A DNA stretch of 64,000 bases from Acidobacteriota bacterium (GTDB lineage Bacteria; Acidobacteriota; Vicinamibacteria; Vicinamibacterales; UBA2999): positions 124,001 through 188,000 of the forward strand of contig JAUYQQ010000022.1 of the NCBI GenBank assembly GCA_030697165.1, given 5' to 3'. The position numbers and the translations under genes are program-made. The notes beneath the pieces were generated by a model. It saw only the letters and a list, made by a program, of their open reading frames with translations. It was not told the origin of the DNA and ran no database searches. Positions 1 to 64,000 of the stretch are shown one piece after another. How positions within the stretch are numbered: position 1 is the stretch's first letter; each line of letters opens with the position of its first letter.

Positions 1-753
1 GTCGAGCATCCGCTCGCCCATCTTGGCCTTGATGGTGTAACGCGACGTCGCATAGGCCGATTCCCCCCCGGGCATGAGCGTGACCTTGGTATCGGTGTGG
101 CCGAACTCCAGGTTCTCAAAAGCCTTGAGCTCCGGACCCAGGTGACGATCGCGATAGTCGGCCCACCCGTTGTTGATGCCGGTGCCTTCGTAAATTGTGA
201 CGTCGGGATGATAGAAAGGCGCCAGCTTGGTCACGTCCTTGGTCAGGAACGCCGCATCGTAGCCCTTCAACCATGCGGCAATGCCAGCCGCGTCGTTCGG
301 GACGCCCTGCGCGGCCGCGTCGGCCAATTTCGTCACCGGGCCCGGACGTTTGCCACCGGCCGGCTCCACCCAGGCCGTGTGCGTGCCATCGGCGAAGTGT
401 TGGTGCGCCTTCCAGGCGATTTCAGTGCCGCCCTGCGGATTGCGGGCGCGGAAGAAGAAATCCGCGGACTCCTTTACAGGAATATTGCGCTTCCAGGTAA
501 TCGCCACGATGCGATCGCCGTTCTTCTCGACTTCGAAGGTCTCGCCCCCCATTTTCTCCACTTCGAGGACGGTGACCCCATCAGGAATCTCCAGGCGAAC
601 GGACGTTGTCGCAACCGTGCCTTCCGTGGGAACGCGAACCGAGTAGCGCTCTTCAGCGCCGGGCTTGGACTCCCGAGGCCGGACTCCTACGTGAGCCGCC
701 GCCAGTGAGGGTAAGGTCAGGAATAGGGTCAGAGCAGAAAGCGTTCGCATCAT
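1..753 (-). CDS. YcnI-like (DUF1775) copper-binding domain fused to SnoaL/DUF4440-like domain, 3' end outside window
   Basis: The frame is open from an ATG at 753 to the window edge (251 codons), so the C-terminus is missing. GAGGAG lies 7 nt upstream of the start. A signal peptide (about residues 1-20, ending AAA) would leave His21 as the mature N-terminus, followed by VGVRPRESKPG. That is the layout of YcnI-family proteins, where the N-terminal His belongs to a monohistidine Cu(II) site. Residues about 21-135 match DUF1775. From about residue 150 (NDAAGIAAWLKGYDAAF, then a YHPDVTIYEG stretch) the protein resembles a SnoaL/DUF4440 fold. Role inferred: periplasmic copper handling, consistent with copB/copA next door. 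The fusion to a SnoaL-like domain is unusual. YcnI part fairly sure; second domain less so. Confidence 0.75.
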   Translation of the reverse strand, partial: MMRTLSALTLFLTLPSLAAAHVGVRPRESKPGAEERYSVRVPTEGTVATTSVRLEIPDGVTVLEVEKMGGETFEVEKNGDRIVAITWKRNIPVKESADFFFRARNPQGGTEIAWKAHQHFADGTHTAWVEPAGGKRPGPVTKLADAAAQGVPNDAAGIAAWLKGYDAAFLTKDVTKLAPFYHPDVTIYEGTGINNGWADYRDRHLGPELKAFENLEFGHTDTKVTLMPGGESAYATSRYTIKAKMGERMLD

Positions 754-771
754 CGAATATCTCCTCAGTCG

Positions 772-1104
772 CTACTTGGTTGCGGGATCCGCGCCGAGCT
801 CGATGACCTTGGCGATCGACTTGTCGTCGTTGTCGTCGGTCACTGCCGTCACTACTATCCTCATGCCGACTTTGACGTCGGAGGCCTTCATGGCCTTCTT
901 GGCACGAAGGAACTTGGTGTCTTTGTTGATGCCGACGGTGGCGTCCTTGCCATCCGGGCTCTTGAGCATGACGTGATCCGCGGCCGCCATTGTCACCGTG
1001 CCCATGATCTTGTGCTCGTGGCCAGGATGCGCCATCGTTACGCCGCCCAAGGCCATTGTCATCACAGCTAAAGCCATCGTTGCCAACATCAATCGTCTCG
1101 TCAT
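772..1104 (-). CDS. Small exported DUF5666-like protein of copper clusters
   Basis: 110 residues. I chose the ATG at 1104 because AAAGGAG lies just upstream and a hydrophobic signal peptide (MTRRLMLATMALAVMTMALGG) starts there; the frame stays open to 1164 but that extension overlaps copB. The mature part begins AHPGHEHK, a potential metal-binding His cluster, and then forms a small all-beta domain of DUF5666/OB-fold type (IMGTVTMAAADHVMLKSPDG, ending KVGMRIVVTAVT). It follows copB closely in the same direction, so it is probably co-transcribed. A periplasmic copper-binding or accessory role is inferred from context. Confidence 0.7.
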   Translation of the reverse strand: MTRRLMLATMALAVMTMALGGVTMAHPGHEHKIMGTVTMAAADHVMLKSPDGKDATVGINKDTKFLRAKKAMKASDVKVGMRIVVTAVTDDNDDKSIAKVIELGADPATK

Positions 1105-1127
1105 CGTTGCTCCTTTAACCGCCAACC

Positions 1128-1976
1128 CTAGAACCACGTTCGCACGCCGGCCACCAAACGCCACCCGCCGATATCGTGGCCGGCTTCGGTGGAGAAATCG
1201 GCGGTGCCGCCGAACTCACGGTGCCAGACTGCGCCGAGGTACGGAGCGAACTCGCGTCGCACCTCGTAGCGCAACCGGAGCCCGGTTTCCACCGCACTGA
1301 GTCCCGCCCCGAGACCTCGTTCCGGAATGGATTTACCGTAGAACGTCAGCTCGACCAGCGGCTGCAACACCAGGCGGTTGGTGATCAGCATCTCGTACTC
1401 GGCTTCGAACCGGGCCATCGTCGCTGCTGATTCGCCGACGTAGAGCGTCGCCTGTATTTCGAACCACTGCGGCGCGAGCCCCTGAATGCCGACCGTCGCC
1501 CAGGTCTGACCAGGGCCTGGGCGAAAATCCTGTCGCACCCCGGCCACCACATCCCACCACCTGGAGAACGAGTGGCCGTAAGTGAGGTGAACTTCGGCCT
1601 CTTCAAGGCTGGAACCCTCGGAGGCGCCTTCGGAATGAATCCAGACTCGATTCACATCGCCACCGACCCACGACTTGATGTCCCAGATGCCGCCCTTGGT
1701 GTCGCCTGACACTTGCCATTCCAGTTGGTCGAACAGGACCGAGTAGTTGATGGCGCGGTCATGAACGGTGTGGCCGTGGAGGTCTTGCGGAAAGGCGGCG
1801 GCGCGATCCTCATCTGTAACCGGTGGAATAGGAGTCGCAGGCTCGCCCGATACGTTTTGAGCAGGCGCTGCGGGCGGCATGACATGGCCGGCATGAGGGT
1901 CAGGCGGCGTCTCTTGGGCAGAGGCAGCTCGAGCCGAGCAGACGATCAGAAGCAACAGGAGACCGGTGCGGATCAT
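1128..1976 (-). CDS. copB: Copper resistance outer-membrane protein CopB/PcoB
   Basis: 282 residues. A signal peptide (about 1-20, ending ASA-QE) is followed by a His/Met stretch (DPHAGHVMPP) and then a barrel domain typical of CopB/PcoB, with DQLEWQ near residue 85 and EAEVHLTYGHSFSRWWD around 127-143. It ends in Phe, as expected for an outer-membrane barrel. Its start overlaps the copA stop by 4 nt (ATGA), so the two are translationally coupled. Known family role: binds copper at the outer membrane and works with CopA. The DPHAGH motif recurs in CopA and CusB here. Confidence 0.92.
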   Translation of the reverse strand: MIRTGLLLLLIVCSARAASAQETPPDPHAGHVMPPAAPAQNVSGEPATPIPPVTDEDRAAAFPQDLHGHTVHDRAINYSVLFDQLEWQVSGDTKGGIWDIKSWVGGDVNRVWIHSEGASEGSSLEEAEVHLTYGHSFSRWWDVVAGVRQDFRPGPGQTWATVGIQGLAPQWFEIQATLYVGESAATMARFEAEYEMLITNRLVLQPLVELTFYGKSIPERGLGAGLSAVETGLRLRYEVRREFAPYLGAVWHREFGGTADFSTEAGHDIGGWRLVAGVRTWF

Positions 1977-3856
1977 TCTTCGACCCGCACTTCCCGGAAC
2001 ATGCCTGATTCCATATGGAACAGCAAATGGCAGTGAAACGCCCAGCGACCCAATGCATCAGCGCGCACGCGATACGCGCGCCGGGTGCCGGGGGGCATAT
2101 CGATCGTATGTTTGCGAACCTGGAATTGCCCTTGCTCGTCCTCAAGATCGCTCCACATGCCGTGCAGATGGATCGGATGACTCATCATCGTGTCGTTGAC
2201 GAGCACAATGCGAAGGCGCTCGCCGTAGGTCAGGCGCAGAGGCTCAGCCGACGAGAACTTGATGCCATCGAACGACCAGGCGAACCGTTCCATGTGCCCG
2301 GTGAGGTGCAACTCGATGGTCCGGCTAGGTTCGCGGCCGTCGGGGTCAGCAAACGTGCTCTTGAGATCCGCATAGGTCAGCACCTTGCGGCCGTTGTTGC
2401 GCAGGCCAATGCCCGGATCATCAAGCTTCGCCATTGGCGACATCGTCTGCATGTCGACCAGTGGATTGCCGTCTTCTGATGACGGATGCGATTGCATCGA
2501 TCCCATCGCCGCCATGTTGTGTCCCGCGTGCGGATCCGCCGGCGGCTGGGGCGGCATCTTGTGGCCGGCGTGCGGATCGGCGGGTGCCTCCGGCTTCGCC
2601 GGCATCGTGTGTCCGGCATGCGTGTCGGGGGCCGCGGGTGGTGGGGACGGCATGACGTGTCCCGCATGTGGGTCGGTCGCGGCGGGCGAGGCCGGCTTCG
2701 ACTCGCTCATCGCCCCCATGTCGTGGCCCATACCGCCGTGGCCCATGTCGTCCATCGTGAGCAACGGCCGCGGATCGGGTTCAGGCACCGGCGCGCGCAA
2801 ACCGTCACGGACCGCGAGCGTTCCAGCTGCGAAGCCGGTGCGATCCATAGCTTGCGCGAAAATGGTGAACGCGTCTTGCCCCGTCGGCTCGACGATCACG
2901 TCATAGGTTTCCGCGGTCGCAATGCGGAACTCGTCCACCGAGACGGGCTCGACGTACTGGCCATCGGCCGCGACCACCGTCATCTTGAGTCCGGGAATCC
3001 GCACGTCGAAATAGGACATTGCGGAACCGTTGATGAAGCGGAGCCGGACTTTCTCTCCGGGCTTGAACAACCCGGTCCAGCCTCCGGCCGGCGCCACGCC
3101 GTTCATCAGATAGGTGTAGGTGGCACCCGATACATCTGCCAGGTCCGTGGGGTTCATTCGCATGTCGCCCCACATCAACCGATCATCCAGGGTCGAACCC
3201 AGCCCACGCTCACGAACGTCTCGGAAGAAGTCGCCGATCGTGCGTTTGTGGAAGTTGTAGTAGTCGGATTGTTTCTTCAGCTTGCCGAAGACACGCTTGG
3301 GGTCTTCGTCGGTCCAGTCGCTGAGCAACACCACGTGTTCGCGATCGTAGGTGAACGGCTCACGCTCCTTCGCCTCCACGATCAAGGCCCCGTAAACGCC
3401 TTGTTGCTCCTGAAAGCCTGAATGGCTGTGATACCAGTAGGTGCCGTTCTGGTTGACGGTGAAGCGATAGTCGTAGGTGCCGTGCGGCCTGATGCCGTGA
3501 AAGCTCAGGCCAGGCACGCCGTCCATGTTGGCAGGCAAGATGATCCCGTGCCAATGAATCGAGGTGTCTTCCTCCAACTCGTTGGCAACCCGCAAGTGAA
3601 CGGTGTCGCCTTCTTTCCAGCGCAGCGTCGGAGCGGGAACCGACCCATTGATGGCCAGCGCGGTCCTGGTCTTCCCGGTGATGTTGAGCGGCATCTCGGC
3701 GATGCGCAGGTCGAACTGCGTCCCTGCCAAGACGCCCGGAGCCTGGCGGGCGTCTGCTTGTGCATATCCAGGAGACACTTGAAAGCCGCCGAAACCGAGC
3801 GCGGTTCCGCTGAGCGCGAGCCCTTTGACGAACGTACGACGCGAGTACTGTGGCAT
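1973..3856 (-). CDS. copA: Tat-exported multicopper oxidase CopA (PcoA family)
   Basis: 627 residues. An N-terminal twin-arginine signal (YSRRTFVKG) is followed by three cupredoxin domains. Copper ligands are visible: HWHG at 101-104, HSH at 143-145, HPIHLHG at about 560-566 and HCHLLFH at 608-614, so both the type 1 and the trinuclear sites look intact. A linker around 380-460 carries four variants of (D/T)PHAGHxM plus further Met/His repeats, as in PcoA/CopA proteins that bind extra copper. Function by family: periplasmic Cu(I) oxidation and copper sequestration. It is first in the operon copA-copB-DUF5666, and its promoter contains the ATKAA-N6-TTMAY box. Confidence 0.95.
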   Translation of the reverse strand: MPQYSRRTFVKGLALSGTALGFGGFQVSPGYAQADARQAPGVLAGTQFDLRIAEMPLNITGKTRTALAINGSVPAPTLRWKEGDTVHLRVANELEEDTSIHWHGIILPANMDGVPGLSFHGIRPHGTYDYRFTVNQNGTYWYHSHSGFQEQQGVYGALIVEAKEREPFTYDREHVVLLSDWTDEDPKRVFGKLKKQSDYYNFHKRTIGDFFRDVRERGLGSTLDDRLMWGDMRMNPTDLADVSGATYTYLMNGVAPAGGWTGLFKPGEKVRLRFINGSAMSYFDVRIPGLKMTVVAADGQYVEPVSVDEFRIATAETYDVIVEPTGQDAFTIFAQAMDRTGFAAGTLAVRDGLRAPVPEPDPRPLLTMDDMGHGGMGHDMGAMSESKPASPAATDPHAGHVMPSPPPAAPDTHAGHTMPAKPEAPADPHAGHKMPPQPPADPHAGHNMAAMGSMQSHPSSEDGNPLVDMQTMSPMAKLDDPGIGLRNNGRKVLTYADLKSTFADPDGREPSRTIELHLTGHMERFAWSFDGIKFSSAEPLRLTYGERLRIVLVNDTMMSHPIHLHGMWSDLEDEQGQFQVRKHTIDMPPGTRRAYRVRADALGRWAFHCHLLFHMESGMFREVRVEE

Positions 3857-3867
3857 ACCTCTTTACA

Positions 3868-3910
3868 CGGTATGTCTGGCACCGGCGGGTGTCGATTAAA
3901 AGTCGTTAAC
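3868..3910 (-). promoter_or_regulatory. copA promoter with ATKAA-N6-TTMAY operator
   Basis: The 16-bp box ATTAAAAGTCGTTAAC lies at 3895-3910. The block GGTAYGTC at 3869-3876 lies downstream in the copA sense. The same 16 bases and the same block, at exactly the same spacing, occur before the cytochrome gene at 5209-5250. I read this as an operator near the -35 region with the -10 in the GACRTACC block. Assigning it to the CusRS-like pair at 6574-8704 is inference. Confidence 0.6.
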
Positions 3911-3999
3911 CAAGCCCCCGCAGTCGCCACGGTCGAGCTGTGACTGGGCGACTGTGCTACGCTCCGCGCGGTTGTCGTGACATCCTTCAGGAGGAACTA

Positions 4000-4422
4000 A
4001 TGAACGTTGCCCGCTCGCTCGGTTTGACCCTCGCACTGGCCGTCGCCGCGATGTGTGCCACCGTGGCCGCCCACGAACGCAAAGAAGTCGCTGGCCTCAA
4101 CGTGGTGTTCGGCGCCGAACCGGAACCGGCACTGACCGGCGAGATGCAGTTCCTGCGGTGGCGCTTTACCGCGCAGGACAAGACGCCCTTCACCGACCTC
4201 GAAGAGATCAAGGCGACCGTGAAGCGCGACGGCAAGATTCATGGTCCCTTCACCGGCCGTATGACGGCGCGCGATGCGGGCCTGGTCGCCACCCAGCACA
4301 TCTTTACGGCCGCGGGGGATTACGAAGCGACGCTGACGTTCAGGAAGAAAGGGGATGCCACGGTTCACTCCGTGACGTTCGCGTTCAAGATTGCCGACCG
4401 CAAGACCATCGAGATCCCGTAG
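4000..4422 (+). CDS. Small exported YtkA-like protein
   Basis: 140 residues. Start chosen at ATG 4000 because AGGAGGAAC is immediately upstream and a signal peptide follows (MNVARSLGLTLALAVAAMCA, cut before AHERKEV). The rest is an all-beta domain with FRWRFTAQDKTPF-like wording (FLRWRFTAQDKTP at about 45-57), a GPFTGRMTARDAG segment and a final strand TFAFKIADRK. This resembles YtkA/FixH-like small domains of copper-handling and oxidase-associated loci. It diverges from copA with 143 bp between the starts. Exact function unknown; periplasmic, probably part of the copper response by position. Confidence 0.7.
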   Translation: MNVARSLGLTLALAVAAMCATVAAHERKEVAGLNVVFGAEPEPALTGEMQFLRWRFTAQDKTPFTDLEEIKATVKRDGKIHGPFTGRMTARDAGLVATQHIFTAAGDYEATLTFRKKGDATVHSVTFAFKIADRKTIEIP

Positions 4423-4520
4423 CCCTCACCACTCGCTGGCGGACCCGCGACCGTGCAAGTCCGCCAGCTCATCTCGCTCGAGCTACTTCACCGCCCTCGC
4501 CGACCAGTCGCTCCCTGGTT

Positions 4521-5153
4521 CTATTGATGGTGCGGTTTCGCTGGGGTCGTCGCCGCCGGCGCTGGCGGCGCATCAGACTCGCCCTCCAGGAATCGCCGCA
4601 TCTCTTCTTCCTGCCTGAACTGCTCCGGGCTCTTTGGATTCAGCGTCTCCATGCGCGTCAACTCATCGGGGGTCAGACTCGGCAGGCGCCGGATGAAATG
4701 GACCAGGCCCCAACTGCCGGCGGCGCTTGCGGGCGTGCCGTCGCTCCACGCCGGCATGCCCGTCAAACGAATGCCGTTCTCGATGATGGCAAACAGCTCA
4801 CCGTCGGACAGTGACTGGGTGTCGGACTCGCGCATATCTGGCGCCTTCGGAAACAGGTTCTGGCCGAGGGCGGTTTGTCCACTCCCGTCGTTGGCGTGGC
4901 AACTGGCGCAGTGATCCGCGAAATGGCTCAGGCCGTCGGCGAGTACGTCGGGCGTGGGTTCGACTGGGTTCTTCTGCGTTCGAACTGCGGCGGGGGTCGC
5001 GAGTTGTCGCATGGTCCGCGCAAGGAGCACTTCGGCCTGACTGGGTTCGGTGCGCGTGCTCAGGCCCCGGCTGAGGATCGAGTACCCGATGGCGGTGGCG
5101 ATGATGGCGGCGACAATCACGAGAAGGGCGGCAGCGCGAATGATCGACTTCAT
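4521..5153 (-). CDS. Membrane-anchored class I cytochrome c
   Basis: 210 residues. An N-terminal hydrophobic segment (about 5-27) acts as signal or anchor. One heme-attachment motif, CASCH, lies near residue 86, and the distal Met is probably in RLTGMPAW (about 130-137). The C-terminal tail is Pro/Ala-rich and ends KPHHQ, a possible metal ligand. By family it is a periplasmic electron carrier and could accept electrons during copper oxidation by CopA; that link is inferred. Its promoter has the same 16-bp operator as copA, which is the best evidence that it belongs to the copper regulon. Confidence 0.85.
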   Translation of the reverse strand: MKSIIRAAALLVIVAAIIATAIGYSILSRGLSTRTEPSQAEVLLARTMRQLATPAAVRTQKNPVEPTPDVLADGLSHFADHCASCHANDGSGQTALGQNLFPKAPDMRESDTQSLSDGELFAIIENGIRLTGMPAWSDGTPASAAGSWGLVHFIRRLPSLTPDELTRMETLNPKSPEQFRQEEEMRRFLEGESDAPPAPAATTPAKPHHQ

Positions 5154-5206
5154 GGTGGGAGCTCAGCTCACGAATCTACAGGCCAGAAATCGGCGGGCCG
5201 CCTTAG

Positions 5207-5250
5207 ACGGTACGTCGCCTGACCTGCGGCCAGGATTAAAAGTCGTTAAC
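5207..5250 (-). promoter_or_regulatory. Cytochrome c promoter with operator identical to that of copA
   Basis: Box ATTAAAAGTCGTTAAC at 5235-5250, identical to 3895-3910. GGTAYGTC lies at 5209-5216, 25 nt before the box as in the copA promoter. The rest of 5154-5425 shows no convincing gene; the 5' side of the beta-barrel gene at 5426 has no recognisable box. Confidence 0.6.
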
Positions 5251-5425
5251 GAACTGCCCGGTCTAGCGTCCGCGGCTCGCCGGGGTATCATCGGCGGCAT
5301 GACACTGCGGAATGCCTTGGTAGCGGTAGCGCCACCGGCCTGATGGCATCTTCGACCGTTCCCGGCATTCGAGCGCAATCGTCCGGAGCGGACCGGGAAC
5401 CCGCACGTTCGCAGCCGAGATAGAC

Positions 5426-6001
5426 ATGAACACACAATTGCGACAGGTCGTTCTTGCGGTCGTCCTCATCGTCGCGACCACGGCGCCGGCGCGGGCCCAG
5501 GGCTACCTCAGCCCCATGCTCGGCCTCAACTTCGGCGGCGTCTCGGGTTGCCCCGGGCTGCGAGACTGCACGAACGACCAGAAAAACGTCAGCATCGCGG
5601 GCGGTAAATTCGCCACGATTTTCGGCATCGAAGCCGAGTTGGCGTCCTCGCCCACGTTCTTCGGTGAGGCGACAGGGTTGTCCTCGAGCGTGCTGACCGG
5701 GATGGGAAACGTGATGCTCGGGCCGAGGGCCGGGCCAGTGCGCCCCTACGTGCTCGCGGGGGCCGGCATCATGCAGGCGCATTTCGAGCTGAGCACCCCG
5801 AGCGTGCTCACCACGCATGATACCGTCCTTGGCTATGCGATCGGTGGCGGCGTGTTCGCGTTGCTCGGCGACCGCTTCGGTGTGCGCGGCGACCTGCGCT
5901 ACTTCCACTCGTTCCGGGAAGTCATCATTCAGGGAGTGACGCTGCGGAGTAACAAACTCAACTATTCGCGCATCGGCGGGGGCCTCGTCATCCAGTTCTA
6001 G
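5426..6001 (+). CDS. Outer-membrane beta-barrel protein (OmpA-like N-terminal barrel type)
   Basis: 191 residues. A signal peptide (about 1-24, ending ARA-QG) is followed by alternating strand-like segments: GYLSPMLGLNFGG, GRFATIFGIEAE-like, a PYVLAGAGIMQAHFEL strand around 108-123, YAIGGGVFALLG, and a terminal strand SRIGGGLVIQF ending in Phe. These are hallmarks of a small outer-membrane barrel. Cys pair at about 44-50 (CPGLRDC) may be disulfide-bonded. No specific function can be read. It is single-gene, facing the DedA-like gene. Confidence 0.7.
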   Translation: MNTQLRQVVLAVVLIVATTAPARAQGYLSPMLGLNFGGVSGCPGLRDCTNDQKNVSIAGGKFATIFGIEAELASSPTFFGEATGLSSSVLTGMGNVMLGPRAGPVRPYVLAGAGIMQAHFELSTPSVLTTHDTVLGYAIGGGVFALLGDRFGVRGDLRYFHSFREVIIQGVTLRSNKLNYSRIGGGLVIQF

Positions 6002-6077
6002 GATCGTTGGCCGGCGTGGCTTTCAGGCGTGTGGCGTTCGGTTTGCGCGCCTGGTCTGAACTCGTGATGACTGCGGT

Positions 6078-6494
6078 CTACCATGCAGCCGCACCCCACG
6101 CCACGACGAGGTATCGCAGCAGTTTCCCAACGACGGTCCACCAGGAGAATCGAACGAATGGGATCTGAGCAACACCGGCCGCGGCGACGATTGCGTCACC
6201 GATGATGGGCACCCACGAGAGCAACAATGCCGGCGCTCCGTACGTCGCGATCAGGCGCGCCGGGCGCTGACGGACCGGATCACGTCCGGTGGTTCGCAGA
6301 CGCGTCGCTGCGGCCCGTCCGATCCAGTAAGTCGTGCACGCGCCAAGATAATTGCCGGCCGTCGCCACACTGACCACCGCGATGAAGGCATATTCCTGCC
6401 GAATCAGGACGACCACGGCTGGTTCTGAGCCAAGCGGCGCAACGGTCGCCGCGAGAAAACTCCACCCGAAAAGAGCGAGATACCCCCACATCAC
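6078..6494 (-). CDS. YqaA/DedA-type (VTT domain) membrane protein
   Basis: 138 residues, nearly all membrane segments. It has the SNARE-associated/VTT pattern of the short YqaA subfamily: an N-terminal helix with FLAATVAPLGSEP, a GNYLGACTTYWIGR segment (about 47-60), then a GAPALLLSWVPIIGDAIVAAAGV core (about 85-107) and a final WTVVGKLLRYLVVAWGA helix. DedA relatives act in lipid scrambling and membrane homeostasis; the substrate here cannot be told. It is divergent from the response regulator, with the 16-bp box between them. Confidence 0.8.
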   Translation of the reverse strand: MMWGYLALFGWSFLAATVAPLGSEPAVVVLIRQEYAFIAVVSVATAGNYLGACTTYWIGRAAATRLRTTGRDPVRQRPARLIATYGAPALLLSWVPIIGDAIVAAAGVAQIPFVRFSWWTVVGKLLRYLVVAWGAAAW

Positions 6495-6550
6495 GTCAAG
6501 CGGTGCAAAGTACGACCCGCCTCTGGCGCGAATGGCCGTTTTGTAGCTTT

Positions 6551-6566
6551 ATGAACAACAATTAAT
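6551..6566. promoter_or_regulatory. ATKAA-N6-TTMAY operator before the response-regulator gene
   Basis: ATGAACAACAATTAAT, 13/16 identical (on the other strand) to the GAPDH-side box at 9842. It lies 7 nt before ATG 6574 and 57 nt upstream of the divergent DedA-like gene, so it could control either. If it serves the regulator, the true start may be a later in-frame GTG (6601 or 6634). Confidence 0.5.
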
Positions 6567-6573
6567 ACACCCG

Positions 6574-7332
6574 ATGGTAACGCTCGGAAATGATCTCGCC
6601 GTGCAGGACGCGCGCGTTGACGCAGCGGAGCGGGTGCCGCGCGTACTCGTTGTCGAAGACGAGGTGCGGCTCGCCACGCTGATTTCCCAGCATCTGTCCG
6701 ACCTGAACCTGTCGGTCCGGGTCGAGCATACTGGCAGTGCTGGCCTGGCGGCCGGGCTCGCTGATCCGTTTGAGCTGATTCTCCTGGACGTGGTGCTTCC
6801 GGAGGTTGACGGTTTCGCAATCTGTCGCGAGCTGCGCCGCCGCAACGTGACCACGCCGATCATGATGTTGTCGGCGCGCGGCGTGCTCGAAGACCGCGTG
6901 CGGGGTCTGGACAGCGGCGCCGACGACTATCTGACCAAGCCGTTCGAATTCGCCGAGCTCAGCGCGCGCGTGCGAGCGTTGCTGCGCCGGCAACGTCCCG
7001 CTGCGACAATGAGTGTCACGGTTGGCGAGCTGTCGCTCGATCCAATGTCCCGCTCCGTGCATCGAGGCGAACGGAAGATCGATTTGACGCAGAAAGAGTT
7101 TGCACTTCTTGAATACTTCATGCGTAACGTCGGTCAGGTGCTCACCAGGGCGATGATCGGCGAACACGTCTGGGACTTCACGTGGGATCGCATGACCAAC
7201 GTGATCGACGTCTACGTGAATCACCTCCGTCGCAAGCTGGAGGACGCCGGCGAGTCACGAATGATTCATGCGGTGCGCGGAGTCGGTTACGTGTTGCGCT
7301 CTTCGGAACACGCTGATGATCAGGACGCTTAA
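6574..7332 (+). CDS. OmpR/PhoB-family response regulator, CusR/CopR type
   Basis: 252 residues from ATG 6574; GTG 6634 (PRVLVVEDE) would give the usual family N-terminus and leave room for the promoter. Receiver domain about 22-140: acidic pair in VVEDE, phospho-Asp in LILLDVVLPEVDG (about residue 72), Thr/Ser in MMLSARG, Lys in YLTKPFEFAELSARV. Winged-helix DNA-binding domain about 150-245 with DLTQKEFALLEYFMRN and NVIDVYVNHLRRKLE. It overlaps the kinase gene by 17 nt. Heavy-metal response regulator by family and neighbourhood, and the natural candidate to bind the repeated box in this region; that is inference. Confidence 0.9.
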   Translation: MVTLGNDLAVQDARVDAAERVPRVLVVEDEVRLATLISQHLSDLNLSVRVEHTGSAGLAAGLADPFELILLDVVLPEVDGFAICRELRRRNVTTPIMMLSARGVLEDRVRGLDSGADDYLTKPFEFAELSARVRALLRRQRPAATMSVTVGELSLDPMSRSVHRGERKIDLTQKEFALLEYFMRNVGQVLTRAMIGEHVWDFTWDRMTNVIDVYVNHLRRKLEDAGESRMIHAVRGVGYVLRSSEHADDQDA

Positions 7333-8704
7333 GGCCCGCACGACGCTGTGGAACGTGTTGGTCATCGCCTCGGCGCTGAGCCTGTTCGCGGTACTTCTGT
7401 ACGCCTGGCTGGCACGTACGCTTTATGGTCATCATGACGGCGATCTTCGTGAAGAAGCCAAGCGGGTTCTCGCCAGCGTGTCGTCGACCACGGATCCAAT
7501 TGCCGCGCTGCAGGCACTCGACCAGGAAGGGGCGGTGGCACCGTACCTGATGGTGCGCGACACCCACGGCAATGTCGTCTTCAGATCAGAGCGGCTGGCG
7601 AAGGCCGAACCTGAGATTGGCGCCCACGAGGTGTTGATGCACGCGGCGACCAGCGGCCTCACCGTAGAGCAATTCTTTACCGTCCATCTGGCACGCGGGC
7701 CAGTACGATTTACGTGCGTGCCGTTGGTAACTCCATCGGACACATATCTCCAGCTTGGCAGACCCCTCGGCGACGTCGGCATGATGCTGGAGGTCGTGAC
7801 GATTGCGTCTCTTGTGCTGATTCCAATCGTCATCGCCCTCACCAGTTTTGGTGGATTCCTCATCGCCAGGCGCGCCCTGCGTCCCGTTGATGTAATTGCA
7901 ACGTCTTTGGAATCCATTCAAGCAACCGACCTCTCTCGCCGCATCGATCCGCACGCCCCGGATACCGAGGTCGAGCGCCTCACGTCAGCGATTAACCAGC
8001 TGCTGGATCGCCTCGGAACGTCGTTCAAGACCATGCGCGAGTTCACTGCCGACGTTTCTCATCAGTTGCAGACGCCATTGACGGTCATGAAAGGCACGAT
8101 CGAGTCTGCTCGAGAAGGCACTCCAGAAGATCGCGCCAGGGCACTGAACGCGGTGTCTGACGAGGTCAATGCGCTCACTGCCACTCTTCAGGACCTGCGA
8201 GACCTGGCACTGGCAGACGCTGATTCAGCGGGTGCTCGCGGCGGCCCAGTTATCGTAAGCGAGGTATTCGAGGAGGCCGGTGAGTTGGTCAGCGCGCTGG
8301 CGGAGGCTCACGGTGTCGCCTGCGAGACCGCTATCGAACCAGGCCTCCGCGTCTGGGGAAACCCCGTGCGGCTTCGCCAGTTGCTGCTGAATCTTGGTGA
8401 GAACGCTGTTGAGTTCACTCCTGCCGGTGGACGCATCCGAATTGAGGCAGCCGGTCGCGATGGAATGGTGGTCGCCACCGTGTCGGATACCGGCGCTGGT
8501 ATATCAGAGGAGTTATTGCCGCGCGTGTTCGATCGGCACGTGCACGGACAGGCGCAGGGGTCAAAAGCAAGATCGGGCCTTGGCCTCGCAATCGTCAAGC
8601 GCATTGTCGACGCCCACGGGGGCAACGTGACTATCAACAGCACTCCAGGCTCGGGCACGACTGCGCTCGTAACGCTGCCGATTGCCAGAGACCTCGCTAC
8701 ATGA
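7316..8704 (+). CDS. Heavy-metal sensor histidine kinase, CusS type
   Basis: 462 residues. I chose ATG 7316 (MIRTLKARTTLWN), overlapping the regulator stop, rather than the longer frame from 7268. The order is TM1 (about 13-35), a periplasmic sensor region of about 120 residues, TM2 (about 155-180), HAMP (to about 235), HisKA with FTADVSHQLQTPL (phospho-His in SHQL; Q replaces the usual E-L spacing residue), and HATPase_c with N-box LGENAVEFTP, DTGAGIS and GLGLAIVK. It pairs with the upstream regulator as a copper/silver-type two-component system. The 3' end overlaps the convergent GAPDH gene by 8 nt. Confidence 0.9.
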   Translation: MIRTLKARTTLWNVLVIASALSLFAVLLYAWLARTLYGHHDGDLREEAKRVLASVSSTTDPIAALQALDQEGAVAPYLMVRDTHGNVVFRSERLAKAEPEIGAHEVLMHAATSGLTVEQFFTVHLARGPVRFTCVPLVTPSDTYLQLGRPLGDVGMMLEVVTIASLVLIPIVIALTSFGGFLIARRALRPVDVIATSLESIQATDLSRRIDPHAPDTEVERLTSAINQLLDRLGTSFKTMREFTADVSHQLQTPLTVMKGTIESAREGTPEDRARALNAVSDEVNALTATLQDLRDLALADADSAGARGGPVIVSEVFEEAGELVSALAEAHGVACETAIEPGLRVWGNPVRLRQLLLNLGENAVEFTPAGGRIRIEAAGRDGMVVATVSDTGAGISEELLPRVFDRHVHGQAQGSKARSGLGLAIVKRIVDAHGGNVTINSTPGSGTTALVTLPIARDLAT

Positions 8705-9737
8705 GCGATGCCTCGATGCCGAGCGCCGCATTGGTCCGGGCAATCGACTCGTGCGGATCTTTTTCGACTCCCGTCAACGCTCGAATGGCGTCGATCGTCT
8801 CAGGGATGACGATTGCCTGGTTATCGACCATATACGCGTAGAACAGTTCATCGCCCTGAACCCGCAACATGTCGGCCCACAGTGCTACTTCGTAGAGGTT
8901 GGCATGAGGCCGGCCTCGATCGGCCATGAGTTCCTTTACCGAGTTGAGAGCCACCAAGCCGTCGCTGATGCGGATCAGCGCGATTCGAGATGAGGTGCGA
9001 AAGGCGTCGAGCACCTCGTCTTTGCTGGCGTTACGCGCCATCTGCACCGACCAGTAGTGCAGATGGCCCAAGGTCTCCGGGACCTTCACCGCCATTGTGA
9101 CTACATCGAGATCCGGGTCGACGCTCTGCGCGTCGGGGCCCTGGTGGCTCGGGATCTCCGGTTCTGGTACCAGCGTGTTCATGATCCCGCTGTCGTGACT
9201 TTCCCAGGGATCAGCCGCGCGCCTGAGCAGAGTACCTCTGGCCCGCCGAAGCAACCCCGCTCGCTTGAGTGCGGTCAGTGTTCGCACAATTGACGTGGTG
9301 TTACACGACACCACGCGGGTCGCATCGCGATCGATGGCGCTGGCATAGTTGGACTCGGCAACAAAGGAATGGCCGGTCACTTCGTGTTTCTCGCCGCCCT
9401 GGACGATGAACTTCAACCGGCGCCGACGATAACCTTCGATATTCTTTGCGGCAACGTGCTTGGGGGTGCAGTCCACGACTATGTCGGCCTGACCCAAGAG
9501 GTCGTCCAACGTGCCAGCGACTTCCAATCCGACCGCACGCATGGCGTTTGCGTGTTCGCCGGTGGCACCGAACAGACGAAAGTGATGTCGGGTCGCCATG
9601 CGAGCCCGCCAGTCCGTCACGACGTCTGACACGCCGGCCAGCGTCATGTCCTCCTGGCTTTCGACGGCGTCCGCCACCCGCTTGCCGATCACTCCGTAGC
9701 CGTTCACGGCAACTCTGACTTGCTTCGAATTAGACAT
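8697..9737 (-). CDS. Type II (archaeal-type) glyceraldehyde-3-phosphate dehydrogenase
   Basis: 346 residues. It has a Rossmann motif VNGYGVIGKRVADAV (11-25) and catalytic Cys145 in VVSCNTTSIVRTL, the SCNTT form of archaeal-type GAPDH rather than the SCTTN of bacterial GapA. Length and C-terminal layout (substrate domain from about 145, PESHDSG-like WESHDSGIMNTLVPEP around 178-193) fit the type II family, which oxidises G3P with NAD(P)+ and phosphate. Finding this enzyme inside a copper island, with the copper-region box 105 nt upstream, suggests a copper-tolerant substitute for the usual copper-sensitive GAPDH. That role is inference; the family call is firm. Confidence 0.9.
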   Translation of the reverse strand: MSNSKQVRVAVNGYGVIGKRVADAVESQEDMTLAGVSDVVTDWRARMATRHHFRLFGATGEHANAMRAVGLEVAGTLDDLLGQADIVVDCTPKHVAAKNIEGYRRRRLKFIVQGGEKHEVTGHSFVAESNYASAIDRDATRVVSCNTTSIVRTLTALKRAGLLRRARGTLLRRAADPWESHDSGIMNTLVPEPEIPSHQGPDAQSVDPDLDVVTMAVKVPETLGHLHYWSVQMARNASKDEVLDAFRTSSRIALIRISDGLVALNSVKELMADRGRPHANLYEVALWADMLRVQGDELFYAYMVDNQAIVIPETIDAIRALTGVEKDPHESIARTNAALGIEASLM

Positions 9738-9841
9738 GCTCAGCCGTGGTCCCTTCCAACGCGGTCAACACTGAACGGTATCAGTGGGCGAGACAACTGA
9801 CCTGTGCGGAAAGAGACACTGTGGCTCATGGAACTCCGCGC

Positions 9842-9975
9842 ATTAAAACTTGTTCATACAGGCGAATCCCTCGGTCCGCAGTAGCGCCGTGGACATCAGC
9901 TTGCATCATTTCCCGCTGAGAGCGGTCGGCGCAGCCTTCGCATGCCGACACTTCCCTGTTTACGGAACCGGCTTG
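9842..9975. promoter_or_regulatory. Bidirectional promoter module between GAPDH and the Met-rich gene
   Basis: In the 320-bp gap 9738-10058, box ATTAAAACTTGTTCAT lies at 9842-9857 on the GAPDH side. The inverted element TTCCC-TGTTTAC-GGAA lies at 9952-9967, followed by GGCTTG at 9970-9975, on the side of the Met-rich gene. The spacing (110 bp start to start) is the same as at 25918/26027 and 23611/23722. TTCC-N7-GGAA is also the geometry of CueR-type MerR operators, but no MerR gene is in the window. I see no gene in the gap. Confidence 0.6.
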
Positions 9976-10058
9976 TCCAATCTGGGCTGGTGCCAACGTT
10001 TACATGCGTCGGTGGTGACCTCGGTGGGTCAATCGTCAATTTCGAGAGGAATGAACAC

Positions 10059-10493
10059 ATGAGAATGAAGAGCATCGTCACGGCGGTCATGGCAGGTTGT
10101 GCAGCGGTCGTGATCTCGGCGTCCCCCGCGCTTGCGGCTCAGGCACATGATCCCCAGCATGCCGCGGCCGACAAGGCGAAGCCGGCCTCGGGCATGGCGG
10201 CCAAAGACCACGCCATGATGGCCGAACACGGAAAAATGATGGCCGACATGAAGGCCGCCGACCTGCGGCTCACTGACCTCGTCACCAGGATGAACAGCGC
10301 GTCAGGCGCTGAGAAAACGACGGCGACCGCCGCGGTCGTGACCGAGATGGTGGCGCAGAACCGGGCCATGCACGCCGGCATGATGAAGATGCAGCAGGGC
10401 ATGATGCCCCACATGATGGAACACATGCAGGAGGGGAAAGACTCGATGGCGATGTGCCCGATGATGAAGCAGATGGGCGACATGAAGCACTGA
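10059..10493 (+). CDS. Met/His-rich periplasmic protein, probable copper binder
   Basis: 144 residues. Start chosen at ATG 10059 because GAGAGGA lies 8 nt upstream and a signal peptide begins there (to about residue 26, ending ALA-AQ). The mature protein has AHDPQHAA near its start, then KDHAMMAEHGKMMADM (about 50-65), and a C-terminal half with about 20 Met (AMHAGMMKMQQGMMPHMM, MAMCPMMKQMGDMKH). Helical Met-rich design is typical of periplasmic Cu(I)/Ag(I) sponges. No named family recognised. Its promoter shares the TTCCC-N7-GGAA module with the cus operon and the ATPase operon, supporting a copper role. Confidence 0.75.
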   Translation: MRMKSIVTAVMAGCAAVVISASPALAAQAHDPQHAAADKAKPASGMAAKDHAMMAEHGKMMADMKAADLRLTDLVTRMNSASGAEKTTATAAVVTEMVAQNRAMHAGMMKMQQGMMPHMMEHMQEGKDSMAMCPMMKQMGDMKH

Positions 10494-10531
10494 TGGCCCG
10501 GGCCAGGTTTCGGTCAATACGAGGCACCACA

Positions 10532-11002
10532 ATGAAACAAGTAGTCGCAGTTCTACTGGCAGGCATCGCGGCAGCCTGTGGCAACACGTCATCCGTGGGG
10601 CCAACGGGTCCCACGGCTCAGACGGTCATGACCGGGACCTGGTCCGGAAGCGCATCTGACTCAAGCAGCTCAATGGGGGCGGGGAACCTGATGGGGCAGA
10701 CCGGCATGGGGACGATGACCTGGCCGCTGACGCAGAACGGCTCAACGGTCACCGGCTCCATGAACTTCGACGGCATGGCGGGGCGGATGCCCGGTGTCTT
10801 CTCGGGCACCATGTCCGGTGACGACATGGCCTTCACGATGGACATGCCGATGACCAGCATGATGTCGTCCGGGTGCACGGCGCGAGCCACCGGCACGGCG
10901 CGCGTCGATGGAACGAGGATGACGATGACCGGCACGTACAGCGGCTCGAATTCTTGCACTGGGTCGTTTGTTAACGGCCAGATGACGATGACGCGTCGGT
11001 AA
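10532..11002 (+). CDS. Met-rich lipoprotein of unknown function
   Basis: 156 residues from ATG 10532. The N-terminus MKQVVAVLLAGIAAACGNTS contains a lipobox (AAAC), so the mature protein should be lipidated at Cys16. The rest is a beta-rich domain with GTWSGSASDSSS, a GTMTWPLTQNGSTVTGSM segment and many Met (GRMPGVF, FTMDMPMTSMMSSG, MTMTRR). The pattern G-T-W-x-G-x...TLTQNGSTVTG occurs in small lipocalin-like exported proteins. It follows the previous Met-rich gene after 38 nt, so the two are probably co-transcribed. Copper role inferred from neighbours only. Confidence 0.65.
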   Translation: MKQVVAVLLAGIAAACGNTSSVGPTGPTAQTVMTGTWSGSASDSSSSMGAGNLMGQTGMGTMTWPLTQNGSTVTGSMNFDGMAGRMPGVFSGTMSGDDMAFTMDMPMTSMMSSGCTARATGTARVDGTRMTMTGTYSGSNSCTGSFVNGQMTMTRR

Positions 11003-11071
11003 AGGAAGCCGCAGGAGGCCCGTGACCGCCACGTCCGAGTGTCCATATTGTGATGTGGCGGTCATGGCTGG

Positions 11072-12499
11072 TTGCCGGTGACTTTCGTACCACATTCCGA
11101 CGAGCGACGAGCGCGCGGTGCAACTCCGGCACCGAGCCAATCACCGCCACACACGGGAGCCACCGCTGCTCCGTGTTCGGGGAGCGTCCCAAGTGTCCGG
11201 ACGCGTGTGCGCCCTGCGCTGGCGCGGCTTGGCCGGTGGGCGCTCGTGGGCGCCTTCGGACTTGCCGCGCTGATCGGCGTTCAGCACGTATCGCGCGGTA
11301 CTTCCGTACGGCATGTCCACGGCGTCGGGGCCGATAGCACTCCCGTCTCGCCCGCTGAGCCCCAGTTCCCGCTCAGCGTCGCCATGCTCACGGGGGCTGC
11401 CCTCCTCCCCGCGAGCCAGGTTGCGATTGCCCTCAATGGAAATGGCACGTTCTCGCGGCTCTGGGGCGATCTCCGTTCGGCGCGCCAGTCGATCACGCTG
11501 CAACTGTATGTCGGCCAGGACGGTCGAGTCGCCGACACTCTCTGCCAGATTCTCGCGGAACGCGCCGCGGCGGGTGTTCAGGTCTTCCTGCTTTACGATG
11601 CCTTCGGATTTCAAGGGATGCCATCCGAACACCAGAGCGCCCTTCGCGCGGCGGGTGCCGTTGTCGTACCGTTTCGCCCTCTACGGCTGTCGACGCTGCA
11701 CATGGCGCAGAATCGATCCCATGTCCGTGGCATCGTGGTCGATGGGCACATCGGATGGACCGGCGGTTTCAGCATCGATGACAGATGGCTCGGCGATGGC
11801 CGCACCAGTGACAGTTGGCGGGACACCAACGTCCGATTCGAAGGTCCGGCAGTCCGGCAACTCCAGGCTGCATTCGCAGCAGCGTGGGCGGAAGCGACAG
11901 GTACCCTGTTCAGCGGGCGCGCAACCGTCGGTGACGGCGACGGCGACCGGGCGCTCGCCGGGCTTCTCTACGCCACGCCCACCCTGGGGAGTACCTCCGC
12001 CGAGCGTTTCTTCGCGATGACCATCGCCGGCGCGAGGAAGACTCTGTACATCACGAATTCCTACTTTGCACCCGATGACAACTTCGTCGGCCTTCTGGCC
12101 GACGCGGCGCGACGCGCTGTGGACGTTCGTGTTCTGACGGGCGGTCCCCGCACCGACGTGCGGACCGTCCGATTGGCGGGTCGCGCTCAGTATGCGCCGC
12201 TGCTGGAAGCCGGCGTGCGCATCTACGAGTGGCAACCGACGACGCTTCACGCAAAGACGTTCGTGGCGGACGGCGTCTGGGCCACCATCGGCTCGATCAA
12301 CTTCGATAACCGGTCACTGACCCTCAACGACGAGTCGACGTTGATGATTCTGGATGAGAACATCGGGCAGCAGATGGACACGATCTTCCTCGACGACCTG
12401 AGGCACGCGGAGGAGATTACGCTGCTGGGTTTCCGCCAACGCTCCTGGTTGCCGCGCATTCTCGAGCGGGCAGCGAGCGTTATCCAACGACTGCTCTAA
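11072..12499 (+). CDS. Phospholipase D-family protein, cardiolipin-synthase-like
   Basis: Longest frame 475 residues from TTG 11072; the first 45 residues are not protein-like, and GTG 11207 (VRPALARLGRWALVG) just before the membrane segment is a likely alternative. After one TM helix (about 50-70 of the long form) come two PLDc modules. Motif 1 reads HVRGIVVDG (about 220), with Arg in place of the usual Lys of HxKxxxxD; motif 2 reads LHAKTFVADGVWATIGSINFD (about 390) and is intact (HxKxxxxD). By family it hydrolyses or transfers phosphatidyl groups, possibly making cardiolipin at the inner membrane. The changed first motif makes activity uncertain. Confidence 0.8.
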   Translation: MPVTFVPHSDERRARGATPAPSQSPPHTGATAAPCSGSVPSVRTRVRPALARLGRWALVGAFGLAALIGVQHVSRGTSVRHVHGVGADSTPVSPAEPQFPLSVAMLTGAALLPASQVAIALNGNGTFSRLWGDLRSARQSITLQLYVGQDGRVADTLCQILAERAAAGVQVFLLYDAFGFQGMPSEHQSALRAAGAVVVPFRPLRLSTLHMAQNRSHVRGIVVDGHIGWTGGFSIDDRWLGDGRTSDSWRDTNVRFEGPAVRQLQAAFAAAWAEATGTLFSGRATVGDGDGDRALAGLLYATPTLGSTSAERFFAMTIAGARKTLYITNSYFAPDDNFVGLLADAARRAVDVRVLTGGPRTDVRTVRLAGRAQYAPLLEAGVRIYEWQPTTLHAKTFVADGVWATIGSINFDNRSLTLNDESTLMILDENIGQQMDTIFLDDLRHAEEITLLGFRQRSWLPRILERAASVIQRLL

Positions 12500-12536
12500 G
12501 GTCGTACCACCAGGGGCGAGGCGGCAAAGAAGGCCT

Positions 12537-13241
12537 ATGAGATATCACTATGTGTGGCTCGGATGGTCGAGCGGGTTTCTTCTTCCCTGGCTCGCGCTGT
12601 ATGTGACCAATCCGCAGTTCCGACTCGTGATGTGGCGCGTCAGTCTACTGACCGCGGTGGGCGGCCTGACCGAGCCCATCTTTGTGCCGGAATACTGGAA
12701 TCCGCCGAGCCTGTTCGAGTTGGCGCAACGCACGGGCTTCGACATCGAGAGCCTCATGTTCTGCTTTGCCATCGGTGGCATCGGAGCCGTCATGTACAAC
12801 GCGCTCACCAGGCGACCCTTCGGTCCGGTGAGCGGCGCCGAAAGGTCGCGGTCGCTGCATCGGTTCCATTCCGTGGCCCTGTGGGCGCCGTTCGTCTTGT
12901 TTGTGCCGTTGTATTTCCTGCCCTGGAACCCCATCTATCCCGCCATTCTCTGCATGGCCATCGGGGGCATCGTCTCCGGCGTCTGTCGCCCGGATCTGAA
13001 AGTGAAGGGGCTCGTCGGTGGCACCGTGTTCCTGGTCCTCTACGCGCTGTTCATGCTGGGCCTGGTGTGGTTCACGCCCGGCTACATTGAGCAAGTCTGG
13101 AATCTGGCGGCGTTGAGCGGGGTTCTAGTTGGCGGCATCCCGCCCGAAGAGCTGTTCTTCGGCTTCACGTTTGGCTGGTACTGGACCGGGGTCTACGAGC
13201 ATTTCACCTGGAGCACGAGCGTGGCGAGGGCGAAAGCCTAA
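12537..13241 (+). CDS. Lycopene cyclase domain-like multi-pass membrane protein
   Basis: 234 residues with about seven predicted TM helices. The signature resembles the archaeal/CrtYcd-type lycopene cyclase domain in two halves: EPIFVPEYWNPPSLFE and FDIESLMF near 56-80, and GGIPPEELFFGFTFGWYWTGVYEH at about 201-224. The second has the PxEExxFF core. Members cyclise carotenoid ends, but many relatives have unknown roles, and no carotenoid genes are in this window. It is followed after 1 nt by the next membrane protein, so the pair is coupled. Confidence 0.6.
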   Translation: MRYHYVWLGWSSGFLLPWLALYVTNPQFRLVMWRVSLLTAVGGLTEPIFVPEYWNPPSLFELAQRTGFDIESLMFCFAIGGIGAVMYNALTRRPFGPVSGAERSRSLHRFHSVALWAPFVLFVPLYFLPWNPIYPAILCMAIGGIVSGVCRPDLKVKGLVGGTVFLVLYALFMLGLVWFTPGYIEQVWNLAALSGVLVGGIPPEELFFGFTFGWYWTGVYEHFTWSTSVARAKA

Positions 13242-13242
13242 C

Positions 13243-13893
13243 ATGTGTTTTTCAGCCTCGGCCAGTTTCATCGCTGGCGCATCACTGTCCGCAGTCGGCA
13301 TCGCGGCGCTCAGAACCACGGCAGCGAGAACCGAGCAACCCCTCGCGGCGATTCCGCTATTGTTCGGAATACAGCAACTCACGGAAGGCGTGATCTGGCT
13401 GACGTTTGAGCATGACGCGCCACACGTCAAGCAGGCGATGACGTATGTGTACTCCGGATTCTCGCACGTGCTGTGGCCCGCGTACGTGCCCTTCGCGATG
13501 GGCGTCCTCGAAGCCGTCCGCTGGCGGAAGCGAACCCTGTTCGCATTTGAGGCGGCCGGGCTGGCGGTGGGGCTGTACCTGCTGTACTCCCTCGTTGCCG
13601 GCCCGCTCGTCGCCGAAGTCGTCGGCCAGCACATCGTCTACGACTCCCCGCATTTCTATCAGATTCCTGTGATGGTCGTGTACCTCGCGGCGACCTGCGT
13701 CAGTTGCTGGTTTTCGAGTCACGGGTTTGTCAGGCTGTTCGGTGTGCTGTCATTGCTGTCGTTCATCGCAGCGTACGCCGTTCATGCCGCAGCTTTCTTC
13801 TCGATCTGGTGCTTCTTTGCGGCGATGCTGAGTCTTCTGATCTATTTCCATCTCAAATTCAGAAATGCTGGCTATCCTTTGCCTGCCAGCTGA
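13243..13893 (+). CDS. DUF6629-type membrane protein
   Basis: 216 residues. ATG 13243 was chosen: it follows the upstream stop after 1 nt and begins MCFSASASFIAGASLS, the diagnostic start of the DUF6629 family. The protein is hydrophobic throughout with about six TM helices, including an IPLLFGIQQLTEGVIWL segment (about 38-54) and HVLWPAYVPFAMG (about 76-88). The function is unknown. The 3' end overlaps the convergent MFS gene by 35 nt. Confidence 0.7.
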   Translation: MCFSASASFIAGASLSAVGIAALRTTAARTEQPLAAIPLLFGIQQLTEGVIWLTFEHDAPHVKQAMTYVYSGFSHVLWPAYVPFAMGVLEAVRWRKRTLFAFEAAGLAVGLYLLYSLVAGPLVAEVVGQHIVYDSPHFYQIPVMVVYLAATCVSCWFSSHGFVRLFGVLSLLSFIAAYAVHAAAFFSIWCFFAAMLSLLIYFHLKFRNAGYPLPAS

Positions 13894-15139
13894 CGAGTAG
13901 AGCGACCGTAACCAACAATCCCCCGGTCAGCACGTAGGGGGCGTTAATCTGCCAAATCAACAGCGCGCTCCCCACCAACGGTCCGCTCGTCAGACCGAGA
14001 CTGTTCGCCGCATTCTGAACGCCCAACGCCGCACCGACGCGGCCGCTGTCACCGCGCTTCGAGATCACTGCCGTAAGGTTTGGGGAAACCATGGCGGTGC
14101 CGAGTGCGAGCAGCCCAACAAGGGCAAAGATCGGAAACGGCTCGCGTGCTGTGACCAGTAGCGCGAGGCTCGTGCCCATTAGACCCAGACCGGCACCGAT
14201 TGATCGCATCTCACCGATGCGCCCGGCAAGGACGCCAGCGGCTCCGACCTGGAAGACGGTCATTACCAACCCGCACACCACGAAAACGGCTCCGACTTCG
14301 CCCGGACCGTAGTTGAACTTGGCCTGCGCATAGAGCGCGAACGTCGACTCAAAGAGCGCGATCCCGAATTGCGCAACCAGCGCCAGGCCGAGGAGCGGAG
14401 CGATCGATCGGACCAGGCCTCGCCAGTCGGTCGTCGTTCCTGCTCCCGCGGCGCGCTTAGCCGCGATGGGATGCGACTCCGGTAACCATCGCAATGCTGC
14501 GAACAGCGCGAGCAGACCCAGGGCGGCGGCTGCGAAGAACGGGACCGAGAAGCTATCGAGCATCAAGTGGCCGTAGCGCATCGTGAGATGCATGTCTGTG
14601 CGAGACAACGTGCCACCAAGCGCCGGACCTACGACAAAGCCGAGACTCGTGGCCGTGCCCAACCACGCCATCCCCCGACCGCGGTCCGCATCAGTGGTCA
14701 TGTCGGCCATGTACGCGGCTGCGACTGGCAGTGTCGCCGACGACAATATGCCGCCGACAATGCGCGCTGCATAGAGTAGCCACAGTGATGTGGCCAGACC
14801 GAACAGGACTTGTGAGATTACGTAGCCGGCGATGCCGATCAGGATGAGCGGTCTTCTTCCCATTCGATCGGACCAGCGTCCCCACACTGGCGCGAACAGA
14901 AGCTGCCCCAGCGCGTAGACACCGGTCAGCAAGCCGACGTGAATTACGACACGCTGGCTGGACGCACCTTCAGCCAGTGCGAGCCGCTCGACGTAGAACG
15001 GCAGCACCGGCATCGTAATACCGAGGCCAATCATGTCGACGAACACGCAGGCCAGAAGGACGAACAGGTGTCTACTGATCACGGTAGCCGGCGCCGTTCG
15101 CAGAGCCAACGTTCGCCTAGCTGAGCGCCGAGTCGTCAT
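13859..15139 (-). CDS. MFS drug/H+ antiporter, TetA-like
   Basis: 426 residues with 12 predicted TM helices. After a basic N-terminal extension, TM1 has DMIGLGITMPVLPFYVE (about 35-51). The cytoplasmic loop 2-3 motif A variant reads APVWGRWSDRMGRRPL (about 82-97), and loop 4-5 has SLGFVVGPALGG, motif C of drug:H+ antiporters. The closest match in pattern is the TetA/DHA1 group. It is the last gene of the likely ten-gene operon starting at 23549 and lies 9 nt after the unknown small gene. Substrate unknown; toxic compounds or acetate-related export are possible but unproven. Confidence 0.85.
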   Translation of the reverse strand: MTTRRSARRTLALRTAPATVISRHLFVLLACVFVDMIGLGITMPVLPFYVERLALAEGASSQRVVIHVGLLTGVYALGQLLFAPVWGRWSDRMGRRPLILIGIAGYVISQVLFGLATSLWLLYAARIVGGILSSATLPVAAAYMADMTTDADRGRGMAWLGTATSLGFVVGPALGGTLSRTDMHLTMRYGHLMLDSFSVPFFAAAALGLLALFAALRWLPESHPIAAKRAAGAGTTTDWRGLVRSIAPLLGLALVAQFGIALFESTFALYAQAKFNYGPGEVGAVFVVCGLVMTVFQVGAAGVLAGRIGEMRSIGAGLGLMGTSLALLVTAREPFPIFALVGLLALGTAMVSPNLTAVISKRGDSGRVGAALGVQNAANSLGLTSGPLVGSALLIWQINAPYVLTGGLLVTVALLVSWQAKDSQHF

Positions 15140-15148
15140 CCCGTCTCA

Positions 15149-15538
15149 CTAGTCGTCGTTGGACATCGAATGCTTGCCCTGGCGCACCGCACCGTCCTGT
15201 GCTTCGTCCCACACCATTTCGCATGCGGTCACGGGCATCGCGGCACCGGCGCGCCATACCCATCCCACCGGGAGGAACCGATCGCCCTGATTGAGAATGT
15301 CCGCCGTGGGCTTGAAGGACACTGCCAAACCTGATTCCACCTGCATCACTTCAGCAGGAAGCGGCTGGAATTCGCCCGTCTGCTCGTCATGCATGTGCGG
15401 AATGAAGATGCCGAGTTGGTACTCGGATAGTTTCTGCAGCATCGCTTGCACTTCCGGCAGGTGGATCGCGTCCTGGGCGGTTCTCAACACTGGTGGCAAA
15501 CCCACGGCGCTTGCTTGTGTCACATTGGCTATCGACAT
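15149..15538 (-). CDS. Hypothetical protein with carrier-like hydrophilic fold
   Basis: 129 residues. Start at ATG 15538 (MSIANVTQASAVGLPPVLR) is supported by AGGAGAG 4-10 nt upstream; the frame is open to 15634 but lacks a ribosome site there. No signal or TM segment, so cytoplasmic. Visible: LQKLSEYQLGIFIPHMHDE (about 34-52) and a FLPVGWVWRAGAAMP stretch (about 89-103). I do not recognise a characterised family. It sits between the universal stress protein and the MFS exporter in the same operon. Confidence 0.6.
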   Translation of the reverse strand: MSIANVTQASAVGLPPVLRTAQDAIHLPEVQAMLQKLSEYQLGIFIPHMHDEQTGEFQPLPAEVMQVESGLAVSFKPTADILNQGDRFLPVGWVWRAGAAMPVTACEMVWDEAQDGAVRQGKHSMSNDD

Positions 15539-15599
15539 GATGCTCTCCTGGATTGCGTTGGTCTGGCGCTGCGTGACCTCGTTCACCATCGCGCAGTCT

Positions 15600-16073
15600 T
15601 CAAGTGGTCGTCGGCGTTGGTGGTCTGCGCACAATCGCGACCGAACACTTCGCGTGGAGCGCCACGGCCTGCGACACCGAGCCGAGCAGGAAGCGTTCGA
15701 TCGTTCCCAGGCCGTGTGAGCCGATCACGATCCAATCCGCACCGAACGCTTCGGCGTCGTCCAGGATCACCTGCTTGGGTGAGCCGGAGAGGACGTCCGT
15801 CGTCACCGTGAGGTGCCGGCCGCCATCATCGGTCCGGAGCCTGGCGGCCGCCTTGTCGACTGCGGCACGCGCCACCTCGCGCCCGGTATCTTGGATCTGC
15901 ATATACAAGCCCGGATTTCCGCCTCCCCCGGAAAACGTATCCGGCATGTACGGCGGTTGAACCACCGAGATCACTCGCACTTCGCTGCCTGCGGGATAGT
16001 GTTGTTGGGCAGTCGCGTCCACCGCTGCGTGGCTATGTTCAGAACCATCGATGGCAATAAGAATCTTCAGCAT
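15600..16073 (-). CDS. Universal stress protein (UspA family)
   Basis: 157 residues. I chose ATG 16073 (MLKILIAIDGSEHSHAAV) with GGGGGAAC upstream; the much longer frame to 17150 only shadows phosphoketolase. It is a single USP domain, with Asp in IAIDGS (about 8-10) and the nucleotide motif G-2X-G-9X-G-S visible in GSHGLGTIERFLLGSVSQAV (about 124-143), so ATP binding is likely. USPs often accompany phosphoketolase/acetate kinase genes, and here it lies 17 nt after phosphoketolase. Confidence 0.88.
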   Translation of the reverse strand: MLKILIAIDGSEHSHAAVDATAQQHYPAGSEVRVISVVQPPYMPDTFSGGGGNPGLYMQIQDTGREVARAAVDKAAARLRTDDGGRHLTVTTDVLSGSPKQVILDDAEAFGADWIVIGSHGLGTIERFLLGSVSQAVALHAKCSVAIVRRPPTPTTT

Positions 16074-16090
16074 GTTGTTCCCCCTGACAT

Positions 16091-18475
16091 TCATGTGCGG
16101 GTGCCCCACTTCCAGTTCCGAATCTCCGGCAGGTCCTGGCCGTTTGTCTCGATGTACTGCTTGTGCTCGATCAGCTTGTCCTTGAGCTGCCGCTTCAGGG
16201 AGCTGCCTTTCTCGCCGGTCTGCGGCAGGCGGTCGATGGTGTCCATCACGAGGTGAAAGCGGTCCAGATCGTTCAGCACCGTCATGTTGAAGGGCGTGGT
16301 GATGGTCCCCTCTTCCTTGTACCCGCGAACGTGGATGTTGTCGTGGTTGGTGCGTCGGTAGGTCAGCCGGTGAATCAACCACGGGTAGCCATGGAAGGCG
16401 AAGATGACTGGCTTGTCCTTCGTGAAGAGCGCGTCGAAGTCGCTGTCGCTCAACCCATGCGGGTGCTCGGTGTGCGGCTGCAGCCTCATGAGATCGATGA
16501 CGTTGACGACCCGGATCTTCAGGTCGGGCAGATGCTCGCGCATGATCGACACGGCGGCGAGCGTCTCCAGCGTGGGCACGTCGCCACAGCAGGCCATCAC
16601 CACGTCGGGCGCCACGCCCTGGTCGTTGCCGGCCCACGGCCAGATGCCGACACCCTCGATGCAATGCTTGACGGCCGCGTCCATCGTCAGCCACTGGGGC
16701 GCCGGGTGTTTGCCCGCGATCACGACGTTGACGTAGTGGCGGCTGCGCAGGCAATGGTCCATCACCGAGAGCAGGCAGTTGGCATCCGGCGGCAGGTACA
16801 CCCGAACGATCTCCGCTTTCTTGTTCATGACCACGTCGATGAAGCCGGGATCCTGGTGCGTGAAGCCGTTGTGATCCTGGCGCCAGACGTGCGAGGCCAG
16901 CAGGTAATTCAACGAGGCGATCTTGCGCCGCCACGGCAGGTGCAACGTGACCTTCAGCCACTTGGCATGCTGGTTGAACATCGAGTCGATGATGTGGATG
17001 AACGCCTCGTAGCAGTTGAAGAGTCCGTGCCGCCCGGTGAGCAGGTAGCCTTCGAGCCAGCCCTCGCACTGATGCTCGCTGAGCATTGAGTCGAGCACGC
17101 GCCCGCTGGGCGCGAGAAATTCGTCGTTCGGCGCGGTCGCGGCGTCCCACTGGCGTGTGGTCACTTCAAAGAGCGCTCCCAGGCCGTTGGAGACCGTCTC
17201 GTCAGGGCCGAAGACCCGGAAATTGCGCTGCTCGCTGTTGAGCGTCACCACGTCGCGCAGGAATGGTCCAAGCACGCGCGTGTCACCGATGCCGCGCACG
17301 CCCGGCGAGGGCACGTCGGCGGCGTAGTCGCGGAAATCCGGCATTCGCAAGTCGCGGAGCAGCATGCCGCCGTTGGCGTGGGGATTCGCGCCCATCCGTC
17401 GATCGCCTGTGGGCGCGAGTTCGGCCAGCTCCGGTTTCAGGCGGCCCTGCTCATCGAAGAGCTCCTCCGGCCGGTAGCTCCTGAGCCACTCTTCCAACAG
17501 CGCGAGGTGTTCGGGATGGGTGGCCGGGTCCGAGAGCGGCACCTGGTGCGAACGAAACGTGCCTTCAACCTGCAGGCCATCGACCGTCTTCGGACCCGTC
17601 CAGCCCTTGGGTGAATTGAGGACGATCATCGGCCAGCGCGGACGCACGAAGTTGCCCCCAGAGTGGACATTGTCGCGGGCGTCCCGCTGGATCGTCTTGA
17701 TGTGCTCCACGGCCGTGTCGAGCGTCGCCGCCATGGCCTCGTGCATCAGCATCGGTTCGTGGCCTTCGACGTAATACGGCGTCCACCCGTACCCGCGGAG
17801 TAACTGATCCAACTCCTCGCGGGTGATGCGGGCGAGGAGAGTCGGGTTGGCAATCTTGTAGCCGTTGAGATGCAGGATTGGCAGCACGGCGCCGTCGGTG
17901 ACCGGATCGAGGAACTTGTTGGAATGCCATGCGGTGGCCAGCGGAGCCGTCTCCGCCTCGCCGTCGCCGACGACGCAGGCGACGATGAGATCGGGATTGT
18001 CGAATACCGCACCGAACGCATGGCTGAGCGAATAACCCAGCTCGCCGCCCTCATGAATCGAGCCCGGGCACTCTGGGGAGGCGTGGCTGGGAATGCCTCC
18101 GGGAAAGGAAAACTGAAGAAAGAGCTTCCGAAGCCCGCCCTCGTCCCGGCTGATGTTGGGATAGACCTCACTGTACGTGCCCTCGAGGTACGTGTTGGCG
18201 ACAACAGCCGGGCCGCCGTGTCCAGGGCCGGACACGTAAATCATGTCGAGGTCGTACTTCTTGATGATCCGGTTCAAGTGCACGTAGATGAAGTTCTGCC
18301 CGGGGGTCGTGCCCCAGTGTCCCAGAAGCATGTGCTTCACATCCGCGAGCGTCAGTGCCCGTTTCAGGAGCGGATTGTCGTAGAGGTAGATCTGGCCGAC
18401 CGACAGGTAATTGGCGGCGCGCCAGTACGCGTCCATTTGGTAAAGCAGCTCCGGCGTGAGTGTGCGGCTATTCAT
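16091..18475 (-). CDS. xfp: Phosphoketolase (xylulose-5-P/fructose-6-P type)
   Basis: 794 residues, the usual family size. Thiamine-diphosphate enzyme signatures are present: [20 protein letters not shown] (about 51-70), [18 protein letters not shown] (about 81-98), a [28 protein letters not shown] region (about 125-152) and [18 protein letters not shown] (about 172-189). It splits Xu5P or F6P with phosphate into acetyl-phosphate plus G3P or E4P. Acetate kinase is 3 nt upstream in the same operon, so acetyl-phosphate would yield ATP and acetate. The route gives ATP without GAPDH, which is notable in a copper-ATPase operon. Confidence 0.95.
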
Positions 18476-18478
18476 GGT

Positions 18479-19684
18479 TCACTTCTCCCGAGTGGAGACC
18501 AGTTTGAGGACGCGAATAACGGACCTCGCGATCATCAGCTCCTCGTCGGTGCGGATGACCCGCACCTTCACGCGGCCGGCGGCCCGCGAAATCATCGGCG
18601 CATTCTTCGCATTGCGCTTCGGATCGAGCTCGATGCCGAAAAAGTCGAGGCCGTCGCAGACCCGCTTCCGGATGACCGGCGCGTTCTCGCCGATGCCTGC
18701 GGTAAAGACCAGCGTGTCCAGTCCACCGAGCGCGGCGGCGAACGAACCGATCCACTTCTTCGCCTGATAACAAAACAGCGCCACCGCTTCCCGCGCCCGC
18801 ACGTCACGCGCCTCGCGCGCGAGCAAGTCACGCAGGTCGGAGCTGGTCTCGGACACGCCGAGCAGTCCGGATTCATGGTTCACCATGCGCTGAAATCGCG
18901 CCGCGGTCATGCGCTCGGTGCGTGCGAGGTGGTACACCAGGCCCGGATCCAGGTCTCCCGTGCGGGTGCTCATCATCAATCCTGCCGTGGGCGTGAAGCC
19001 CATGCTCGTGTCAGTGCTTTTGCCGTTGCGCACGGCAGCCAGGCTCGCGCCGTTGCCAAGATGCGCGAGGATCACGCGGCCAGTCCTGGCCGCCGGGTCA
19101 CCGAGGCGAGCGAGTTCTTCCATCAGATAGGCATAGGACAAGCCGTGAAAACCGTAGCGTTGAACTCCTTTCGCTTCGTGGCGCCGCGGGATCGGCAATA
19201 ACGTGGCGACCCGCGGCATGCTGCGGTGAAACGCCGTGTCGAAGCACGCCACCTGGGGCAGCTTTCGATAACGCGACCGGAACGCCTCGATCAGCCCGAT
19301 CTCGCGCGGCAGGTGCTCGGGGGCGTACGGCGTGATCCGGTGCAGTTCCGCGAGCAGCTTCGGTGTGACCTTCTCCGGTTCGGAATGCGTCATGCCGTGC
19401 ACGACGCGGTGGCCCACGACTTTGACCGACCCGAACAGTGGCTGCGCCTCGAGCCAGTCGAGGAGCACACCCACCACGGTACGGTGGCTGACGGCGCCCA
19501 GGCGGCGGGAGACCTGCGGTGTGCCGGCAACGTCGGTGACGACGAGGTTCGTGCCGCTCACACCGATCCGATCGATCTTGCCATCGAGCTGACGCCGCAG
19601 CTCCCCCCCGGCCTCATACACGGCGAAGCGGATGCTCGACGAGCCGCCGTTGATCGTCAGGATGCAGGGCGGCGCAGCATTCAT
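18479..19684 (-). CDS. ackA: Acetate kinase
   Basis: 401 residues, full length. Motifs: LTINGGSSSIRFAVYE (about 9-24, nucleotide site), VVGHRVVHG (about 102-110), HLGNGASLAAVRNGKSTDTS (about 203-222), GLMMSTRTGDLDPGL and FTAGIGENAPVIR (about 319-331). It converts acetyl-phosphate and ADP to acetate and ATP. Coupled to phosphoketolase downstream (3 nt) and preceded by the CBS protein. A diverged copy of its N-terminal 24 codons occurs at 25767-25838. Confidence 0.95.
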   Translation of the reverse strand: MNAAPPCILTINGGSSSIRFAVYEAGGELRRQLDGKIDRIGVSGTNLVVTDVAGTPQVSRRLGAVSHRTVVGVLLDWLEAQPLFGSVKVVGHRVVHGMTHSEPEKVTPKLLAELHRITPYAPEHLPREIGLIEAFRSRYRKLPQVACFDTAFHRSMPRVATLLPIPRRHEAKGVQRYGFHGLSYAYLMEELARLGDPAARTGRVILAHLGNGASLAAVRNGKSTDTSMGFTPTAGLMMSTRTGDLDPGLVYHLARTERMTAARFQRMVNHESGLLGVSETSSDLRDLLAREARDVRAREAVALFCYQAKKWIGSFAAALGGLDTLVFTAGIGENAPVIRKRVCDGLDFFGIELDPKRNAKNAPMISRAAGRVKVRVIRTDEELMIARSVIRVLKLVSTREK

Positions 19685-19708
19685 GGGCCGACTCCCGTAC
19701 CCTTACGA

Positions 19709-20086
19709 CTACTCCAACGCGTGGGCGCTGACGGTGCCGCAGCAGTTCCCGGCGCCGTCCACCACGGGCAAGCTCGTCGCGCGATGTTCATGGAGTTTTC
19801 GGCGCGCTTCCACAACCGGTTCATCCGCGCCACAACACGCCGACGCAGGGTGCATGATCTTATCGACGCGCACCTCCGAGGCGCGCCCGTCGTCCGCGGC
19901 CACGCCGCAACAGACGTCGCGCTCGGTGACGACGCCGACCAGCTTGCGGGTGTTGGTATCCTCGACCACCGGGGCGCAGCCGCATCCGGAATCGCGCATG
20001 GCTCGCGCCGCGTGTCCCGCCGTGTCTTGCGGTGTACAGCACGAAGACGCTTCGATTGGTTTCATCACATCACTACAACAACTCAT
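19709..20086 (-). CDS. Cysteine-rich CBS-domain protein
   Basis: 125 residues. ATG 20086 (MSCCSDVM) is chosen because AAAAGGAG lies just upstream; an earlier in-frame ATG (20107) lacks one. Two CBS motifs: about 20-70 (AARAMRDSGCGCAPVVED, RKLVGVVTERD) and about 75-125 (VDKIMHPASACC, ARRKLHEHRATSLPVVD). Twelve Cys occur, mostly in pairs (CC at 3-4 and 16-17, then CGC, CC, CC, CC), which is exceptional for a CBS pair. CBS domains bind adenosine nucleotides and regulate partners; the Cys pairs suggest metal or redox sensing. Placed between the metal ATPase and acetate kinase, it could gate one of them; that is inference. Confidence 0.75.
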   Translation of the reverse strand: MSCCSDVMKPIEASSCCTPQDTAGHAARAMRDSGCGCAPVVEDTNTRKLVGVVTERDVCCGVAADDGRASEVRVDKIMHPASACCGADEPVVEARRKLHEHRATSLPVVDGAGNCCGTVSAHALE

Positions 20087-20117
20087 GGGATTCTCCTTTT
20101 CCATCATGGATGGCCGC

Positions 20118-22556
20118 TCATGCGGCCGCCTTCTCGCCGGGCTGACGAATTCCCGCCAGCTTGGTGCGCTTCAGCATCAGCGCATTGATAGCCACGACGA
20201 GGGTGCTGCCGGACATGGACAGCGCCGCGACCTCCGGACTCAGTACGAACGGATAGAACACACCGGCCGCGATCGGGAAGGCGATCACGTTGTAGCCAAC
20301 GGCCCACCACAGGTTCTGGTGCATCTTTCGCAACGTCGCCCGCGACAGCTCGATCGCGGCGACGATGTCATACGGGTCGCTCTTCATCAGCACGACATCG
20401 GCGCTGTCCATCGCCACGTCGGTGCCGGCGCCAATCGCAAATCCGACGTTGGCCTGAGTCAGCGCGGGCGCGTCGTTGACGCCGTCACCGACCATCCCGA
20501 CCTTCTTCCCCGTGGCCTGCAGCTCCTTCACCTTGTCGGCCTTCTGAGCCGGTAGCACGTCGGCCAACACGCTGTCGATGCCGAGATCCGCGGCGATCCG
20601 TTTGGCGGTGGCCGCGTTGTCTCCGGTCAGCATCACCACTTCGATCTTGCGTTCGCGCAGCTTGGCCACGGCGGCCTTAGAGGTGGGCCTGATCGCATCG
20701 GCGATGGCAATCAGGCCGATCACGCGAGCGGCCTGCGACACATGGACGACGGTGCGGCCATCGCCCTGCAGGCGGGTAGCCTGGGCCTCCAGCGTACCGA
20801 GCGAGAGCTTCTGCGTATCCATCAGCAGGCGATTGCCGAGAAACACCGTGCCGGCGGCGGTCTCGGCGCGCGCGCCCATGCCGTCGAGGCTTTCGAAGCC
20901 TGTCGGTGCCACGACCGTGAGGTGCGCGGACCGGCGCACGATGGCCTGGGCCAATGGGTGATCGGAGCCCTGCTCAACAGCGGCTGCGGCCGTCAGCAGC
21001 ACGTCCTCGCTGATCCCGTCTGCCGCAACGATTTCAACGACCTCCGGTTGGCCGACAGTGAGAGTACCGGTCTTGTCAAAGACGATCACGTTCAGCTTGG
21101 TGGCGTCTTCGAGCGCGGACGCGTTCTTGAAGAGAATGCCGTTCGCGGCGCCGAGGCCGGTCCCCACCATCACCGCCATCGGTGTGGCCAGTCCCAATGC
21201 ATCCGGGCAGGCGATCACGAAGACCGTGATCGTCAGCGTGACCGCGAACAGCAGCGGCTGACCAATCCACCAGAACCACACCGCAAAAGTCACGAGGCCG
21301 ACGACGATGGCGGCGATCACCAGCCACTGCGCGGCGCGGTCTGCAAGCAGCTGTGCCGGCGCCTTTGAGTTCTGGGCCTCTTGTACCAGCTTGACGATCT
21401 GCGCCAGCGCCGAATCCGCCCCGACCTTCGTGGCCTTGTAGCGAAAGGTGCCGCTCTTGTTGATGGTGGCACCGATCACCGTGGCGCCAGGCCCCTTCTG
21501 CACCGGCATCGACTCGCCCGTGAGCATCGACTCGTCGACCAGGGATTCACCAGTCTCGACGGTGCCGTCGACGGGAATCTTGTTGCCCGGCCGGATCACG
21601 ACAATCTCCCCCGCCAGCACCTCGGCCGTCGGCACTTCAGCCTCGGCGCCGTTGCGAAACACGGTCGCCATCGCCGGCGTGAGGTTCATCAACGCCTTGA
21701 TGGCGGACGAGGCCCCGGCGCGGGCCCGCATCTCCAGCCAGTGGCCGAGCAGGATGAACACCAGCAAAACGGCCACGGCTTCATAGAACTGCCCGCCGCC
21801 CTTGAAGATGAACGTGGCGCCGACGCTGAAGAGATAACCGGTGCCGACGCTCAGCACCACCAGCGCGGCCATGCCGAGGGTGCCCTTCCTGATCGCGCGC
21901 CAGGCAGAGACGAAGAACGGCCAGCTGGGATAGACGATGGCGAGCGTGGCAAAGCCGAAGAGCCAGACGTTGAGGTCAAGGCCAAAGGGTGGCGCGGGCG
22001 GGGTAAACATGCCCATCGGCGAGTAGACAAAGAGGGGAATCGTGAAGACCAGGCAGATCAGGAAACGGTTGCGCATGTCGCGCACCATCGACTCCAGGTC
22101 TCCGCCACTGTGGCCCAGTTCATGTGCCATGTCCGCCGACATGGCGGGCGGCGCGCCAGCCTTCGCGTGGCCCTCGTGACCCTTGGCAGTGGGAGTTGCG
22201 GGGGCGGGCACTTCGGCGGGAGCGGCCGGCGGCGGTTTCGGGGTCGCGGGCGCGGGCACGGCAGCAGGCGCACCGGCGACGGCTGGTGAGAGGGTGGTGG
22301 CTGGTGCCGCGTGGTCGTCGTGGTCGTCGCCGGAGGCAGGCACGGCCGGCGCGGACGACTCATACCCGGCTCGGCGCACCGCCGATTTGATATCGGCGAT
22401 CTCGAGTCGCGTTTCGTCGTAGCGGACGGTGGCGTTTCCGGCCGCATGATTAACGGTCACGCTTTCGACGCCGGGCACCTCGCCAATCCGCTGTTCCACG
22501 TCGTCCACGCTCCAGACCGACAGCATGGCGTGCACGTCAAGAACGCTGGTTTTCAT
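20118..22556 (-). CDS. P1B-type heavy-metal ATPase with CPD motif and Cys-less HMA domain
   Basis: 812 residues. N-terminal HMA-like fold (about 1-68) lacks the CxxC copper site ([18 protein letters not shown]). A linker of about 80 residues is Ala/Pro-rich with HDDH and GHEGH. TM domain from about 165, then TGES (about 344), the transmembrane motif [10 protein letters not shown] (about 446-455) where Cu pumps have CPC, phospho-Asp in DKTGTLT (about 492), SDHPLAQA, and [10 protein letters not shown]. The later helices read GYNVIAFP and SMSGST, close to the YN and MSxSS of Cu(I) pumps. A copper-family exporter is likely, but the CPD change leaves metal choice open. Confidence 0.85.
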
Positions 22557-22605
22557 CGAGTCTCCTCAGTCGGCTTCAGCTTCGACATGTGTGACCTCCT
22601 CGCTG

Positions 22606-23031
22606 TCAGGTCGATGGCGTCGACTCTTTGGAGCCTCCTTCAGGTGTTGATGGCGCCGCGGTCTTCGCCGCGGTCTCTTTGTTTAGTGGTGCGGCGCCTG
22701 TCGAAGCCGCGCCCACGTTGGCTGGTGCGGCCGGGGGCGTCTTCGTCGCAGCCGGTCCCTGGGTAGCAGGCGGCGCGCCTGGCTCTTTGTGGCCTTCGTG
22801 ACTGTCGCCCGGCGCGGCGGCGGGCGCGGCCGACTCATACCCACTCTGGCGCACGGCCGACTTGATATCGGCGACCTCGAGCCGGGTTTCGTCGTAGCGC
22901 ACGGTGGCGTTTCCTGCGGCGAAATTCACGGTCACGCTTTCGACACCCGGCACCTCGCCAATCCGTTGTTCCACGCCCTCCACGCTCAAGACCGACAGCA
23001 TGTCGTGCACTTCCATTACGCTCGTTTTCAT
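22606..23031 (-). CDS. Stand-alone Cys-less HMA-like protein with Ala/Pro tail
   Basis: 141 residues. Residues 1-68 are a near copy of the N-terminal domain of the ATPase downstream (shared [18 protein letters not shown] and FRYDETRLE-like wording, here [19 protein letters not shown]), again without CxxC (DMLSVLSV). The rest is low-complexity Ala/Pro/Thr with GDSHEGHKEPG. It looks like a partial duplication of the ATPase N-terminus that became a separate gene. It may act as a soluble partner or regulator of the pump. No signal peptide, so cytoplasmic. Confidence 0.75.
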   Translation of the reverse strand: MKTSVMEVHDMLSVLSVEGVEQRIGEVPGVESVTVNFAAGNATVRYDETRLEVADIKSAVRQSGYESAAPAAAPGDSHEGHKEPGAPPATQGPAATKTPPAAPANVGAASTGAAPLNKETAAKTAAPSTPEGGSKESTPST

Positions 23032-23059
23032 CGCGTCTCCTTCACGGTCCTTCTTGGGC

Positions 23060-23326
23060 TCATGGTTGTGGCCTGCCCCAACGGCGGGTCAGAAAGTTGT
23101 GGATGGGAACAAACACGAGTCCGGCGTAGACGCCGTAGAGAAAGCTCTCAATCAACCCGAGGATGAAGCCCCCAAGAGTCAGCCACTTGAAAGCCGGTAA
23201 GACCGCCTCCAGGAATGGCGCCATATGCAAACTCGGCGGCACGATCAATCCGTAGATGACACACAGGACGAAGCTGATCGCGGCGAACAGTCCCAGTGAC
23301 CAACTCACGACTTTGATATTCAGCAT
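23060..23326 (-). CDS. DUF5676-type small membrane protein
   Basis: 88 residues with two TM helices (about 7-29 and 45-73: FKWLTLGGFILGLIESFLYG, then VYAGLVFVPIHNFL). The two-helix layout ending in IHNFL resembles DUF5676 proteins found beside copper ATPases. Function unknown. In line with the genes on both sides (28-31 nt gaps). Confidence 0.65.
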   Translation of the reverse strand: MLNIKVVSWSLGLFAAISFVLCVIYGLIVPPSLHMAPFLEAVLPAFKWLTLGGFILGLIESFLYGVYAGLVFVPIHNFLTRRWGRPQP

Positions 23327-23357
23327 TGCCCCTACTCCCTGTTTCCAACTCGGCGTG

Positions 23358-23549
23358 TTAGTGCCGATGCCCGATGGCAGTCGTGGTCACGGCGCGACCT
23401 CGCGCTACGTCTTTCTCATCCCGGTTTCGCTGACGATCACCCCCACCATGACTGAGATGGCCGCCGTGCCCGCCGTGCCCGAACACGTGCATCGCGATGA
23501 AACCGACAAAGACCAGCAACCAGAACCAGTTTTCCGTAAGCCATGCCAT
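23358..23549 (-). CDS. DUF2933-type small His-rich membrane protein
   Basis: 63 residues. ATG 23549 (MAWLTENWFWLLVFVGFIAM) is chosen because GGAAGGA lies upstream and this is the standard family N-terminus; a longer frame to 23606 would run into the promoter. One TM helix is followed by HVFGHGGHGGHLSHGGG, a His-rich metal-binding stretch, and a basic tail ending GHRH. DUF2933 proteins are common in copper and silver efflux loci. First gene of the ten-gene operon. Confidence 0.75.
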   Translation of the reverse strand: MAWLTENWFWLLVFVGFIAMHVFGHGGHGGHLSHGGGDRQRNRDEKDVARGRAVTTTAIGHRH

Positions 23550-23584
23550 GACTGGTGTCCTTCCGGTGTGTCGCGGTAACAGCG

Positions 23585-23737
23585 GTCGCCTACTCAACTT
23601 GGACAAGCCGTTCCCGCAAGTAGGGAAATGTCAGAATTGCAGAGCAGCGCACACTGCCTTCAGTGTCTCCTCATGCAAAGGGATGTCCCACGACACCTCG
23701 TGGGCGATGACATTCGTCTTCATGAAGAAGTATTAAT
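23585..23737. promoter_or_regulatory. Bidirectional promoter module upstream of the ATPase-phosphoketolase operon
   Basis: Within the 457-bp gap 23550-24006. On the minus strand: TTCCC-TACTTGC-GGGAA at 23611-23627, then GGCTTG (23604-23609), then a GAGTAGGCGAC block, as in the cus promoter. On the other side, box ATGAAGAAGTATTAAT at 23722-23737, 110 bp away. The rest of the gap (23738-24006) has no gene I can support; an open frame from 23779 resembles nothing known. Confidence 0.6.
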
Positions 23738-24006
23738 CCAGCGAGGCTGGGCTTGCCCGTTGCGGGAGCGCTATCAACATGCGGTCCTGTGCAAAACCGA
23801 ACAGACACGCGCCGGCAGAGACTGAAACAATCGGCCTAGGCTGCACGCTCAAAGACGCAGGTTCTGAGCGTGGGCGATCTTTGTCATTGCGTCGCTCGGT
23901 TGTCCGAGGGCGCCCATTCCTGCTGACGCCGGACCTCTTCGCGCCGACCGGCGACGACCGCGACCGGCCGTCAGAAAGCCCTGAACGGTCGTGATGGAGC
24001 CTTCCG

Positions 24007-24402
24007 ATGTCCGATACTCCCGAACACGAGTTCCACCGTCGGCCGCACGCACCGCTAGCGGCGGACCCGTATATGGAATTCGACCTGCCGGCCGAGACCC
24101 ATCGCTTGCACACTGAGTCGACCTGGAGCGCAGGTCACAACGCCCGAACGCTAATCAAGTACGACGACCTCCGGGTCGTCCTGATCGCGCTCCACGCAAG
24201 CGCGCGTCTCCCCACACACAAGACCGAAGGGCGGATCTCGATTCACGTGCTGTCAGGCCACGTCCAGGTGAAGGCCGCAGAGCGGACGTTCAGTCTTCGC
24301 CCCGGCGGCTTGATCGCACTCGATCAGGGCGTGCCCCATGAGGTCGAAGCACTTGAAGAGAGCGCGTTTCTGCTCACGCTCGCCTGGCCGGGGCGGGGAT
24401 GA
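24007..24402 (+). CDS. Cupin-domain protein
   Basis: 131 residues, no signal peptide. Beta-barrel cupin pattern in the second half: ALHASARLPTHKTEGRISIHVLSGHVQVKAA (two segments around 60-90), then LRPGGLIALDQGVPHEVEALE (about 98-118). Motif 1 has His and Glu (H-K-T-E-G) and motif 2 PHEVEA, so a metal site may exist. The role is unknown; it could be a small-molecule sensor or stress protein. It lies downstream of the ATKAA box at 23722 but 270 bp away. Confidence 0.75.
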   Translation: MSDTPEHEFHRRPHAPLAADPYMEFDLPAETHRLHTESTWSAGHNARTLIKYDDLRVVLIALHASARLPTHKTEGRISIHVLSGHVQVKAAERTFSLRPGGLIALDQGVPHEVEALEESAFLLTLAWPGRG

Positions 24403-24459
24403 ACTGCGCGTTGCCGTCACTCCCGGGCATTGTGTCAACGGGTTGAACCTCCATTGCGG

Positions 24460-25761
24460 TCATAGCCAACCATTCGTGAAACCCGCCCGCCGCAGTCCCG
24501 TCACCACGTAGGGACACGCGCGCATCAGCCGCCAGAGCAAGCCCGAGCGGTAGTTCTCGCACATCAGCACCACCGGACCGACGTTGATCCCGAAATGGTA
24601 CGGCGAGGTCCAGCCGCGCCCGGCGTCGTCCTCGTGCGGAAAAGTCAGATTGAAGCTGCACCGAAGGCAATACTCCCCCGTGACCTGTGGATAGACGTCC
24701 TGAAAATGCTCAACGGTGGGCAGCACGATCTCCGGGGCGAACGGGAGCGAGGCAACCACCGCCCACGGCGCGACGGTTCCGTCGTCCGGGCCATACGGCA
24801 CGCCACGGGCGACGTAGTCAAAGAACGAGCGCTCGATGCCGTGAACCCGCTGCGTCGTCCTGCCCGGTCCGTCGCTCGCGGTCAGTCCCCAGAAGTGCTC
24901 GCCGTAGCCCACGAACTCAAGCGGGTTCCGGATCGCGTACGCCTGCTGGACGTAGGTCGCGCGGCGGCTGTTCTCGCAGTAGTCGATCCCCTTGTCTCGC
25001 GCAAAGGCATCCTGGATCCCGCGAAAGTCCACCCAGACGTGCGAGTACTGATGAATGAAGAGAGCGCCGCCGTAGAGCAGTTCGTAACCGAAAAGGTTTT
25101 TCCACTGATAGCTGGAAGTCCACGCGGCGTAGCTCTCCGTTGGCAGCGGATACGTTGGCGAGCCCAGACCGAGCGTGTACAAGAGCATGGCCTCGTCGTA
25201 GCCCTCCCATCGGTAGGGCAGAAAGCCGCTCTCAGGCTTCCACCCATGAGTGAGCGTCGCGCCGCCATTGCACGCCCATTGCCAGTCGGCGCGGCGATAA
25301 AGCGCGTCGGCCAACGTGCGAATCTCCAGATCGGCCTCTCCGTCCTGATCGAAATACGCCGCGGCGGCCAGCATCCCGGCCAACAGGAAACCGGTATCGA
25401 CGGTCGACAACTCGCACAAACCGGCGCGTGCTCCGGTGGTCATCTCGAGGAAGTGGTAGTAGAACCCTTTGTGACCGGTCATGCCGGGCGCCGTTCCCTG
25501 AGGGCTGGTCCAGAAGAACCGCAGAAGCGCGAGTGTTCGTTCGATCGCGTCGGCGCGTGTCATCCATCCCCGTTCGACGCCGACCGGATACGCCGCCAGC
25601 GCGAAGCCGACGGCCGCGATGCTCGCCGGGGCGCCAGGCTGTGTTCTGTCCGCCACCAGACCGTTGGCAGAATTGGTCTCGTTCAGGAAGTACCCGAAAG
25701 AATGACGCTGCAGCGCGTCCAGCCTCGTTTCGCCGAAGTCAGATCGAATCACATGAGACAT
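24460..25761 (-). CDS. Glucoamylase-like / GH144-type protein (glycoamylase domain)
   Basis: 433 residues without signal peptide. It shows the glycoamylase-domain pattern: RHSFGYFLNETNSANGLVADR (about 20-40), GHKGFYYHFLEMTTG (about 97-111), ELSTVDTGFLLAGML (about 117-131), a GFLPYRWEGYDEAMLLYTLGLG core (about 180-201) and WGLTASDGPG (about 290-300). Relatives act on beta-1,2-glucan or related sugars, commonly after export; this one appears cytosolic. Its start codon lies inside the end of an acetate-kinase N-terminal stub, so its promoter may be borrowed. Confidence 0.8.
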   Translation of the reverse strand: MSHVIRSDFGETRLDALQRHSFGYFLNETNSANGLVADRTQPGAPASIAAVGFALAAYPVGVERGWMTRADAIERTLALLRFFWTSPQGTAPGMTGHKGFYYHFLEMTTGARAGLCELSTVDTGFLLAGMLAAAAYFDQDGEADLEIRTLADALYRRADWQWACNGGATLTHGWKPESGFLPYRWEGYDEAMLLYTLGLGSPTYPLPTESYAAWTSSYQWKNLFGYELLYGGALFIHQYSHVWVDFRGIQDAFARDKGIDYCENSRRATYVQQAYAIRNPLEFVGYGEHFWGLTASDGPGRTTQRVHGIERSFFDYVARGVPYGPDDGTVAPWAVVASLPFAPEIVLPTVEHFQDVYPQVTGEYCLRCSFNLTFPHEDDAGRGWTSPYHFGINVGPVVLMCENYRSGLLWRLMRACPYVVTGLRRAGFTNGWL

Positions 25762-25838
25762 GGACGTGTCTGATACACCGCGAACTTGATGCTCGATGAG
25801 CCGCGATTGATCGCGAGGACTGAGGCGGGAGGCACCAT
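25749..25838 (-). pseudogene. Acetate kinase N-terminal stub (remnant of a second ackA)
   Basis: ATG 25838 opens a 29-codon frame ending in TGA. Its first 24 residues, with ASVLAINRGSSSIKFAVYQT, align with the start of acetate kinase (LTINGGSSSIRFAVYEA in the intact gene at 19684), and even the DNA is similar to 19616-19680. Homology stops at the point where the glucoamylase-like gene begins (ATG 25761, overlapping the stub). It lies 80 bp downstream of the ATKAA box, so a second copy of ackA probably once belonged to this regulon and was cut by a rearrangement. Confidence 0.75.
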
Positions 25839-25917
25839 GAGTTCAGCCCAGTGTTCCCTAGTGGGCATGGCGCCACTGTTCTAAATGGCACAACGCGAGA
25901 AGCGAAACCCGGGGACG

Positions 25918-26071
25918 ATTAAAACATCTTCATTAACCAGAATTGTCGAAGCTGGCGGCGCAGGTGGACGCCAGCTTGCAGCATGAACGACCGAGAGTCG
26001 CTGTGCGCTGCCAGCACATCTGGCTTTTCCCCACTTGCGGGAACGGCTTGACTGTTTAGGGTAGGCGCCCC
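25918..26071. promoter_or_regulatory. Bidirectional promoter module upstream of the cus operon
   Basis: In the gap 25839-26200. Box ATTAAAACATCTTCAT at 25918-25933 faces the ackA stub. Element TTCCC-CACTTGC-GGGAA at 26027-26043, with GGCTTG at 26045-26050 and a GGGTAGGCGCC block after 8 nt, faces cusC. A TTGCGG/TAGGGT pair with a 16-nt spacer there could be the -35/-10. Remaining 26072-26200 shows no gene; it would be the cus leader. Confidence 0.6.
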
Positions 26072-26200
26072 GCGGTCTCTGAGCACGGACCGTGGGGAAT
26101 TTCCAGCGTCCCGGCAGGAAAACTTCGCACGCGCTCATTGGCGGGGTGCAAGCGTTCGTCGCCGACGTCATGAGAGAGGCCCGCGATTGCGGTAATTACC

Positions 26201-27463
26201 ATGCAAGGTTCCACAGCCGGTCGATTCGTTGTCGTTCTCGTCATCGTGACGATGCTCCAGACGCCCTCTGCTGTCGCCCAGGCGACATCTGCGCTGCAAT
26301 CCCCGCTTAGCCTAGCCGACGTCATTCGCTTAGCCGGTGAACGCAGGGATGAGATCCACGCCGCCCGCGCGCGCACTCTCGCCGCCGAGGCGCGACCGGC
26401 CATCGTGTCAGCGCTCGCCGACCCGATGATCTCCCCCTCGCTTGATCACCTGCCCTTCATGCTGGACGGCGCTGATTTCAGCGTCACCATCGAGCAGCAG
26501 ATTCCGCTCTCCGGTATCCGCGGGCATCGCCGCGCGTCAGCGCTTGCTGATGTCGATCGGCTACGAGCTGAAGCCAACCGGACGACCCTCGATGTGGGGA
26601 TCCAGGCCGCCAACGGATTTCTAATGCTGCAGGAGCGTCGTCGTACGTCGGCCCTGGTCGACGAACAACTTGGCTTCGCGCGGGATGTCGTGACCGCGGC
26701 CAACGCGCGCTACGGCGGCGGCACGGCTCCACAGGCAGACGTGTTGCGCGCCGAGGTCGAGGTGGCACGCCTGGCGGCCTTCGCAAAGGCACTCGTCGCG
26801 GAAGTGCGGGGCGCCGAGGCAATGCTCAATGCGAGCCTCGCCTTGGATGCCGACCTGCCAGTGCCAGCACTCATCCCACTCGCTTTCGCTCTCCCGGTTC
26901 CGGACTGGACCGCCATCAAGACCGCGCTGGTCTCGCGGCCGGAACTGGTCGCCGGGCGCGCCGAGATCGCGCGCGCCGACGCTGAGGTGCTCGTGATGCG
27001 CGACATGTACCGCCCGATGGCGACTATCCGCACGGGACCGGCGTACACCATGGCCGAGGGCCGAGGCTGGATGGCGATGGTGGGCGTCAGCCTGCCGATA
27101 TGGCGCGGCAAGCTACGCGCTGGTGTCGCCGAAGCGCAGGCGATGCGAGTGATGTCTGAAGCCGACTTGCGAGCAATGACTCGAATGATCGAGGGCGATG
27201 CCGCCGTCGCGGTCAACCAACTCCGGGCCGCGTGGGATCGGCAAGCGGCGCTCGCCAGCGATGTCCTGCCGCGCGCCCGCATGGTCATCGAACCGGCCGT
27301 CGCCGGCTACGCAGCGGGCCAACTGCCACTCGTCAGCGTGATTGAAGCCGTGCAAGCTCTGTGGCGGGTCCAGGCCGACCTGATTGCCGCCGACACCGAA
27401 CTGGGTCTTGCCTGGGCGCGTCTCGGGCGGGCAATCGGATCGTACGAGGCGATCATCCAATGA
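26201..27463 (+). CDS. cusC: TolC-family outer-membrane efflux channel (CusC-like)
   Basis: 420 residues. A signal peptide (about 1-26, ending AVA-QA) is followed by two OEP repeats rich in long helices: SLADVIRLAGERRDEIHAAR (about 36-55), DVVTAANARYGGGTAPQADVLRAEVEVARL (second half of helix 2, about 163-192) and GYAAGQLPLVSVIEAVQALW (about 368-387). By family it is the trimeric channel that carries metal ions past the outer membrane. It is first in the operon and overlaps cusB by 4 nt. It lacks the usual lipobox Cys of E. coli CusC. Confidence 0.88.
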   Translation: MQGSTAGRFVVVLVIVTMLQTPSAVAQATSALQSPLSLADVIRLAGERRDEIHAARARTLAAEARPAIVSALADPMISPSLDHLPFMLDGADFSVTIEQQIPLSGIRGHRRASALADVDRLRAEANRTTLDVGIQAANGFLMLQERRRTSALVDEQLGFARDVVTAANARYGGGTAPQADVLRAEVEVARLAAFAKALVAEVRGAEAMLNASLALDADLPVPALIPLAFALPVPDWTAIKTALVSRPELVAGRAEIARADAEVLVMRDMYRPMATIRTGPAYTMAEGRGWMAMVGVSLPIWRGKLRAGVAEAQAMRVMSEADLRAMTRMIEGDAAVAVNQLRAAWDRQAALASDVLPRARMVIEPAVAGYAAGQLPLVSVIEAVQALWRVQADLIAADTELGLAWARLGRAIGSYEAIIQ

Positions 27464-28722
27464 CTACCAACCTTCGTCGATTCGCTGCGCCAATGGCCGC
27501 CGTCGTGGTGACAGCCGCGCTCTTCACCGTCACCCTCTGGGCACAGCGCTCACGCGAGGCGTGGCCATTCGCGCCAGCCGCACAGCCAGCCGCTCCGATG
27601 GAGATGCCGGCCGCCGTCTCGACGCCGGCAACCGGATCGACTCACGATCGCGTTCCGATCGACGGCACGGCGTCGACCGTCGAGCAACTCGGCATTCGTC
27701 TCGAGACGGTGGCGCGCGAGACGCTGACACAAGCGGTGCGAGCCGTCGCCACCGTGGTGCCGGACGAATCGCGAATTTCCCACGTGCACACGCGGGTGTC
27801 GGGCTGGGTGGAACATCTCGACGTCAACACGACGGGCGAAATGGTCCGCGCCGGGCAACCCCTCGCGCACATTTTTTCGCAAGAGCTCTTCTCGTCCCAA
27901 ACGGAGTACCTTGCCATCCGGCGGACGACCTCCGCATCCGGGATCACGAGCGTGGTCGTGGCTGGCGGACGGACGAGACTCGGCGTCTTGGGGATGACGC
28001 CAGCAGACATCGATGCCATCGAGCGGACGGGCGAGCCGAGGCGGCTGTTCACTGTTGCCGCCCCGCGGAGCGGCGTCGTCGTCAACCGTGGCGTGACCGT
28101 GGGCACCTCGGTGGATCCGTCAACCACGCTGCTGACGATTGCCGACCTGTCGCGGGTCTGGATTCTCGCAGAAGTACCAGAGGCGAACATAGCCACCGTC
28201 ACCATTGGCACACGGGCCACCCTGGACTTTCCTGCCTCAGGCAGGACCCCGTTTGAGGCGCGGATCGACTTCATCTACCCGACCCTGTCTGAACGAACGC
28301 GCACGCTGCGTGTCCGCCTGTCTGCCGGCAATGCCAACGGCGCGCTCAGGCCTGGGCTATACGGCACCGTGGCATTCGAATCCGCTGGACCGTCAGTTAT
28401 CACGGTGCCGCGTGACGCCGTCGTTGACACCGGCGTCCAGCAACACGTCTTCGTCGCCACGGGCGACCGATACGAGCCGAGAGCGGTCACGCTTGGCGTC
28501 CAATTAGCCGATCGCGTTGAGATCCGCACGGGGCTTCAAGAAGGGGAGCAGGTCGTCGCGGCCGGTGTGTTCCTGCTGGATTCTGAAAGCCGCCTGCGTG
28601 CGACCGGCGGCGGGGGTGGGCATAGCGGTCATGGCGCTCCGGCAACCGCCAAGACGCCAGCTCCGCCGGCCACGACCCCGAAGACGCCGGCCGCCGACCC
28701 ACACGCTGGGCACAAGCAGTAG
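27460..28722 (+). CDS. cusB: Periplasmic adaptor of metal RND efflux (CusB-like)
   Basis: 420 residues from ATG 27460 overlapping the cusC stop. An N-terminal membrane/signal helix (about 10-28) is followed by Met/Pro linker AAPMEMPAAV, a Met-poor variant of the CusB metal site. Then barrel-hybrid strands HVHTRVSGWVEHL (about 106-118), AGQPLAHIFSQELF, the beta-barrel TIGTRATLDFPASG and a membrane-proximal part. The C-terminal tail is GGGGGHSGHG...DPHAGHKQ, His-rich metal-binding, echoing the DPHAGH motif of CopA and CopB. By family it links CusA and CusC and passes Cu(I)/Ag(I). Confidence 0.9.
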   Translation: MTTNLRRFAAPMAAVVVTAALFTVTLWAQRSREAWPFAPAAQPAAPMEMPAAVSTPATGSTHDRVPIDGTASTVEQLGIRLETVARETLTQAVRAVATVVPDESRISHVHTRVSGWVEHLDVNTTGEMVRAGQPLAHIFSQELFSSQTEYLAIRRTTSASGITSVVVAGGRTRLGVLGMTPADIDAIERTGEPRRLFTVAAPRSGVVVNRGVTVGTSVDPSTTLLTIADLSRVWILAEVPEANIATVTIGTRATLDFPASGRTPFEARIDFIYPTLSERTRTLRVRLSAGNANGALRPGLYGTVAFESAGPSVITVPRDAVVDTGVQQHVFVATGDRYEPRAVTLGVQLADRVEIRTGLQEGEQVVAAGVFLLDSESRLRATGGGGGHSGHGAPATAKTPAPPATTPKTPAADPHAGHKQ

Positions 28723-28724
28723 CC

Positions 28725-31700
28725 ATGGTCGAACGCATCATCGAACTATCGGTCCGCCACCGTTGGGTGGTCTTCGGCGTGGTGCTCGTGATGTCCTTGT
28801 GGGCCGTCGACTCGGTCCGCAGGACCCCGCTCGATGCGTTGCCTGACCTGTCCGATCCGCAGGTGATCATCTACACCGAATGGATGGGACGCAGCCCGGA
28901 CCTGGTCGAAGATCAGATCACCTACCCCCTGGTGCGCGCGCTGCAGAGCACACCCGGCATCGCGACCGTCCGTGGTTACTCGATGTTTGGCATGAGCTTC
29001 ACCTACGCCATCTTTGCCGACGGCACCGACATCTACTGGGCGCGGACGCGCGTGCTCGAACAACTGGGCCGGGTTCAGCAACTGCTGCCTCCCGATGTCT
29101 CGCCGACCCTCGGCCCTGACGCCAGTGGCCTGGGATGGGTCTACCAGTACGTCTTGAAGGACAGCAGTGGCCAGTTGGACCTCGCCGAACTCCGTGCCCT
29201 GCAGGACTTCACGGTACGTCCCGCGCTACAGGCGGTCACCGGGGTGGCGGAAGTGGCGTCTCTCGGCGGATTCGAACGCCAATATCAAATCGTCGTCGAC
29301 CCCGAGCGGCTGGTCGGCTTTGGGCTCACCCTGACCGATGTCACCCGATCGGTGCGCGATGCCAACGCGGAGGTCGGCGCGCGCGTGCTCGAACTGGCCG
29401 GTCGCGAGTACGTGCTGCGCGGTCGCGGCTACGTCAAGACACTGGCCGACCTCGAGCAGAGCGTCGTCGCGGTCGGTGCCGGCGGCACGCCCATTCGGCT
29501 CGGTGACGTGGCCAGCGTTCGCTTCGGGCCGGAGATTCGGCGCGGGGCCGCCGACTGGAACGGCACTGGCGAAGCCGTGGGCGGCATCGTCGTGATGCGC
29601 ATCGGCTCCAATGCGCTGCAGGTCATCCAGGCGCTCGAGGCCGACATCGCGACGCTGCGGCTTCCCGACGGCGTCAGCCTGATCCCGACGTATGACCGGT
29701 CCGAGTTGATCCTCGGGTCCGTCAACACGCTGAAGACGACGCTGATTCAGCAGGCGGTGATCGTGACCATCATCTGCCTGGTGTTCCTGTTCCACGCGCG
29801 CTCCGCACTGATCGTCATGATCGTGCTGCCGCTGTCGGTACTGATGTCCTTCATTGCGATTCGCTACCTGGGCCTGTCGTCCAACATCATGACGCTCGGT
29901 GGCATCGCGATTGCCATCGGCGAGCTCGCCGATGCCGTAATCGTGCTGATCGAGAATGCGCACGTGCGTCTCGCAGCCGCGCCGCCGGAGTCGGATCGCA
30001 AGCAGGTGATCGTCGACGCGTGCAAGGAGGTCGGCCGGCCGCTGTTCTTCTCGCTGCTGCTGATCACCATCAGCTTCCTGCCGATCTTCACGCTGGCCGG
30101 CCAGGCGGGCAAGCTGTTCACGCCGCTCGCCTATACCAAGACCTTCGCGATGTTCGCCGCCGCCGTGTTGTCGATCACGCTCGCGCCGCCACTGATGGTG
30201 CTGCTGCTGCGCGGCCGCTTCCGCACCGAGGCCACCAATCCAGTCAGCCGCATTCTGAGCGCGCTCTATCGGCCGATCGCGGTGCTGGTGGTTCGGTTCC
30301 GAATCGTCGTCGTCGCGTTGGCCGTGCTCCTGATGCTCGCGACCGTGCCGGTGTTCCAGCGCCTCGGCTCGGAGTTCATGCCACCGCTCGACGAGGGTTC
30401 GCTGCTCGTGATGCCGACCACGTTTCCGGGCATCGCGATTGAAGAGGCGCGCCGGGCGCTGACGATGCAGAACCGGATCATTATGAGCTTCCCGGAGGTG
30501 GCGTCGGTGCATGGCAAGGCCGGCCGCGCTGAAACGGCGACCGATCCCGCCCAGCTCGACATGATCGAATCCGTCATTGCGCTGCATCCACGCGACGCAT
30601 GGCCGACGTCCTACACCGCCCGATGGTACAGCACCGTCGCGCCCGACTGGATGAAGTGGGCGTTCAGGCCGGTATGGCCAGAGCAGCGCGCTCGCACGTT
30701 AGCGGAATTGTCGAGAGATCTCGATGCGGCCCTGCAGATGCCCGGCTATCAAATGGCGATCGCGCCGCCGATCCGAACCCGAATCGACATGCTCTCGACG
30801 GGAGTTCGGACGCCAGTCGGGATCAAGGTGTTTGGCGACGATCTCAAGGAGATTGAACGCATCAGCGTGGATCTCGAGGGCATGTTGCGTGCGGTCCCTG
30901 GCACGCGCAGCACCTTCGCCGAGCGCCAGACGGGACGTGAGTATATCGACATTACGCCGAACCGAGACGCCATCGCGCGATATGGTCTGACGGTCCGGGA
31001 CGTCCAGGACGTCGTTGAGGCGGCCGTCGGCGGCATGACGGTGTCGACGGCTATCGCGGGGCGCGCTCGCTTTTCGATCAACCTGCGCTATGCGGCCGAT
31101 CAACGCGCCGACCCGCAGGCGCTCCGCCGGATTCTGGTGCCGGTGCAGTCGACGGCCAGTGTAATGGACTTCGGCGGCGGCAATGCCGGGGCCGGGGCCA
31201 CCGCGCCGGGCGGTGGCATGGCCAGCTCTCCTGCCAGTTCCGGAGGAGGCATGGGTGGCTCGATGTCCTCGGGCGGGGGCCAGCCGGGCGGAACGGCGAC
31301 CTCATCGGCACTTCCGGCACCGGCGATGGGAGGGCTCACGGCCTCGCCAGACTTCATGGAGCAGTGGCGGCAGACCGGCGCGTCGGTGCCGCTCGGCGAG
31401 CTCGCCGAGGTCCGCGTGACCACCGGTCCCCCGATGATCAAGGATGAGAACGGTGTGCTGGTGGGCTACGTGTTCGCCGACATCGACCAGACCCAACGCG
31501 ACCTCGGTGGCTGGGTGAGTGACGCCAAGGCCGTGGTCGCGTCGCGCCTCAGCCTGCCGGCTGGATATCGGCTGCAGTGGACGGGGCAATACGAGTTCCT
31601 CGCCGAGATGGAAGCCCGGCTGCGATTTGTCATCCCTTTGACGCTCCTTCTCGTCGTCGTACTCCTGTATCTGTCTATGCGCGGATGGCCGCAGACCTTC

Positions 31701-32192
31701 CTCGTGCTGTCCAGCCTGCCGTTCGCACTGGCCGGCAGTGTCTGGCTGTTGGCGTTGATGGATTACAACTTGTCGACAGCAGTGTGGGTTGGCCTGATCG
31801 CCGTCGCCGGTGTGGCCGCGGAGACCGGCATCGTGATGGTGGTCTATCTCGATGAAGCGTTCACGCGATACATGAAAGAAGGCCGGATTCGCACGCCGGA
31901 CGACGTGGACGCCGCCGTGGTTGAAGGCGCGGCCGCGCGCGTGCGCCCGCTGGTGATGACCGTTGCGACGACGGTGCTGGGTCTGCTGCCGTTGCTGTGG
32001 GAGGCAGGTGTCGGCGCGGACGTTTCGGCACGCACGGCCGCGCCGGTCGTGGGCGGCTTGTGGTCCTGCATGCTGCTCACCCTGCTCGTGTTGCCCGCCG
32101 CTTATGCGATGTGGCGCCGGCATCAGGTGAGGGTCGCCATGACGGCGCCGCACAACAAGCTCGTCGAGGCTCCAGCCGCCGGTGTTGCATGA
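28725..32192 (+). CDS. cusA: Heavy-metal RND pump (CusA-like)
   Basis: 1155 residues, longer than the roughly 1040-1050 usual for CusA. TM1 near 10-30, large periplasmic loops, TM bundles near 335-500 and 980-1140. The family start MVERIIELSVRHRWVV and the TM4 acidic motif GGIAIAIGELADAVIVLIEN (Asp in ELADA, about 393-412) fit. An extra Gly/Met/Ser-rich loop at about 815-870 (GGGMASSPASSGGGMGG and similar) is inserted in the second periplasmic domain where other CusA proteins are shorter. It overlaps the next ATPase by 4 nt. Cu(I)/Ag(I) exporter by family. Confidence 0.93.
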   Translation: MVERIIELSVRHRWVVFGVVLVMSLWAVDSVRRTPLDALPDLSDPQVIIYTEWMGRSPDLVEDQITYPLVRALQSTPGIATVRGYSMFGMSFTYAIFADGTDIYWARTRVLEQLGRVQQLLPPDVSPTLGPDASGLGWVYQYVLKDSSGQLDLAELRALQDFTVRPALQAVTGVAEVASLGGFERQYQIVVDPERLVGFGLTLTDVTRSVRDANAEVGARVLELAGREYVLRGRGYVKTLADLEQSVVAVGAGGTPIRLGDVASVRFGPEIRRGAADWNGTGEAVGGIVVMRIGSNALQVIQALEADIATLRLPDGVSLIPTYDRSELILGSVNTLKTTLIQQAVIVTIICLVFLFHARSALIVMIVLPLSVLMSFIAIRYLGLSSNIMTLGGIAIAIGELADAVIVLIENAHVRLAAAPPESDRKQVIVDACKEVGRPLFFSLLLITISFLPIFTLAGQAGKLFTPLAYTKTFAMFAAAVLSITLAPPLMVLLLRGRFRTEATNPVSRILSALYRPIAVLVVRFRIVVVALAVLLMLATVPVFQRLGSEFMPPLDEGSLLVMPTTFPGIAIEEARRALTMQNRIIMSFPEVASVHGKAGRAETATDPAQLDMIESVIALHPRDAWPTSYTARWYSTVAPDWMKWAFRPVWPEQRARTLAELSRDLDAALQMPGYQMAIAPPIRTRIDMLSTGVRTPVGIKVFGDDLKEIERISVDLEGMLRAVPGTRSTFAERQTGREYIDITPNRDAIARYGLTVRDVQDVVEAAVGGMTVSTAIAGRARFSINLRYAADQRADPQALRRILVPVQSTASVMDFGGGNAGAGATAPGGGMASSPASSGGGMGGSMSSGGGQPGGTATSSALPAPAMGGLTASPDFMEQWRQTGASVPLGELAEVRVTTGPPMIKDENGVLVGYVFADIDQTQRDLGGWVSDAKAVVASRLSLPAGYRLQWTGQYEFLAEMEARLRFVIPLTLLLVVVLLYLSMRGWPQTFLVLSSLPFALAGSVWLLALMDYNLSTAVWVGLIAVAGVAAETGIVMVVYLDEAFTRYMKEGRIRTPDDVDAAVVEGAAARVRPLVMTVATTVLGLLPLLWEAGVGADVSARTAAPVVGGLWSCMLLTLLVLPAAYAMWRRHQVRVAMTAPHNKLVEAPAAGVA

Positions 32193-34651
32193 CCCCCGAC
32201 ACGGTGATGCCCGCCGCAGTCACTCCAGATCCAGATAGCCAGGCGGTTCCTGCTGCCGGCCTTTCTTCAGTTGAAGCCGAGCGCCGTCTCACCGAGTTCG
32301 GCGCGAACGAGATTCGGCGCGAGCAGGCGACCAGCGTAGTGAAGCTGGTCGCTCGTCAGTTCGCCAGCCCGGTCATCTGGTTGTTGATTGGCGCGAGCGT
32401 TGTGTCCGTCGGACTGGGCGAACTGCTCGACGCGATCGCCATCGGCGCAATCGTGGTTGTCAACGGAGCCATTGGCTTCTTTCAGGAACACCGTGCGGAG
32501 CAGGCCGTGATGGCGCTCCGCTCGATGACCGCGCCACGGGCGCGAGTGATGCGAGACGGTCACAGTGTGATGGTGCCCGCGGGAACCGTCGTGCCGGGCG
32601 ACTACCTGGTGCTCGAACCAGGCGACATTGCCGCAGCCGACGCACGGTTGCGAACCGCGCACGCGCTGACCACCAATGAAGCACCGTTGACGGGCGAAAG
32701 TGCGGCGGTTGAGAAGAGCACGAAGCCCTCGGCTGCGGACGCGCCGCTCGCCGAGCGGGGCGACTTCGTGTTCATGGGGACGTCGGTAGCGACCGGCACA
32801 GCCGTGGCCGAGGTCGTGGCCACGGGAATGCAGACGGAGCTAGGCAAGATCGCCCACCTGTTGGCCACCGCGCAGGAGAGCGTGACGCCGTTGCAGCGTC
32901 GCCTTGCCCAGGTCAGCCGGACTCTCCTTTATCTCTGCGGCGGCATTGTCGCGGTGGTCGCTTTGGCGGGCATACTGCGCGGCTGGCCGTCCCTGCAGGT
33001 GTTCATGGCGGCCGTGTCGCTCGCGGTGGCGGCGGTTCCCGAGGGCCTGCCGGCGGTGGTGACGATCGCACTTGCGGTCGGCGTCCAACGGATGGCGGCC
33101 CGCAATCTGCTGGTCCGACGGCTCGCCGCAGTCGAGACGCTTGGATGCGTCACCGTCATTTGCACCGACAAGACCGGCACCTTGACGACCGGCGTCATGC
33201 GTGTGCGCGAGCTTTGGGGCCCGGATCACACCAGCCTGTTGCGAGCCGGTGCGGCGTGTAGCGATGCCGAGATCGGACACGACGGAAAGCCAGGTGTCGG
33301 TGACCCGACTGAGTTGGCAATCCTGATCGCTGCCGCCGAGCGGGGTATCGATCGGGCCGAGATCGAAACGACCAACCCTCGCGTGACCGTACTTCCGTTC
33401 GACACCGTCCTGAAACGGATGTCGATTAAACGCGCCGATGGCGACACCTACATGAAGGGCGCCATCGAAAGCGTGCTGCCACTCTGCCAGGAGGGTGTCG
33501 GCAATGCGTCGGAGGCAAACACGCAGATGGCGGAGCGTGGTCTCCGTGTCCTGGCCGTCGCCGTGACACGGGCCGGATCGGCGAATGGCACCGCGTTGCT
33601 TGGGCTGATCGGCATCGCCGATCCACCCCGCACGGAAGCCATCGCCGCAATCGCCGCGGCCCGCGCGGCCGGCATCACGACCGTCATGATCACCGGCGAC
33701 CATCCCACAACCGCTCGCGCCATTGCCAGAGAGCTCGGCATCCTGTCCAGCGGGGCCGTCCCTGACGATGTCGTGCATGCCAGGGCGACTCCAGAGGACA
33801 AGATTCGCATTGTGCGGGACTGGAAGACGCGCGGTGCCATTGTCGCGATGACTGGAGACGGCGTGAACGACGCGCCGGCGCTCCGCGAGGCACATATTGG
33901 CATCGCGATGGGGGTCACCGGCACCGAGGTGACGCGCGAGGCGTCGGACATGGTGCTGGCTGACGACAACTTCGCCAGCATTGTTGCTGCGATCAGAGAA
34001 GGCCGGGGCATTTTCGACAACATCCGGAAGACCCTCGTGTACCTGCTGTCCGGAAATACAGCTGAACTGACAGTCATGCTCGTGGCTGCGTTGAGCGGAT
34101 TGCCACTACCCCTGCTGCCGCTTCACTTGCTGTGGATCAATGTAGTCACCGATGGGCTGCCGGCGTTGGCCTTGGTTGTCGATCCACCCGAGTCCGATGT
34201 TCTTCAGCGGGCACCGCGCCATCCTGACGAACCGATGCTGGGACCCGTGGAATGGCGATTCATCATCGTAACGGGCTTGCTCCAAGCTGTTGCGACTCTA
34301 GCCGTCTTCGTCTGGGCGCTGAAAACGCGCGACTTATCCGAGGCGCGCAATCTTGCGTTCTCGGTGCTGGTTTTCGGCGAACTCTTCCGCGCTTTTGCTG
34401 CCAGGAGCACAACACGCGTGTTCTGGGAGGTCGGCGCCTTCACTAATCTGCGCCTGTTGGGAGTGGTGGTGTTCTCGGTGTTGATGCAACTTGGTATCCA
34501 CCATATCCCGGCGGCCCAGGCAATCTTCGACACCAGCCCACTGTCGGCGGCTGATTGCGCCTTAACACTCTTAGTCGCGCTGGGCCCGGTGACTGCGATT
34601 GAGGTGTGGAAACTGGTTAGTCGTGCGAAGAATGGCCGCATGTCAATCTAA
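32189..34651 (+). CDS. P2A-type (SERCA-like) cation-transporting ATPase
   Basis: 820 residues from ATG 32189, overlapping the cusA stop. Cation_ATPase_N domain about 18-80, TM pair, TNEAPLTGESAAVEK (actuator, about 155-169), PEGLPAVVTIALAVG in TM4 (about 280-294; typical of Ca2+/Mn2+ pumps rather than CPx metal pumps), CTDKTGTLTTG (phospho-Asp, about 327), and [17 protein letters not shown]. Ten TM helices, cytosolic catalytic loops. It has none of the CPC/CPH signatures, so it is not a P1B pump. Its presence as the fourth gene of a cus operon is unusual. Confidence 0.88.
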   Translation: MTPDTVMPAAVTPDPDSQAVPAAGLSSVEAERRLTEFGANEIRREQATSVVKLVARQFASPVIWLLIGASVVSVGLGELLDAIAIGAIVVVNGAIGFFQEHRAEQAVMALRSMTAPRARVMRDGHSVMVPAGTVVPGDYLVLEPGDIAAADARLRTAHALTTNEAPLTGESAAVEKSTKPSAADAPLAERGDFVFMGTSVATGTAVAEVVATGMQTELGKIAHLLATAQESVTPLQRRLAQVSRTLLYLCGGIVAVVALAGILRGWPSLQVFMAAVSLAVAAVPEGLPAVVTIALAVGVQRMAARNLLVRRLAAVETLGCVTVICTDKTGTLTTGVMRVRELWGPDHTSLLRAGAACSDAEIGHDGKPGVGDPTELAILIAAAERGIDRAEIETTNPRVTVLPFDTVLKRMSIKRADGDTYMKGAIESVLPLCQEGVGNASEANTQMAERGLRVLAVAVTRAGSANGTALLGLIGIADPPRTEAIAAIAAARAAGITTVMITGDHPTTARAIARELGILSSGAVPDDVVHARATPEDKIRIVRDWKTRGAIVAMTGDGVNDAPALREAHIGIAMGVTGTEVTREASDMVLADDNFASIVAAIREGRGIFDNIRKTLVYLLSGNTAELTVMLVAALSGLPLPLLPLHLLWINVVTDGLPALALVVDPPESDVLQRAPRHPDEPMLGPVEWRFIIVTGLLQAVATLAVFVWALKTRDLSEARNLAFSVLVFGELFRAFAARSTTRVFWEVGAFTNLRLLGVVVFSVLMQLGIHHIPAAQAIFDTSPLSAADCALTLLVALGPVTAIEVWKLVSRAKNGRMSI

Positions 34652-34707
34652 TGAGCCGCAATCGATACCTAATCGACCGGCAAAACATCTTAACGACGGG
34701 GAACGTT

Positions 34708-35349
34708 ATGGTCGCGTGCGAGTGCAAGGACCCTCACGAACGAAAGCGCATCGTGCTCACCGGCGGACCGGGTGCGGGCAAGACGGCGCTACTGGAGCTG
34801 ATCCGGCAGTCATTTTGCGCCCATGTCAAAGTCTTGCCAGAGGCGGCGAGTGTCATCTTCGGCGGCGGATTCCCCCGGGAAGACGATGATTCGTGCCGGC
34901 GCGCTGCGCAACGCGCCATCTTCCACGTTCAGCGTGAGCTGGAATCCACGGGCGACGGCCACAATCCCGCGATCGTGTTGTGCGATCGCGGGACCGTCGA
35001 CGGCCTGGCGTACTGGCCAGGGGCGTCCGACGAGTTCTGGAGGTCCGTCGGAACAACGATTGAGGCGGAACTCGGCAGGTACCACGCGGTGATTCACCTG
35101 CGGACCCCCGCACTCGAGCAGGGCTATAACCATCAAAACCCCTTGCGGACCGAGTCGGCCGAGGTCGCCGCTGAAGTGGATGCGCGTATCGCGTCGGCAT
35201 GGGCCACACATCCGCGGCGGTTCATGGTTGAGTCGTCGGCAGACTTTCTCGACAAAGCGGCGCGCGCGCTAGAAACTCTGCGCCGGGAATTGCCCGAGTG
35301 TTGCCGCCATCATGTCGTGCCGGCTCTGCAACAGCGCCCAGTTAAGTAG
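34708..35349 (+). CDS. AAA-type nucleotide-binding protein (AAA_28, NadR/Ttd14-like)
   Basis: 213 residues from ATG 34708, preceded by GGGGA; an ATG at 34651, overlapping the ATPase stop, would add 19 residues. Walker A GGPGAGKTALLEL (about 18-30). A probable catalytic Asp lies in ALVLCDRGTVDGLAYW-like wording (IVLCDRGTVDGLAYWPG, about 89-105). The C-terminal half has YHAVIHLRTPALEQGYNHQNPLR, as in single-domain P-loop kinases of the AAA_28 group. Role unknown; possibly a nucleotide kinase. Its 3' end is duplicated as a frameshifted scrap at 40190-40289. Confidence 0.75.
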   Translation: MVACECKDPHERKRIVLTGGPGAGKTALLELIRQSFCAHVKVLPEAASVIFGGGFPREDDDSCRRAAQRAIFHVQRELESTGDGHNPAIVLCDRGTVDGLAYWPGASDEFWRSVGTTIEAELGRYHAVIHLRTPALEQGYNHQNPLRTESAEVAAEVDARIASAWATHPRRFMVESSADFLDKAARALETLRRELPECCRHHVVPALQQRPVK

Positions 35350-35376
35350 CCGCACGACACATGTATTCTGAACATA

Positions 35377-35934
35377 ATGCCGACTGAGCCTACGACAGCC
35401 AAAGAGATCTCTGTTCTGCTGGAGAATCACCGCGCCTTTCTGCGGTTCCTTGAACGTCGCGTCGGTGACAGGGACACCGCGGAGGATATTCTGCAGGACG
35501 CGTTCACCAAGGTACTGGCTCGGCCCGATATTGCACCAGACTCCGAAGCGGTCGTGCCTTGGTTCTACCGTCTTCTTCGCAATGCCGTTATCGATCGTTA
35601 CCGACGCGGCGGAACGGCTGCGAAGGCTCTCGAGTTGTTCGCCCGGGAGCTGGAGCATCAGGAATCCGCACCGCCCGATGTCGAGGCGGAAATCTGTGCG
35701 TGTGTGTCGAGGTTGGCGGCGACGCTCAAGCCCGAGTACGCCGACGCGATTCAACAGATCGATGTCGAAGGCGTAACTGTCAAGGCCTTCGCGGAACAAA
35801 ACGATCTGTCGCCTAACAACGCGGGTGTGCGCGTGTTCCGCGCCCGCGACGCCCTCAAGAAGCGCGTTACCGAATCGTGCGGCGTTTGCGCGGAGCACGG
35901 TTGCGTCAACTGCACATGCAGTACACGCGACTGA
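35377..35934 (+). CDS. ECF sigma factor with Cys-rich C-terminal tail, copy 1
   Basis: 185 residues. Sigma region 2 about 15-85 (RRVGDRDTAEDILQDAFTKV, VVPWFYRLLRNAVIDRYRR). Sigma region 4 about 115-165 (LKPEYADAIQQIDVEGVTVKAFAE). The final 17 residues carry CGVCAEHGCVNCTC, five Cys and one His, suggesting direct metal sensing as in CorE-type ECF factors. No anti-sigma gene is adjacent, which supports sensing by the tail. Expected targets: the two promoters right downstream. Metal unknown; copper by context. Confidence 0.88.
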   Translation: MPTEPTTAKEISVLLENHRAFLRFLERRVGDRDTAEDILQDAFTKVLARPDIAPDSEAVVPWFYRLLRNAVIDRYRRGGTAAKALELFARELEHQESAPPDVEAEICACVSRLAATLKPEYADAIQQIDVEGVTVKAFAEQNDLSPNNAGVRVFRARDALKKRVTESCGVCAEHGCVNCTCSTRD

Positions 35935-35943
35935 CAACGTCGG

Positions 35944-35970
35944 TGTAATGGCCCAGTGGACTCGGCGTTA
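35944..35970 (+). promoter_or_regulatory. Predicted ECF promoter of YHS gene, copy 1
   Basis: TGTAATG (35944-35950), 15 nt, CGTTA (35966-35970), 22-26 nt before ATG 35992. The same elements with the same 15-nt gap occur at 36178, 40885 and 41118. Confidence 0.6.
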
Positions 35971-35991
35971 TTAAGGGTAGGAGAGACTCTG

Positions 35992-36135
35992 ATGGAAAAA
36001 GATGTTGTCTGCGGCATGCAAATCGATCCCGCCAAGGCGGCCGGGACCAGCGAGTACCAGGGAAGGACGTATTACTTCTGCTCGAATGGGTGCAAAACCA
36101 AGTTCGACGCTAATCCCGCTCAATTCGCAAAGTGA
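35992..36135 (+). CDS. 47-residue YHS-domain protein, copy 1
   Basis: 47 residues, too short for typical gene finders. It reads MEKDVVCGMQIDPAKAAG, then EYQGRTYYFCSNGCKTKFDANP. The CGM...YYFC..GC spacing is the YHS/TRASH fold, which binds metal through Cys. GGTAGGAGAG lies 5-14 nt upstream. No signal, so cytosolic. It precedes the copper ATPase and could hand copper to it or sense it. The ATPase itself carries a second, longer YHS domain. Confidence 0.85.
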   Translation: MEKDVVCGMQIDPAKAAGTSEYQGRTYYFCSNGCKTKFDANPAQFAK

Positions 36136-36142
36136 GGCCGAA

Positions 36143-36168
36143 GGGCGCCGGGCGCCAGCCCGGCGTCC
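36143..36168 (+). terminator. Hairpin between YHS and ATPase genes, copy 1
   Basis: GGGCGCCGGGC and GCCCGGCGTCC form an 11-bp stem (one mismatch) with loop GCCA. No T-run follows, so a partial terminator or processing site is likely. It is followed by a second ECF promoter, so the ATPase can also be transcribed on its own. Confidence 0.5.
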
Positions 36169-36177
36169 TGCCCGCGC

Positions 36178-36204
36178 TGTAATGAACCGTCTGCCGTCGC
36201 GTTA
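36178..36204 (+). promoter_or_regulatory. Predicted ECF promoter of copper ATPase, copy 1
   Basis: TGTAATG at 36178-36184, 15 nt, CGTTA at 36200-36204, 18 nt before ATG 36222. Confidence 0.55.
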
Positions 36205-36221
36205 ACCAGCTGGAGGCCGCA

Positions 36222-38546
36222 ATGGCGACGCATCAACATGACATCCCCGACTCGAACGACGTCCTGGACCCGGTGTGCGGGATGACTATCTCTCCGGCCG
36301 ACGCGGTCGGCACATTGGAACATGCGGGGCAGACCTACCATTTCTGCAGCGACACCTGCCTCCAGAAGTTTCGCCAGAACCCCGCCGAATTTGTGGGCGA
36401 GAAACGCTCCGTGAGTGCCGCGCCTGCCCATGCGGACGCCGAATACACCTGCCCCATGCATCCGGAGATTCGGCAGAAGGGGCCAGGCTCCTGTCCGATA
36501 TGCGGAATGGCCCTGGAACCGGTCAACGTGACCCTTGAGGAGCAGCCCAACGAAGAGTTGGCGGACATGACACGCCGGTTCTGGTGGTCGCTTGCGATCA
36601 CCGCGCCGATTCTGGCCTTCATGGTGGCCGAGTTCCTACCCGGGCACCTGCTTCACCGATTGCCTGCCGGCTGGCTGAACTGGATCGAACTCGCTCTCGC
36701 GACACCGGTGGTGTTGTGGGGCGGCTGGCCGTTCTTCCAGCGCGGCTGGGCATCGGTGCTCTCAATGCACCTCAACATGTTTACCCTGATCGCCCTCGGC
36801 GTCGGGGCGGCCTATGGATACAGTGTTGTCGCGACGCTGGCCCCTGGCCTCTTTCCCGATTCGTTCCGGATGGGCGATCAAGTGGCGGTGTATTTCGAGC
36901 CGGCAGCCGCGATCGTTGTTCTGGTCTTGCTCGGCCAGGTGCTCGAACTGCGAGCACGCGCTGGCACCGGTGCCGCAATTCGAAACCTGCTGGGGCTTGC
37001 ACCGAAGGTCGCGCACAAGATCGCAGCGTCGGGCAACGAGGAAGATATTCCTGTCGAACACGTGCAGGTGGGCGATCGGCTCAGGGTCCGTCCCGGCGAG
37101 CGCATTCCGGTTGACGGCGTCGTCGCCGAAGGGGTGACGACGATCGACGAGTCAATGGTGACGGGCGAACCGATCCCAGTGGAGAAGGCCGTCGAGTCGA
37201 AGGTCACTGGAGGGACAGTTAACGGCACCGGATCTTTCGTCATGACCGCGGAGCGCGTTGGTGCAGACACGCTGCTGGCGCAAATCGTGCGGATGGTCAG
37301 CGAAGCGCAACGCTCACGGGCGCCGATTCAGCGTCTCGCCGATACCGTGTCTGGCTGGTTTGTCCCAATCGTCATTCTAGTGGCGATCATCACTTTCGGC
37401 GTTTGGGCGATCTACGGTCCTGAACCTCGATTTGCCCATGCGATCGTGAACGCGGTCGCGGTGCTCATCATCGCCTGCCCATGCGCGCTCGGCCTCGCAA
37501 CGCCGATGTCCATCATGGTGGGCACCGGGCGCGGTGCGGAACTTGGGATTCTGCTCAAGAACGCCGAGTCGCTCGAATTACTCGAGAAGGTGAATACCAT
37601 CGTTGTGGACAAGACCGGCACGCTGACCGAAGGCAAGCCGCGCCTGACGCTCGTCGAGCCAACTGCCGGCTTCACTGAAAACGACGTTCTCAGGCTCACG
37701 GCGAGCCTCGAAAACGTCAGCGAACATCCGCTCGCACGAGCCATTGTCGATGGCGCACGCGAACGAGGGACGACGCTCGGTCCTGTGTCTGACTTCGCAT
37801 CGGCCACAGGAAAGGGCGTCAGCGGCGTCGTGGAAGGGCGCAAGGTAACGATCGGCAACCTCCGTCAGATGGAGGATCTCGGCGTCGATCTTTCGAATCT
37901 GCGATCACGGGCCGACGAGCTTCGCGCAAAGGGCCAGACGGTGATGCTTGTTGCGATCGACGCGAAGGCTGCGGGGCTGATAGCAGTCGCGGATCCAATC
38001 AAGGAATCGGCTCGAGAGGCAATCAGGGATCTGAAGGCACAAGGCATTGATGTCGTCATGCTTACGGGCGACAACAAGACAACGGCCATGGCGGTCGCGC
38101 AGTCGCTCGGCATCGAGCACGTTGAGGCTGACGTCCTGCCTGATCAGAAGGCCGCAGTGGTCCAGCGTCTCCAGAAGGAAGGAAAGGTCGTTGCCATGGC
38201 CGGCGATGGCATCAACGATGCGCCCGCGTTGGCCCAGGCGAACGTCGGCATCGCCATGGGTACGGGCACCGATGTCGCGATGGAAAGCGCCGGAGTCACT
38301 CTCGTCAAAGGCGATCTGCGAGGCATCGTTAGAGGGCGGGCATTGAGTTCAGCGACGATGAAGAACATTCGCCAGAATCTGTTCTTCGCGTTTCTTTACA
38401 ACGCTCTGGGCGTGCCTGTGGCGGCAGGGCTTCTGTATCCTTGGTTCGGGATTCTACTCAGCCCGATGATTGCGAGCGCAGCGATGACTTTCAGCTCGGT
38501 TTCAGTCATCGGCAATGCCCTCAGACTGAGACGCGCGACTTTCTAA
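36222..38546 (+). CDS. Copper-transporting P1B ATPase with YHS and HMBD domains, copy 1
   Basis: 774 residues. N-terminus [16 protein letters not shown] domain about 18-60 ([17 protein letters not shown]), then [22 protein letters not shown] (heavy-metal-binding domain, about 75-98), then eight TM helices. Key motifs: TGEPIPVEK (about 318-326), [10 protein letters not shown] in TM6 (about 420-429), [10 protein letters not shown] (about 460-469), [21 protein letters not shown]. Helix 7-8 residues YNALGVP and AAMTFSS complete the Cu(I) site. No HMA domain; YHS and HMBD may replace it. Cytosolic Cu(I) export by family. Confidence 0.93.
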
Positions 38547-38581
38547 CTAGTGATGGCCTGGAATTCCCATGGGTTGGGATG

Positions 38582-39769
38582 TCAGTGCACCGAGCTCACT
38601 GATGGTCGCCGTTGCATAGGTTTGCGAGATCGTCCCGCCGTCCGCCTGTCCGCTTTCTTCGTTCCGGGTTGCTGCCACGTGCGCCTTACGTCTGCTTCCA
38701 GTTGCTCCTGACGCGCCTTCACCCACGGTGAATAGTGCCGCTCAGTCACTTTGATTGAACTGTGGCCCAGCAGGATCGATACATGGGAAAGCTCAACTCC
38801 CTTTAGGAGAAGGGAGATCGCAAAGGTATCTCGGAATCGGTGGGCATGACCGCCGACGATTGGCGGATCGGTTGTTGAGAACAGTTTCTGAAATACTCGA
38901 TTCCAGCTCTTGACAGTCGTCTCGCGCTCGCTTTTGCCATCCCAGAAAAAATACTCCGCTCGCTCATTGACTAGCGCGTCCAGAGCCTTCGTCACTTCTG
39001 GCGGGAGAGGACAGTTGACCGGAGTCCCTGTCTTCTGGGTGTAGAGGAATAGCTTGTCGCCGCTCAACCGGCTCCGCTCCAGGCAGGCCGCGTCCTGAAG
39101 CCGCAAGCCCGAATAACGCAGGAGTAGCACCATTGCCTTCAGCTTGGGGCCGAACGAGCCCCACTCCGCCAATTGGTCGGCCGCATCGAGTGCCCGGATG
39201 ACGTCCTGTTCGTCGAACGGCAGCGTCGGCGATTGGGTTACCTTCGGGGGCTTAATCGCTTTCGCCGGATTGCGGTCGATCCACTCCGATTCCTCACAGA
39301 ACCTCAGAAACCCGCGCAAATATTCGAGCCTTTTGACGGCTGAAGTGGCAGCGAACTTCCAAGTCTTTCGGAAGCTTCGAAGCGCATCGACGTTGAGGTC
39401 CTTCAATCGATCGAAGCCTTTTGCTTCGCAGTAAGGAAGCAATTTCCCTTCTAAGAGTTCGCGACGCTTGCGGATGGTGCTCTTGGCGAGATTACGGGCC
39501 TCGGCGTCGTCGAAGTACTTCTGCAGCGCCTCGCGTACGGTCGGTATCTCTGCCTTGGAGGCACCGATTTCACGTGCGGCTTCCCACTCGTGCACGGTCG
39601 CTGCGGCCACGCTCCAATCGCGGGTATTGAGGGTGTCCTTTATCCACTTGCCGCCTAGCGAACCCTGAGCCCAGACCGGGCAATTGCAGCGGGTCCAGCG
39701 CCGGCCCTTCGAGCGATGGGGGCAGGTTCGGCCATGCCGACGATAGAGGGTGAGACTGCCTGCGGGCAT
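38582..39769 (-). CDS. Tyrosine recombinase (site-specific integrase)
   Basis: 395 residues. Cys-rich N-terminus (CPHRSKGRRWTRCNCPVW, about 15-32) of unknown role, SAM-like core-binding domain about 75-175, catalytic domain about 190-360. Catalytic set visible: Arg in LLLRYSGLRLQDA (about 224), HAHRFRDTF (His-x-x-Arg, about 313-321), LLGHSSIKVTERHYSPW with His and the nucleophilic Tyr (about 333-349). Its 3' end faces the copper ATPase. It lies beside tRNA 3' fragments, the usual attachment targets, which supports an integrated element. Confidence 0.9.
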   Translation of the reverse strand: MPAGSLTLYRRHGRTCPHRSKGRRWTRCNCPVWAQGSLGGKWIKDTLNTRDWSVAAATVHEWEAAREIGASKAEIPTVREALQKYFDDAEARNLAKSTIRKRRELLEGKLLPYCEAKGFDRLKDLNVDALRSFRKTWKFAATSAVKRLEYLRGFLRFCEESEWIDRNPAKAIKPPKVTQSPTLPFDEQDVIRALDAADQLAEWGSFGPKLKAMVLLLRYSGLRLQDAACLERSRLSGDKLFLYTQKTGTPVNCPLPPEVTKALDALVNERAEYFFWDGKSERETTVKSWNRVFQKLFSTTDPPIVGGHAHRFRDTFAISLLLKGVELSHVSILLGHSSIKVTERHYSPWVKARQEQLEADVRRTWQQPGTKKADRRTAGRSRKPMQRRPSVSSVH

Positions 39770-39892
39770 AGCTCGATGCTAGCAGGAAGCAGCGAAGCGT
39801 GTTCCAGTTTTGTTCCAGTAACGTCACATTTCGTAGATTTGCTCGCTTCGATTGGGCCTGAATCCCTAAATAATTCGATGATCGAGAGTCCA

Positions 39893-40127
39893 GGAGGGTC
39901 CGAATCCCACCCTCTCCGCCATCACTCAAGCCTTCGGTTTCGTTCGGCGGTTCGGGTGGGACTCGGGCTCAATGGCCCGCGTTTCGCGCCGGCCACAGTG
40001 CGAATCCCTGGCGGCCTCCGCCATCCCTCGACATTCGTCTCGTTCCGCGGTGCGGGTGGTCTTCCAGCCACGCGCGCTCGTCTTCGGCATCGCGGTAGCG
40101 GGGTCGAACCCCACTCGCTCCGTCGCT
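39893..40127 (+). repeat. Three tandem tRNA 3'-end-like fragments (attachment scars)
   Basis: Fragments at 39893-39921, 39994-40023 and 40095-40127 each look like a tRNA T-arm plus acceptor end. The first ends CCTCTCCGCCA, the acceptor end of a tRNA-Ser (CCTCTCC, G discriminator, CCA), after a loop TCCGAAT; the others are degenerate. Between them a repeated about-46-bp tract (39914-39959 and 40016-40060) begins CTCCGCCATC. No complete tRNA is present. Fits successive integrations at one tRNA-Ser gene. The rest of 39770-40189 shows no gene. Confidence 0.6.
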
Positions 40128-40189
40128 CATTCTCAAAAAAGTTAGTTCGCGAACTTGCTCTCGCACGCCTCTTTTCGCTCCTCATCCTG

Positions 40190-40289
40190 GAATCGATAAG
40201 CGGCGCGCGCTTGAGATTCTGAGCCAGGAGTTGCCTGATGTTGCCGCCATCATGTGGTGCCGGCTCTGCAACATCGTCCAACTGAGTAG
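40190..40289 (+). pseudogene. Remnant of the AAA ATPase 3' end
   Basis: Matches 35250-35349 (for example GTTGCCGCCATCATGT and GTGCCGGCTCTGCAAC) and ends with TAG at 40287-40289. One base is missing relative to the intact gene, so the frame is broken. It marks the left edge of the second duplicated block. Confidence 0.75.
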
Positions 40290-40317
40290 CCGCACAGAAG
40301 GGGGTATTCTGAAGACG

Positions 40318-40875
40318 ATGCCGACTGACCCTGCGACCACTAGCGAGATCGCTGTTCTGCTGGAGAATCACCGCGCGTTTCTGCGGTTCCTTGAACGCCG
40401 CGTCGGTGACAGGAACACCGCGGAGGATATTCTGCAGGACGCGTTCACCAAGGTGCTCTCACGGCCCGAGGTGGCGCCTGACGGAGAAGCGGTGGTGCCC
40501 TGGTTCTACCGTCTTCTCCGCAATGCCGTGGTCGATCGTTACCGGCGCGGCGGAACGGCTGCGAAGGCTCTCGAGTTGTTTGCCCGGGAGTTGGAGCATC
40601 AGGAATCCGCACCGCCCGATGTCGAGGCGGAGATCTGTGCGTGTGTGGCGAGGTTGGCGGCGACGCTCAAGCCCGAGTACGCCGACGCGATTCAGCAGAT
40701 CGATGTCGAAGGCGTACCTGTGAAAGCCTTCGCGGAGCGAAACAATCTGTCGCCCAGTAACGCGGGTGTGCGCGTGTTCCGAGCCCGCGACGCCCTCAAG
40801 AAGCGCGTCACCGAATCGTGCGGCGTCTGCGCTGAGCACGGTTGCGCCAACTGCACCTGCGGCAAAACGCACTGA
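40318..40875 (+). CDS. ECF sigma factor with Cys-rich C-terminal tail, copy 2
   Basis: 185 residues from ATG 40318, the position matching copy 1 (the frame extends to 40231 through the scrap of the AAA gene). Regions 2 and 4 as in copy 1; tail CGVCAEHGCANCTCGKTH keeps all five Cys. Differences from copy 1 are scattered (for example LSRPEVAPDGE for LARPDIAPDSE), so both are probably under selection. Likely shares targets with copy 1. Confidence 0.87.
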   Translation: MPTDPATTSEIAVLLENHRAFLRFLERRVGDRNTAEDILQDAFTKVLSRPEVAPDGEAVVPWFYRLLRNAVVDRYRRGGTAAKALELFARELEHQESAPPDVEAEICACVARLAATLKPEYADAIQQIDVEGVPVKAFAERNNLSPSNAGVRVFRARDALKKRVTESCGVCAEHGCANCTCGKTH

Positions 40876-40884
40876 CCACCCGAG

Positions 40885-40911
40885 TGTAATGCTAAGGTGG
40901 GCTCTCCGTTA
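40885..40911 (+). promoter_or_regulatory. Predicted ECF promoter of YHS gene, copy 2
   Basis: TGTAATG at 40885-40891, 15 nt, CGTTA at 40907-40911, followed by TCAAGG and AGGAGGAACTCTT before ATG 40932. The spacer differs from copy 1, yet both end blocks are unchanged. Confidence 0.6.
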
Positions 40912-40931
40912 TCAAGGCAGGAGGAACTCTT

Positions 40932-41075
40932 ATGGAAAAAGATGTTGTCTGCGGCATGCAAATCGCTCCGAGCCAGGCGGCCGGGACCAGCGAGTATCAG
41001 GGAAAGACCTATTACTTCTGCACGAAGGGCTGCAAAACCAGGTTCGACGCCGATCCCGCTCAATTCGCAAAGTGA
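40932..41075 (+). CDS. 47-residue YHS-domain protein, copy 2
   Basis: 47 residues, MEKDVVCGMQIAPSQAAG then EYQGKTYYFCTKGCKTRFDADP; strong GGAGGA ribosome site. All three Cys of the YHS fold are kept relative to copy 1, supporting a functional metal-binding microprotein. Confidence 0.85.
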   Translation: MEKDVVCGMQIAPSQAAGTSEYQGKTYYFCTKGCKTRFDADPAQFAK

Positions 41076-41082
41076 GACCGAG

Positions 41083-41108
41083 GGGCGCCGGGCGGCAGCC
41101 CGGCGTCC
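41083..41108 (+). terminator. Hairpin between YHS and ATPase genes, copy 2
   Basis: GGGCGCCGGGC/GCCCGGCGTCC stem as in copy 1, loop changed to GGCA. The loop drifts while the stem is kept, which argues that the structure matters. Confidence 0.5.
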
Positions 41109-41117
41109 CTGCAGCAC

Positions 41118-41144
41118 TGTAATGAACCGTCTGCCGTCGCGTTA
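41118..41144 (+). promoter_or_regulatory. Predicted ECF promoter of copper ATPase, copy 2
   Basis: TGTAATG at 41118-41124, 15 nt, CGTTA at 41140-41144, 16 nt before GTG 41161. Confidence 0.55.
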
Positions 41145-41160
41145 ACCAGTGGAGGCCGCA

Positions 41161-43485
41161 GTGGCGACGCATCAACATGACACCCCCGACTCGAGCGAAG
41201 CCCTGGACCCGGTCTGCGGGATGACGATCGCTCGGGCCGACGCGGTCGGCACATTGGACCATGCCGGCCACACCTACTATTTCTGCAGCGACACCTGCCT
41301 GCAGAAGTTTCGCCAGAACCCCGGCGAATTCGTGGGCGAGAAGCGCGGCGCGAGCACCGCGCCGGCCGAGGCCGACGCCGAATACACCTGCCCCATGCAC
41401 CCGGAGATTCGGCAGCGGGGGCCAGGCTCCTGTCCGATCTGCGGCATGGCACTGGAGCCGGTAACCGTCACGCTCGACGAGGGACCGAACGAAGAGTTAC
41501 AGGACATGACCCGCCGGTTCTGGTGGTCGCTCGTGATCACCGCGCCGATCCTGGCCGTCATGGTGGCCGAGTTCCTACCCGGCCACCTGCTTCACCGATT
41601 GCCAGCCGGCTGGCTGAACTGGATCGAGCTCGCCCTCGCGACACCGGTGGTGCTGTGGGGCGGTTGGCCGTTCTTCCAGCGCGGCTGGGCATCGGTGATC
41701 TCGATGCACCTCAACATGTTTACCCTGATCGCCCTCGGCGTCGGCGCAGCCTACGGATACAGCGTCGTCGCGACGCTGGCCCCTGGCCTCTTTCCCGAGT
41801 CATTCCGAATGGGCGATCGCGTCGCGGTGTATTTCGAGCCGGCAGCCGTCATCGTTGTCCTGGTCTTGCTTGGCCAGGTTCTGGAACTGCGCGCCCGCGC
41901 CGGCACTGGTGCCGCAATTCGAAACCTGCTGGGGCTTGCACCGAAGGTCGCGCACAAGATCGCCGCGTCGGGCGACGAGGAAGATATTCCTGTCGAACAC
42001 GTGCAGGTGGGCGATCGGCTCAGAGTCCGTCCCGGTGAGCGGATTCCGGTTGACGGCGTCGTCGCCGAAGGGGTCACGACGATCGACGAGTCAATGGTGA
42101 CCGGCGAACCGATCCCGGTTGAGAAGGCCGTCGAGGCGAAGGTCACTGGAGGGACGGTCAACGGCACCGGGGCCTTCGTCATGACTGCGGAGCGCGTTGG
42201 TGCTGACACGCTGCTGGCGCAAATCGTGCGGATGGTCAGCGAAGCGCAACGTTCCCGAGCCCCGATTCAGCGTCTCGCCGATACCGTATCGGGGTGGTTT
42301 GTCCCAATCGTCATCCTGGTGGCGATCATCACGTTCGGCGTCTGGTCAATCTACGGGCCTGAACCGCGCTTTGCTCACGCGATCGTCAACGCGGTCGCGG
42401 TGCTGATCATCGCCTGCCCATGCGCGCTTGGCCTCGCCACGCCGATGTCGATCATGGTGGGCACCGGGCGGGGGGCGGAACTTGGGATCCTGCTCAAAAA
42501 TGCCGAGGCGCTCGAGCTGTTCGAGAAGGTGAATACCATCGTTGTGGACAAGACCGGCACGCTGACCGAGGGCAAGCCGCGCCTGGCGCTTGTCGAGCCG
42601 GCTGCCGGCTTCACCGAAGACGTCGTTCTCCGGCTCACCGCGAGCCTCGAACACGTCAGCGAACATCCGCTCGCGCGAGCCATTGTCGATGGCGCACGCG
42701 AGCGCGGGACGACGCTCGCTCCTGTGTCTGACTTCGCATCGGCCACCGGCAAGGGCGTCAGTGGCGTCGTGGAAGGGCGGACGGTGACGATCGGCAACCT
42801 CCGGCAAATGGAGGATCTCGGCGTCGATCTTTCGAACCTGCGATCGCGCGCCGACGAGCTTCGCGCAAAAGGCCAGACGGTAATGCTGGTTGCGATCGAC
42901 GCGAAGGCTGCGGGGCTGATCGCGGTCGCGGATCCAATCAAGGAATCGTCTCGAGAGGCAATCAGAGAGCTGAAGGCACAGGGCATTGATGTCGTCATGC
43001 TGACGGGCGATAACAAGACCACAGCCATGGCGGTCGCCCAGTCGCTGGGCATCGAGCACGTCGAGGCTGATGTCCTGCCTGATCAGAAGGCCGCCGTCGT
43101 CCAGCGACTCCAGAAGGAAGGAAAGATCGTGGCCATGGCGGGCGATGGCATCAACGATGCGCCCGCGTTGGCCCAGGCGAACGTCGGCATCGCCATGGGA
43201 ACGGGTACCGATGTCGCGATGGAGAGCGCCGGAGTCACCCTCGTCAACGGCGATCTGAGAGGCATCGTGAGAGGGCGTGCATTGAGTACCGCGACGATGA
43301 AGAACATCCGCCAGAATCTGTTCTTCGCCTTTGTCTACAACGCTCTGGGCGTGCCAGTGGCGGCAGGGCTTCTTTATCCCTGGTTTGGAATTCTGCTGAG
43401 CCCGATGATTGCGAGCGCAGCAATGACTTTCAGTTCGGTGTCAGTCATCGGCAATGCTCTCAGACTGAGACGCGCGACTTTCTAG
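41161..43485 (+). CDS. Copper-transporting P1B ATPase with YHS and HMBD domains, copy 2
   Basis: 774 residues from GTG 41161, which aligns with the ATG of copy 1 and has GGAGG 6 nt upstream (an in-frame GTG at 41149 lies before that site). Same architecture: YHS ([17 protein letters not shown]), HMBD ([22 protein letters not shown]), [42 protein letters not shown]. Small substitutions relative to copy 1 are spread along the length (for example VNGDLRG for VKGDLRG), none at catalytic sites. Both copies look active. Confidence 0.93.
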
Positions 43486-43491
43486 CTGGTC

Positions 43492-45012
43492 ATGGCCCGG
43501 AATTCCGCCGCTCAAGTGACGTCAGGTAGTGTGGCCGTGAGCCTCGTTGCGCTCATGGGTGCCTGTTCCCTTACGTCGCCGGCCTTCGCCCAGGCTACGG
43601 CGGGCAAGCCCACGGCAGCTGTCGAGCCGCAGACGTCGAGTCAACCGGCTGGTCCCGAGAAGTCCGCTCGCTGGCCCCGGTTTCGCGGACCCGATTCAAA
43701 CCCGGTTTCCGACAATCGCAACCTGCCCGTCACGTGGTCCAAGACTGAAAACGTCGAGTGGGTCGCCGACGTGCCCGGTGTCGGCTGGTCGTCGCCGGTG
43801 GTGTGGGGAAACCGGGTCTTCCTGACCGCTGCGACCAGTGAGCAGCGGATGAAGCCACCCTCACTCGGAACGGATTTCAGCAACGAGTACCTCGCCGAGC
43901 TGCGCAAGCAAGGGCTCTCGGCTGACGAGATCAACACACGCCTCTGGGCACGCGACCGCGAGATGCCGCAAGACATCGTCATCAGCCTGATGCTGTTTTG
44001 CTACGACCTCGAGAGCGGGCGGCGGTTGTGGGAACGCCAGATCTATCAGGGCAACCCTCGCGGCGGGCGACACGTCAAGAACAGCTTTGCGTCGGAGACG
44101 CCGGTCGTCGACGGCAACCGTGTCTATGCCTACTTTACCGACTACGGGCTGTACGCCTTCGATTTCGACGGGAAGCCGATTTGGGCCACGCCGTTCGATC
44201 GCCGCGCGACCATCCGCGACTACGGAACGGGCGCCTCGCCCGCGCTATACCGGGACCGCTTGTTCGTGTTGAACGACAACGAGGAGCACAGCTTTCTGGC
44301 GGCCTATGATGCCCAGACTGGCAAGCAGCTATGGCGCACGCCTCGCACGGTCCAACCCGCCAGGAAGACCGGCTGGTCCACGCCCTTCGTGTGGGAAAAC
44401 CGGCTGCGCACGGAAGTGGTGACCCTGGGCCCCGGCGTGGCCATCAGCTACGGCCTCGATGGCCGAGAGCTATGGCGCCTCAACCGGATGGGCGCGGTGG
44501 CGATCCAGAGCCCATTCGCCGTGGACGGAATTCTGTACATGACCTCCGGCACCTCCGGCGACGACAACAAACCCATCGTCGCCATTCGCGCCGGTGGGGC
44601 GGGCGATATCACGCCACCTGAATCAGTGAACAAGAATGACTACGTCGTGTGGTACGACCGGGTGGCCGGCGGCACCTATCTGCCAACGCCGGTGATCTAC
44701 AGGAATGGACTGTACGTCCTCTACGACAAAGGCATCTTCTCGCGCTACAAGGTCGAAACCGGCGAGCGGGTCTTTCGATCCCGCGTGGCGCCGGGCGCCG
44801 CCGCGTTCACGGCCTCCCCATGGGCCTACGATGGAAAAGTCTTCCTGCTGAGCGAGGAGGGCGACACCTTCGTGGTCGAGGCCGGCGACGAGTATCGGCT
44901 GCTGGGCGTCAACTCGCTTGACGAATTCGCCATGGCGACGCCGGCCATCGTCGGCGACCGCCTGCTGATCCGTACCCAGGGTCACCTTTATTCCATTCGC
45001 AATCGCCGCTAG
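43492..45012 (+). CDS. Exported PQQ-type beta-propeller protein
   Basis: 506 residues. A signal peptide (about 1-34, ending AFA-QA), a low-complexity linker to about 58, then RFRGPDSNPVSDNRNLPVTWS, the standard start of PQQ-repeat-like beta-propeller proteins. Repeats recur with AYDAQTGKQLWRTPR (about 265-279), YGLDGRELWRLNRMGA (about 320-335), KVETGERVFRSRVAPG and LSEEGDTFVVEAGDEYRL. No catalytic PQQ/metal motif seen, so probably a structural or binding propeller. It starts 6 nt after ATPase copy 2. It is the gene cut off at the end of copy 1. Confidence 0.8.
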   Translation: MARNSAAQVTSGSVAVSLVALMGACSLTSPAFAQATAGKPTAAVEPQTSSQPAGPEKSARWPRFRGPDSNPVSDNRNLPVTWSKTENVEWVADVPGVGWSSPVVWGNRVFLTAATSEQRMKPPSLGTDFSNEYLAELRKQGLSADEINTRLWARDREMPQDIVISLMLFCYDLESGRRLWERQIYQGNPRGGRHVKNSFASETPVVDGNRVYAYFTDYGLYAFDFDGKPIWATPFDRRATIRDYGTGASPALYRDRLFVLNDNEEHSFLAAYDAQTGKQLWRTPRTVQPARKTGWSTPFVWENRLRTEVVTLGPGVAISYGLDGRELWRLNRMGAVAIQSPFAVDGILYMTSGTSGDDNKPIVAIRAGGAGDITPPESVNKNDYVVWYDRVAGGTYLPTPVIYRNGLYVLYDKGIFSRYKVETGERVFRSRVAPGAAAFTASPWAYDGKVFLLSEEGDTFVVEAGDEYRLLGVNSLDEFAMATPAIVGDRLLIRTQGHLYSIRNRR

Positions 45013-45175
45013 TCTGGCTTTGGCGGGGCGTCCAGCGAACGCTGAAGCTGCTCGATGCGGCGGCCCGAGATGTTCACAAGAGCACAGACGCCCTGCGGCC
45101 CCTTCCCGCATCATCAGTCGTGACGAAGGAGAACGATCCACCCAAAACACAGGCAGATCGAAAGGCGACCACCCG

Positions 45176-45850
45176 ATGAAGATTCTCATGGTTCTCACCT
45201 CGCACGACAAACTCGGCGACACTGGCAAGAAGACCGGTTTCTGGCTCGAGGAATTCGCCGCACCCTATTACGTCTTCAAGGATGCCGGCGCCGACGTCAC
45301 ACTCGCCTCGCCCAAGGGCGGACAGCCCCCGCTGGATCCCACCAGCGACGCGGACGATGCACAGACCGAGGCGACCAAACGCTTTAAAAGCGACCAGGCG
45401 GCCCAAACCGATCTGGCACACACTGTCGTTCTCTCCACGGTATCGGCCGATGGGTTCGATGCGATTTTCTATCCGGGCGGTCACGGCCCACTGTGGGACC
45501 TCGCCGAGGATGCCGACAGCATCAAGCTGATCGAAACGTTCGCCTCCAGCGACCGCCCGATCGGCGCAGTCTGCCACGCCCCGGCGGCGTTCAAGCACCC
45601 GAAGGGCGCAGACGGCAAGCCACTGGTCTCGGGCAAGACCGTGACCGGGTTCACCAACACCGAAGAAGAGGGCGTCGGGCTGACCAACGTGGTCCCCTTC
45701 CTGATCGAGGACATGCTGAAAGCCAACGGCGGCATCTATGAAAAACGCGCCGACTGGGCATCTTTCGTGGTGACCGATGGCAAGCTGGTCACAGGCCAGA
45801 ACCCGGCCTCATCCGAAGACGCAGCGCGCAAATTGCTGGGCCTGCTGTGA
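45176..45850 (+). CDS. DJ-1/PfpI superfamily protein, Hsp31-like (class I glutamine amidotransferase fold)
   Basis: 224 residues from ATG 45176 (MKILMVLTSHDKLGDTGKKTG). Signature: GFWLEEFAAPYYVFKDAGADVT (about 22-43), YPGGHGPLWDLAED (about 101-114), and nucleophile Cys in GAVCHAPAAFKHP (about 137-141), so the Cys-His pair of the DJ-1 family is present. Members act as chaperones or glyoxalase/deglycase-like enzymes in stress. A longer frame from 45020 is rejected because the family start is here. Confidence 0.87.
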   Translation: MKILMVLTSHDKLGDTGKKTGFWLEEFAAPYYVFKDAGADVTLASPKGGQPPLDPTSDADDAQTEATKRFKSDQAAQTDLAHTVVLSTVSADGFDAIFYPGGHGPLWDLAEDADSIKLIETFASSDRPIGAVCHAPAAFKHPKGADGKPLVSGKTVTGFTNTEEEGVGLTNVVPFLIEDMLKANGGIYEKRADWASFVVTDGKLVTGQNPASSEDAARKLLGLL

Positions 45851-45950
45851 AGCGGCCGGCCGAGGATGACGACGATGGTGGTGAGCCAGGCTGGCGCGTC
45901 ACCGACGTCACCTCCGGCCCACCACCTGCGACTATGTGCACCCTCGCTGC

Positions 45951-46523
45951 CTATCGAGCCGGTGCCTGGATGCCCAGCGTCTTCACCAGAGCATCGACGA
46001 TCGGACTGGCTTGATTGGCCTTGTTCACCGCGAGCACGAGGTCGCCGTCCTGATGCGCATCGGTTGCGTCGCTCCATAACTCCTTAGCCGACTCGAGCGA
46101 CGACTTGGCGCCGTCGAGCGTGCTCTTGTTCATGCCCCGCGGCAGGCGTCGCATCGCGTCGAACTCGGCAATCTTGCCCTCGATCTGTCCAACGGTGGCC
46201 GGCATGCCCGCAAACCCCGCCCATTCGGTCGAGAGTTGCGCCTTGCGCGACGCCGCGGCTTCCGCTGCGCTGGTGACCGCGCCGCTGGCCGACTGCACGC
46301 CAGCGAGTGCGCCAGCATAATCTTCGCCGTCGAACTTCGACTTGACCGACGCTACGGCGGCGTCAACGCCCGCCAACCGGTCGGGTGCGAAGCGTTCGAT
46401 CTCGGGCCTGGCTTCGGACGCCGCGGTCTCGAGTCCCTTCACGGCCAGCTCGGCCGGTTCCTTGTCCGACGCACAACCAGCAGCGAGCGTCGCGGCCAGC
46501 ACCATCATGATCAACTTCTTCAA
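45951..46523 (-). CDS. Alpha-helical lipoprotein of unknown function
   Basis: 190 residues. Lipobox LAAGC at 13-17 with a basic start (MKKLIMMVLAATLAAGCAS), so an outer- or inner-membrane lipoprotein. The rest is Ala-rich and helical (LDGAKSSLESAKELWSDATDAHQDG near 140-165), probably a coiled coil or small TPR-like bundle. No known family recognised. Only gene on the minus strand here; its start faces the FIST gene with a 222-bp gap in which I see no further gene. Confidence 0.75.
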   Translation of the reverse strand: MKKLIMMVLAATLAAGCASDKEPAELAVKGLETAASEARPEIERFAPDRLAGVDAAVASVKSKFDGEDYAGALAGVQSASGAVTSAAEAAASRKAQLSTEWAGFAGMPATVGQIEGKIAEFDAMRRLPRGMNKSTLDGAKSSLESAKELWSDATDAHQDGDLVLAVNKANQASPIVDALVKTLGIQAPAR

Positions 46524-46745
46524 TTGTCACCTCCTGAATTACCCGCGTGCCGATGCGAGTACCAATGGTCTTGCACAATCAGTGCCGAGTTAAGATTTCA
46601 GAACCACCTGAACAGCCACAGATGACTTCGGTCAGACACGTCAAGCTCGACCATGACACGACACTGGTCCAGTGACGCGTGGTGTCATACGACAGAGCTG
46701 TGGTGGACTCTTTCGTACGAAATTGCAGTGCGCTAGAATCGCCGT

Positions 46746-47915
46746 GTGCCGACTCACACTGCCGCCGTATACACCGACTCATCCAATAGCGCCGAGGCCG
46801 GTCGCCACTTGGCCACTCAGTTGAAAGGCGCCTTCGGCGGCGAGACGCCGGATGCCTTAGTGGTCTTCGCGTCATCCCGATTCAATTATTCCGATCTACT
46901 CAGCGCCATAAGGAATGAGATCAACCCGGACATCATGATCGGCGCCTCGTCAGCCGGCGAATTCGTCCGCGGACACCGCGGCGAAGGCACCGCCTGCGCT
47001 CTCGGTATTCGATCCACCGAGATGCAGTTTGCTGCGGGGGTTGGACGTGGCGTGAGCAAAGATCGCGGCGCGGCGGCGCGCCAGCTCATCGGCGCCTTCA
47101 ATGGTGTCAATGCCGACGATCCCCGTCATCGCACCGCGCTCGTGATGACCGATGCGCTTGCCGGACATGGCGACGAACTCGTCGAAGAGCTCACCATCGC
47201 GACTTCCGGACGCTATCAATTTGCCGGCGGCGGGGCCGGCGACGACGCGCGTTTTGCCAAGACGCACGTATTTCTTGGCACCGAGGCCTATGACGATGCG
47301 GTCGTGGGGCTCGAGATTCTGTCTGATCGCCCAGTTGGAATCGGCGTCGGTCACGGCTGGACGCCGGCGAGCGTCGCTTTCCGCGTGACCGAGGCTGACC
47401 GGTCACGGCTGGTCAGTCTCAACGGCATGCCAGCGGCGGAAATCTTCGAAGAGCACGCCTCCGCCACGGGCCAATCGTTCGCTCGCGCAGACCCGTTGCC
47501 GTTCTTCCTCCACAATATCCTGGGTATCGACATCGGCGGCGGCTACCGCTTGCGCGTGCCTCTGAAGGTTAACGACGACGGGTCCGTGACGTGCGCTGCC
47601 GAGATTCCACACGGCGCGACGGTCTACGTGATGCAGACGACCGCCGACAGCGCGGTCGCGGCTGCCAGCCAAGCGACGACCGCCGCCTTGCAGAAGCTGC
47701 ACGGCGGCAAGCCCGGTGCGGCGCTGTTCTTCGACTGCGTCGCGACGCGGCTCCGAATGGGGGACGCGTTCGGTTTTGAACTCGAATCAGTCGCTGAGGC
47801 CCTCGGCGACGCGGTGCTCGTCGGCTGCAACACCTACGGGCAAATCGCGCGCGCCGATGGACAATTCGGCGGCTTTCACAACTGCACAGCCGTCGTGCTG
47901 GCATTTCCTGCTTAA
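46746..47915 (+). CDS. FIST-domain sensory protein
   Basis: 389 residues from GTG 46746. FIST_N about 10-215 (FASSRFNYSDLLSAIR, IGASSAGEFVRGHRGEGTA, GGGAGDDARFAKTHVF) and FIST_C about 225-375 (HNILGIDIGGGYRLRVP; final NTYGQIARADGQFGGFHNCTA). FIST domains are proposed to sense small ligands such as amino acids. No signal; cytosolic. A histidine kinase starts 7 nt after it, so it is likely the sensor or partner of that kinase. Confidence 0.88.
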   Translation: MPTHTAAVYTDSSNSAEAGRHLATQLKGAFGGETPDALVVFASSRFNYSDLLSAIRNEINPDIMIGASSAGEFVRGHRGEGTACALGIRSTEMQFAAGVGRGVSKDRGAAARQLIGAFNGVNADDPRHRTALVMTDALAGHGDELVEELTIATSGRYQFAGGGAGDDARFAKTHVFLGTEAYDDAVVGLEILSDRPVGIGVGHGWTPASVAFRVTEADRSRLVSLNGMPAAEIFEEHASATGQSFARADPLPFFLHNILGIDIGGGYRLRVPLKVNDDGSVTCAAEIPHGATVYVMQTTADSAVAAASQATTAALQKLHGGKPGAALFFDCVATRLRMGDAFGFELESVAEALGDAVLVGCNTYGQIARADGQFGGFHNCTAVVLAFPA

Positions 47916-47922
47916 ACGACCG

Positions 47923-49578
47923 GTGGATCTGACGACGCTGCGTCTCGCCATCGCGCTGGTGAACCGCGATGAACGAGCGGCGGCGGTCAGCCGCCTGGCC
48001 GCGCATGCCGGCGCGTGTGCATTGTTCGTGCTGATCGAAGATCCAGAGCTCGGCACCCTGGTGCCAGCGCCCGGGCTGGTCTCGACCCTCCCGGGCGGCC
48101 GCGCCTGGCGCGAACTGCTGGGGCGCCGCCAGCCTGGACTGCACCGCGTCCGCGTCCCGACTGCGCCAGCTGCACCACCCGTTGACGCCATTGCCATTGC
48201 CACCGCGTATGCCGTGATGGTGTTCGTGGGTGAACACACCGACCTCGCCGTCGTCGAAGCCGCCGGAGAAATGCTACCGGCGATCGGGTCGGCGCTGCGG
48301 ATGGAACAACAGGTGGTGGCCGCGCGCGGCGCGATGCGCGCCGCTCAGGAAAGCGTGCGTGACGGCCAGGCGTTGGCCGATGCGCTCGATCGCGCGCGCG
48401 CCGAGCTCGAACTCAAGGCGCGTTCGCTGACGGAGGCACGCGCGCGTGCCGAAGATGCGACCCGAGCGAAGGACCAATTTCTGGCGATGCTGGGGCACGA
48501 GCTGCGCAATCCGCTGGCGCCGATTACCACGGCGTTGCATCTGATGCGGATGCGCGGCATGGCCTCGCGCGAACAGGACATCATCGAACGCCAGGTGGCG
48601 CATGTGACGCGCCTGGTCGACGACTTGCTCGACGTCGCGCGCATCACGCAGGGCAAGATCGAGCTGCGGCGCGAGTGCCTCGAACTCGGTGCCGTGACGG
48701 CGCGGGCGATTGAAATGGTGGGCCCGCTGCTCGAGAAGCGCCAGCAGGTGCTGCGGGTCGACGTCGCGAGCGTTGGTCTGGCAGTCGACGCTGATCCGGA
48801 ACGGCTCGCGCAGGTGATCGCGAACCTGCTGACCAACGCCTCGCGCTACAGTGCGCCCGCCAGCCGCATCGTGGTGACGGGCGAACGCGACGGCGAAAAC
48901 GTGCGGCTGTCGGTCGTCGATCAAGGCATCGGGATCGCGCCAGGGATGCTGTCGCGCATCTTCGAGACATTTGTGCAGGCGGCCCCCTCGTCCGATACGC
49001 AGCGCGGACTCGGCCTCGGGCTCGCCATCGTGCGAAGCATGGTCCATCTGCACGGCGGCACGGTCAGCGCACATAGCGCCGGGGTCGGGCACGGCAGCGA
49101 GTTCGTCGTCGAGCTGCCCGCCAGCGCTGACCTCAACCCACCGCGCCGGCGCGCCATGCCAGGGCCCGCTAACGAGCCCACCAGCCTACGAGGTCTGAGC
49201 GAGCGCGTGCTAATCGTGGACGACAACACCGATGCCAACGAGTTGTTGGCAGAGATGCTGGCGTCGTTGGGCTTCGAGGTGTGCACCGCGGCCGATGGCG
49301 ACTCCGCAATCGCGCGCGCCGCGGACTTCAAACCAGCGATCGCGCTCCTGGACATTGGTCTCCCAGGGATCGACGGGTACGAGCTGGCGCGCCAGTTGCG
49401 TGACCTGAGCGGCGATTCGATCCGGTTCGTGGCGGTCACGGGCTTCGGACAGGACGTTGACCGCGCGCGTTCGCGCGTGGCCGGTTTCGACGCCCACCTC
49501 GTGAAGCCGGTGGAACCGGAACTGCTGCACCGCGTGCTGACCGAACTCCGTTACCAGAACCCCCCGCCGTCCTGTTGA
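47923..49578 (+). CDS. Hybrid histidine kinase with C-terminal receiver
   Basis: 551 residues from GTG 47923, 7 nt after the FIST stop (the frame is open further upstream inside FIST but is not coding there). N-terminal about 1-165 without recognised sensor; a helical linker; HisKA with FLAMLGHELRNPLAPI (phospho-His, about 187-202); HATPase with NLLTNASRYSAPAS and GLGLGLAIVRSM; receiver about 425-540 (IVDDNTDANELL, LLDIGLPGIDGYELA, KPVEPELL). No transmembrane segment. Works with FIST as a cytosolic sensor system. Output protein not identified. Confidence 0.87.
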   Translation: MDLTTLRLAIALVNRDERAAAVSRLAAHAGACALFVLIEDPELGTLVPAPGLVSTLPGGRAWRELLGRRQPGLHRVRVPTAPAAPPVDAIAIATAYAVMVFVGEHTDLAVVEAAGEMLPAIGSALRMEQQVVAARGAMRAAQESVRDGQALADALDRARAELELKARSLTEARARAEDATRAKDQFLAMLGHELRNPLAPITTALHLMRMRGMASREQDIIERQVAHVTRLVDDLLDVARITQGKIELRRECLELGAVTARAIEMVGPLLEKRQQVLRVDVASVGLAVDADPERLAQVIANLLTNASRYSAPASRIVVTGERDGENVRLSVVDQGIGIAPGMLSRIFETFVQAAPSSDTQRGLGLGLAIVRSMVHLHGGTVSAHSAGVGHGSEFVVELPASADLNPPRRRAMPGPANEPTSLRGLSERVLIVDDNTDANELLAEMLASLGFEVCTAADGDSAIARAADFKPAIALLDIGLPGIDGYELARQLRDLSGDSIRFVAVTGFGQDVDRARSRVAGFDAHLVKPVEPELLHRVLTELRYQNPPPSC

Positions 49579-49637
49579 TGCCCATCCAGGGCAGAGCTCG
49601 GCAGTAGCCATTTCGTCCTGGGCTAGACTGCTGAGCA

Positions 49638-52600
49638 GTGCCCGTCTCTACCCGCACCGCCGTGACCGGCCGGCTCGCGCTCATCGCCATCGGCGTGACG
49701 GCGGCGTACTTCATCGCCGCAGACCTGGGTTTCGAGGTCGCGGTCCTCGCTGAGCAGGTCACGACCGTCTGGGCACCGAGCGGCATTGCCATGGCCGCGC
49801 TTCTGCTCTGGGGCCGGGCGCTGTGGCCGGCCGTGTGGCTCGGGGCGTTCCTCGCCAATGCCGGCTCATCCGCGCCCCTGTGGACCGCCGCCGTCATCGC
49901 GACGGGCAACACCTTGGAGGCGGTGGCAGCGGCATGGCTCCTGCGCCGGGATCCCGCGTTCGATCCGCGCCTGCGCCGCCTTCGGGATGCAGCCCGCTTG
50001 ATCGTCCTTGGCGCGGCGCTGGCGACGACCATCAGCGCGACCATCGGCGTGGCGACGCTGTGCCTGGCGGCGCTGCAACCGTGGGACCGCTTTCCCAGCC
50101 TGTGGGCCGCGTGGTGGATCGGCGACGCGCTTGGCGTGCTCGTCGTTGCACCGGCCATCCTGACGGTCACCGCGTCGGTCAGGGGCGACGCACCGCGCAA
50201 TTGGGTCCCGGTCGTCGCGCTCGTGTTGGGCAGCGCCGCGATCACGGCCATCGTGTTCGGCCAGGTGTTTGGCGCGACGGTGGGCGAGGGCGTGCTGCAC
50301 TACGTGGTGTTTCCGCTTGTCGCGGTTGCCGCCGTGCGAGTCGGACAGCCCGGGACGGCGTTGGTCATTCTCGCGGTCTCCGCAGGTGCCATCTGGCACA
50401 CGGTCGTGGGCGCCGGTCCATTCGCGTCCCCAGACCTCAATCGCGGCCTGATTCGGCTACAGGTGTTCATGGCGGTGCTCGCCACGACCGGGCTGATGCT
50501 GGCGGCGGCCATCTCCGAACGGCTGACCGGCCAGCGCCGTCGCGGCGCCGCGTCAGGCATCGGCGACGTGCTCGCCGAGGCCCGCGACCTCGAGGAGGCC
50601 GCCCCGGCCATTCTCCGGCAGGTCTGCGAGAACCTTGAGTGGCCGATCGGTGCCCTGTGGCTGGTGGACGCCGGCGAACAACGGCTCCGTTGCTGCGCGG
50701 TTTTGAGCTCGGCGGGAGTCCGCGGGGCGCCGTTCGAGCGCGCCACGAGTGAGATGCGGTTCGCCCCCGGCGTGGGCCTGCCCGGGCGGGTCTGGGCCTC
50801 CGGCCGCGCGGCCTGGATCGAGGACGTGGTCGAAGACCCAAACTTTCTCCGCGCGCCGGTGGCGCGCGAGGCCGGCGTGCACGGAGCATTTGGTTTCCCG
50901 ATCAAGCTCGGCAACGAGGTCGAGGGCGTCGTCGAGTTTTTCAACTACGACGTGGTCGCGCCCGATGAGGACCTGCTGGCCACGCTGTCGACGGTCGGCA
51001 ACCAGCTCGGACAGTTCCTTGGCCGCAAGCGCGTCGAGCGCGAAGTGATCCAGGAGCAGCGGCGCACCCGCGCGATCCTGGACACGGCGCTGGACGCCGT
51101 CATCGCCATGGACCATCGCGGGGTCATTACCGAGTTCAACCCCGCGGCGGAACGAGTCTTCGGGTACCGCAAGCAGGACGCGCTCGGGCGCGACCTCGCG
51201 GATCTGATCATTCCGCCCGACTTGCGGGCGCAGCACCGGGCGGGGTTGGCGAAGCACCTGGCGACCGGCGAAGGGCCATTCCTGAACCGCCGAGTGGAGA
51301 CCCGCGGCTATCACGCCGACGGCCACGAGTTCCCAATCGAGGTGGCAATCATCAACGTGCCGGATGAAGGTGCGCCGCGGTTCACCGGTTTCGTGCGGGA
51401 TCTCACCGATCAGAAACTTGCCGAGAACGCGGTCCGTAATAGCGAAGAGCGGTTCCGCACCTTGGCGGCCAGCAACAGCGCCCTCAGGCTGTACGAACAG
51501 GATCACGATCTTCGCTATCGCTGGGTGTTCCCACTGCATCCCGAGTTCCCCGACTACCTCGGCAAGACCGACGACGAGCTGTTGCCACCCGGCGAGAGCG
51601 GGCAGCTTACGTCACTGAAGCGGCGGGTTCTCGAAACGGGCGTCGGGTGCCGTGATGAGATCACCGTCACGCTACCGACCGAGCAACGCAGCTTCGACTT
51701 GACCGTCCAACCGCTGATGGACGGCAGCGGGGCGATCGCCGGCGTGTCCGGGGTGGCTATCGACATCACCGAACGGAAACGCACCGAGCAATTGCTCCGC
51801 GACAGCGAGGCGCGGCTTCTGGAAGCGAGTCGCCACAAGGATGAGTTCCTGGCGATGCTGGCCCACGAGCTCCGCAATCCACTCGCGCCGATTCGCACCG
51901 GGCTCGAGCTGGTGCGGCTCGCCGGGGACACCCCCGACGCGGTCGCGCAGGTTCGGTCGATGATGGAGCGCCAACTTGGCTACATGGTCCGCCTGATCGA
52001 CGATTTGCTCGATGTCTCGCGCATCTCGTCTGGCAAGATTCACCTGCGGCGCCGGCCGACGCCCCTGGCGGAGCTTGTTGACGGCGCGGTCGAGGCCAAC
52101 CGCGCCGCGATCGAGGCGGCGGGCCTCGAGCTGCACATGAAGCTCCCCGAGACCCCGGTGCTGCTCTTCGTTGACCCGACGCGATTCGTACAAGTGCTGT
52201 CGAACTTGCTGAACAACGCCACGAAATTCACCGACACCGGCGGACGGATCGTGATCTGCGGGGTGGTCGCACCCGGGGGCGCCGGCGCGGCTGAACTGAA
52301 TTTGTCGGTCAGTGATACCGGTATTGGCATCTCTGCCGAAATGCTGCCCCGAGTGTTCGATCTGTTCACACAGGAAGAGCAGACGCCGCGTCGCGCCCAG
52401 TCGGGTCTTGGCATCGGGCTGGCACTGGCGCGCCGAATCGTGGAGATGCACGAGGGGCACCTCATCGCGCGCAGCGAGGGCCCAGGTGCCGGCAGCGAAT
52501 TTACAATACGAATGCCAGTTCTCGGTCCCGATGTTCAACTGCCTGCCGAACCCCCCGCGCGCACTGAGCGCCGCGCGATCAACCGGCGTGTGCTCGTGGT

Positions 52601-52961
52601 CGACGACAATGCCGACGGCGCTGAAGTGCTGGCCGCGCTGATCCGCGCGATGGGGGGCGAGGTCGAAACGGCCGGTAACGGCCTGGAGGCCATTCGGCGC
52701 GCCGGGACGTTCGGCCCTGACACGATCTTTCTCGATATCGGTATGCCCGGCATGGATGGCTACGAAACCTGCCGGCGGATCCGGCAGGAACCGTTCGGTC
52801 GAAACGTCACGCTGGTCGCTCTGACCGGATGGGGCCAGGAGCGCGACAAGCAGCGTGCCGCAGCAGCGGGGTTCAATGTGCACTTCACGAAGCCCGTCGA
52901 TCCGCTGAAACTCCGGCAGTTGCTCGGCGACCCGATAGCATCACCGGGGAGCGCGACCTAG
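49638..52961 (+). CDS. Membrane hybrid histidine kinase: MASE1-GAF-PAS-PAS-HK-receiver
   Basis: 1107 residues from GTG 49638. MASE1 integral-membrane sensor about 10-290 (VWAPSGIAMAALLLWGRALWP near 42-62), GAF about 310-460, PAS about 480-595 (MDHRGVITEFNPAAERVFGYR), PAS about 610-715, HisKA with FLAMLAHELRNPLAPI (about 738-753), HATPase with LLNNATKFTDTG and GLGIGLALARRI, receiver about 980-1100 (LVVDDNADGAEVL, FLDIGMPGMDGYETC, GFNVHFTKPVDP). It follows the previous kinase by 59 nt. Both kinases end in receivers, so an unlinked phosphotransfer partner is likely. Confidence 0.9.
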   Translation: MPVSTRTAVTGRLALIAIGVTAAYFIAADLGFEVAVLAEQVTTVWAPSGIAMAALLLWGRALWPAVWLGAFLANAGSSAPLWTAAVIATGNTLEAVAAAWLLRRDPAFDPRLRRLRDAARLIVLGAALATTISATIGVATLCLAALQPWDRFPSLWAAWWIGDALGVLVVAPAILTVTASVRGDAPRNWVPVVALVLGSAAITAIVFGQVFGATVGEGVLHYVVFPLVAVAAVRVGQPGTALVILAVSAGAIWHTVVGAGPFASPDLNRGLIRLQVFMAVLATTGLMLAAAISERLTGQRRRGAASGIGDVLAEARDLEEAAPAILRQVCENLEWPIGALWLVDAGEQRLRCCAVLSSAGVRGAPFERATSEMRFAPGVGLPGRVWASGRAAWIEDVVEDPNFLRAPVAREAGVHGAFGFPIKLGNEVEGVVEFFNYDVVAPDEDLLATLSTVGNQLGQFLGRKRVEREVIQEQRRTRAILDTALDAVIAMDHRGVITEFNPAAERVFGYRKQDALGRDLADLIIPPDLRAQHRAGLAKHLATGEGPFLNRRVETRGYHADGHEFPIEVAIINVPDEGAPRFTGFVRDLTDQKLAENAVRNSEERFRTLAASNSALRLYEQDHDLRYRWVFPLHPEFPDYLGKTDDELLPPGESGQLTSLKRRVLETGVGCRDEITVTLPTEQRSFDLTVQPLMDGSGAIAGVSGVAIDITERKRTEQLLRDSEARLLEASRHKDEFLAMLAHELRNPLAPIRTGLELVRLAGDTPDAVAQVRSMMERQLGYMVRLIDDLLDVSRISSGKIHLRRRPTPLAELVDGAVEANRAAIEAAGLELHMKLPETPVLLFVDPTRFVQVLSNLLNNATKFTDTGGRIVICGVVAPGGAGAAELNLSVSDTGIGISAEMLPRVFDLFTQEEQTPRRAQSGLGIGLALARRIVEMHEGHLIARSEGPGAGSEFTIRMPVLGPDVQLPAEPPARTERRAINRRVLVVDDNADGAEVLAALIRAMGGEVETAGNGLEAIRRAGTFGPDTIFLDIGMPGMDGYETCRRIRQEPFGRNVTLVALTGWGQERDKQRAAAAGFNVHFTKPVDPLKLRQLLGDPIASPGSAT

Positions 52962-53156
52962 CGTCGCGGGTGGCCTTCTCCTTGAATCCGGTTTCGACTT
53001 CAGGGACATCCTCCGTTGGCTGTTGAACAGCTTCCGCAACGGACCGTCAGGGTGGCCATGAGTCACGACAGCTCGATGTTCTAAAGGGTACAGCGTGACG
53101 GCCCGCCGCGCGGGGTTGAATCAAGGTCTAGCGATGTCTTGATATATGTCAAGGGT

Positions 53157-53193
53157 GGCGCGACGGACGAGCCTTTCGCTCGCCCGCCGCGCC
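53157..53193. terminator. Strong GC hairpin downstream of the secreted-protein gene
   Basis: GGCGCGACGGACGAGC and GCTCGCCCGCCGCGCC form a 16-bp stem (two mismatches) with loop CTTTC. It lies just after the stop of the minus-strand gene at 53208 and could also stop transcription from the kinase. No T-run. Confidence 0.5.
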
Positions 53194-53207
53194 AATCCGA
53201 CCTCGTG

Positions 53208-54068
53208 CTACTGCGCGAAGTACGTGGTCCCGCCGACCGTGATGCTGAGGTTGTTCAGTTGGTAGCTGCCGAGGAAATTTGCCTCGGTGTCACCGTAGAT
53301 CACGTTGAACCCGTAGCCGCCGCGCGGCGCCCCGCTACCTACGTGCGGCCACGGGAAGCCCGGGGGACTCATGATCGTCACGTTGTTCGGGATGCTCGCC
53401 AGCGTCGCGTTGGCGCCATTGCAGAGCAGGTACTGAGCCACTCGCGTGGCCGGACCGGTGCTGCACAACCAGCCCAGGTCATTGGTGTTCGTCTCGTGCA
53501 CCTTCCATTCGGTGCGGGTCTGGAAAGCGGTCCCGCGGTAGTCGTTCTCCGACCCGATGATTGCGTAGTTGGTTCCGTCGGTCACCCAGATGTTCAGGTA
53601 GGCCGGATTGGCGGCCCCGCTCACCTTGTCCCAGTCCGTTGATTCGAGGCTGTTGATTTGGACGCCGTCGAAGAAGTTCGTGCCGTAGCCAACCTTCTGT
53701 CCTTCACGGGGCGTCTTCGCATGGAAGCCGTCGCCCTCGGCATTCTCCACGATGCTCAGGTCAAAGTCCCATGGCTCCTCTGTCGTCCTGTCGTTGTTGC
53801 GGATGTAGAAAGCGAAGAAATCCGGCTGCGCCAGCACTGCGGCGCAGTCCGCGTCGAAGTCGTAGCCCGGCAGGCCCGGGATGCCTTCGCCCGGCAGCGC
53901 GTCGCCATGCGCGCGGTGAGCGGTCACCGCGTTCAAGCTGACATTGATTTTCTGGAAAGCCCCGTTGCCACTCGCGTGGCAGACGTCGGCCTTCCTGGCC
54001 TGGGCGAATACTGACGAGGACAGCGCGAGGCCGATGCAGACGGAGAGAGCGACTGCGTAACGTCTCAT
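53208..54068 (-). CDS. Secreted protein with VCH-x-GN...AHxxHGD motif
   Basis: 286 residues from ATG 54068 (AGGAG upstream); frame extends to 54236 without a ribosome site. Signal peptide about 1-23 (FAQA cut). Right after it, VCHASGNGAFQKINVSLNAVTAHRAHGD matches the short VCH...AHxxHGD motif seen near the N-terminus of many exported Gram-negative proteins. The remainder is beta-rich. Function unknown. It lies downstream of the cytochrome/porin pair behind a terminator, so a surface partner in the same process is conceivable. Confidence 0.7.
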   Translation of the reverse strand: MRRYAVALSVCIGLALSSSVFAQARKADVCHASGNGAFQKINVSLNAVTAHRAHGDALPGEGIPGLPGYDFDADCAAVLAQPDFFAFYIRNNDRTTEEPWDFDLSIVENAEGDGFHAKTPREGQKVGYGTNFFDGVQINSLESTDWDKVSGAANPAYLNIWVTDGTNYAIIGSENDYRGTAFQTRTEWKVHETNTNDLGWLCSTGPATRVAQYLLCNGANATLASIPNNVTIMSPPGFPWPHVGSGAPRGGYGFNVIYGDTEANFLGSYQLNNLSITVGGTTYFAQ

Positions 54069-54183
54069 GGTGGACTCCTGGGGCAAACGATGGGGAGGGC
54101 GCAAGAACCGCCGTACCGATGGAGTCTGGACCGGTCTCTTGCCATAAGTCAACAGGGTTCGAGGACGTTTCGCCTGGAAAAGG

Positions 54184-54211
54184 GAATGGCCGGGGCTCAT
54201 ACCCCGGCCAT
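54184..54211. terminator. Bidirectional rho-independent-like terminator
   Basis: Perfect 11-bp stem AATGGCCGGGG/CCCCGGCCATT with loop CTCATA, followed by TTTT on the + side and TTCCCTTTT on the minus side. It lies 31 nt after the porin stop (minus strand). Confidence 0.7.
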
Positions 54212-54241
54212 TTTGGGTGCGGACCTGCCGAGCCACCCGGG

Positions 54242-54661
54242 TCAGAACACCCAGGTCACCCCGCCAAAGACCCGCGCGTGGCTCCCGGTCACGCTGAACA
54301 GGTACGGCTCCTTGTCGTCGTACTTGCTGTAGTCCACCGTCACATTCACGACGAGCGGGTCCGAGACCCGGAAGTTCATCCCGCCGTTCACGCCAATTCT
54401 CGTGAACTCGAGGTTCGAGAATGAGGCCATCGTCGCCGAGTGCAGCGGGTAGTCGAGTCCCACCATCTGCGCGGTGTACTCACCCCCGTCGTAGGCGAAG
54501 TCGGTAATCGTCGCCACCGCGCGGTTCCACGCGAAGTTGGCGAACACCTCGGCGCGCGCCGTGGGGTAGGCCTGAATGCCCATCCAGGCGCTGCTGCTGG
54601 TGTTGTCATAGCCGGCCATGTCGGTGCGGGAGCCAAACTGGCCCCCCGTGATGCCGGCCGC
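54242..54661 (-). pseudogene. C-terminal part of MtrB-type porin beyond an in-frame TGA
   Basis: Same frame as 54662-56431 with no other stop. It continues AAGITGGQFGSRTDMAGYD and ends with barrel strands (EVFANFAWNRAVATITDF, LVVNVTVDYSKYDDKEP, GGVTWVF) and a terminal Phe, the normal end of an outer-membrane barrel. So this is the last sixth of the upstream protein, cut off by a single TGA at 54662-54664. Whether it is read through, translated separately from ATG 54619, or a sequencing error cannot be told. Confidence 0.75.
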
Positions 54662-56431
54662 TCAACCAGAAAACGCGAGCGTGCTGAAGAGCGTCTCCAG
54701 TTGCTCCTTCTGGTAAACGTAGCCCGCTGTGAGCGCCCACTTGTCGTCGGCGGCAAACCAGATGTCCACCCCAGGTGCGCTGGTCATGCGTCCCCATTCC
54801 GAGAAACCGAGCGCGTCGTTCTGGCTGTCGCGCCACCGGTAGTGCCCGGTAATCGCCAGCCGCTCGTTCGGCGTCACCGTCAGCAGGCCCTCCGCGAACA
54901 GGCTCTGCGTGGGGAACGACGTGAGGTCGGCCTGGCGCGATTGGTACATCGTGTAGTACTGCAGGCCCGTGAGCGGCGAGAGGCCGGGACTGGGCGTTGG
55001 CTGCAGCACGGCCGGAATCGCGGCCTTGTGGTGCAGGAAGGGATCCTCGGTATTCTCGAACTGCACGCGGAACCGCGCGTTCACCTGCTTGTTGATGGCG
55101 CTCCTCCCGGCGGCGTACAGGGTGTGGGTGGTGGTCTTCTCCACCTCGAAGTACTCACGCTCGACGGCCTCGAAGCCGTAGCCAAACCGCAGGAAGGTGC
55201 GCCTGGCCGGCTGGGCGCTCAGCTCGACGCCAAACTCCGTGGGCGTGCGATTCATGGACGATTCGCGAACGAAGTCGAAGGTCGCCGGAAACGCCGTGGG
55301 GAACGCCTGCGAATAGGTGAGGCCGGCCGAGAGGCCGGCCGGCGTGGTTTGCTCCACCACGTCCACGAACACACTGTCGTTCTCGAGCGAGTAGCGGCGG
55401 AAGTCGGCCTTCACCGACATCTTCTTGCCGAGGGGCACGAACAGCCGCGTGGAGCCGCCGGTGTAGTCGTAGGCCAGGTTCTGGTCCACGTTTTCGGTGT
55501 GCGACTGCGTGAAGGTGCCCGAGAGCGACGCGTCCTTCATGGCGAGTCGGGCGCGCAGCGTGTTGCTGTACTTGTGGATGGCCGGATCCGACGAGACCGG
55601 CAACAACCCGTTCGCATCGTCGTACTGCACGCGGTTGAGGAAGATGTCCTGCAGCGTGGCGGGCTGGATGGCATTGTCGTACTGGAACAGCGGGTTGGCG
55701 CCGCTGTCCTCGTAGTCACGATCGGTGAACGTGTACTCCGCGGTGAAGGCGGAGAGCGAGAGGCGGGCACCGGCCGTGAGGGTGCGCGTCACCTCCTCGT
55801 ACCTCTTGGTGAAGGCCACCGTGTGGCAGTTGGCGCAGTGCGCCACGGTCATCACCTGGTGCGAGCCGCCTCGGGTCTGGCGTTCGTGGCCCAGGAAGAA
55901 GGTCATGTTCTTGAGGTTCAGGTCCACGCCGGCCGTGAGGTCGCCGTATTTCATCTCGTACTGCGCCGTGGGATCGGTGTCGTCGTGGCGGACGATGAAG
56001 GTGCCGCCGATGCCGGAGCCGCCGTCCACGTAGTCGAGCGTGTCGTGGTCGAGCCGGTGGGGCAGGCTGCGGTAGGTGACGTGCGCCTTCAGGATCCGCT
56101 TGATGTCCACCGAGGCCGCGTAGTTCTGGCCGCGCGAGTCGCCGCCGTTGATGGCGGTGATGTCGTATCGGAACCCGTTCTTCTCGCCCCACAGCAGGGC
56201 GGTGATTGATGCCAGGGCGTCTTTATCGGTTACTCGATACTCAGCCACGCGGCCCTGGTAGCCGTCGGTGGAGAAACCGGAGCCGCCGAGGGAAAACATG
56301 CCCTCCCAAGCCGGGGCGGAAGCGGGGGCGGTCGGCGCCGGAGCCGGCGCCGGGGTCTGGGCGGCCAGGGGCTGAGCAAGAACGAGCGTCGCCACCGCCG
56401 TGGCGACCACGCTGGTGATTCGCGAGCGCAT
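54662..56431 (-). CDS. MtrB/PioB-type outer-membrane porin (decaheme-associated), interrupted at its C-terminus
   Basis: 589 residues from ATG 56431 (GAGGAGG upstream) to TGA 54662; with the part beyond, 729. Signal peptide about 1-24 (QPLAA-Q), Pro/Ala linker, then repeated barrel strands (WEGMFSLGGSGFSTDGYQGRV, TFFLGHERQTRGGSHQV). A CANCH motif at about 201-205, a possible heme or disulfide site, is notable in a barrel. It is 11 nt after the decaheme cytochrome. Function by family: the barrel that holds a periplasmic multiheme cytochrome across the outer membrane for electron transfer. Confidence 0.8.
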   Translation of the reverse strand: MRSRITSVVATAVATLVLAQPLAAQTPAPAPAPTAPASAPAWEGMFSLGGSGFSTDGYQGRVAEYRVTDKDALASITALLWGEKNGFRYDITAINGGDSRGQNYAASVDIKRILKAHVTYRSLPHRLDHDTLDYVDGGSGIGGTFIVRHDDTDPTAQYEMKYGDLTAGVDLNLKNMTFFLGHERQTRGGSHQVMTVAHCANCHTVAFTKRYEEVTRTLTAGARLSLSAFTAEYTFTDRDYEDSGANPLFQYDNAIQPATLQDIFLNRVQYDDANGLLPVSSDPAIHKYSNTLRARLAMKDASLSGTFTQSHTENVDQNLAYDYTGGSTRLFVPLGKKMSVKADFRRYSLENDSVFVDVVEQTTPAGLSAGLTYSQAFPTAFPATFDFVRESSMNRTPTEFGVELSAQPARRTFLRFGYGFEAVEREYFEVEKTTTHTLYAAGRSAINKQVNARFRVQFENTEDPFLHHKAAIPAVLQPTPSPGLSPLTGLQYYTMYQSRQADLTSFPTQSLFAEGLLTVTPNERLAITGHYRWRDSQNDALGFSEWGRMTSAPGVDIWFAADDKWALTAGYVYQKEQLETLFSTLAFSG

Positions 56432-56442
56432 GGTGATCCTCC

Positions 56443-57471
56443 TCACTTGGTCAGGCCCTTGCCGCGACCCGAGACGCCCTGCGAGGGCATGTCGGAGCCG
56501 TGCACCTTGTTGTGGCAATTGCTGCAGCGGGTGTTGAACGCCGCCATGAAGCTCAGGTTGCCGTTGGGATTGCTGGAGCCGCCCGTCGGCAGGCTGTAGG
56601 GAACCGTGGGCGCCACGCGCGCGTTGTGGAAATGCATCTCGTGACACTGCAGGCACAGGAAGGGCTCACCCTGCTTGAGCAGGTTGTTCGCCACGGTCCC
56701 GTGCGGCGCGTGACAGGTGAGGCAGCTCTCGGTGACAGGCGCGTGCTCGAAGACGAAGGGGCCGGCCTGCTTGGCGTGGCAGGTGGTGCACAGGTCGTTG
56801 ATGCGCTCGTCAGTCTTGATCAGGCTCAGATTGCGGCCGTGCACTTCGTGACACGAGCTGCACGACATCAGGCCCTCGCGCACCGGGTGGTGCGAGCTCT
56901 GCGCGAATTGGGCGCGCTGTTCCTTGTGGCATTTATAGCAGGTCTGGGCCTCGCCCTTGCCGAGCGGGCTGTCTTGTTTCACGAGGGCGTTCTTCGGTGC
57001 GGGGGCCGTGGAGTGCACCGGCTTGAGGCCATCGGCCCTCGTCAGGGCGCCCGCCACCTGCCGCGATTGATGCACCGTGTGGCACGAGCCGCAGCCCACG
57101 CCCGACGTCGAATGCACGCTGCCCGCCCACGCCATGGCCTTGTCCTGCCGGTGGCAGGTCAGGCAGGCCTTGACGGACGCGGGATCGTCCGCCACTTCGA
57201 AGGTACGAATCAGCGCCTTGTCGCCACTCTCGGCGTGGAGGCTGCCCGGACCGTGACACGATTCGCAGCGCGAGGGCAGGCCTCGCGTCTCGAAGGCAGC
57301 AAGGGCGCCGTGTTGGGATCGGTCGAACTGACGGACAACTTCCTCATGGCACGTGGCGCAGGCCTCTTGTCCCACGACCGTTGCCGTGGGAGGAGCCGTC
57401 TGCGTGATGACCGCGGACGACGCCATGAAGAAGCCCGCCAGGCAGAGGAGCGCGGTACGGGTATGACTCAT
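56443..57471 (-). CDS. Decaheme c-type cytochrome (MtrA/DmsE family)
   Basis: 342 residues, ten CxxCH motifs visible (CATCH, CESCH, CLTCH, CGSCH, CYKCH, CSSCH, CTTCH, CLTCH, CLQCH, CSNCH), exactly the count and size of MtrA/DmsE. Signal peptide about 1-24. Periplasmic electron wire that pairs with the MtrB-type barrel encoded next. A good sigma-54 promoter precedes it and the matching activator gene is adjacent, so it is likely induced on demand. Which electron acceptor or donor is used is not visible. Confidence 0.93.
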   Translation of the reverse strand: MSHTRTALLCLAGFFMASSAVITQTAPPTATVVGQEACATCHEEVVRQFDRSQHGALAAFETRGLPSRCESCHGPGSLHAESGDKALIRTFEVADDPASVKACLTCHRQDKAMAWAGSVHSTSGVGCGSCHTVHQSRQVAGALTRADGLKPVHSTAPAPKNALVKQDSPLGKGEAQTCYKCHKEQRAQFAQSSHHPVREGLMSCSSCHEVHGRNLSLIKTDERINDLCTTCHAKQAGPFVFEHAPVTESCLTCHAPHGTVANNLLKQGEPFLCLQCHEMHFHNARVAPTVPYSLPTGGSSNPNGNLSFMAAFNTRCSNCHNKVHGSDMPSQGVSGRGKGLTK

Positions 57472-57495
57472 ATGAGTTCCTGATTGCCGTTGAAC

Positions 57496-57510
57496 AGCAA
57501 GTCAGGTGCC
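57496..57510 (-). promoter_or_regulatory. Sigma-54 promoter of the decaheme cytochrome
   Basis: On the minus strand GGCACCTGACTTGCT: GG and GC separated by exactly 10 nt, as in TGGCAC-N5-TTGCW. The start codon is 25 nt downstream of the -12 GC. Confidence 0.75.
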
Positions 57511-57563
57511 GTCGGATTCGCGCGTGAGATGCGGCCTGGTCGCCGGGCGCGCAACGTGGCGTC

Positions 57564-57578
57564 GCAACAAAACGTTGC
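57564..57578. promoter_or_regulatory. Palindromic activator site candidate
   Basis: GCAAC-AAAAC-GTTGC, about 55-70 bp upstream of the sigma-54 promoter, plus a nearby GCAACG at 57551-57556. Spacing suits an enhancer site for the adjacent sigma-54 activator. Confidence 0.5.
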
Positions 57579-57597
57579 ACGGCTGCGACAGGATGTC

Positions 57598-58965
57598 TCA
57601 GGACTCGAGGCCGGCTTCGCGCATGCGGCGCCACAGCGTCGCGCGGCTGATGCCGAGGGCACGCGCCGTCTCGGCGCGCCGCCAGTGGTGCGCGTCGAGC
57701 GCTGCCGCGAGCGCGGCATCGTCGCCTCCCGTGCGCGCGGCCGCCGTCACGGGCGGCGCCCCCGGCGCTGTTGGCGCCGGCGCGAAGAGCACGTCGGGCA
57801 GGTCCTCGCGCTGGATGGTCTGCCCCCGGGCGACCGCGACGGCGTACTCCAGGACGTTCTCGAGCTCCCGGACGTTGCCCGGCCAGCGATACCGGAGCAG
57901 CACCTCCAGGGCGTTCGGCGAGAACCGCAGCACGCGGCCGTGCGCGTCGCAGACGCGGCCGAGCACCTGGATGGCGAGCGGCTCGATGTCCTCGAGGCGG
58001 TCGCGAAGTGGGGGCACCTCGATCGCGACGACGCGCAGGCGATAGTAGAAATCTTCACGGAAGCGCCCTTCGGCGATCGCCTGGGCCAGGCTCGCGTTGG
58101 TGGCGGCGATGATGCGGGCGTCGGTGTGCCGCGTCCGGCTTTCCCCGACGCGCTCGAAGGTCCGCGCGTGCAGGACGCGCAGCAGCTTTACCTGCATCGG
58201 CAGCGGCATGTCGCCAATCTCGTCGAGGAAGAGCGTCCCGCCGCTGGCGGCCTCGAACCGGCCCTCGCGGTCGCGGACCGCGCCGGTGAAGGCGCCGCGC
58301 ACGTGGCCGAACATCTCGGTCTCGAGCAGTTCGCCCGGCAGCGCGGCGCAGTTCACCGCCACGAACGGGCCGTTCCAGCGAGGCGAGCGGCCGTGGATCG
58401 CGCGCGCCAGCACTTCCTTCCCCGTGCCGCTCTCGCCGGTGAGCAGGACCGTCGGCTCGCTGTCGCGCAGATTGTCCACGAGGCGGAAGATCCGCAGCAT
58501 CGACGGCGACCGCGCCACCATCTCGCCGAACACCACGGGCGTGTCGCCGGCAGCGCCTTCGTCTTCAGCAGGCCGCATCACAAGCAGATACCGGATGCGG
58601 GTGTCGCAGACGCCGTCTGCCGAGGCCACCGGTGCGGCGCTGATGGACATCAGCCGTGGCCGTTCCCCGCCAAGCGCCAGCAAGGCCCGCCAGCCCTCGC
58701 GCCGCTCCCCGCCTGCTAGCGCGCGGCGCAGCGTGCCGTCGGGGCCGAACAGGTCGTCGCCGAGCAGATCGGCCACAGCCCGTCGCTCCGCCGCCTGCGC
58801 GGTCCCGGCGCCGAACAACTCGTCGAGCATCGGCGACGCGTGCAGCACGCGGAAACCGGCGTCCAGGCAGATGACGATGCGGCCGAGGGCGCCGAAGGCG
58901 GTGTTGACTCCCGCCCATGCCGCCGCCTGGACCAGCCGATCGACCGCCGCCTGATCGGAAGCCAC
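57598..58965 (-). CDS. Sigma-54-dependent transcriptional activator (PAS-AAA+-Fis)
   Basis: 455 residues from GTG 58965 (AGGTGG upstream); a TTG at 59085 would add 40 unlikely residues. PAS-like region about 20-130 (IVICLDAGFRVLHASPMLDELFG), AAA+ about 150-390: Walker A GESGTGKE, GAFTGA-type GAFTGAVRDREG, Walker B GGTLFLDEIGD, arginine finger region YRLRVV; C-terminal Fis helix-turn-helix RRAETARALGISRATLWRRM. It requires RpoN (not in this window). Its neighbour, the decaheme cytochrome, has a matching promoter. Confidence 0.93.
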   Translation of the reverse strand: MASDQAAVDRLVQAAAWAGVNTAFGALGRIVICLDAGFRVLHASPMLDELFGAGTAQAAERRAVADLLGDDLFGPDGTLRRALAGGERREGWRALLALGGERPRLMSISAAPVASADGVCDTRIRYLLVMRPAEDEGAAGDTPVVFGEMVARSPSMLRIFRLVDNLRDSEPTVLLTGESGTGKEVLARAIHGRSPRWNGPFVAVNCAALPGELLETEMFGHVRGAFTGAVRDREGRFEAASGGTLFLDEIGDMPLPMQVKLLRVLHARTFERVGESRTRHTDARIIAATNASLAQAIAEGRFREDFYYRLRVVAIEVPPLRDRLEDIEPLAIQVLGRVCDAHGRVLRFSPNALEVLLRYRWPGNVRELENVLEYAVAVARGQTIQREDLPDVLFAPAPTAPGAPPVTAAARTGGDDAALAAALDAHHWRRAETARALGISRATLWRRMREAGLES

Positions 58966-59103
58966 GCGACCACCTGCCGCAACGTGCGTGCCATCAGCCG
59001 TGAGGCCCAAATGTCCCCAAGAATGGCCATCAGCCCCAGAACTACTGCGAAAAATCCCCGGCTCGCGGAATTTTAGGTGCCGCAACCATGGCCGATAGAC
59101 ATG

Positions 59104-59161
59104 AAAACCTATTAATGATAAAACATGAAAACCTATTGTAAATGCGACGCAATAACCTATT
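59104..59161. promoter_or_regulatory. Three 10-bp repeats at 24-bp spacing upstream of the Fic gene
   Basis: AAAACCTATT at 59104-59113 and 59128-59137 and ATAACCTATT at 59152-59161, each 24 bp apart (about two helical turns), so all on one face of DNA. Likely autoregulatory sites for the AbiEi-like DNA-binding part. If the third repeat is operator, the start of the gene is ATG 59166. Confidence 0.6.
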
Positions 59162-60716
59162 TTCTATGCCGTCCCCGCCAGAAAAACTCGCTGATTCCCT
59201 CGACGCCCTGCGCGAACTGCAGAGCCGCGGCAGTGTGGCGATCCGGTCGGGAGACCTGAGCCGTACTCACCGGCAACGCTTGGTCCAGAACGGCTTTCTC
59301 CGCGAGGTGATGAAGGGCTGGTACGTCCCGGCGCGTCCCGATGAAGCTCCGGGAGACAGCACCGCATGGTATGCGTCCTTTTGGGACTTCTGCGCCTCGT
59401 ACCTGACCGCCCGTTTCGGCGACGAGTGGTGTCTCTCGCCCGAGCAGTCGCTGGCGCTTCAGGGTGGCAACCGCACCGTCCCCGGCCAATTGGTGGTTCG
59501 GACACCAAGAGGAGGCAACAAGCCCACGGCGCTTCCGCACGGCACATCCCTGTTCGATGTGCGAAACGCGATGCCCCCGGCCACCGAGGTCAACGTCATC
59601 GAGGGGCTGCGGCTGTTTTCGGTGCCGGCGGCTCTGACCAGCGTCACTGAACAGTTTTTCCAGCGCGCGTCCACGGATGTCCGTGCCGCCATGGCGAGCG
59701 TGAAAGACGCGTCGGACATCCTGGCGCTGTTGCTCGAGGGCGGCCACAGCACGATTGCCGGCCGGCTGGCGGGCGCCTTCCGAAACCTCGGCGAATCACG
59801 AATCGCTGACGACATCGTCAAGACGATGGAGAAGGCTGGCTATACGGTCAACGAGAGCGATCCGTTCATCGATCGCCGGACGATGGTGGCGACGCGCGCG
59901 GTCTCGCCGTATGTCAATCGCGTCCGCTTGATGTGGGACGCGATGAGGACACCCGTCCTCGATGTCTTCCCGGTGGCACCGGGAATTCCTGGCAACCGCG
60001 ATGCCTATCTCAGGGCGGTCGACGACGCGTATATCGCGGATGCGTATCACTCTCTTTCCATCGAGGGTTATCGCGTCAACGCGGAGCTGATTGAACGGGT
60101 GCGAAGCGGATCCTGGAACCCGGCGGAGAACACACCGGACCGCCAGAGCCGAGATGCGCTCGCCGCGCGTGGCTACTTCGACGCGTTCACCAGTGTGAAG
60201 ACGAGTGTCCGGAAGGTGCTTGGCGGAAGCAACGCCGGCGAGATCGTCCGCGACGACCACGGTGATTGGTACCGCCAACTGTTTGGGCCAAGCGTCACGG
60301 CCGGCATCATCCGCGCGGCTGATCTGGCCGGTTATCGAACGGGACCCGTGTACATCCGGCGTTCCATGCACGTCCCGTTACCACGAGAGGCGGTCCGGGA
60401 TTGCCTGCCGGTCTTGTTCGATCTGCTTGCCAACGAACCCGAGCCGGCGGTGAGGGTGGTGCTCGGACCTTTCGTGTTCGTTTACATTCATCCCTACATG
60501 GATGGCAACGGCAGGATGGGGCGGTTTCTCATGAATCTGATGCTGGCGTCGGGCGGCTATCCGTGGACCGTCATTCCGGTCGAAAGGCTCGGCGATTATC
60601 TGCCGGCGCTGGAATCGGCGAGCGTCCGCCAGGACATCACTCCGTTCGCGACGTTCATCAGTGACCTGGTCGCCGCGCGCCTGCGGGGGGGAACGGCCCC
60701 GGCGGTTCCCGGCTGA
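59142..60716 (+). CDS. AbiEi-like antitoxin domain fused to Fic domain
   Basis: 524 residues from ATG 59142 (516 from ATG 59166). N-terminal about 10-70 resembles the AbiEi winged helix (SGDLSRTHRQRLVQNGFLREVMKGWYVPARP), then an AbiEi-like C-terminal part to about 250. From about 290 a Fic domain: inhibitory motif SLSIEG (about 305-310), then HPYMDGNGRMGRF at about 450, the full HPFxxGNGRxxR core (Tyr for Phe). Fic enzymes AMPylate targets; the intact SxxxEG helix should keep it off. Combines DNA-binding antitoxin and toxin in one chain. Confidence 0.85.
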   Translation: MRRNNLFSMPSPPEKLADSLDALRELQSRGSVAIRSGDLSRTHRQRLVQNGFLREVMKGWYVPARPDEAPGDSTAWYASFWDFCASYLTARFGDEWCLSPEQSLALQGGNRTVPGQLVVRTPRGGNKPTALPHGTSLFDVRNAMPPATEVNVIEGLRLFSVPAALTSVTEQFFQRASTDVRAAMASVKDASDILALLLEGGHSTIAGRLAGAFRNLGESRIADDIVKTMEKAGYTVNESDPFIDRRTMVATRAVSPYVNRVRLMWDAMRTPVLDVFPVAPGIPGNRDAYLRAVDDAYIADAYHSLSIEGYRVNAELIERVRSGSWNPAENTPDRQSRDALAARGYFDAFTSVKTSVRKVLGGSNAGEIVRDDHGDWYRQLFGPSVTAGIIRAADLAGYRTGPVYIRRSMHVPLPREAVRDCLPVLFDLLANEPEPAVRVVLGPFVFVYIHPYMDGNGRMGRFLMNLMLASGGYPWTVIPVERLGDYLPALESASVRQDITPFATFISDLVAARLRGGTAPAVPG

Positions 60717-60734
60717 GCGCGGAACCCCGTGGCG

Positions 60735-61232
60735 TCAGTGCGGCTCGAGCTTCTGCAGATCGCGGATCTCGCGCAGGGTCCTGCGCATCTCTTCGACCGT
60801 CTTCATCTGCTCGAGCGTCGATTGCATGGAGTCGGCGGTCGCGTGCACTGACGCGACGGTCGCCTGGCGCGCCTCCTCGGCGGCGTGGCGGGCTTCCTCG
60901 CCGGCCGTCCGTGCCGACTCGGCAGCTTCTCGAAGACGCTCCTGGTCCTGCCGAACCGCTTCGAGCGCCTCCCGGTGCTGGTCGCGCATCTCGCGCGCTT
61001 CTTCGGCGAGTGCCCGAAAGCGCTCGGCTTCCTGCCGAGCGGACTCCGTATCGGATTGGACGGACTCGGCCTCGCTGCGGCCTTGCTCGGCGTCGCGACG
61101 GCCCTCTTCGCTGACCTCCCGAACATCCTCCGCCTGCTGGCGATCTTGCTCGGCGCTCGCGCGGCCGACTTCGGCCGCTTGACGACGACTCTCGGACGGC
61201 GGGCCGTCCTTGGCTGGCGGCAGTGTCGACAT
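60735..61232 (-). CDS. Coiled-coil low-complexity protein
   Basis: 165 residues with continuous Glu/Arg/Ala heptads (EEGRRDAEQGRSEAESVQSD, RQEAERFRALAEEAREMRDQ), so one long coiled coil of roughly 130 residues. No signal. No known family; high compositional bias makes homology unreliable. The other strand is also open for about 125 residues because of the bias, so coding status is likely, not certain. Confidence 0.6.
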   Translation of the reverse strand: MSTLPPAKDGPPSESRRQAAEVGRASAEQDRQQAEDVREVSEEGRRDAEQGRSEAESVQSDTESARQEAERFRALAEEAREMRDQHREALEAVRQDQERLREAAESARTAGEEARHAAEEARQATVASVHATADSMQSTLEQMKTVEEMRRTLREIRDLQKLEPH

Positions 61233-61334
61233 TGGAACCTCGCTCAGACTTCGCGCCCATGAACTTGCGCACGGTGCGCACTTTCAACCTACCAAGAGCG
61301 GCGGCAGGTCGATGTCCTCAATGAGACACCGGGG

Positions 61335-61520
61335 CTAGCTCGGCGGGTTCCGGTCTTTGTCTTTGGATTCGGCTTCCGCCTCGGGCGCATCTGGGCCCTT
61401 CGCCTTGTTCCCGGCCGCAGCGCCGGCCTTGTTGCCGTCCACATCCTCGGCGCCCCTGTTGTCGCCGGGGGCGTTGGCTGGCGGATGCGGCTCAGCCGCC
61501 TTGTTCTGTGTAGTAGTCAT
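61335..61520 (-). CDS. Small hydrophilic hypothetical protein
   Basis: 61 residues from ATG 61520 (AAGGA 7 nt upstream). Very hydrophilic and low-complexity (NKAAEPHPPANAPGDNRG, KDKDRNPPS), probably disordered. Not recognised. Next to another small basic Gly-rich frame. Confidence 0.45.
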   Translation of the reverse strand: MTTTQNKAAEPHPPANAPGDNRGAEDVDGNKAGAAAGNKAKGPDAPEAEAESKDKDRNPPS

Positions 61521-61539
61521 ATTGAGTCCTTCGTTGCGC

Positions 61540-61644
61540 TTAGTTGCCAGACGACGTACCTTGCCCGCCGCCGTGGCCCTTCTTCTTTCCACCTGCGGCT
61601 CCGGAGTTACCCTGACCGCTATTCTTCTTATCGCTGTTTGACAT
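61540..61644 (-). CDS. Very small Gly/Lys-rich hypothetical protein
   Basis: 34 residues, MSNSDKKNSGQGNSGAAGGK then KKGHGGGQGTSSGN. The composition resembles short stress-type general-stress peptides with KGG-like repeats, but is too short to be sure. Weak ribosome site. Upstream in-frame codons to 61728 are probably not coding. Confidence 0.3.
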   Translation of the reverse strand: MSNSDKKNSGQGNSGAAGGKKKGHGGGQGTSSGN

Positions 61645-61717
61645 ACCGGGACTTGAAGCAAACCGAGTGCCGCATTTGGGCACGTCGTGTGCGGACAGGA
61701 CTGCCAACAAGGAGTTA

Positions 61718-62869
61718 CTACGCTCCACGCGGCATCAGTGTGGGCAGTTCGTCAATAAAGGCCTTCACGGGCCACACCTCGATGCCATCGTCGGTCGTGC
61801 GTCTCCGGGATTCCAGGCACACGACGATCCGCCGCGCGCGCGGGTGATCCTCGTGGAGGTGGCGCAAGCCCCTGAAGTGGTCGGAAGTAATCCTGGCGGT
61901 AGCCTTGGCTTCAATGGCCACCGCCATGTTGCCGATGATGAAATCGACTTCGATGCCGCTGGCGAGACGCCAATAGTGCAGTTCCGCGCCGGCCTCGAGA
62001 TACGCGTTGGCCGCCACAAGTTCGTGAAAAACCCAGTTCTCGAAAGCTTTCCCGAAGAGTTCGCCCCCGGGCTGCATGACGCCGCGCCTGGCCAGGTGAT
62101 TGACGACGCCGACGTCTGAAAAGTAGAACTTCGGGGCGGCGACGACGCGGCGCTTTGGCCGCTTGGTGAAGCCGGGCAGCCAGCGCCCGAGCAGCGTGTC
62201 TTCAAGGATGCCGAAGTGCCCTTTCACCGTTGGGCCCGAAACGCCGCAGTCGCGCGCAATGTTCGCAAAGTTGACGAGGTCGCCATCCGACAGTGCGGCT
62301 GCGCTGAGGAAGGTGGAGAAGACCGGAAGATTTCGAACCAATCCTTCGGCTGCCACTTCTTCCTTGAGATAGTCGCCCACATATGACGCAAGCGCGCGCT
62401 CCGGACGGGCGGACCCAAAGAGGCTGGGCAGATAGCCGTGATTGAGCAGGCGCACGAGGTCGAAGTCCTTGCCCAGTTCGGCGGCGGTCAATCCATGCAG
62501 CTCGTAGCGAACGGCCCGCCCGCCGAGCAGGTTGGCAGCACCTCGCCGGACCTTGCGCGCGCTCGACCCGCACAGGGCGAAGCGCACCTTGAGGTGTTCG
62601 TGCATCCAGTGCACCTCGTCCAGGAGGGCCGGCACCCTTTGCACCTCGTCGATCACGACCTGTCCACCACGAGGCCGGCTCCGCAGCTCTTCGCGCAGGA
62701 GCTCCGGACGCTCCAGGTAGCGCCGGTATTGGTCGGCCTTGAGGAGGTCGACCCAAACGGCATCGCCGTACGCCTGTTTCAGGAGGGTGGTCTTGCCGGT
62801 CTGGCGGGGCCCCCACAGGAAGAAAGTCTCTTGGCCCGCCGGCGGCAGCTGCAGGCTCCTGGTAAACAT
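61718..62869 (-). CDS. ATPase of the AAA_14/DUF4143 family
   Basis: 383 residues from ATG 62869 (MFTRSLQLPPAGQETFFLWGPR, the family's usual start); ATG 62896 would add nine. Walker A GPRQTGKTTLL (about 21-31), Walker B QVVIDEVQRVP (about 70-80), a winged-helix region, then DUF4143 about 195-350 with KFYFSDVGVVNHL and ELHYWRLASGIEVDFIIGN (PD-D/ExK-like nuclease fold). Common orphan ATPase of unknown function, often on mobile or defence DNA. Confidence 0.87.
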   Translation of the reverse strand: MFTRSLQLPPAGQETFFLWGPRQTGKTTLLKQAYGDAVWVDLLKADQYRRYLERPELLREELRSRPRGGQVVIDEVQRVPALLDEVHWMHEHLKVRFALCGSSARKVRRGAANLLGGRAVRYELHGLTAAELGKDFDLVRLLNHGYLPSLFGSARPERALASYVGDYLKEEVAAEGLVRNLPVFSTFLSAAALSDGDLVNFANIARDCGVSGPTVKGHFGILEDTLLGRWLPGFTKRPKRRVVAAPKFYFSDVGVVNHLARRGVMQPGGELFGKAFENWVFHELVAANAYLEAGAELHYWRLASGIEVDFIIGNMAVAIEAKATARITSDHFRGLRHLHEDHPRARRIVVCLESRRRTTDDGIEVWPVKAFIDELPTLMPRGA

Positions 62870-62998
62870 GATGTTTACTTTATCATGATTAAGCAAAGAC
62901 GATATATGTCACAGCCGGGCCGAGTGAGCGAACCCGGCCAACACTCCGAACAGGACGATGGAGGCCATACGACCGCCTGTCACAGGGGTCACCTCCGG

Positions 62999-63976
62999 TC
63001 ACGAACTGGCGATGATGTCCGCGACCGCGCGACGGGGTGACGCGGGCAGAGCGTCGGCGGCGACACCCATTCTCAGCAGCAACTGCGCGAAACCGGGGCG
63101 ACCGGTGAGCTGCTGCAACGTCGGACGGAGGGCAGCAACCTGCACCGGCTGGTTCAAGTACGACGCCTGCAAGCCATGCCGAACGCCCTCTAGCAAGAGC
63201 CGCTGCAGGGCCTGTCCCGCAGCCACCCAGTGGCGTGGCTCGTCGCCAGTGGTCGACAACACCGCGAGCAGTGGCGATTCGTCAGCGAGCTGGCGGTCCT
63301 TGGCGGCGACGCCGTGCCCCATGTCGAAGGTCCGCACCACCAGTTGCGCCACGGGAACGGCGAGGGCCGGCAGCGTCAGGCCATCGCCCCGGCGGCGTGG
63401 ATGCATCCAGGCGGCCAGCTCCCGCCGCCAGCTCGGATTGGCCCATAGCGCCTGATCGCCCTCGGCGACGAGCGCGGCCGCACGCTGCCGCTGGTCGTCG
63501 GTCGCGAGCACGTGGAGCGCGGCTCCCTCGCGCGTCACCGCGTCCACGAGCACGGGCACCGTCTCCGGCGCGACCGCGGTCGCCGCGAACCTCCGGCGGT
63601 AGGTGCGGCGCTCGGTCAGCGCCGCCCACAGCGCGGTGTCAGCCTGGGCAACTGCCGTGGGCGCCAGTCGCACTCGTGCCAGGCAGTCGGACTCGGCCAC
63701 ATCCGGAAAGACGTCCACTGTCGCCTCGAGCCCCTGGGCCGCGGCCGCGACGCGGAGGTTGAACACGGCACAGCCGCAGCTGATGGTCAACTCGCGGTCG
63801 TCGGGGTCGTTGACCGGCAGGGCACGCGTGCGGTCGGCCAGAATGTCAACCACATGGTCGTGGAGCCGGAACAGCCAGGGCTGCGTGTTGTGGCTGGACG
63901 GCGCCAGGGCCGCCGCCTGTACCAGCGCTTCCAGATCCACAGAGTCGCTCACGTTGACGCGTGAAGATGTCGTCAT
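62999..63976 (-). CDS. Acg-type nitroreductase-family protein
   Basis: 325 residues. LAPSSHNTQPWLFRLHD (about 25-41) is the FMN-contact motif of Acg-like nitroreductases; RRTYRRRF at about 122-129; a two-domain layout of about 330 residues with GQALQRLLLEGVRHGLQASYLNQPV near 253-277. Members may bind FMN without redox activity and occur in dormancy and stress regulons, often with universal stress proteins. Nothing beyond it before the window end. Confidence 0.85.
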   Translation of the reverse strand: MTTSSRVNVSDSVDLEALVQAAALAPSSHNTQPWLFRLHDHVVDILADRTRALPVNDPDDRELTISCGCAVFNLRVAAAAQGLEATVDVFPDVAESDCLARVRLAPTAVAQADTALWAALTERRTYRRRFAATAVAPETVPVLVDAVTREGAALHVLATDDQRQRAAALVAEGDQALWANPSWRRELAAWMHPRRRGDGLTLPALAVPVAQLVVRTFDMGHGVAAKDRQLADESPLLAVLSTTGDEPRHWVAAGQALQRLLLEGVRHGLQASYLNQPVQVAALRPTLQQLTGRPGFAQLLLRMGVAADALPASPRRAVADIIASS

Positions 63977-64000
63977 CGCACACCGTTCTCACCTGGGGGC

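Follow-up and report, generated by a model that had tools for sequence, protein, structure and literature searches.

A probable remnant of a lost acetate kinase gene at the start of an acidobacterial glucoamylase gene

A reading frame of just 29 residues (MVPPASVLAINRGSSSIKFAVYQTRPCLM; 25749..25838, minus strand), which runs into the start of a glucoamylase-family gene, matches the N-terminus of acetate kinase (AckA) in profile searches. We consider it probable, from sequence comparison, that a second acetate kinase gene formerly stood upstream of the glucoamylase gene and was lost by deletion, all but its 5′ end of about 24 codons, which survives as this stub. All coordinates are those of the window, by which we mean the whole stretch of 64,000 nucleotides that was analyzed. 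Three sets of observations carry this reading: the homology of the stub to ackA, the two edges of its junction with the glucoamylase gene, and the ackA genes or remnants found upstream of the glucoamylase gene in relatives.

The acetate kinase piece and its junction

The stub matched both PF00871 in Pfam (positions 2–19, E = 0.01) and TIGR00016 in NCBIfam (positions 5–24, E = 6.6e-4), and these matches always fell at the very beginning of the profile. As the piece is short, a custom N-terminal profile was made from 17 other intact AckAs. Across the 64-kb window, this profile scored 50.6 bits for an intact ackA, 39.1 bits for the stub, and 6.2 bits for the next frame. Among 60 order-2 shuffles of the whole window, no frame exceeded 11.5 bits, which excludes chance similarity. 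The stub shares with AckA about 20 residues in order, including the N-x-GSSS-x-KF motif; the N-x-GSSS-x-K part of this motif is present as INRGSSSIKF. The sequence-only reading had matched residues 1–24 of the stub to AckA, which is right as to the family, while the extent is about residues 5–24. At the nucleotide level, comparison of bases and codons placed the stretch homologous to acetate kinase at 25770..25825 (minus strand; ASVLAINRGSSSIKFAVYQ), and the stop lies 6 codons beyond the end of this similarity. An in-frame ATG further upstream, at 25868, would add ten residues and bring the stub to 39. Unlike AckA, which is a kinase of ~390–400 residues with its catalytic residues, the stub has nothing beyond about residue 24 and cannot be a catalytic protein.

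The gene that follows (24460..25761, minus strand) encodes a glucoamylase-family protein of 433 residues (PF10091, E = 4e-85), and the homology with its relatives begins at the start codon. Specifically, nucleotide homology to two acidobacterial relatives halts at 25759/25760, which is the start codon, and the ackA homology has its edge at 25770. Only 8 nt (ACACGTCC; 25762..25769, minus strand) belong to neither homology; they separate the glucoamylase start codon from the end of the ackA-like stretch. These sharp edges are what a gene remnant would leave, and they bear out the earlier claim that the homology ends exactly where the next gene begins. The two reading frames also overlap, as had been proposed. 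The TGA stop of the stub (25751–25749) lies inside the glucoamylase frame, giving an overlap of 13 nt from the ATG at 25761, or of 4 nt if the GTG at 25752, which is conserved in relatives, is the start (GTGA; 25749..25752, minus strand).

Acetate kinase genes and remnants in relatives

The best comparison was provided by a metagenome-assembled genome (MAG) of the same acidobacterial order and another family (L041; JANLHE010000084, contig 23 of G147). Its locus contains, in order, a small His-rich ORF, an ackA remnant (MAAVRDSVLAINAGSSSVKFAVYQAATPTRLSLSGRASTGFLIDWLEAQETFAAVKVVGHRVVQ...), a HAD-GH65 gene, the glucoamylase gene, a gene for a rhodanese-domain protein, and a convergent cupin gene. 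In the window, the order is stub, glucoamylase gene, and the same convergent cupin gene (24007..24402, plus strand), whose orthologue is found at the same place in L041. The two glucoamylases are 88% identical in amino acid sequence, and in both loci a truncated ackA start precedes the orthologous gene. However, the remnant in L041 is longer, is cut further into ackA and is fused to the start of the HAD-GH65 gene, which stands between it and the glucoamylase gene; the two truncations therefore differ. The “internal deletion” noticed in this remnant was dropped as a candidate, as the order also has intact AckAs whose linker is similarly short (L018, L035).

Intact ackA genes were found in more distant clusters. 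In Actibacterium (L061), an intact ackA, a phosphoketolase gene, a mutase-like gene, a 6-phosphogluconate dehydrogenase gene, and the glucoamylase gene follow each other on one strand, and in Parvibaculum (L046) an intact ackA lies 3.4 kb upstream of the glucoamylase gene in the same direction. A related cluster on plasmid pPNAP02 of P. naphthalenivorans consists of pgm and genes for phosphoketolase, acetate kinase, and transketolase, followed by gnd and the glucoamylase gene, and has metal-efflux genes nearby (an RND efflux operon a few kb on). These clusters, two of them alphaproteobacterial, resemble the window in having ackA upstream of a glucoamylase gene whose product is 80% identical. 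They differ from it in that ackA is full length and that other genes, including those for phosphoketolase or transketolase, lie between it and the glucoamylase gene. A longer remnant (L041) or an intact gene (L046, L061) at the same place supports the earlier proposal of a rearrangement scar, although none of these directly adjoins the glucoamylase gene. As we found no genome in which an intact ackA directly adjoins this acidobacterial glucoamylase gene, the state before the deletion is a reconstruction. Nor was ackA universal at this place: in an equally close relative (L040), a CBS gene lies upstream of the glucoamylase gene, and the spacer between them contained no ackA trace beyond short chance words.

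From these comparisons, we infer the deletion as an event and the genes that it removed. The second ackA would have stood upstream of the glucoamylase gene, in the same direction, in a mobile cluster of the ackA–phosphoketolase–glucoamylase type. The deletion would have taken the rest of ackA along with the intervening genes, which are phosphoketolase and others in some relatives and HAD-GH65 in the closest, and would have brought the glucoamylase start codon to within about 8 nt of roughly codon 24 of ackA. What remained would be a short translatable frame that overlaps, at its stop, the start of the glucoamylase gene. The start left over from ackA may thus now serve glucoamylase translation through termination–reinitiation.

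The stub is not an isolated case: comparable deletion scars recur in mobile gene clusters for metal resistance and sugar metabolism. In another genome of the same order (G117), an ackA start (SVLAINRGSSSVKFGLLTLAP...) continues into the final 73 residues of the XFP C-terminal domain (XFP_C). Similarly, Hoeflea sp. M_23 (L047) carries a 139-residue ackA start that ends in a phosphoketolase start, and on pSinB, a plasmid of Sinorhizobium, what is annotated as a “hypothetical protein” of 92 residues corresponds to an ackA start, and the phosphoketolase gene behind it is N-terminally truncated. The latter region (L112, 3989–6624) contains the phosphoketolase gene without its N-terminus and split into two frames. 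Internal ackA pieces were retained in L050, and G028 may retain a C-terminal piece. Two further partial matches (G127, G088) were not counted as stubs, since in both the contig itself ends at the same point or no more than 2 bases further on. Such recurrence could be read as repeated rewiring of the clusters, in which ackA 5′ ends were kept because the ackA start supplies expression signals to the joined gene (glucoamylase, HAD-GH65, or phosphoketolase). We regard this as rather unlikely. The scars in G117 and pSinB were found using the stub itself as query, and the apparent preference for retention of the 5′ end is therefore partly a search bias.

Translation and transcription of the glucoamylase gene

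The stub could have been kept as a working leader cistron that drives the glucoamylase gene by termination–reinitiation, which is compatible with a deletion scar. We give this a substantial but less than even chance. A 4-nt overlap of stop and start is typical of translational coupling, and here the stub's stop either overlaps the conserved GTG in this way or lies within 13 nt of the ATG. Coupling requires overlaps or very short gaps, and in Escherichia coli the last 15 nt of the upstream gene were sufficient (PMC10666635); the overlap of stub and glucoamylase gene is of this kind. The glucoamylase gene also lacks a well-placed Shine-Dalgarno sequence of its own, and in relatives (L041, L040, L070) it often begins at, or a few nucleotides from, an upstream stop. 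However, the stub's start likewise has no well-placed Shine-Dalgarno sequence, and the GTG also occurs in relatives without a stub, so that reading frame alone could account for the GTGA overlap. Moreover, among the genomes searched the stub was seen in one only. As in the termination–reinitiation pairs described in the literature (PMC10666635), stop and start overlap here (GTGA or 13 nt), while the upstream cistron of this putatively coupled pair is a 29-residue remnant. On the spacing of the two frames, the glucoamylase gene may be translationally coupled to the stub.

In L040, a different mini-ORF (MNLGLAQPPPKRRDR; 2836–2883) with a strong Shine-Dalgarno sequence precedes the glucoamylase gene and ends 1 nt before its ATG, and is possibly another leader cistron.

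The sequence-only reading had further held that the stub keeps a promoter box 80 bp upstream and that the glucan-active enzyme was thereby placed under a copper-type promoter. Neither proposal was supported by what we found. The conserved palindromic box (TTTCCCCACTTGCGGGAACGGCTTG; 26026..26050) lies on the opposite, plus strand, about 190 bp from the stub, and faces the cusC-like gene (26201). It has the form TTCCC-N7-GGGAA followed by CGGCTTG, both here and before a DUF2933-like gene, where the only other full copy in the genome is found in the same orientation relative to its gene (23604–23628, minus strand). A degenerate copy lies at about 9950–9975 (plus strand), before a gene for a small secreted protein. 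The box is a candidate operator of an island-specific metal regulator, as judged by its sequence and placement.

The layout would still suggest that the stub and the cus operon have a copper-responsive promoter in common, as the stub and glucoamylase gene diverge from the cusC-like gene with the conserved box between them. We nevertheless think it improbable that such a promoter drives them, since the box is placed and oriented as a plus-strand element, as is consistent with the orientation of the DUF2933-like copy and with the degenerate copy near 9970, and no minus-strand promoter is recognizable. A search of 25700–26250 for sigma-70-type sites, the only promoter type covered, yielded no sigma-70-like site for the stub; the best minus-strand candidate was a weak one (TCGACA-19-TTTTAA, 25949–25919, 8/12 matches). 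In relatives, no intact ackA was found downstream of a cus promoter, next to the cus operon, where the sequence-only reading had suggested looking for one.

Other origins and the island context

The island has an intact ackA of its own (18479..19684, minus strand; 401 residues), with a phosphoketolase (XFP) gene directly downstream (16091..18475, minus strand). It lies 6 kb from the stub, inside the window, and the stub might instead be a short duplicate of its 5′ end, moved by local rearrangement. Their location in the same island and their 80% nucleotide identity over 50 nt would fit such a duplication. However, profile and codon comparison indicated that this gene is not the source. Only 12 of 18 residues are common to the stub and the local gene, against 16 of 18 for the L041 remnant, and the 6 that differ mostly agree with AckAs of other lineages: SVLAIN..KFAVYQ is found in L041, and Asn-Arg in G117. 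For Asn-Arg, the stub and the G117 remnant also use the same unusual codons, AAT CGC, and the two pieces differ at 10 of 54 nt. In addition, the sequence upstream of the stub (25839–26200) has no match to the leader of the local ackA; in comparisons of this region with other loci, the plus-strand box was the sole match. We therefore think a local duplication unlikely, and lean toward a stub that is not a simple copy of the local gene, with the caveat that 18 codons give a lean and not proof.

The synonymous differences bear on the age of the ackA pieces. The stub and the L041 remnant differ synonymously in 11 of 18 codons, and the glucoamylase genes of the window and L041 in 99 of 433 codons. 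As the ackA pieces are the more diverged, they need not have travelled with the glucoamylase genes for equal time, and they may be older than, or differently sourced from, the glucoamylase genes that they precede. The contrast is not decisive, as 4.6% of 54-nt stretches of the glucoamylase genes are as diverged as the ackA pieces.

Two other explanations were found to be weaker than a local duplication. An assembly chimera at the junction is very improbable, given a contig of 571 kb in a genome of 23 contigs rated 100% complete, and similar ackA scars in unrelated assemblies, one of which is a complete plasmid. Least credible of all is a conserved leader peptide or chance similarity that was never ackA: the ORF is short (29 residues) and falls under the Pfam cut-off, but its profile score far exceeds the shuffle maximum, and relatives have ackA genes or remnants upstream of the glucoamylase gene. 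The case that the sequence-only reading named as refuting, relatives with this short ORF and never an ackA there, was sought in 193 genomes of the class and 396 of the phylum; no identical ORF turned up, which makes a conserved leader peptide unlikely.

Several features of the surrounding island were recorded as well. A gene for a tyrosine-recombinase family protein (PF00589; 38582–39769, minus strand) lies in the metal-resistance region, which would fit a mobile island. The copper-type P-type ATPase encoded at 20118–22556 (minus strand) has CPD in its transmembrane metal site, where CPC is usual. Just upstream of its gene lies a free-standing HMA-domain ORF of 141 aa (22606–23031, minus strand), which matches the N-terminal HMA domain of that ATPase (22343–22556, minus strand) at 86% over 224 nt and is a diverged copy of it. 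We found no literature that joins phosphoketolase, acetate kinase, a genomic island, and copper resistance all together.

Read as a deletion scar, the stub is real, yet it is ordinary genome decay. It documents the loss of acetate kinase from a mobile phosphoketolase/acetate kinase/glucoamylase cluster whose downstream gene has kept an open frame, and it illustrates how comparing neighborhoods can reveal the lost gene behind a very short ORF. Should the stub prove to drive the glucoamylase gene through coupling, it would be a modest case of a deletion scar that became a leader cistron.
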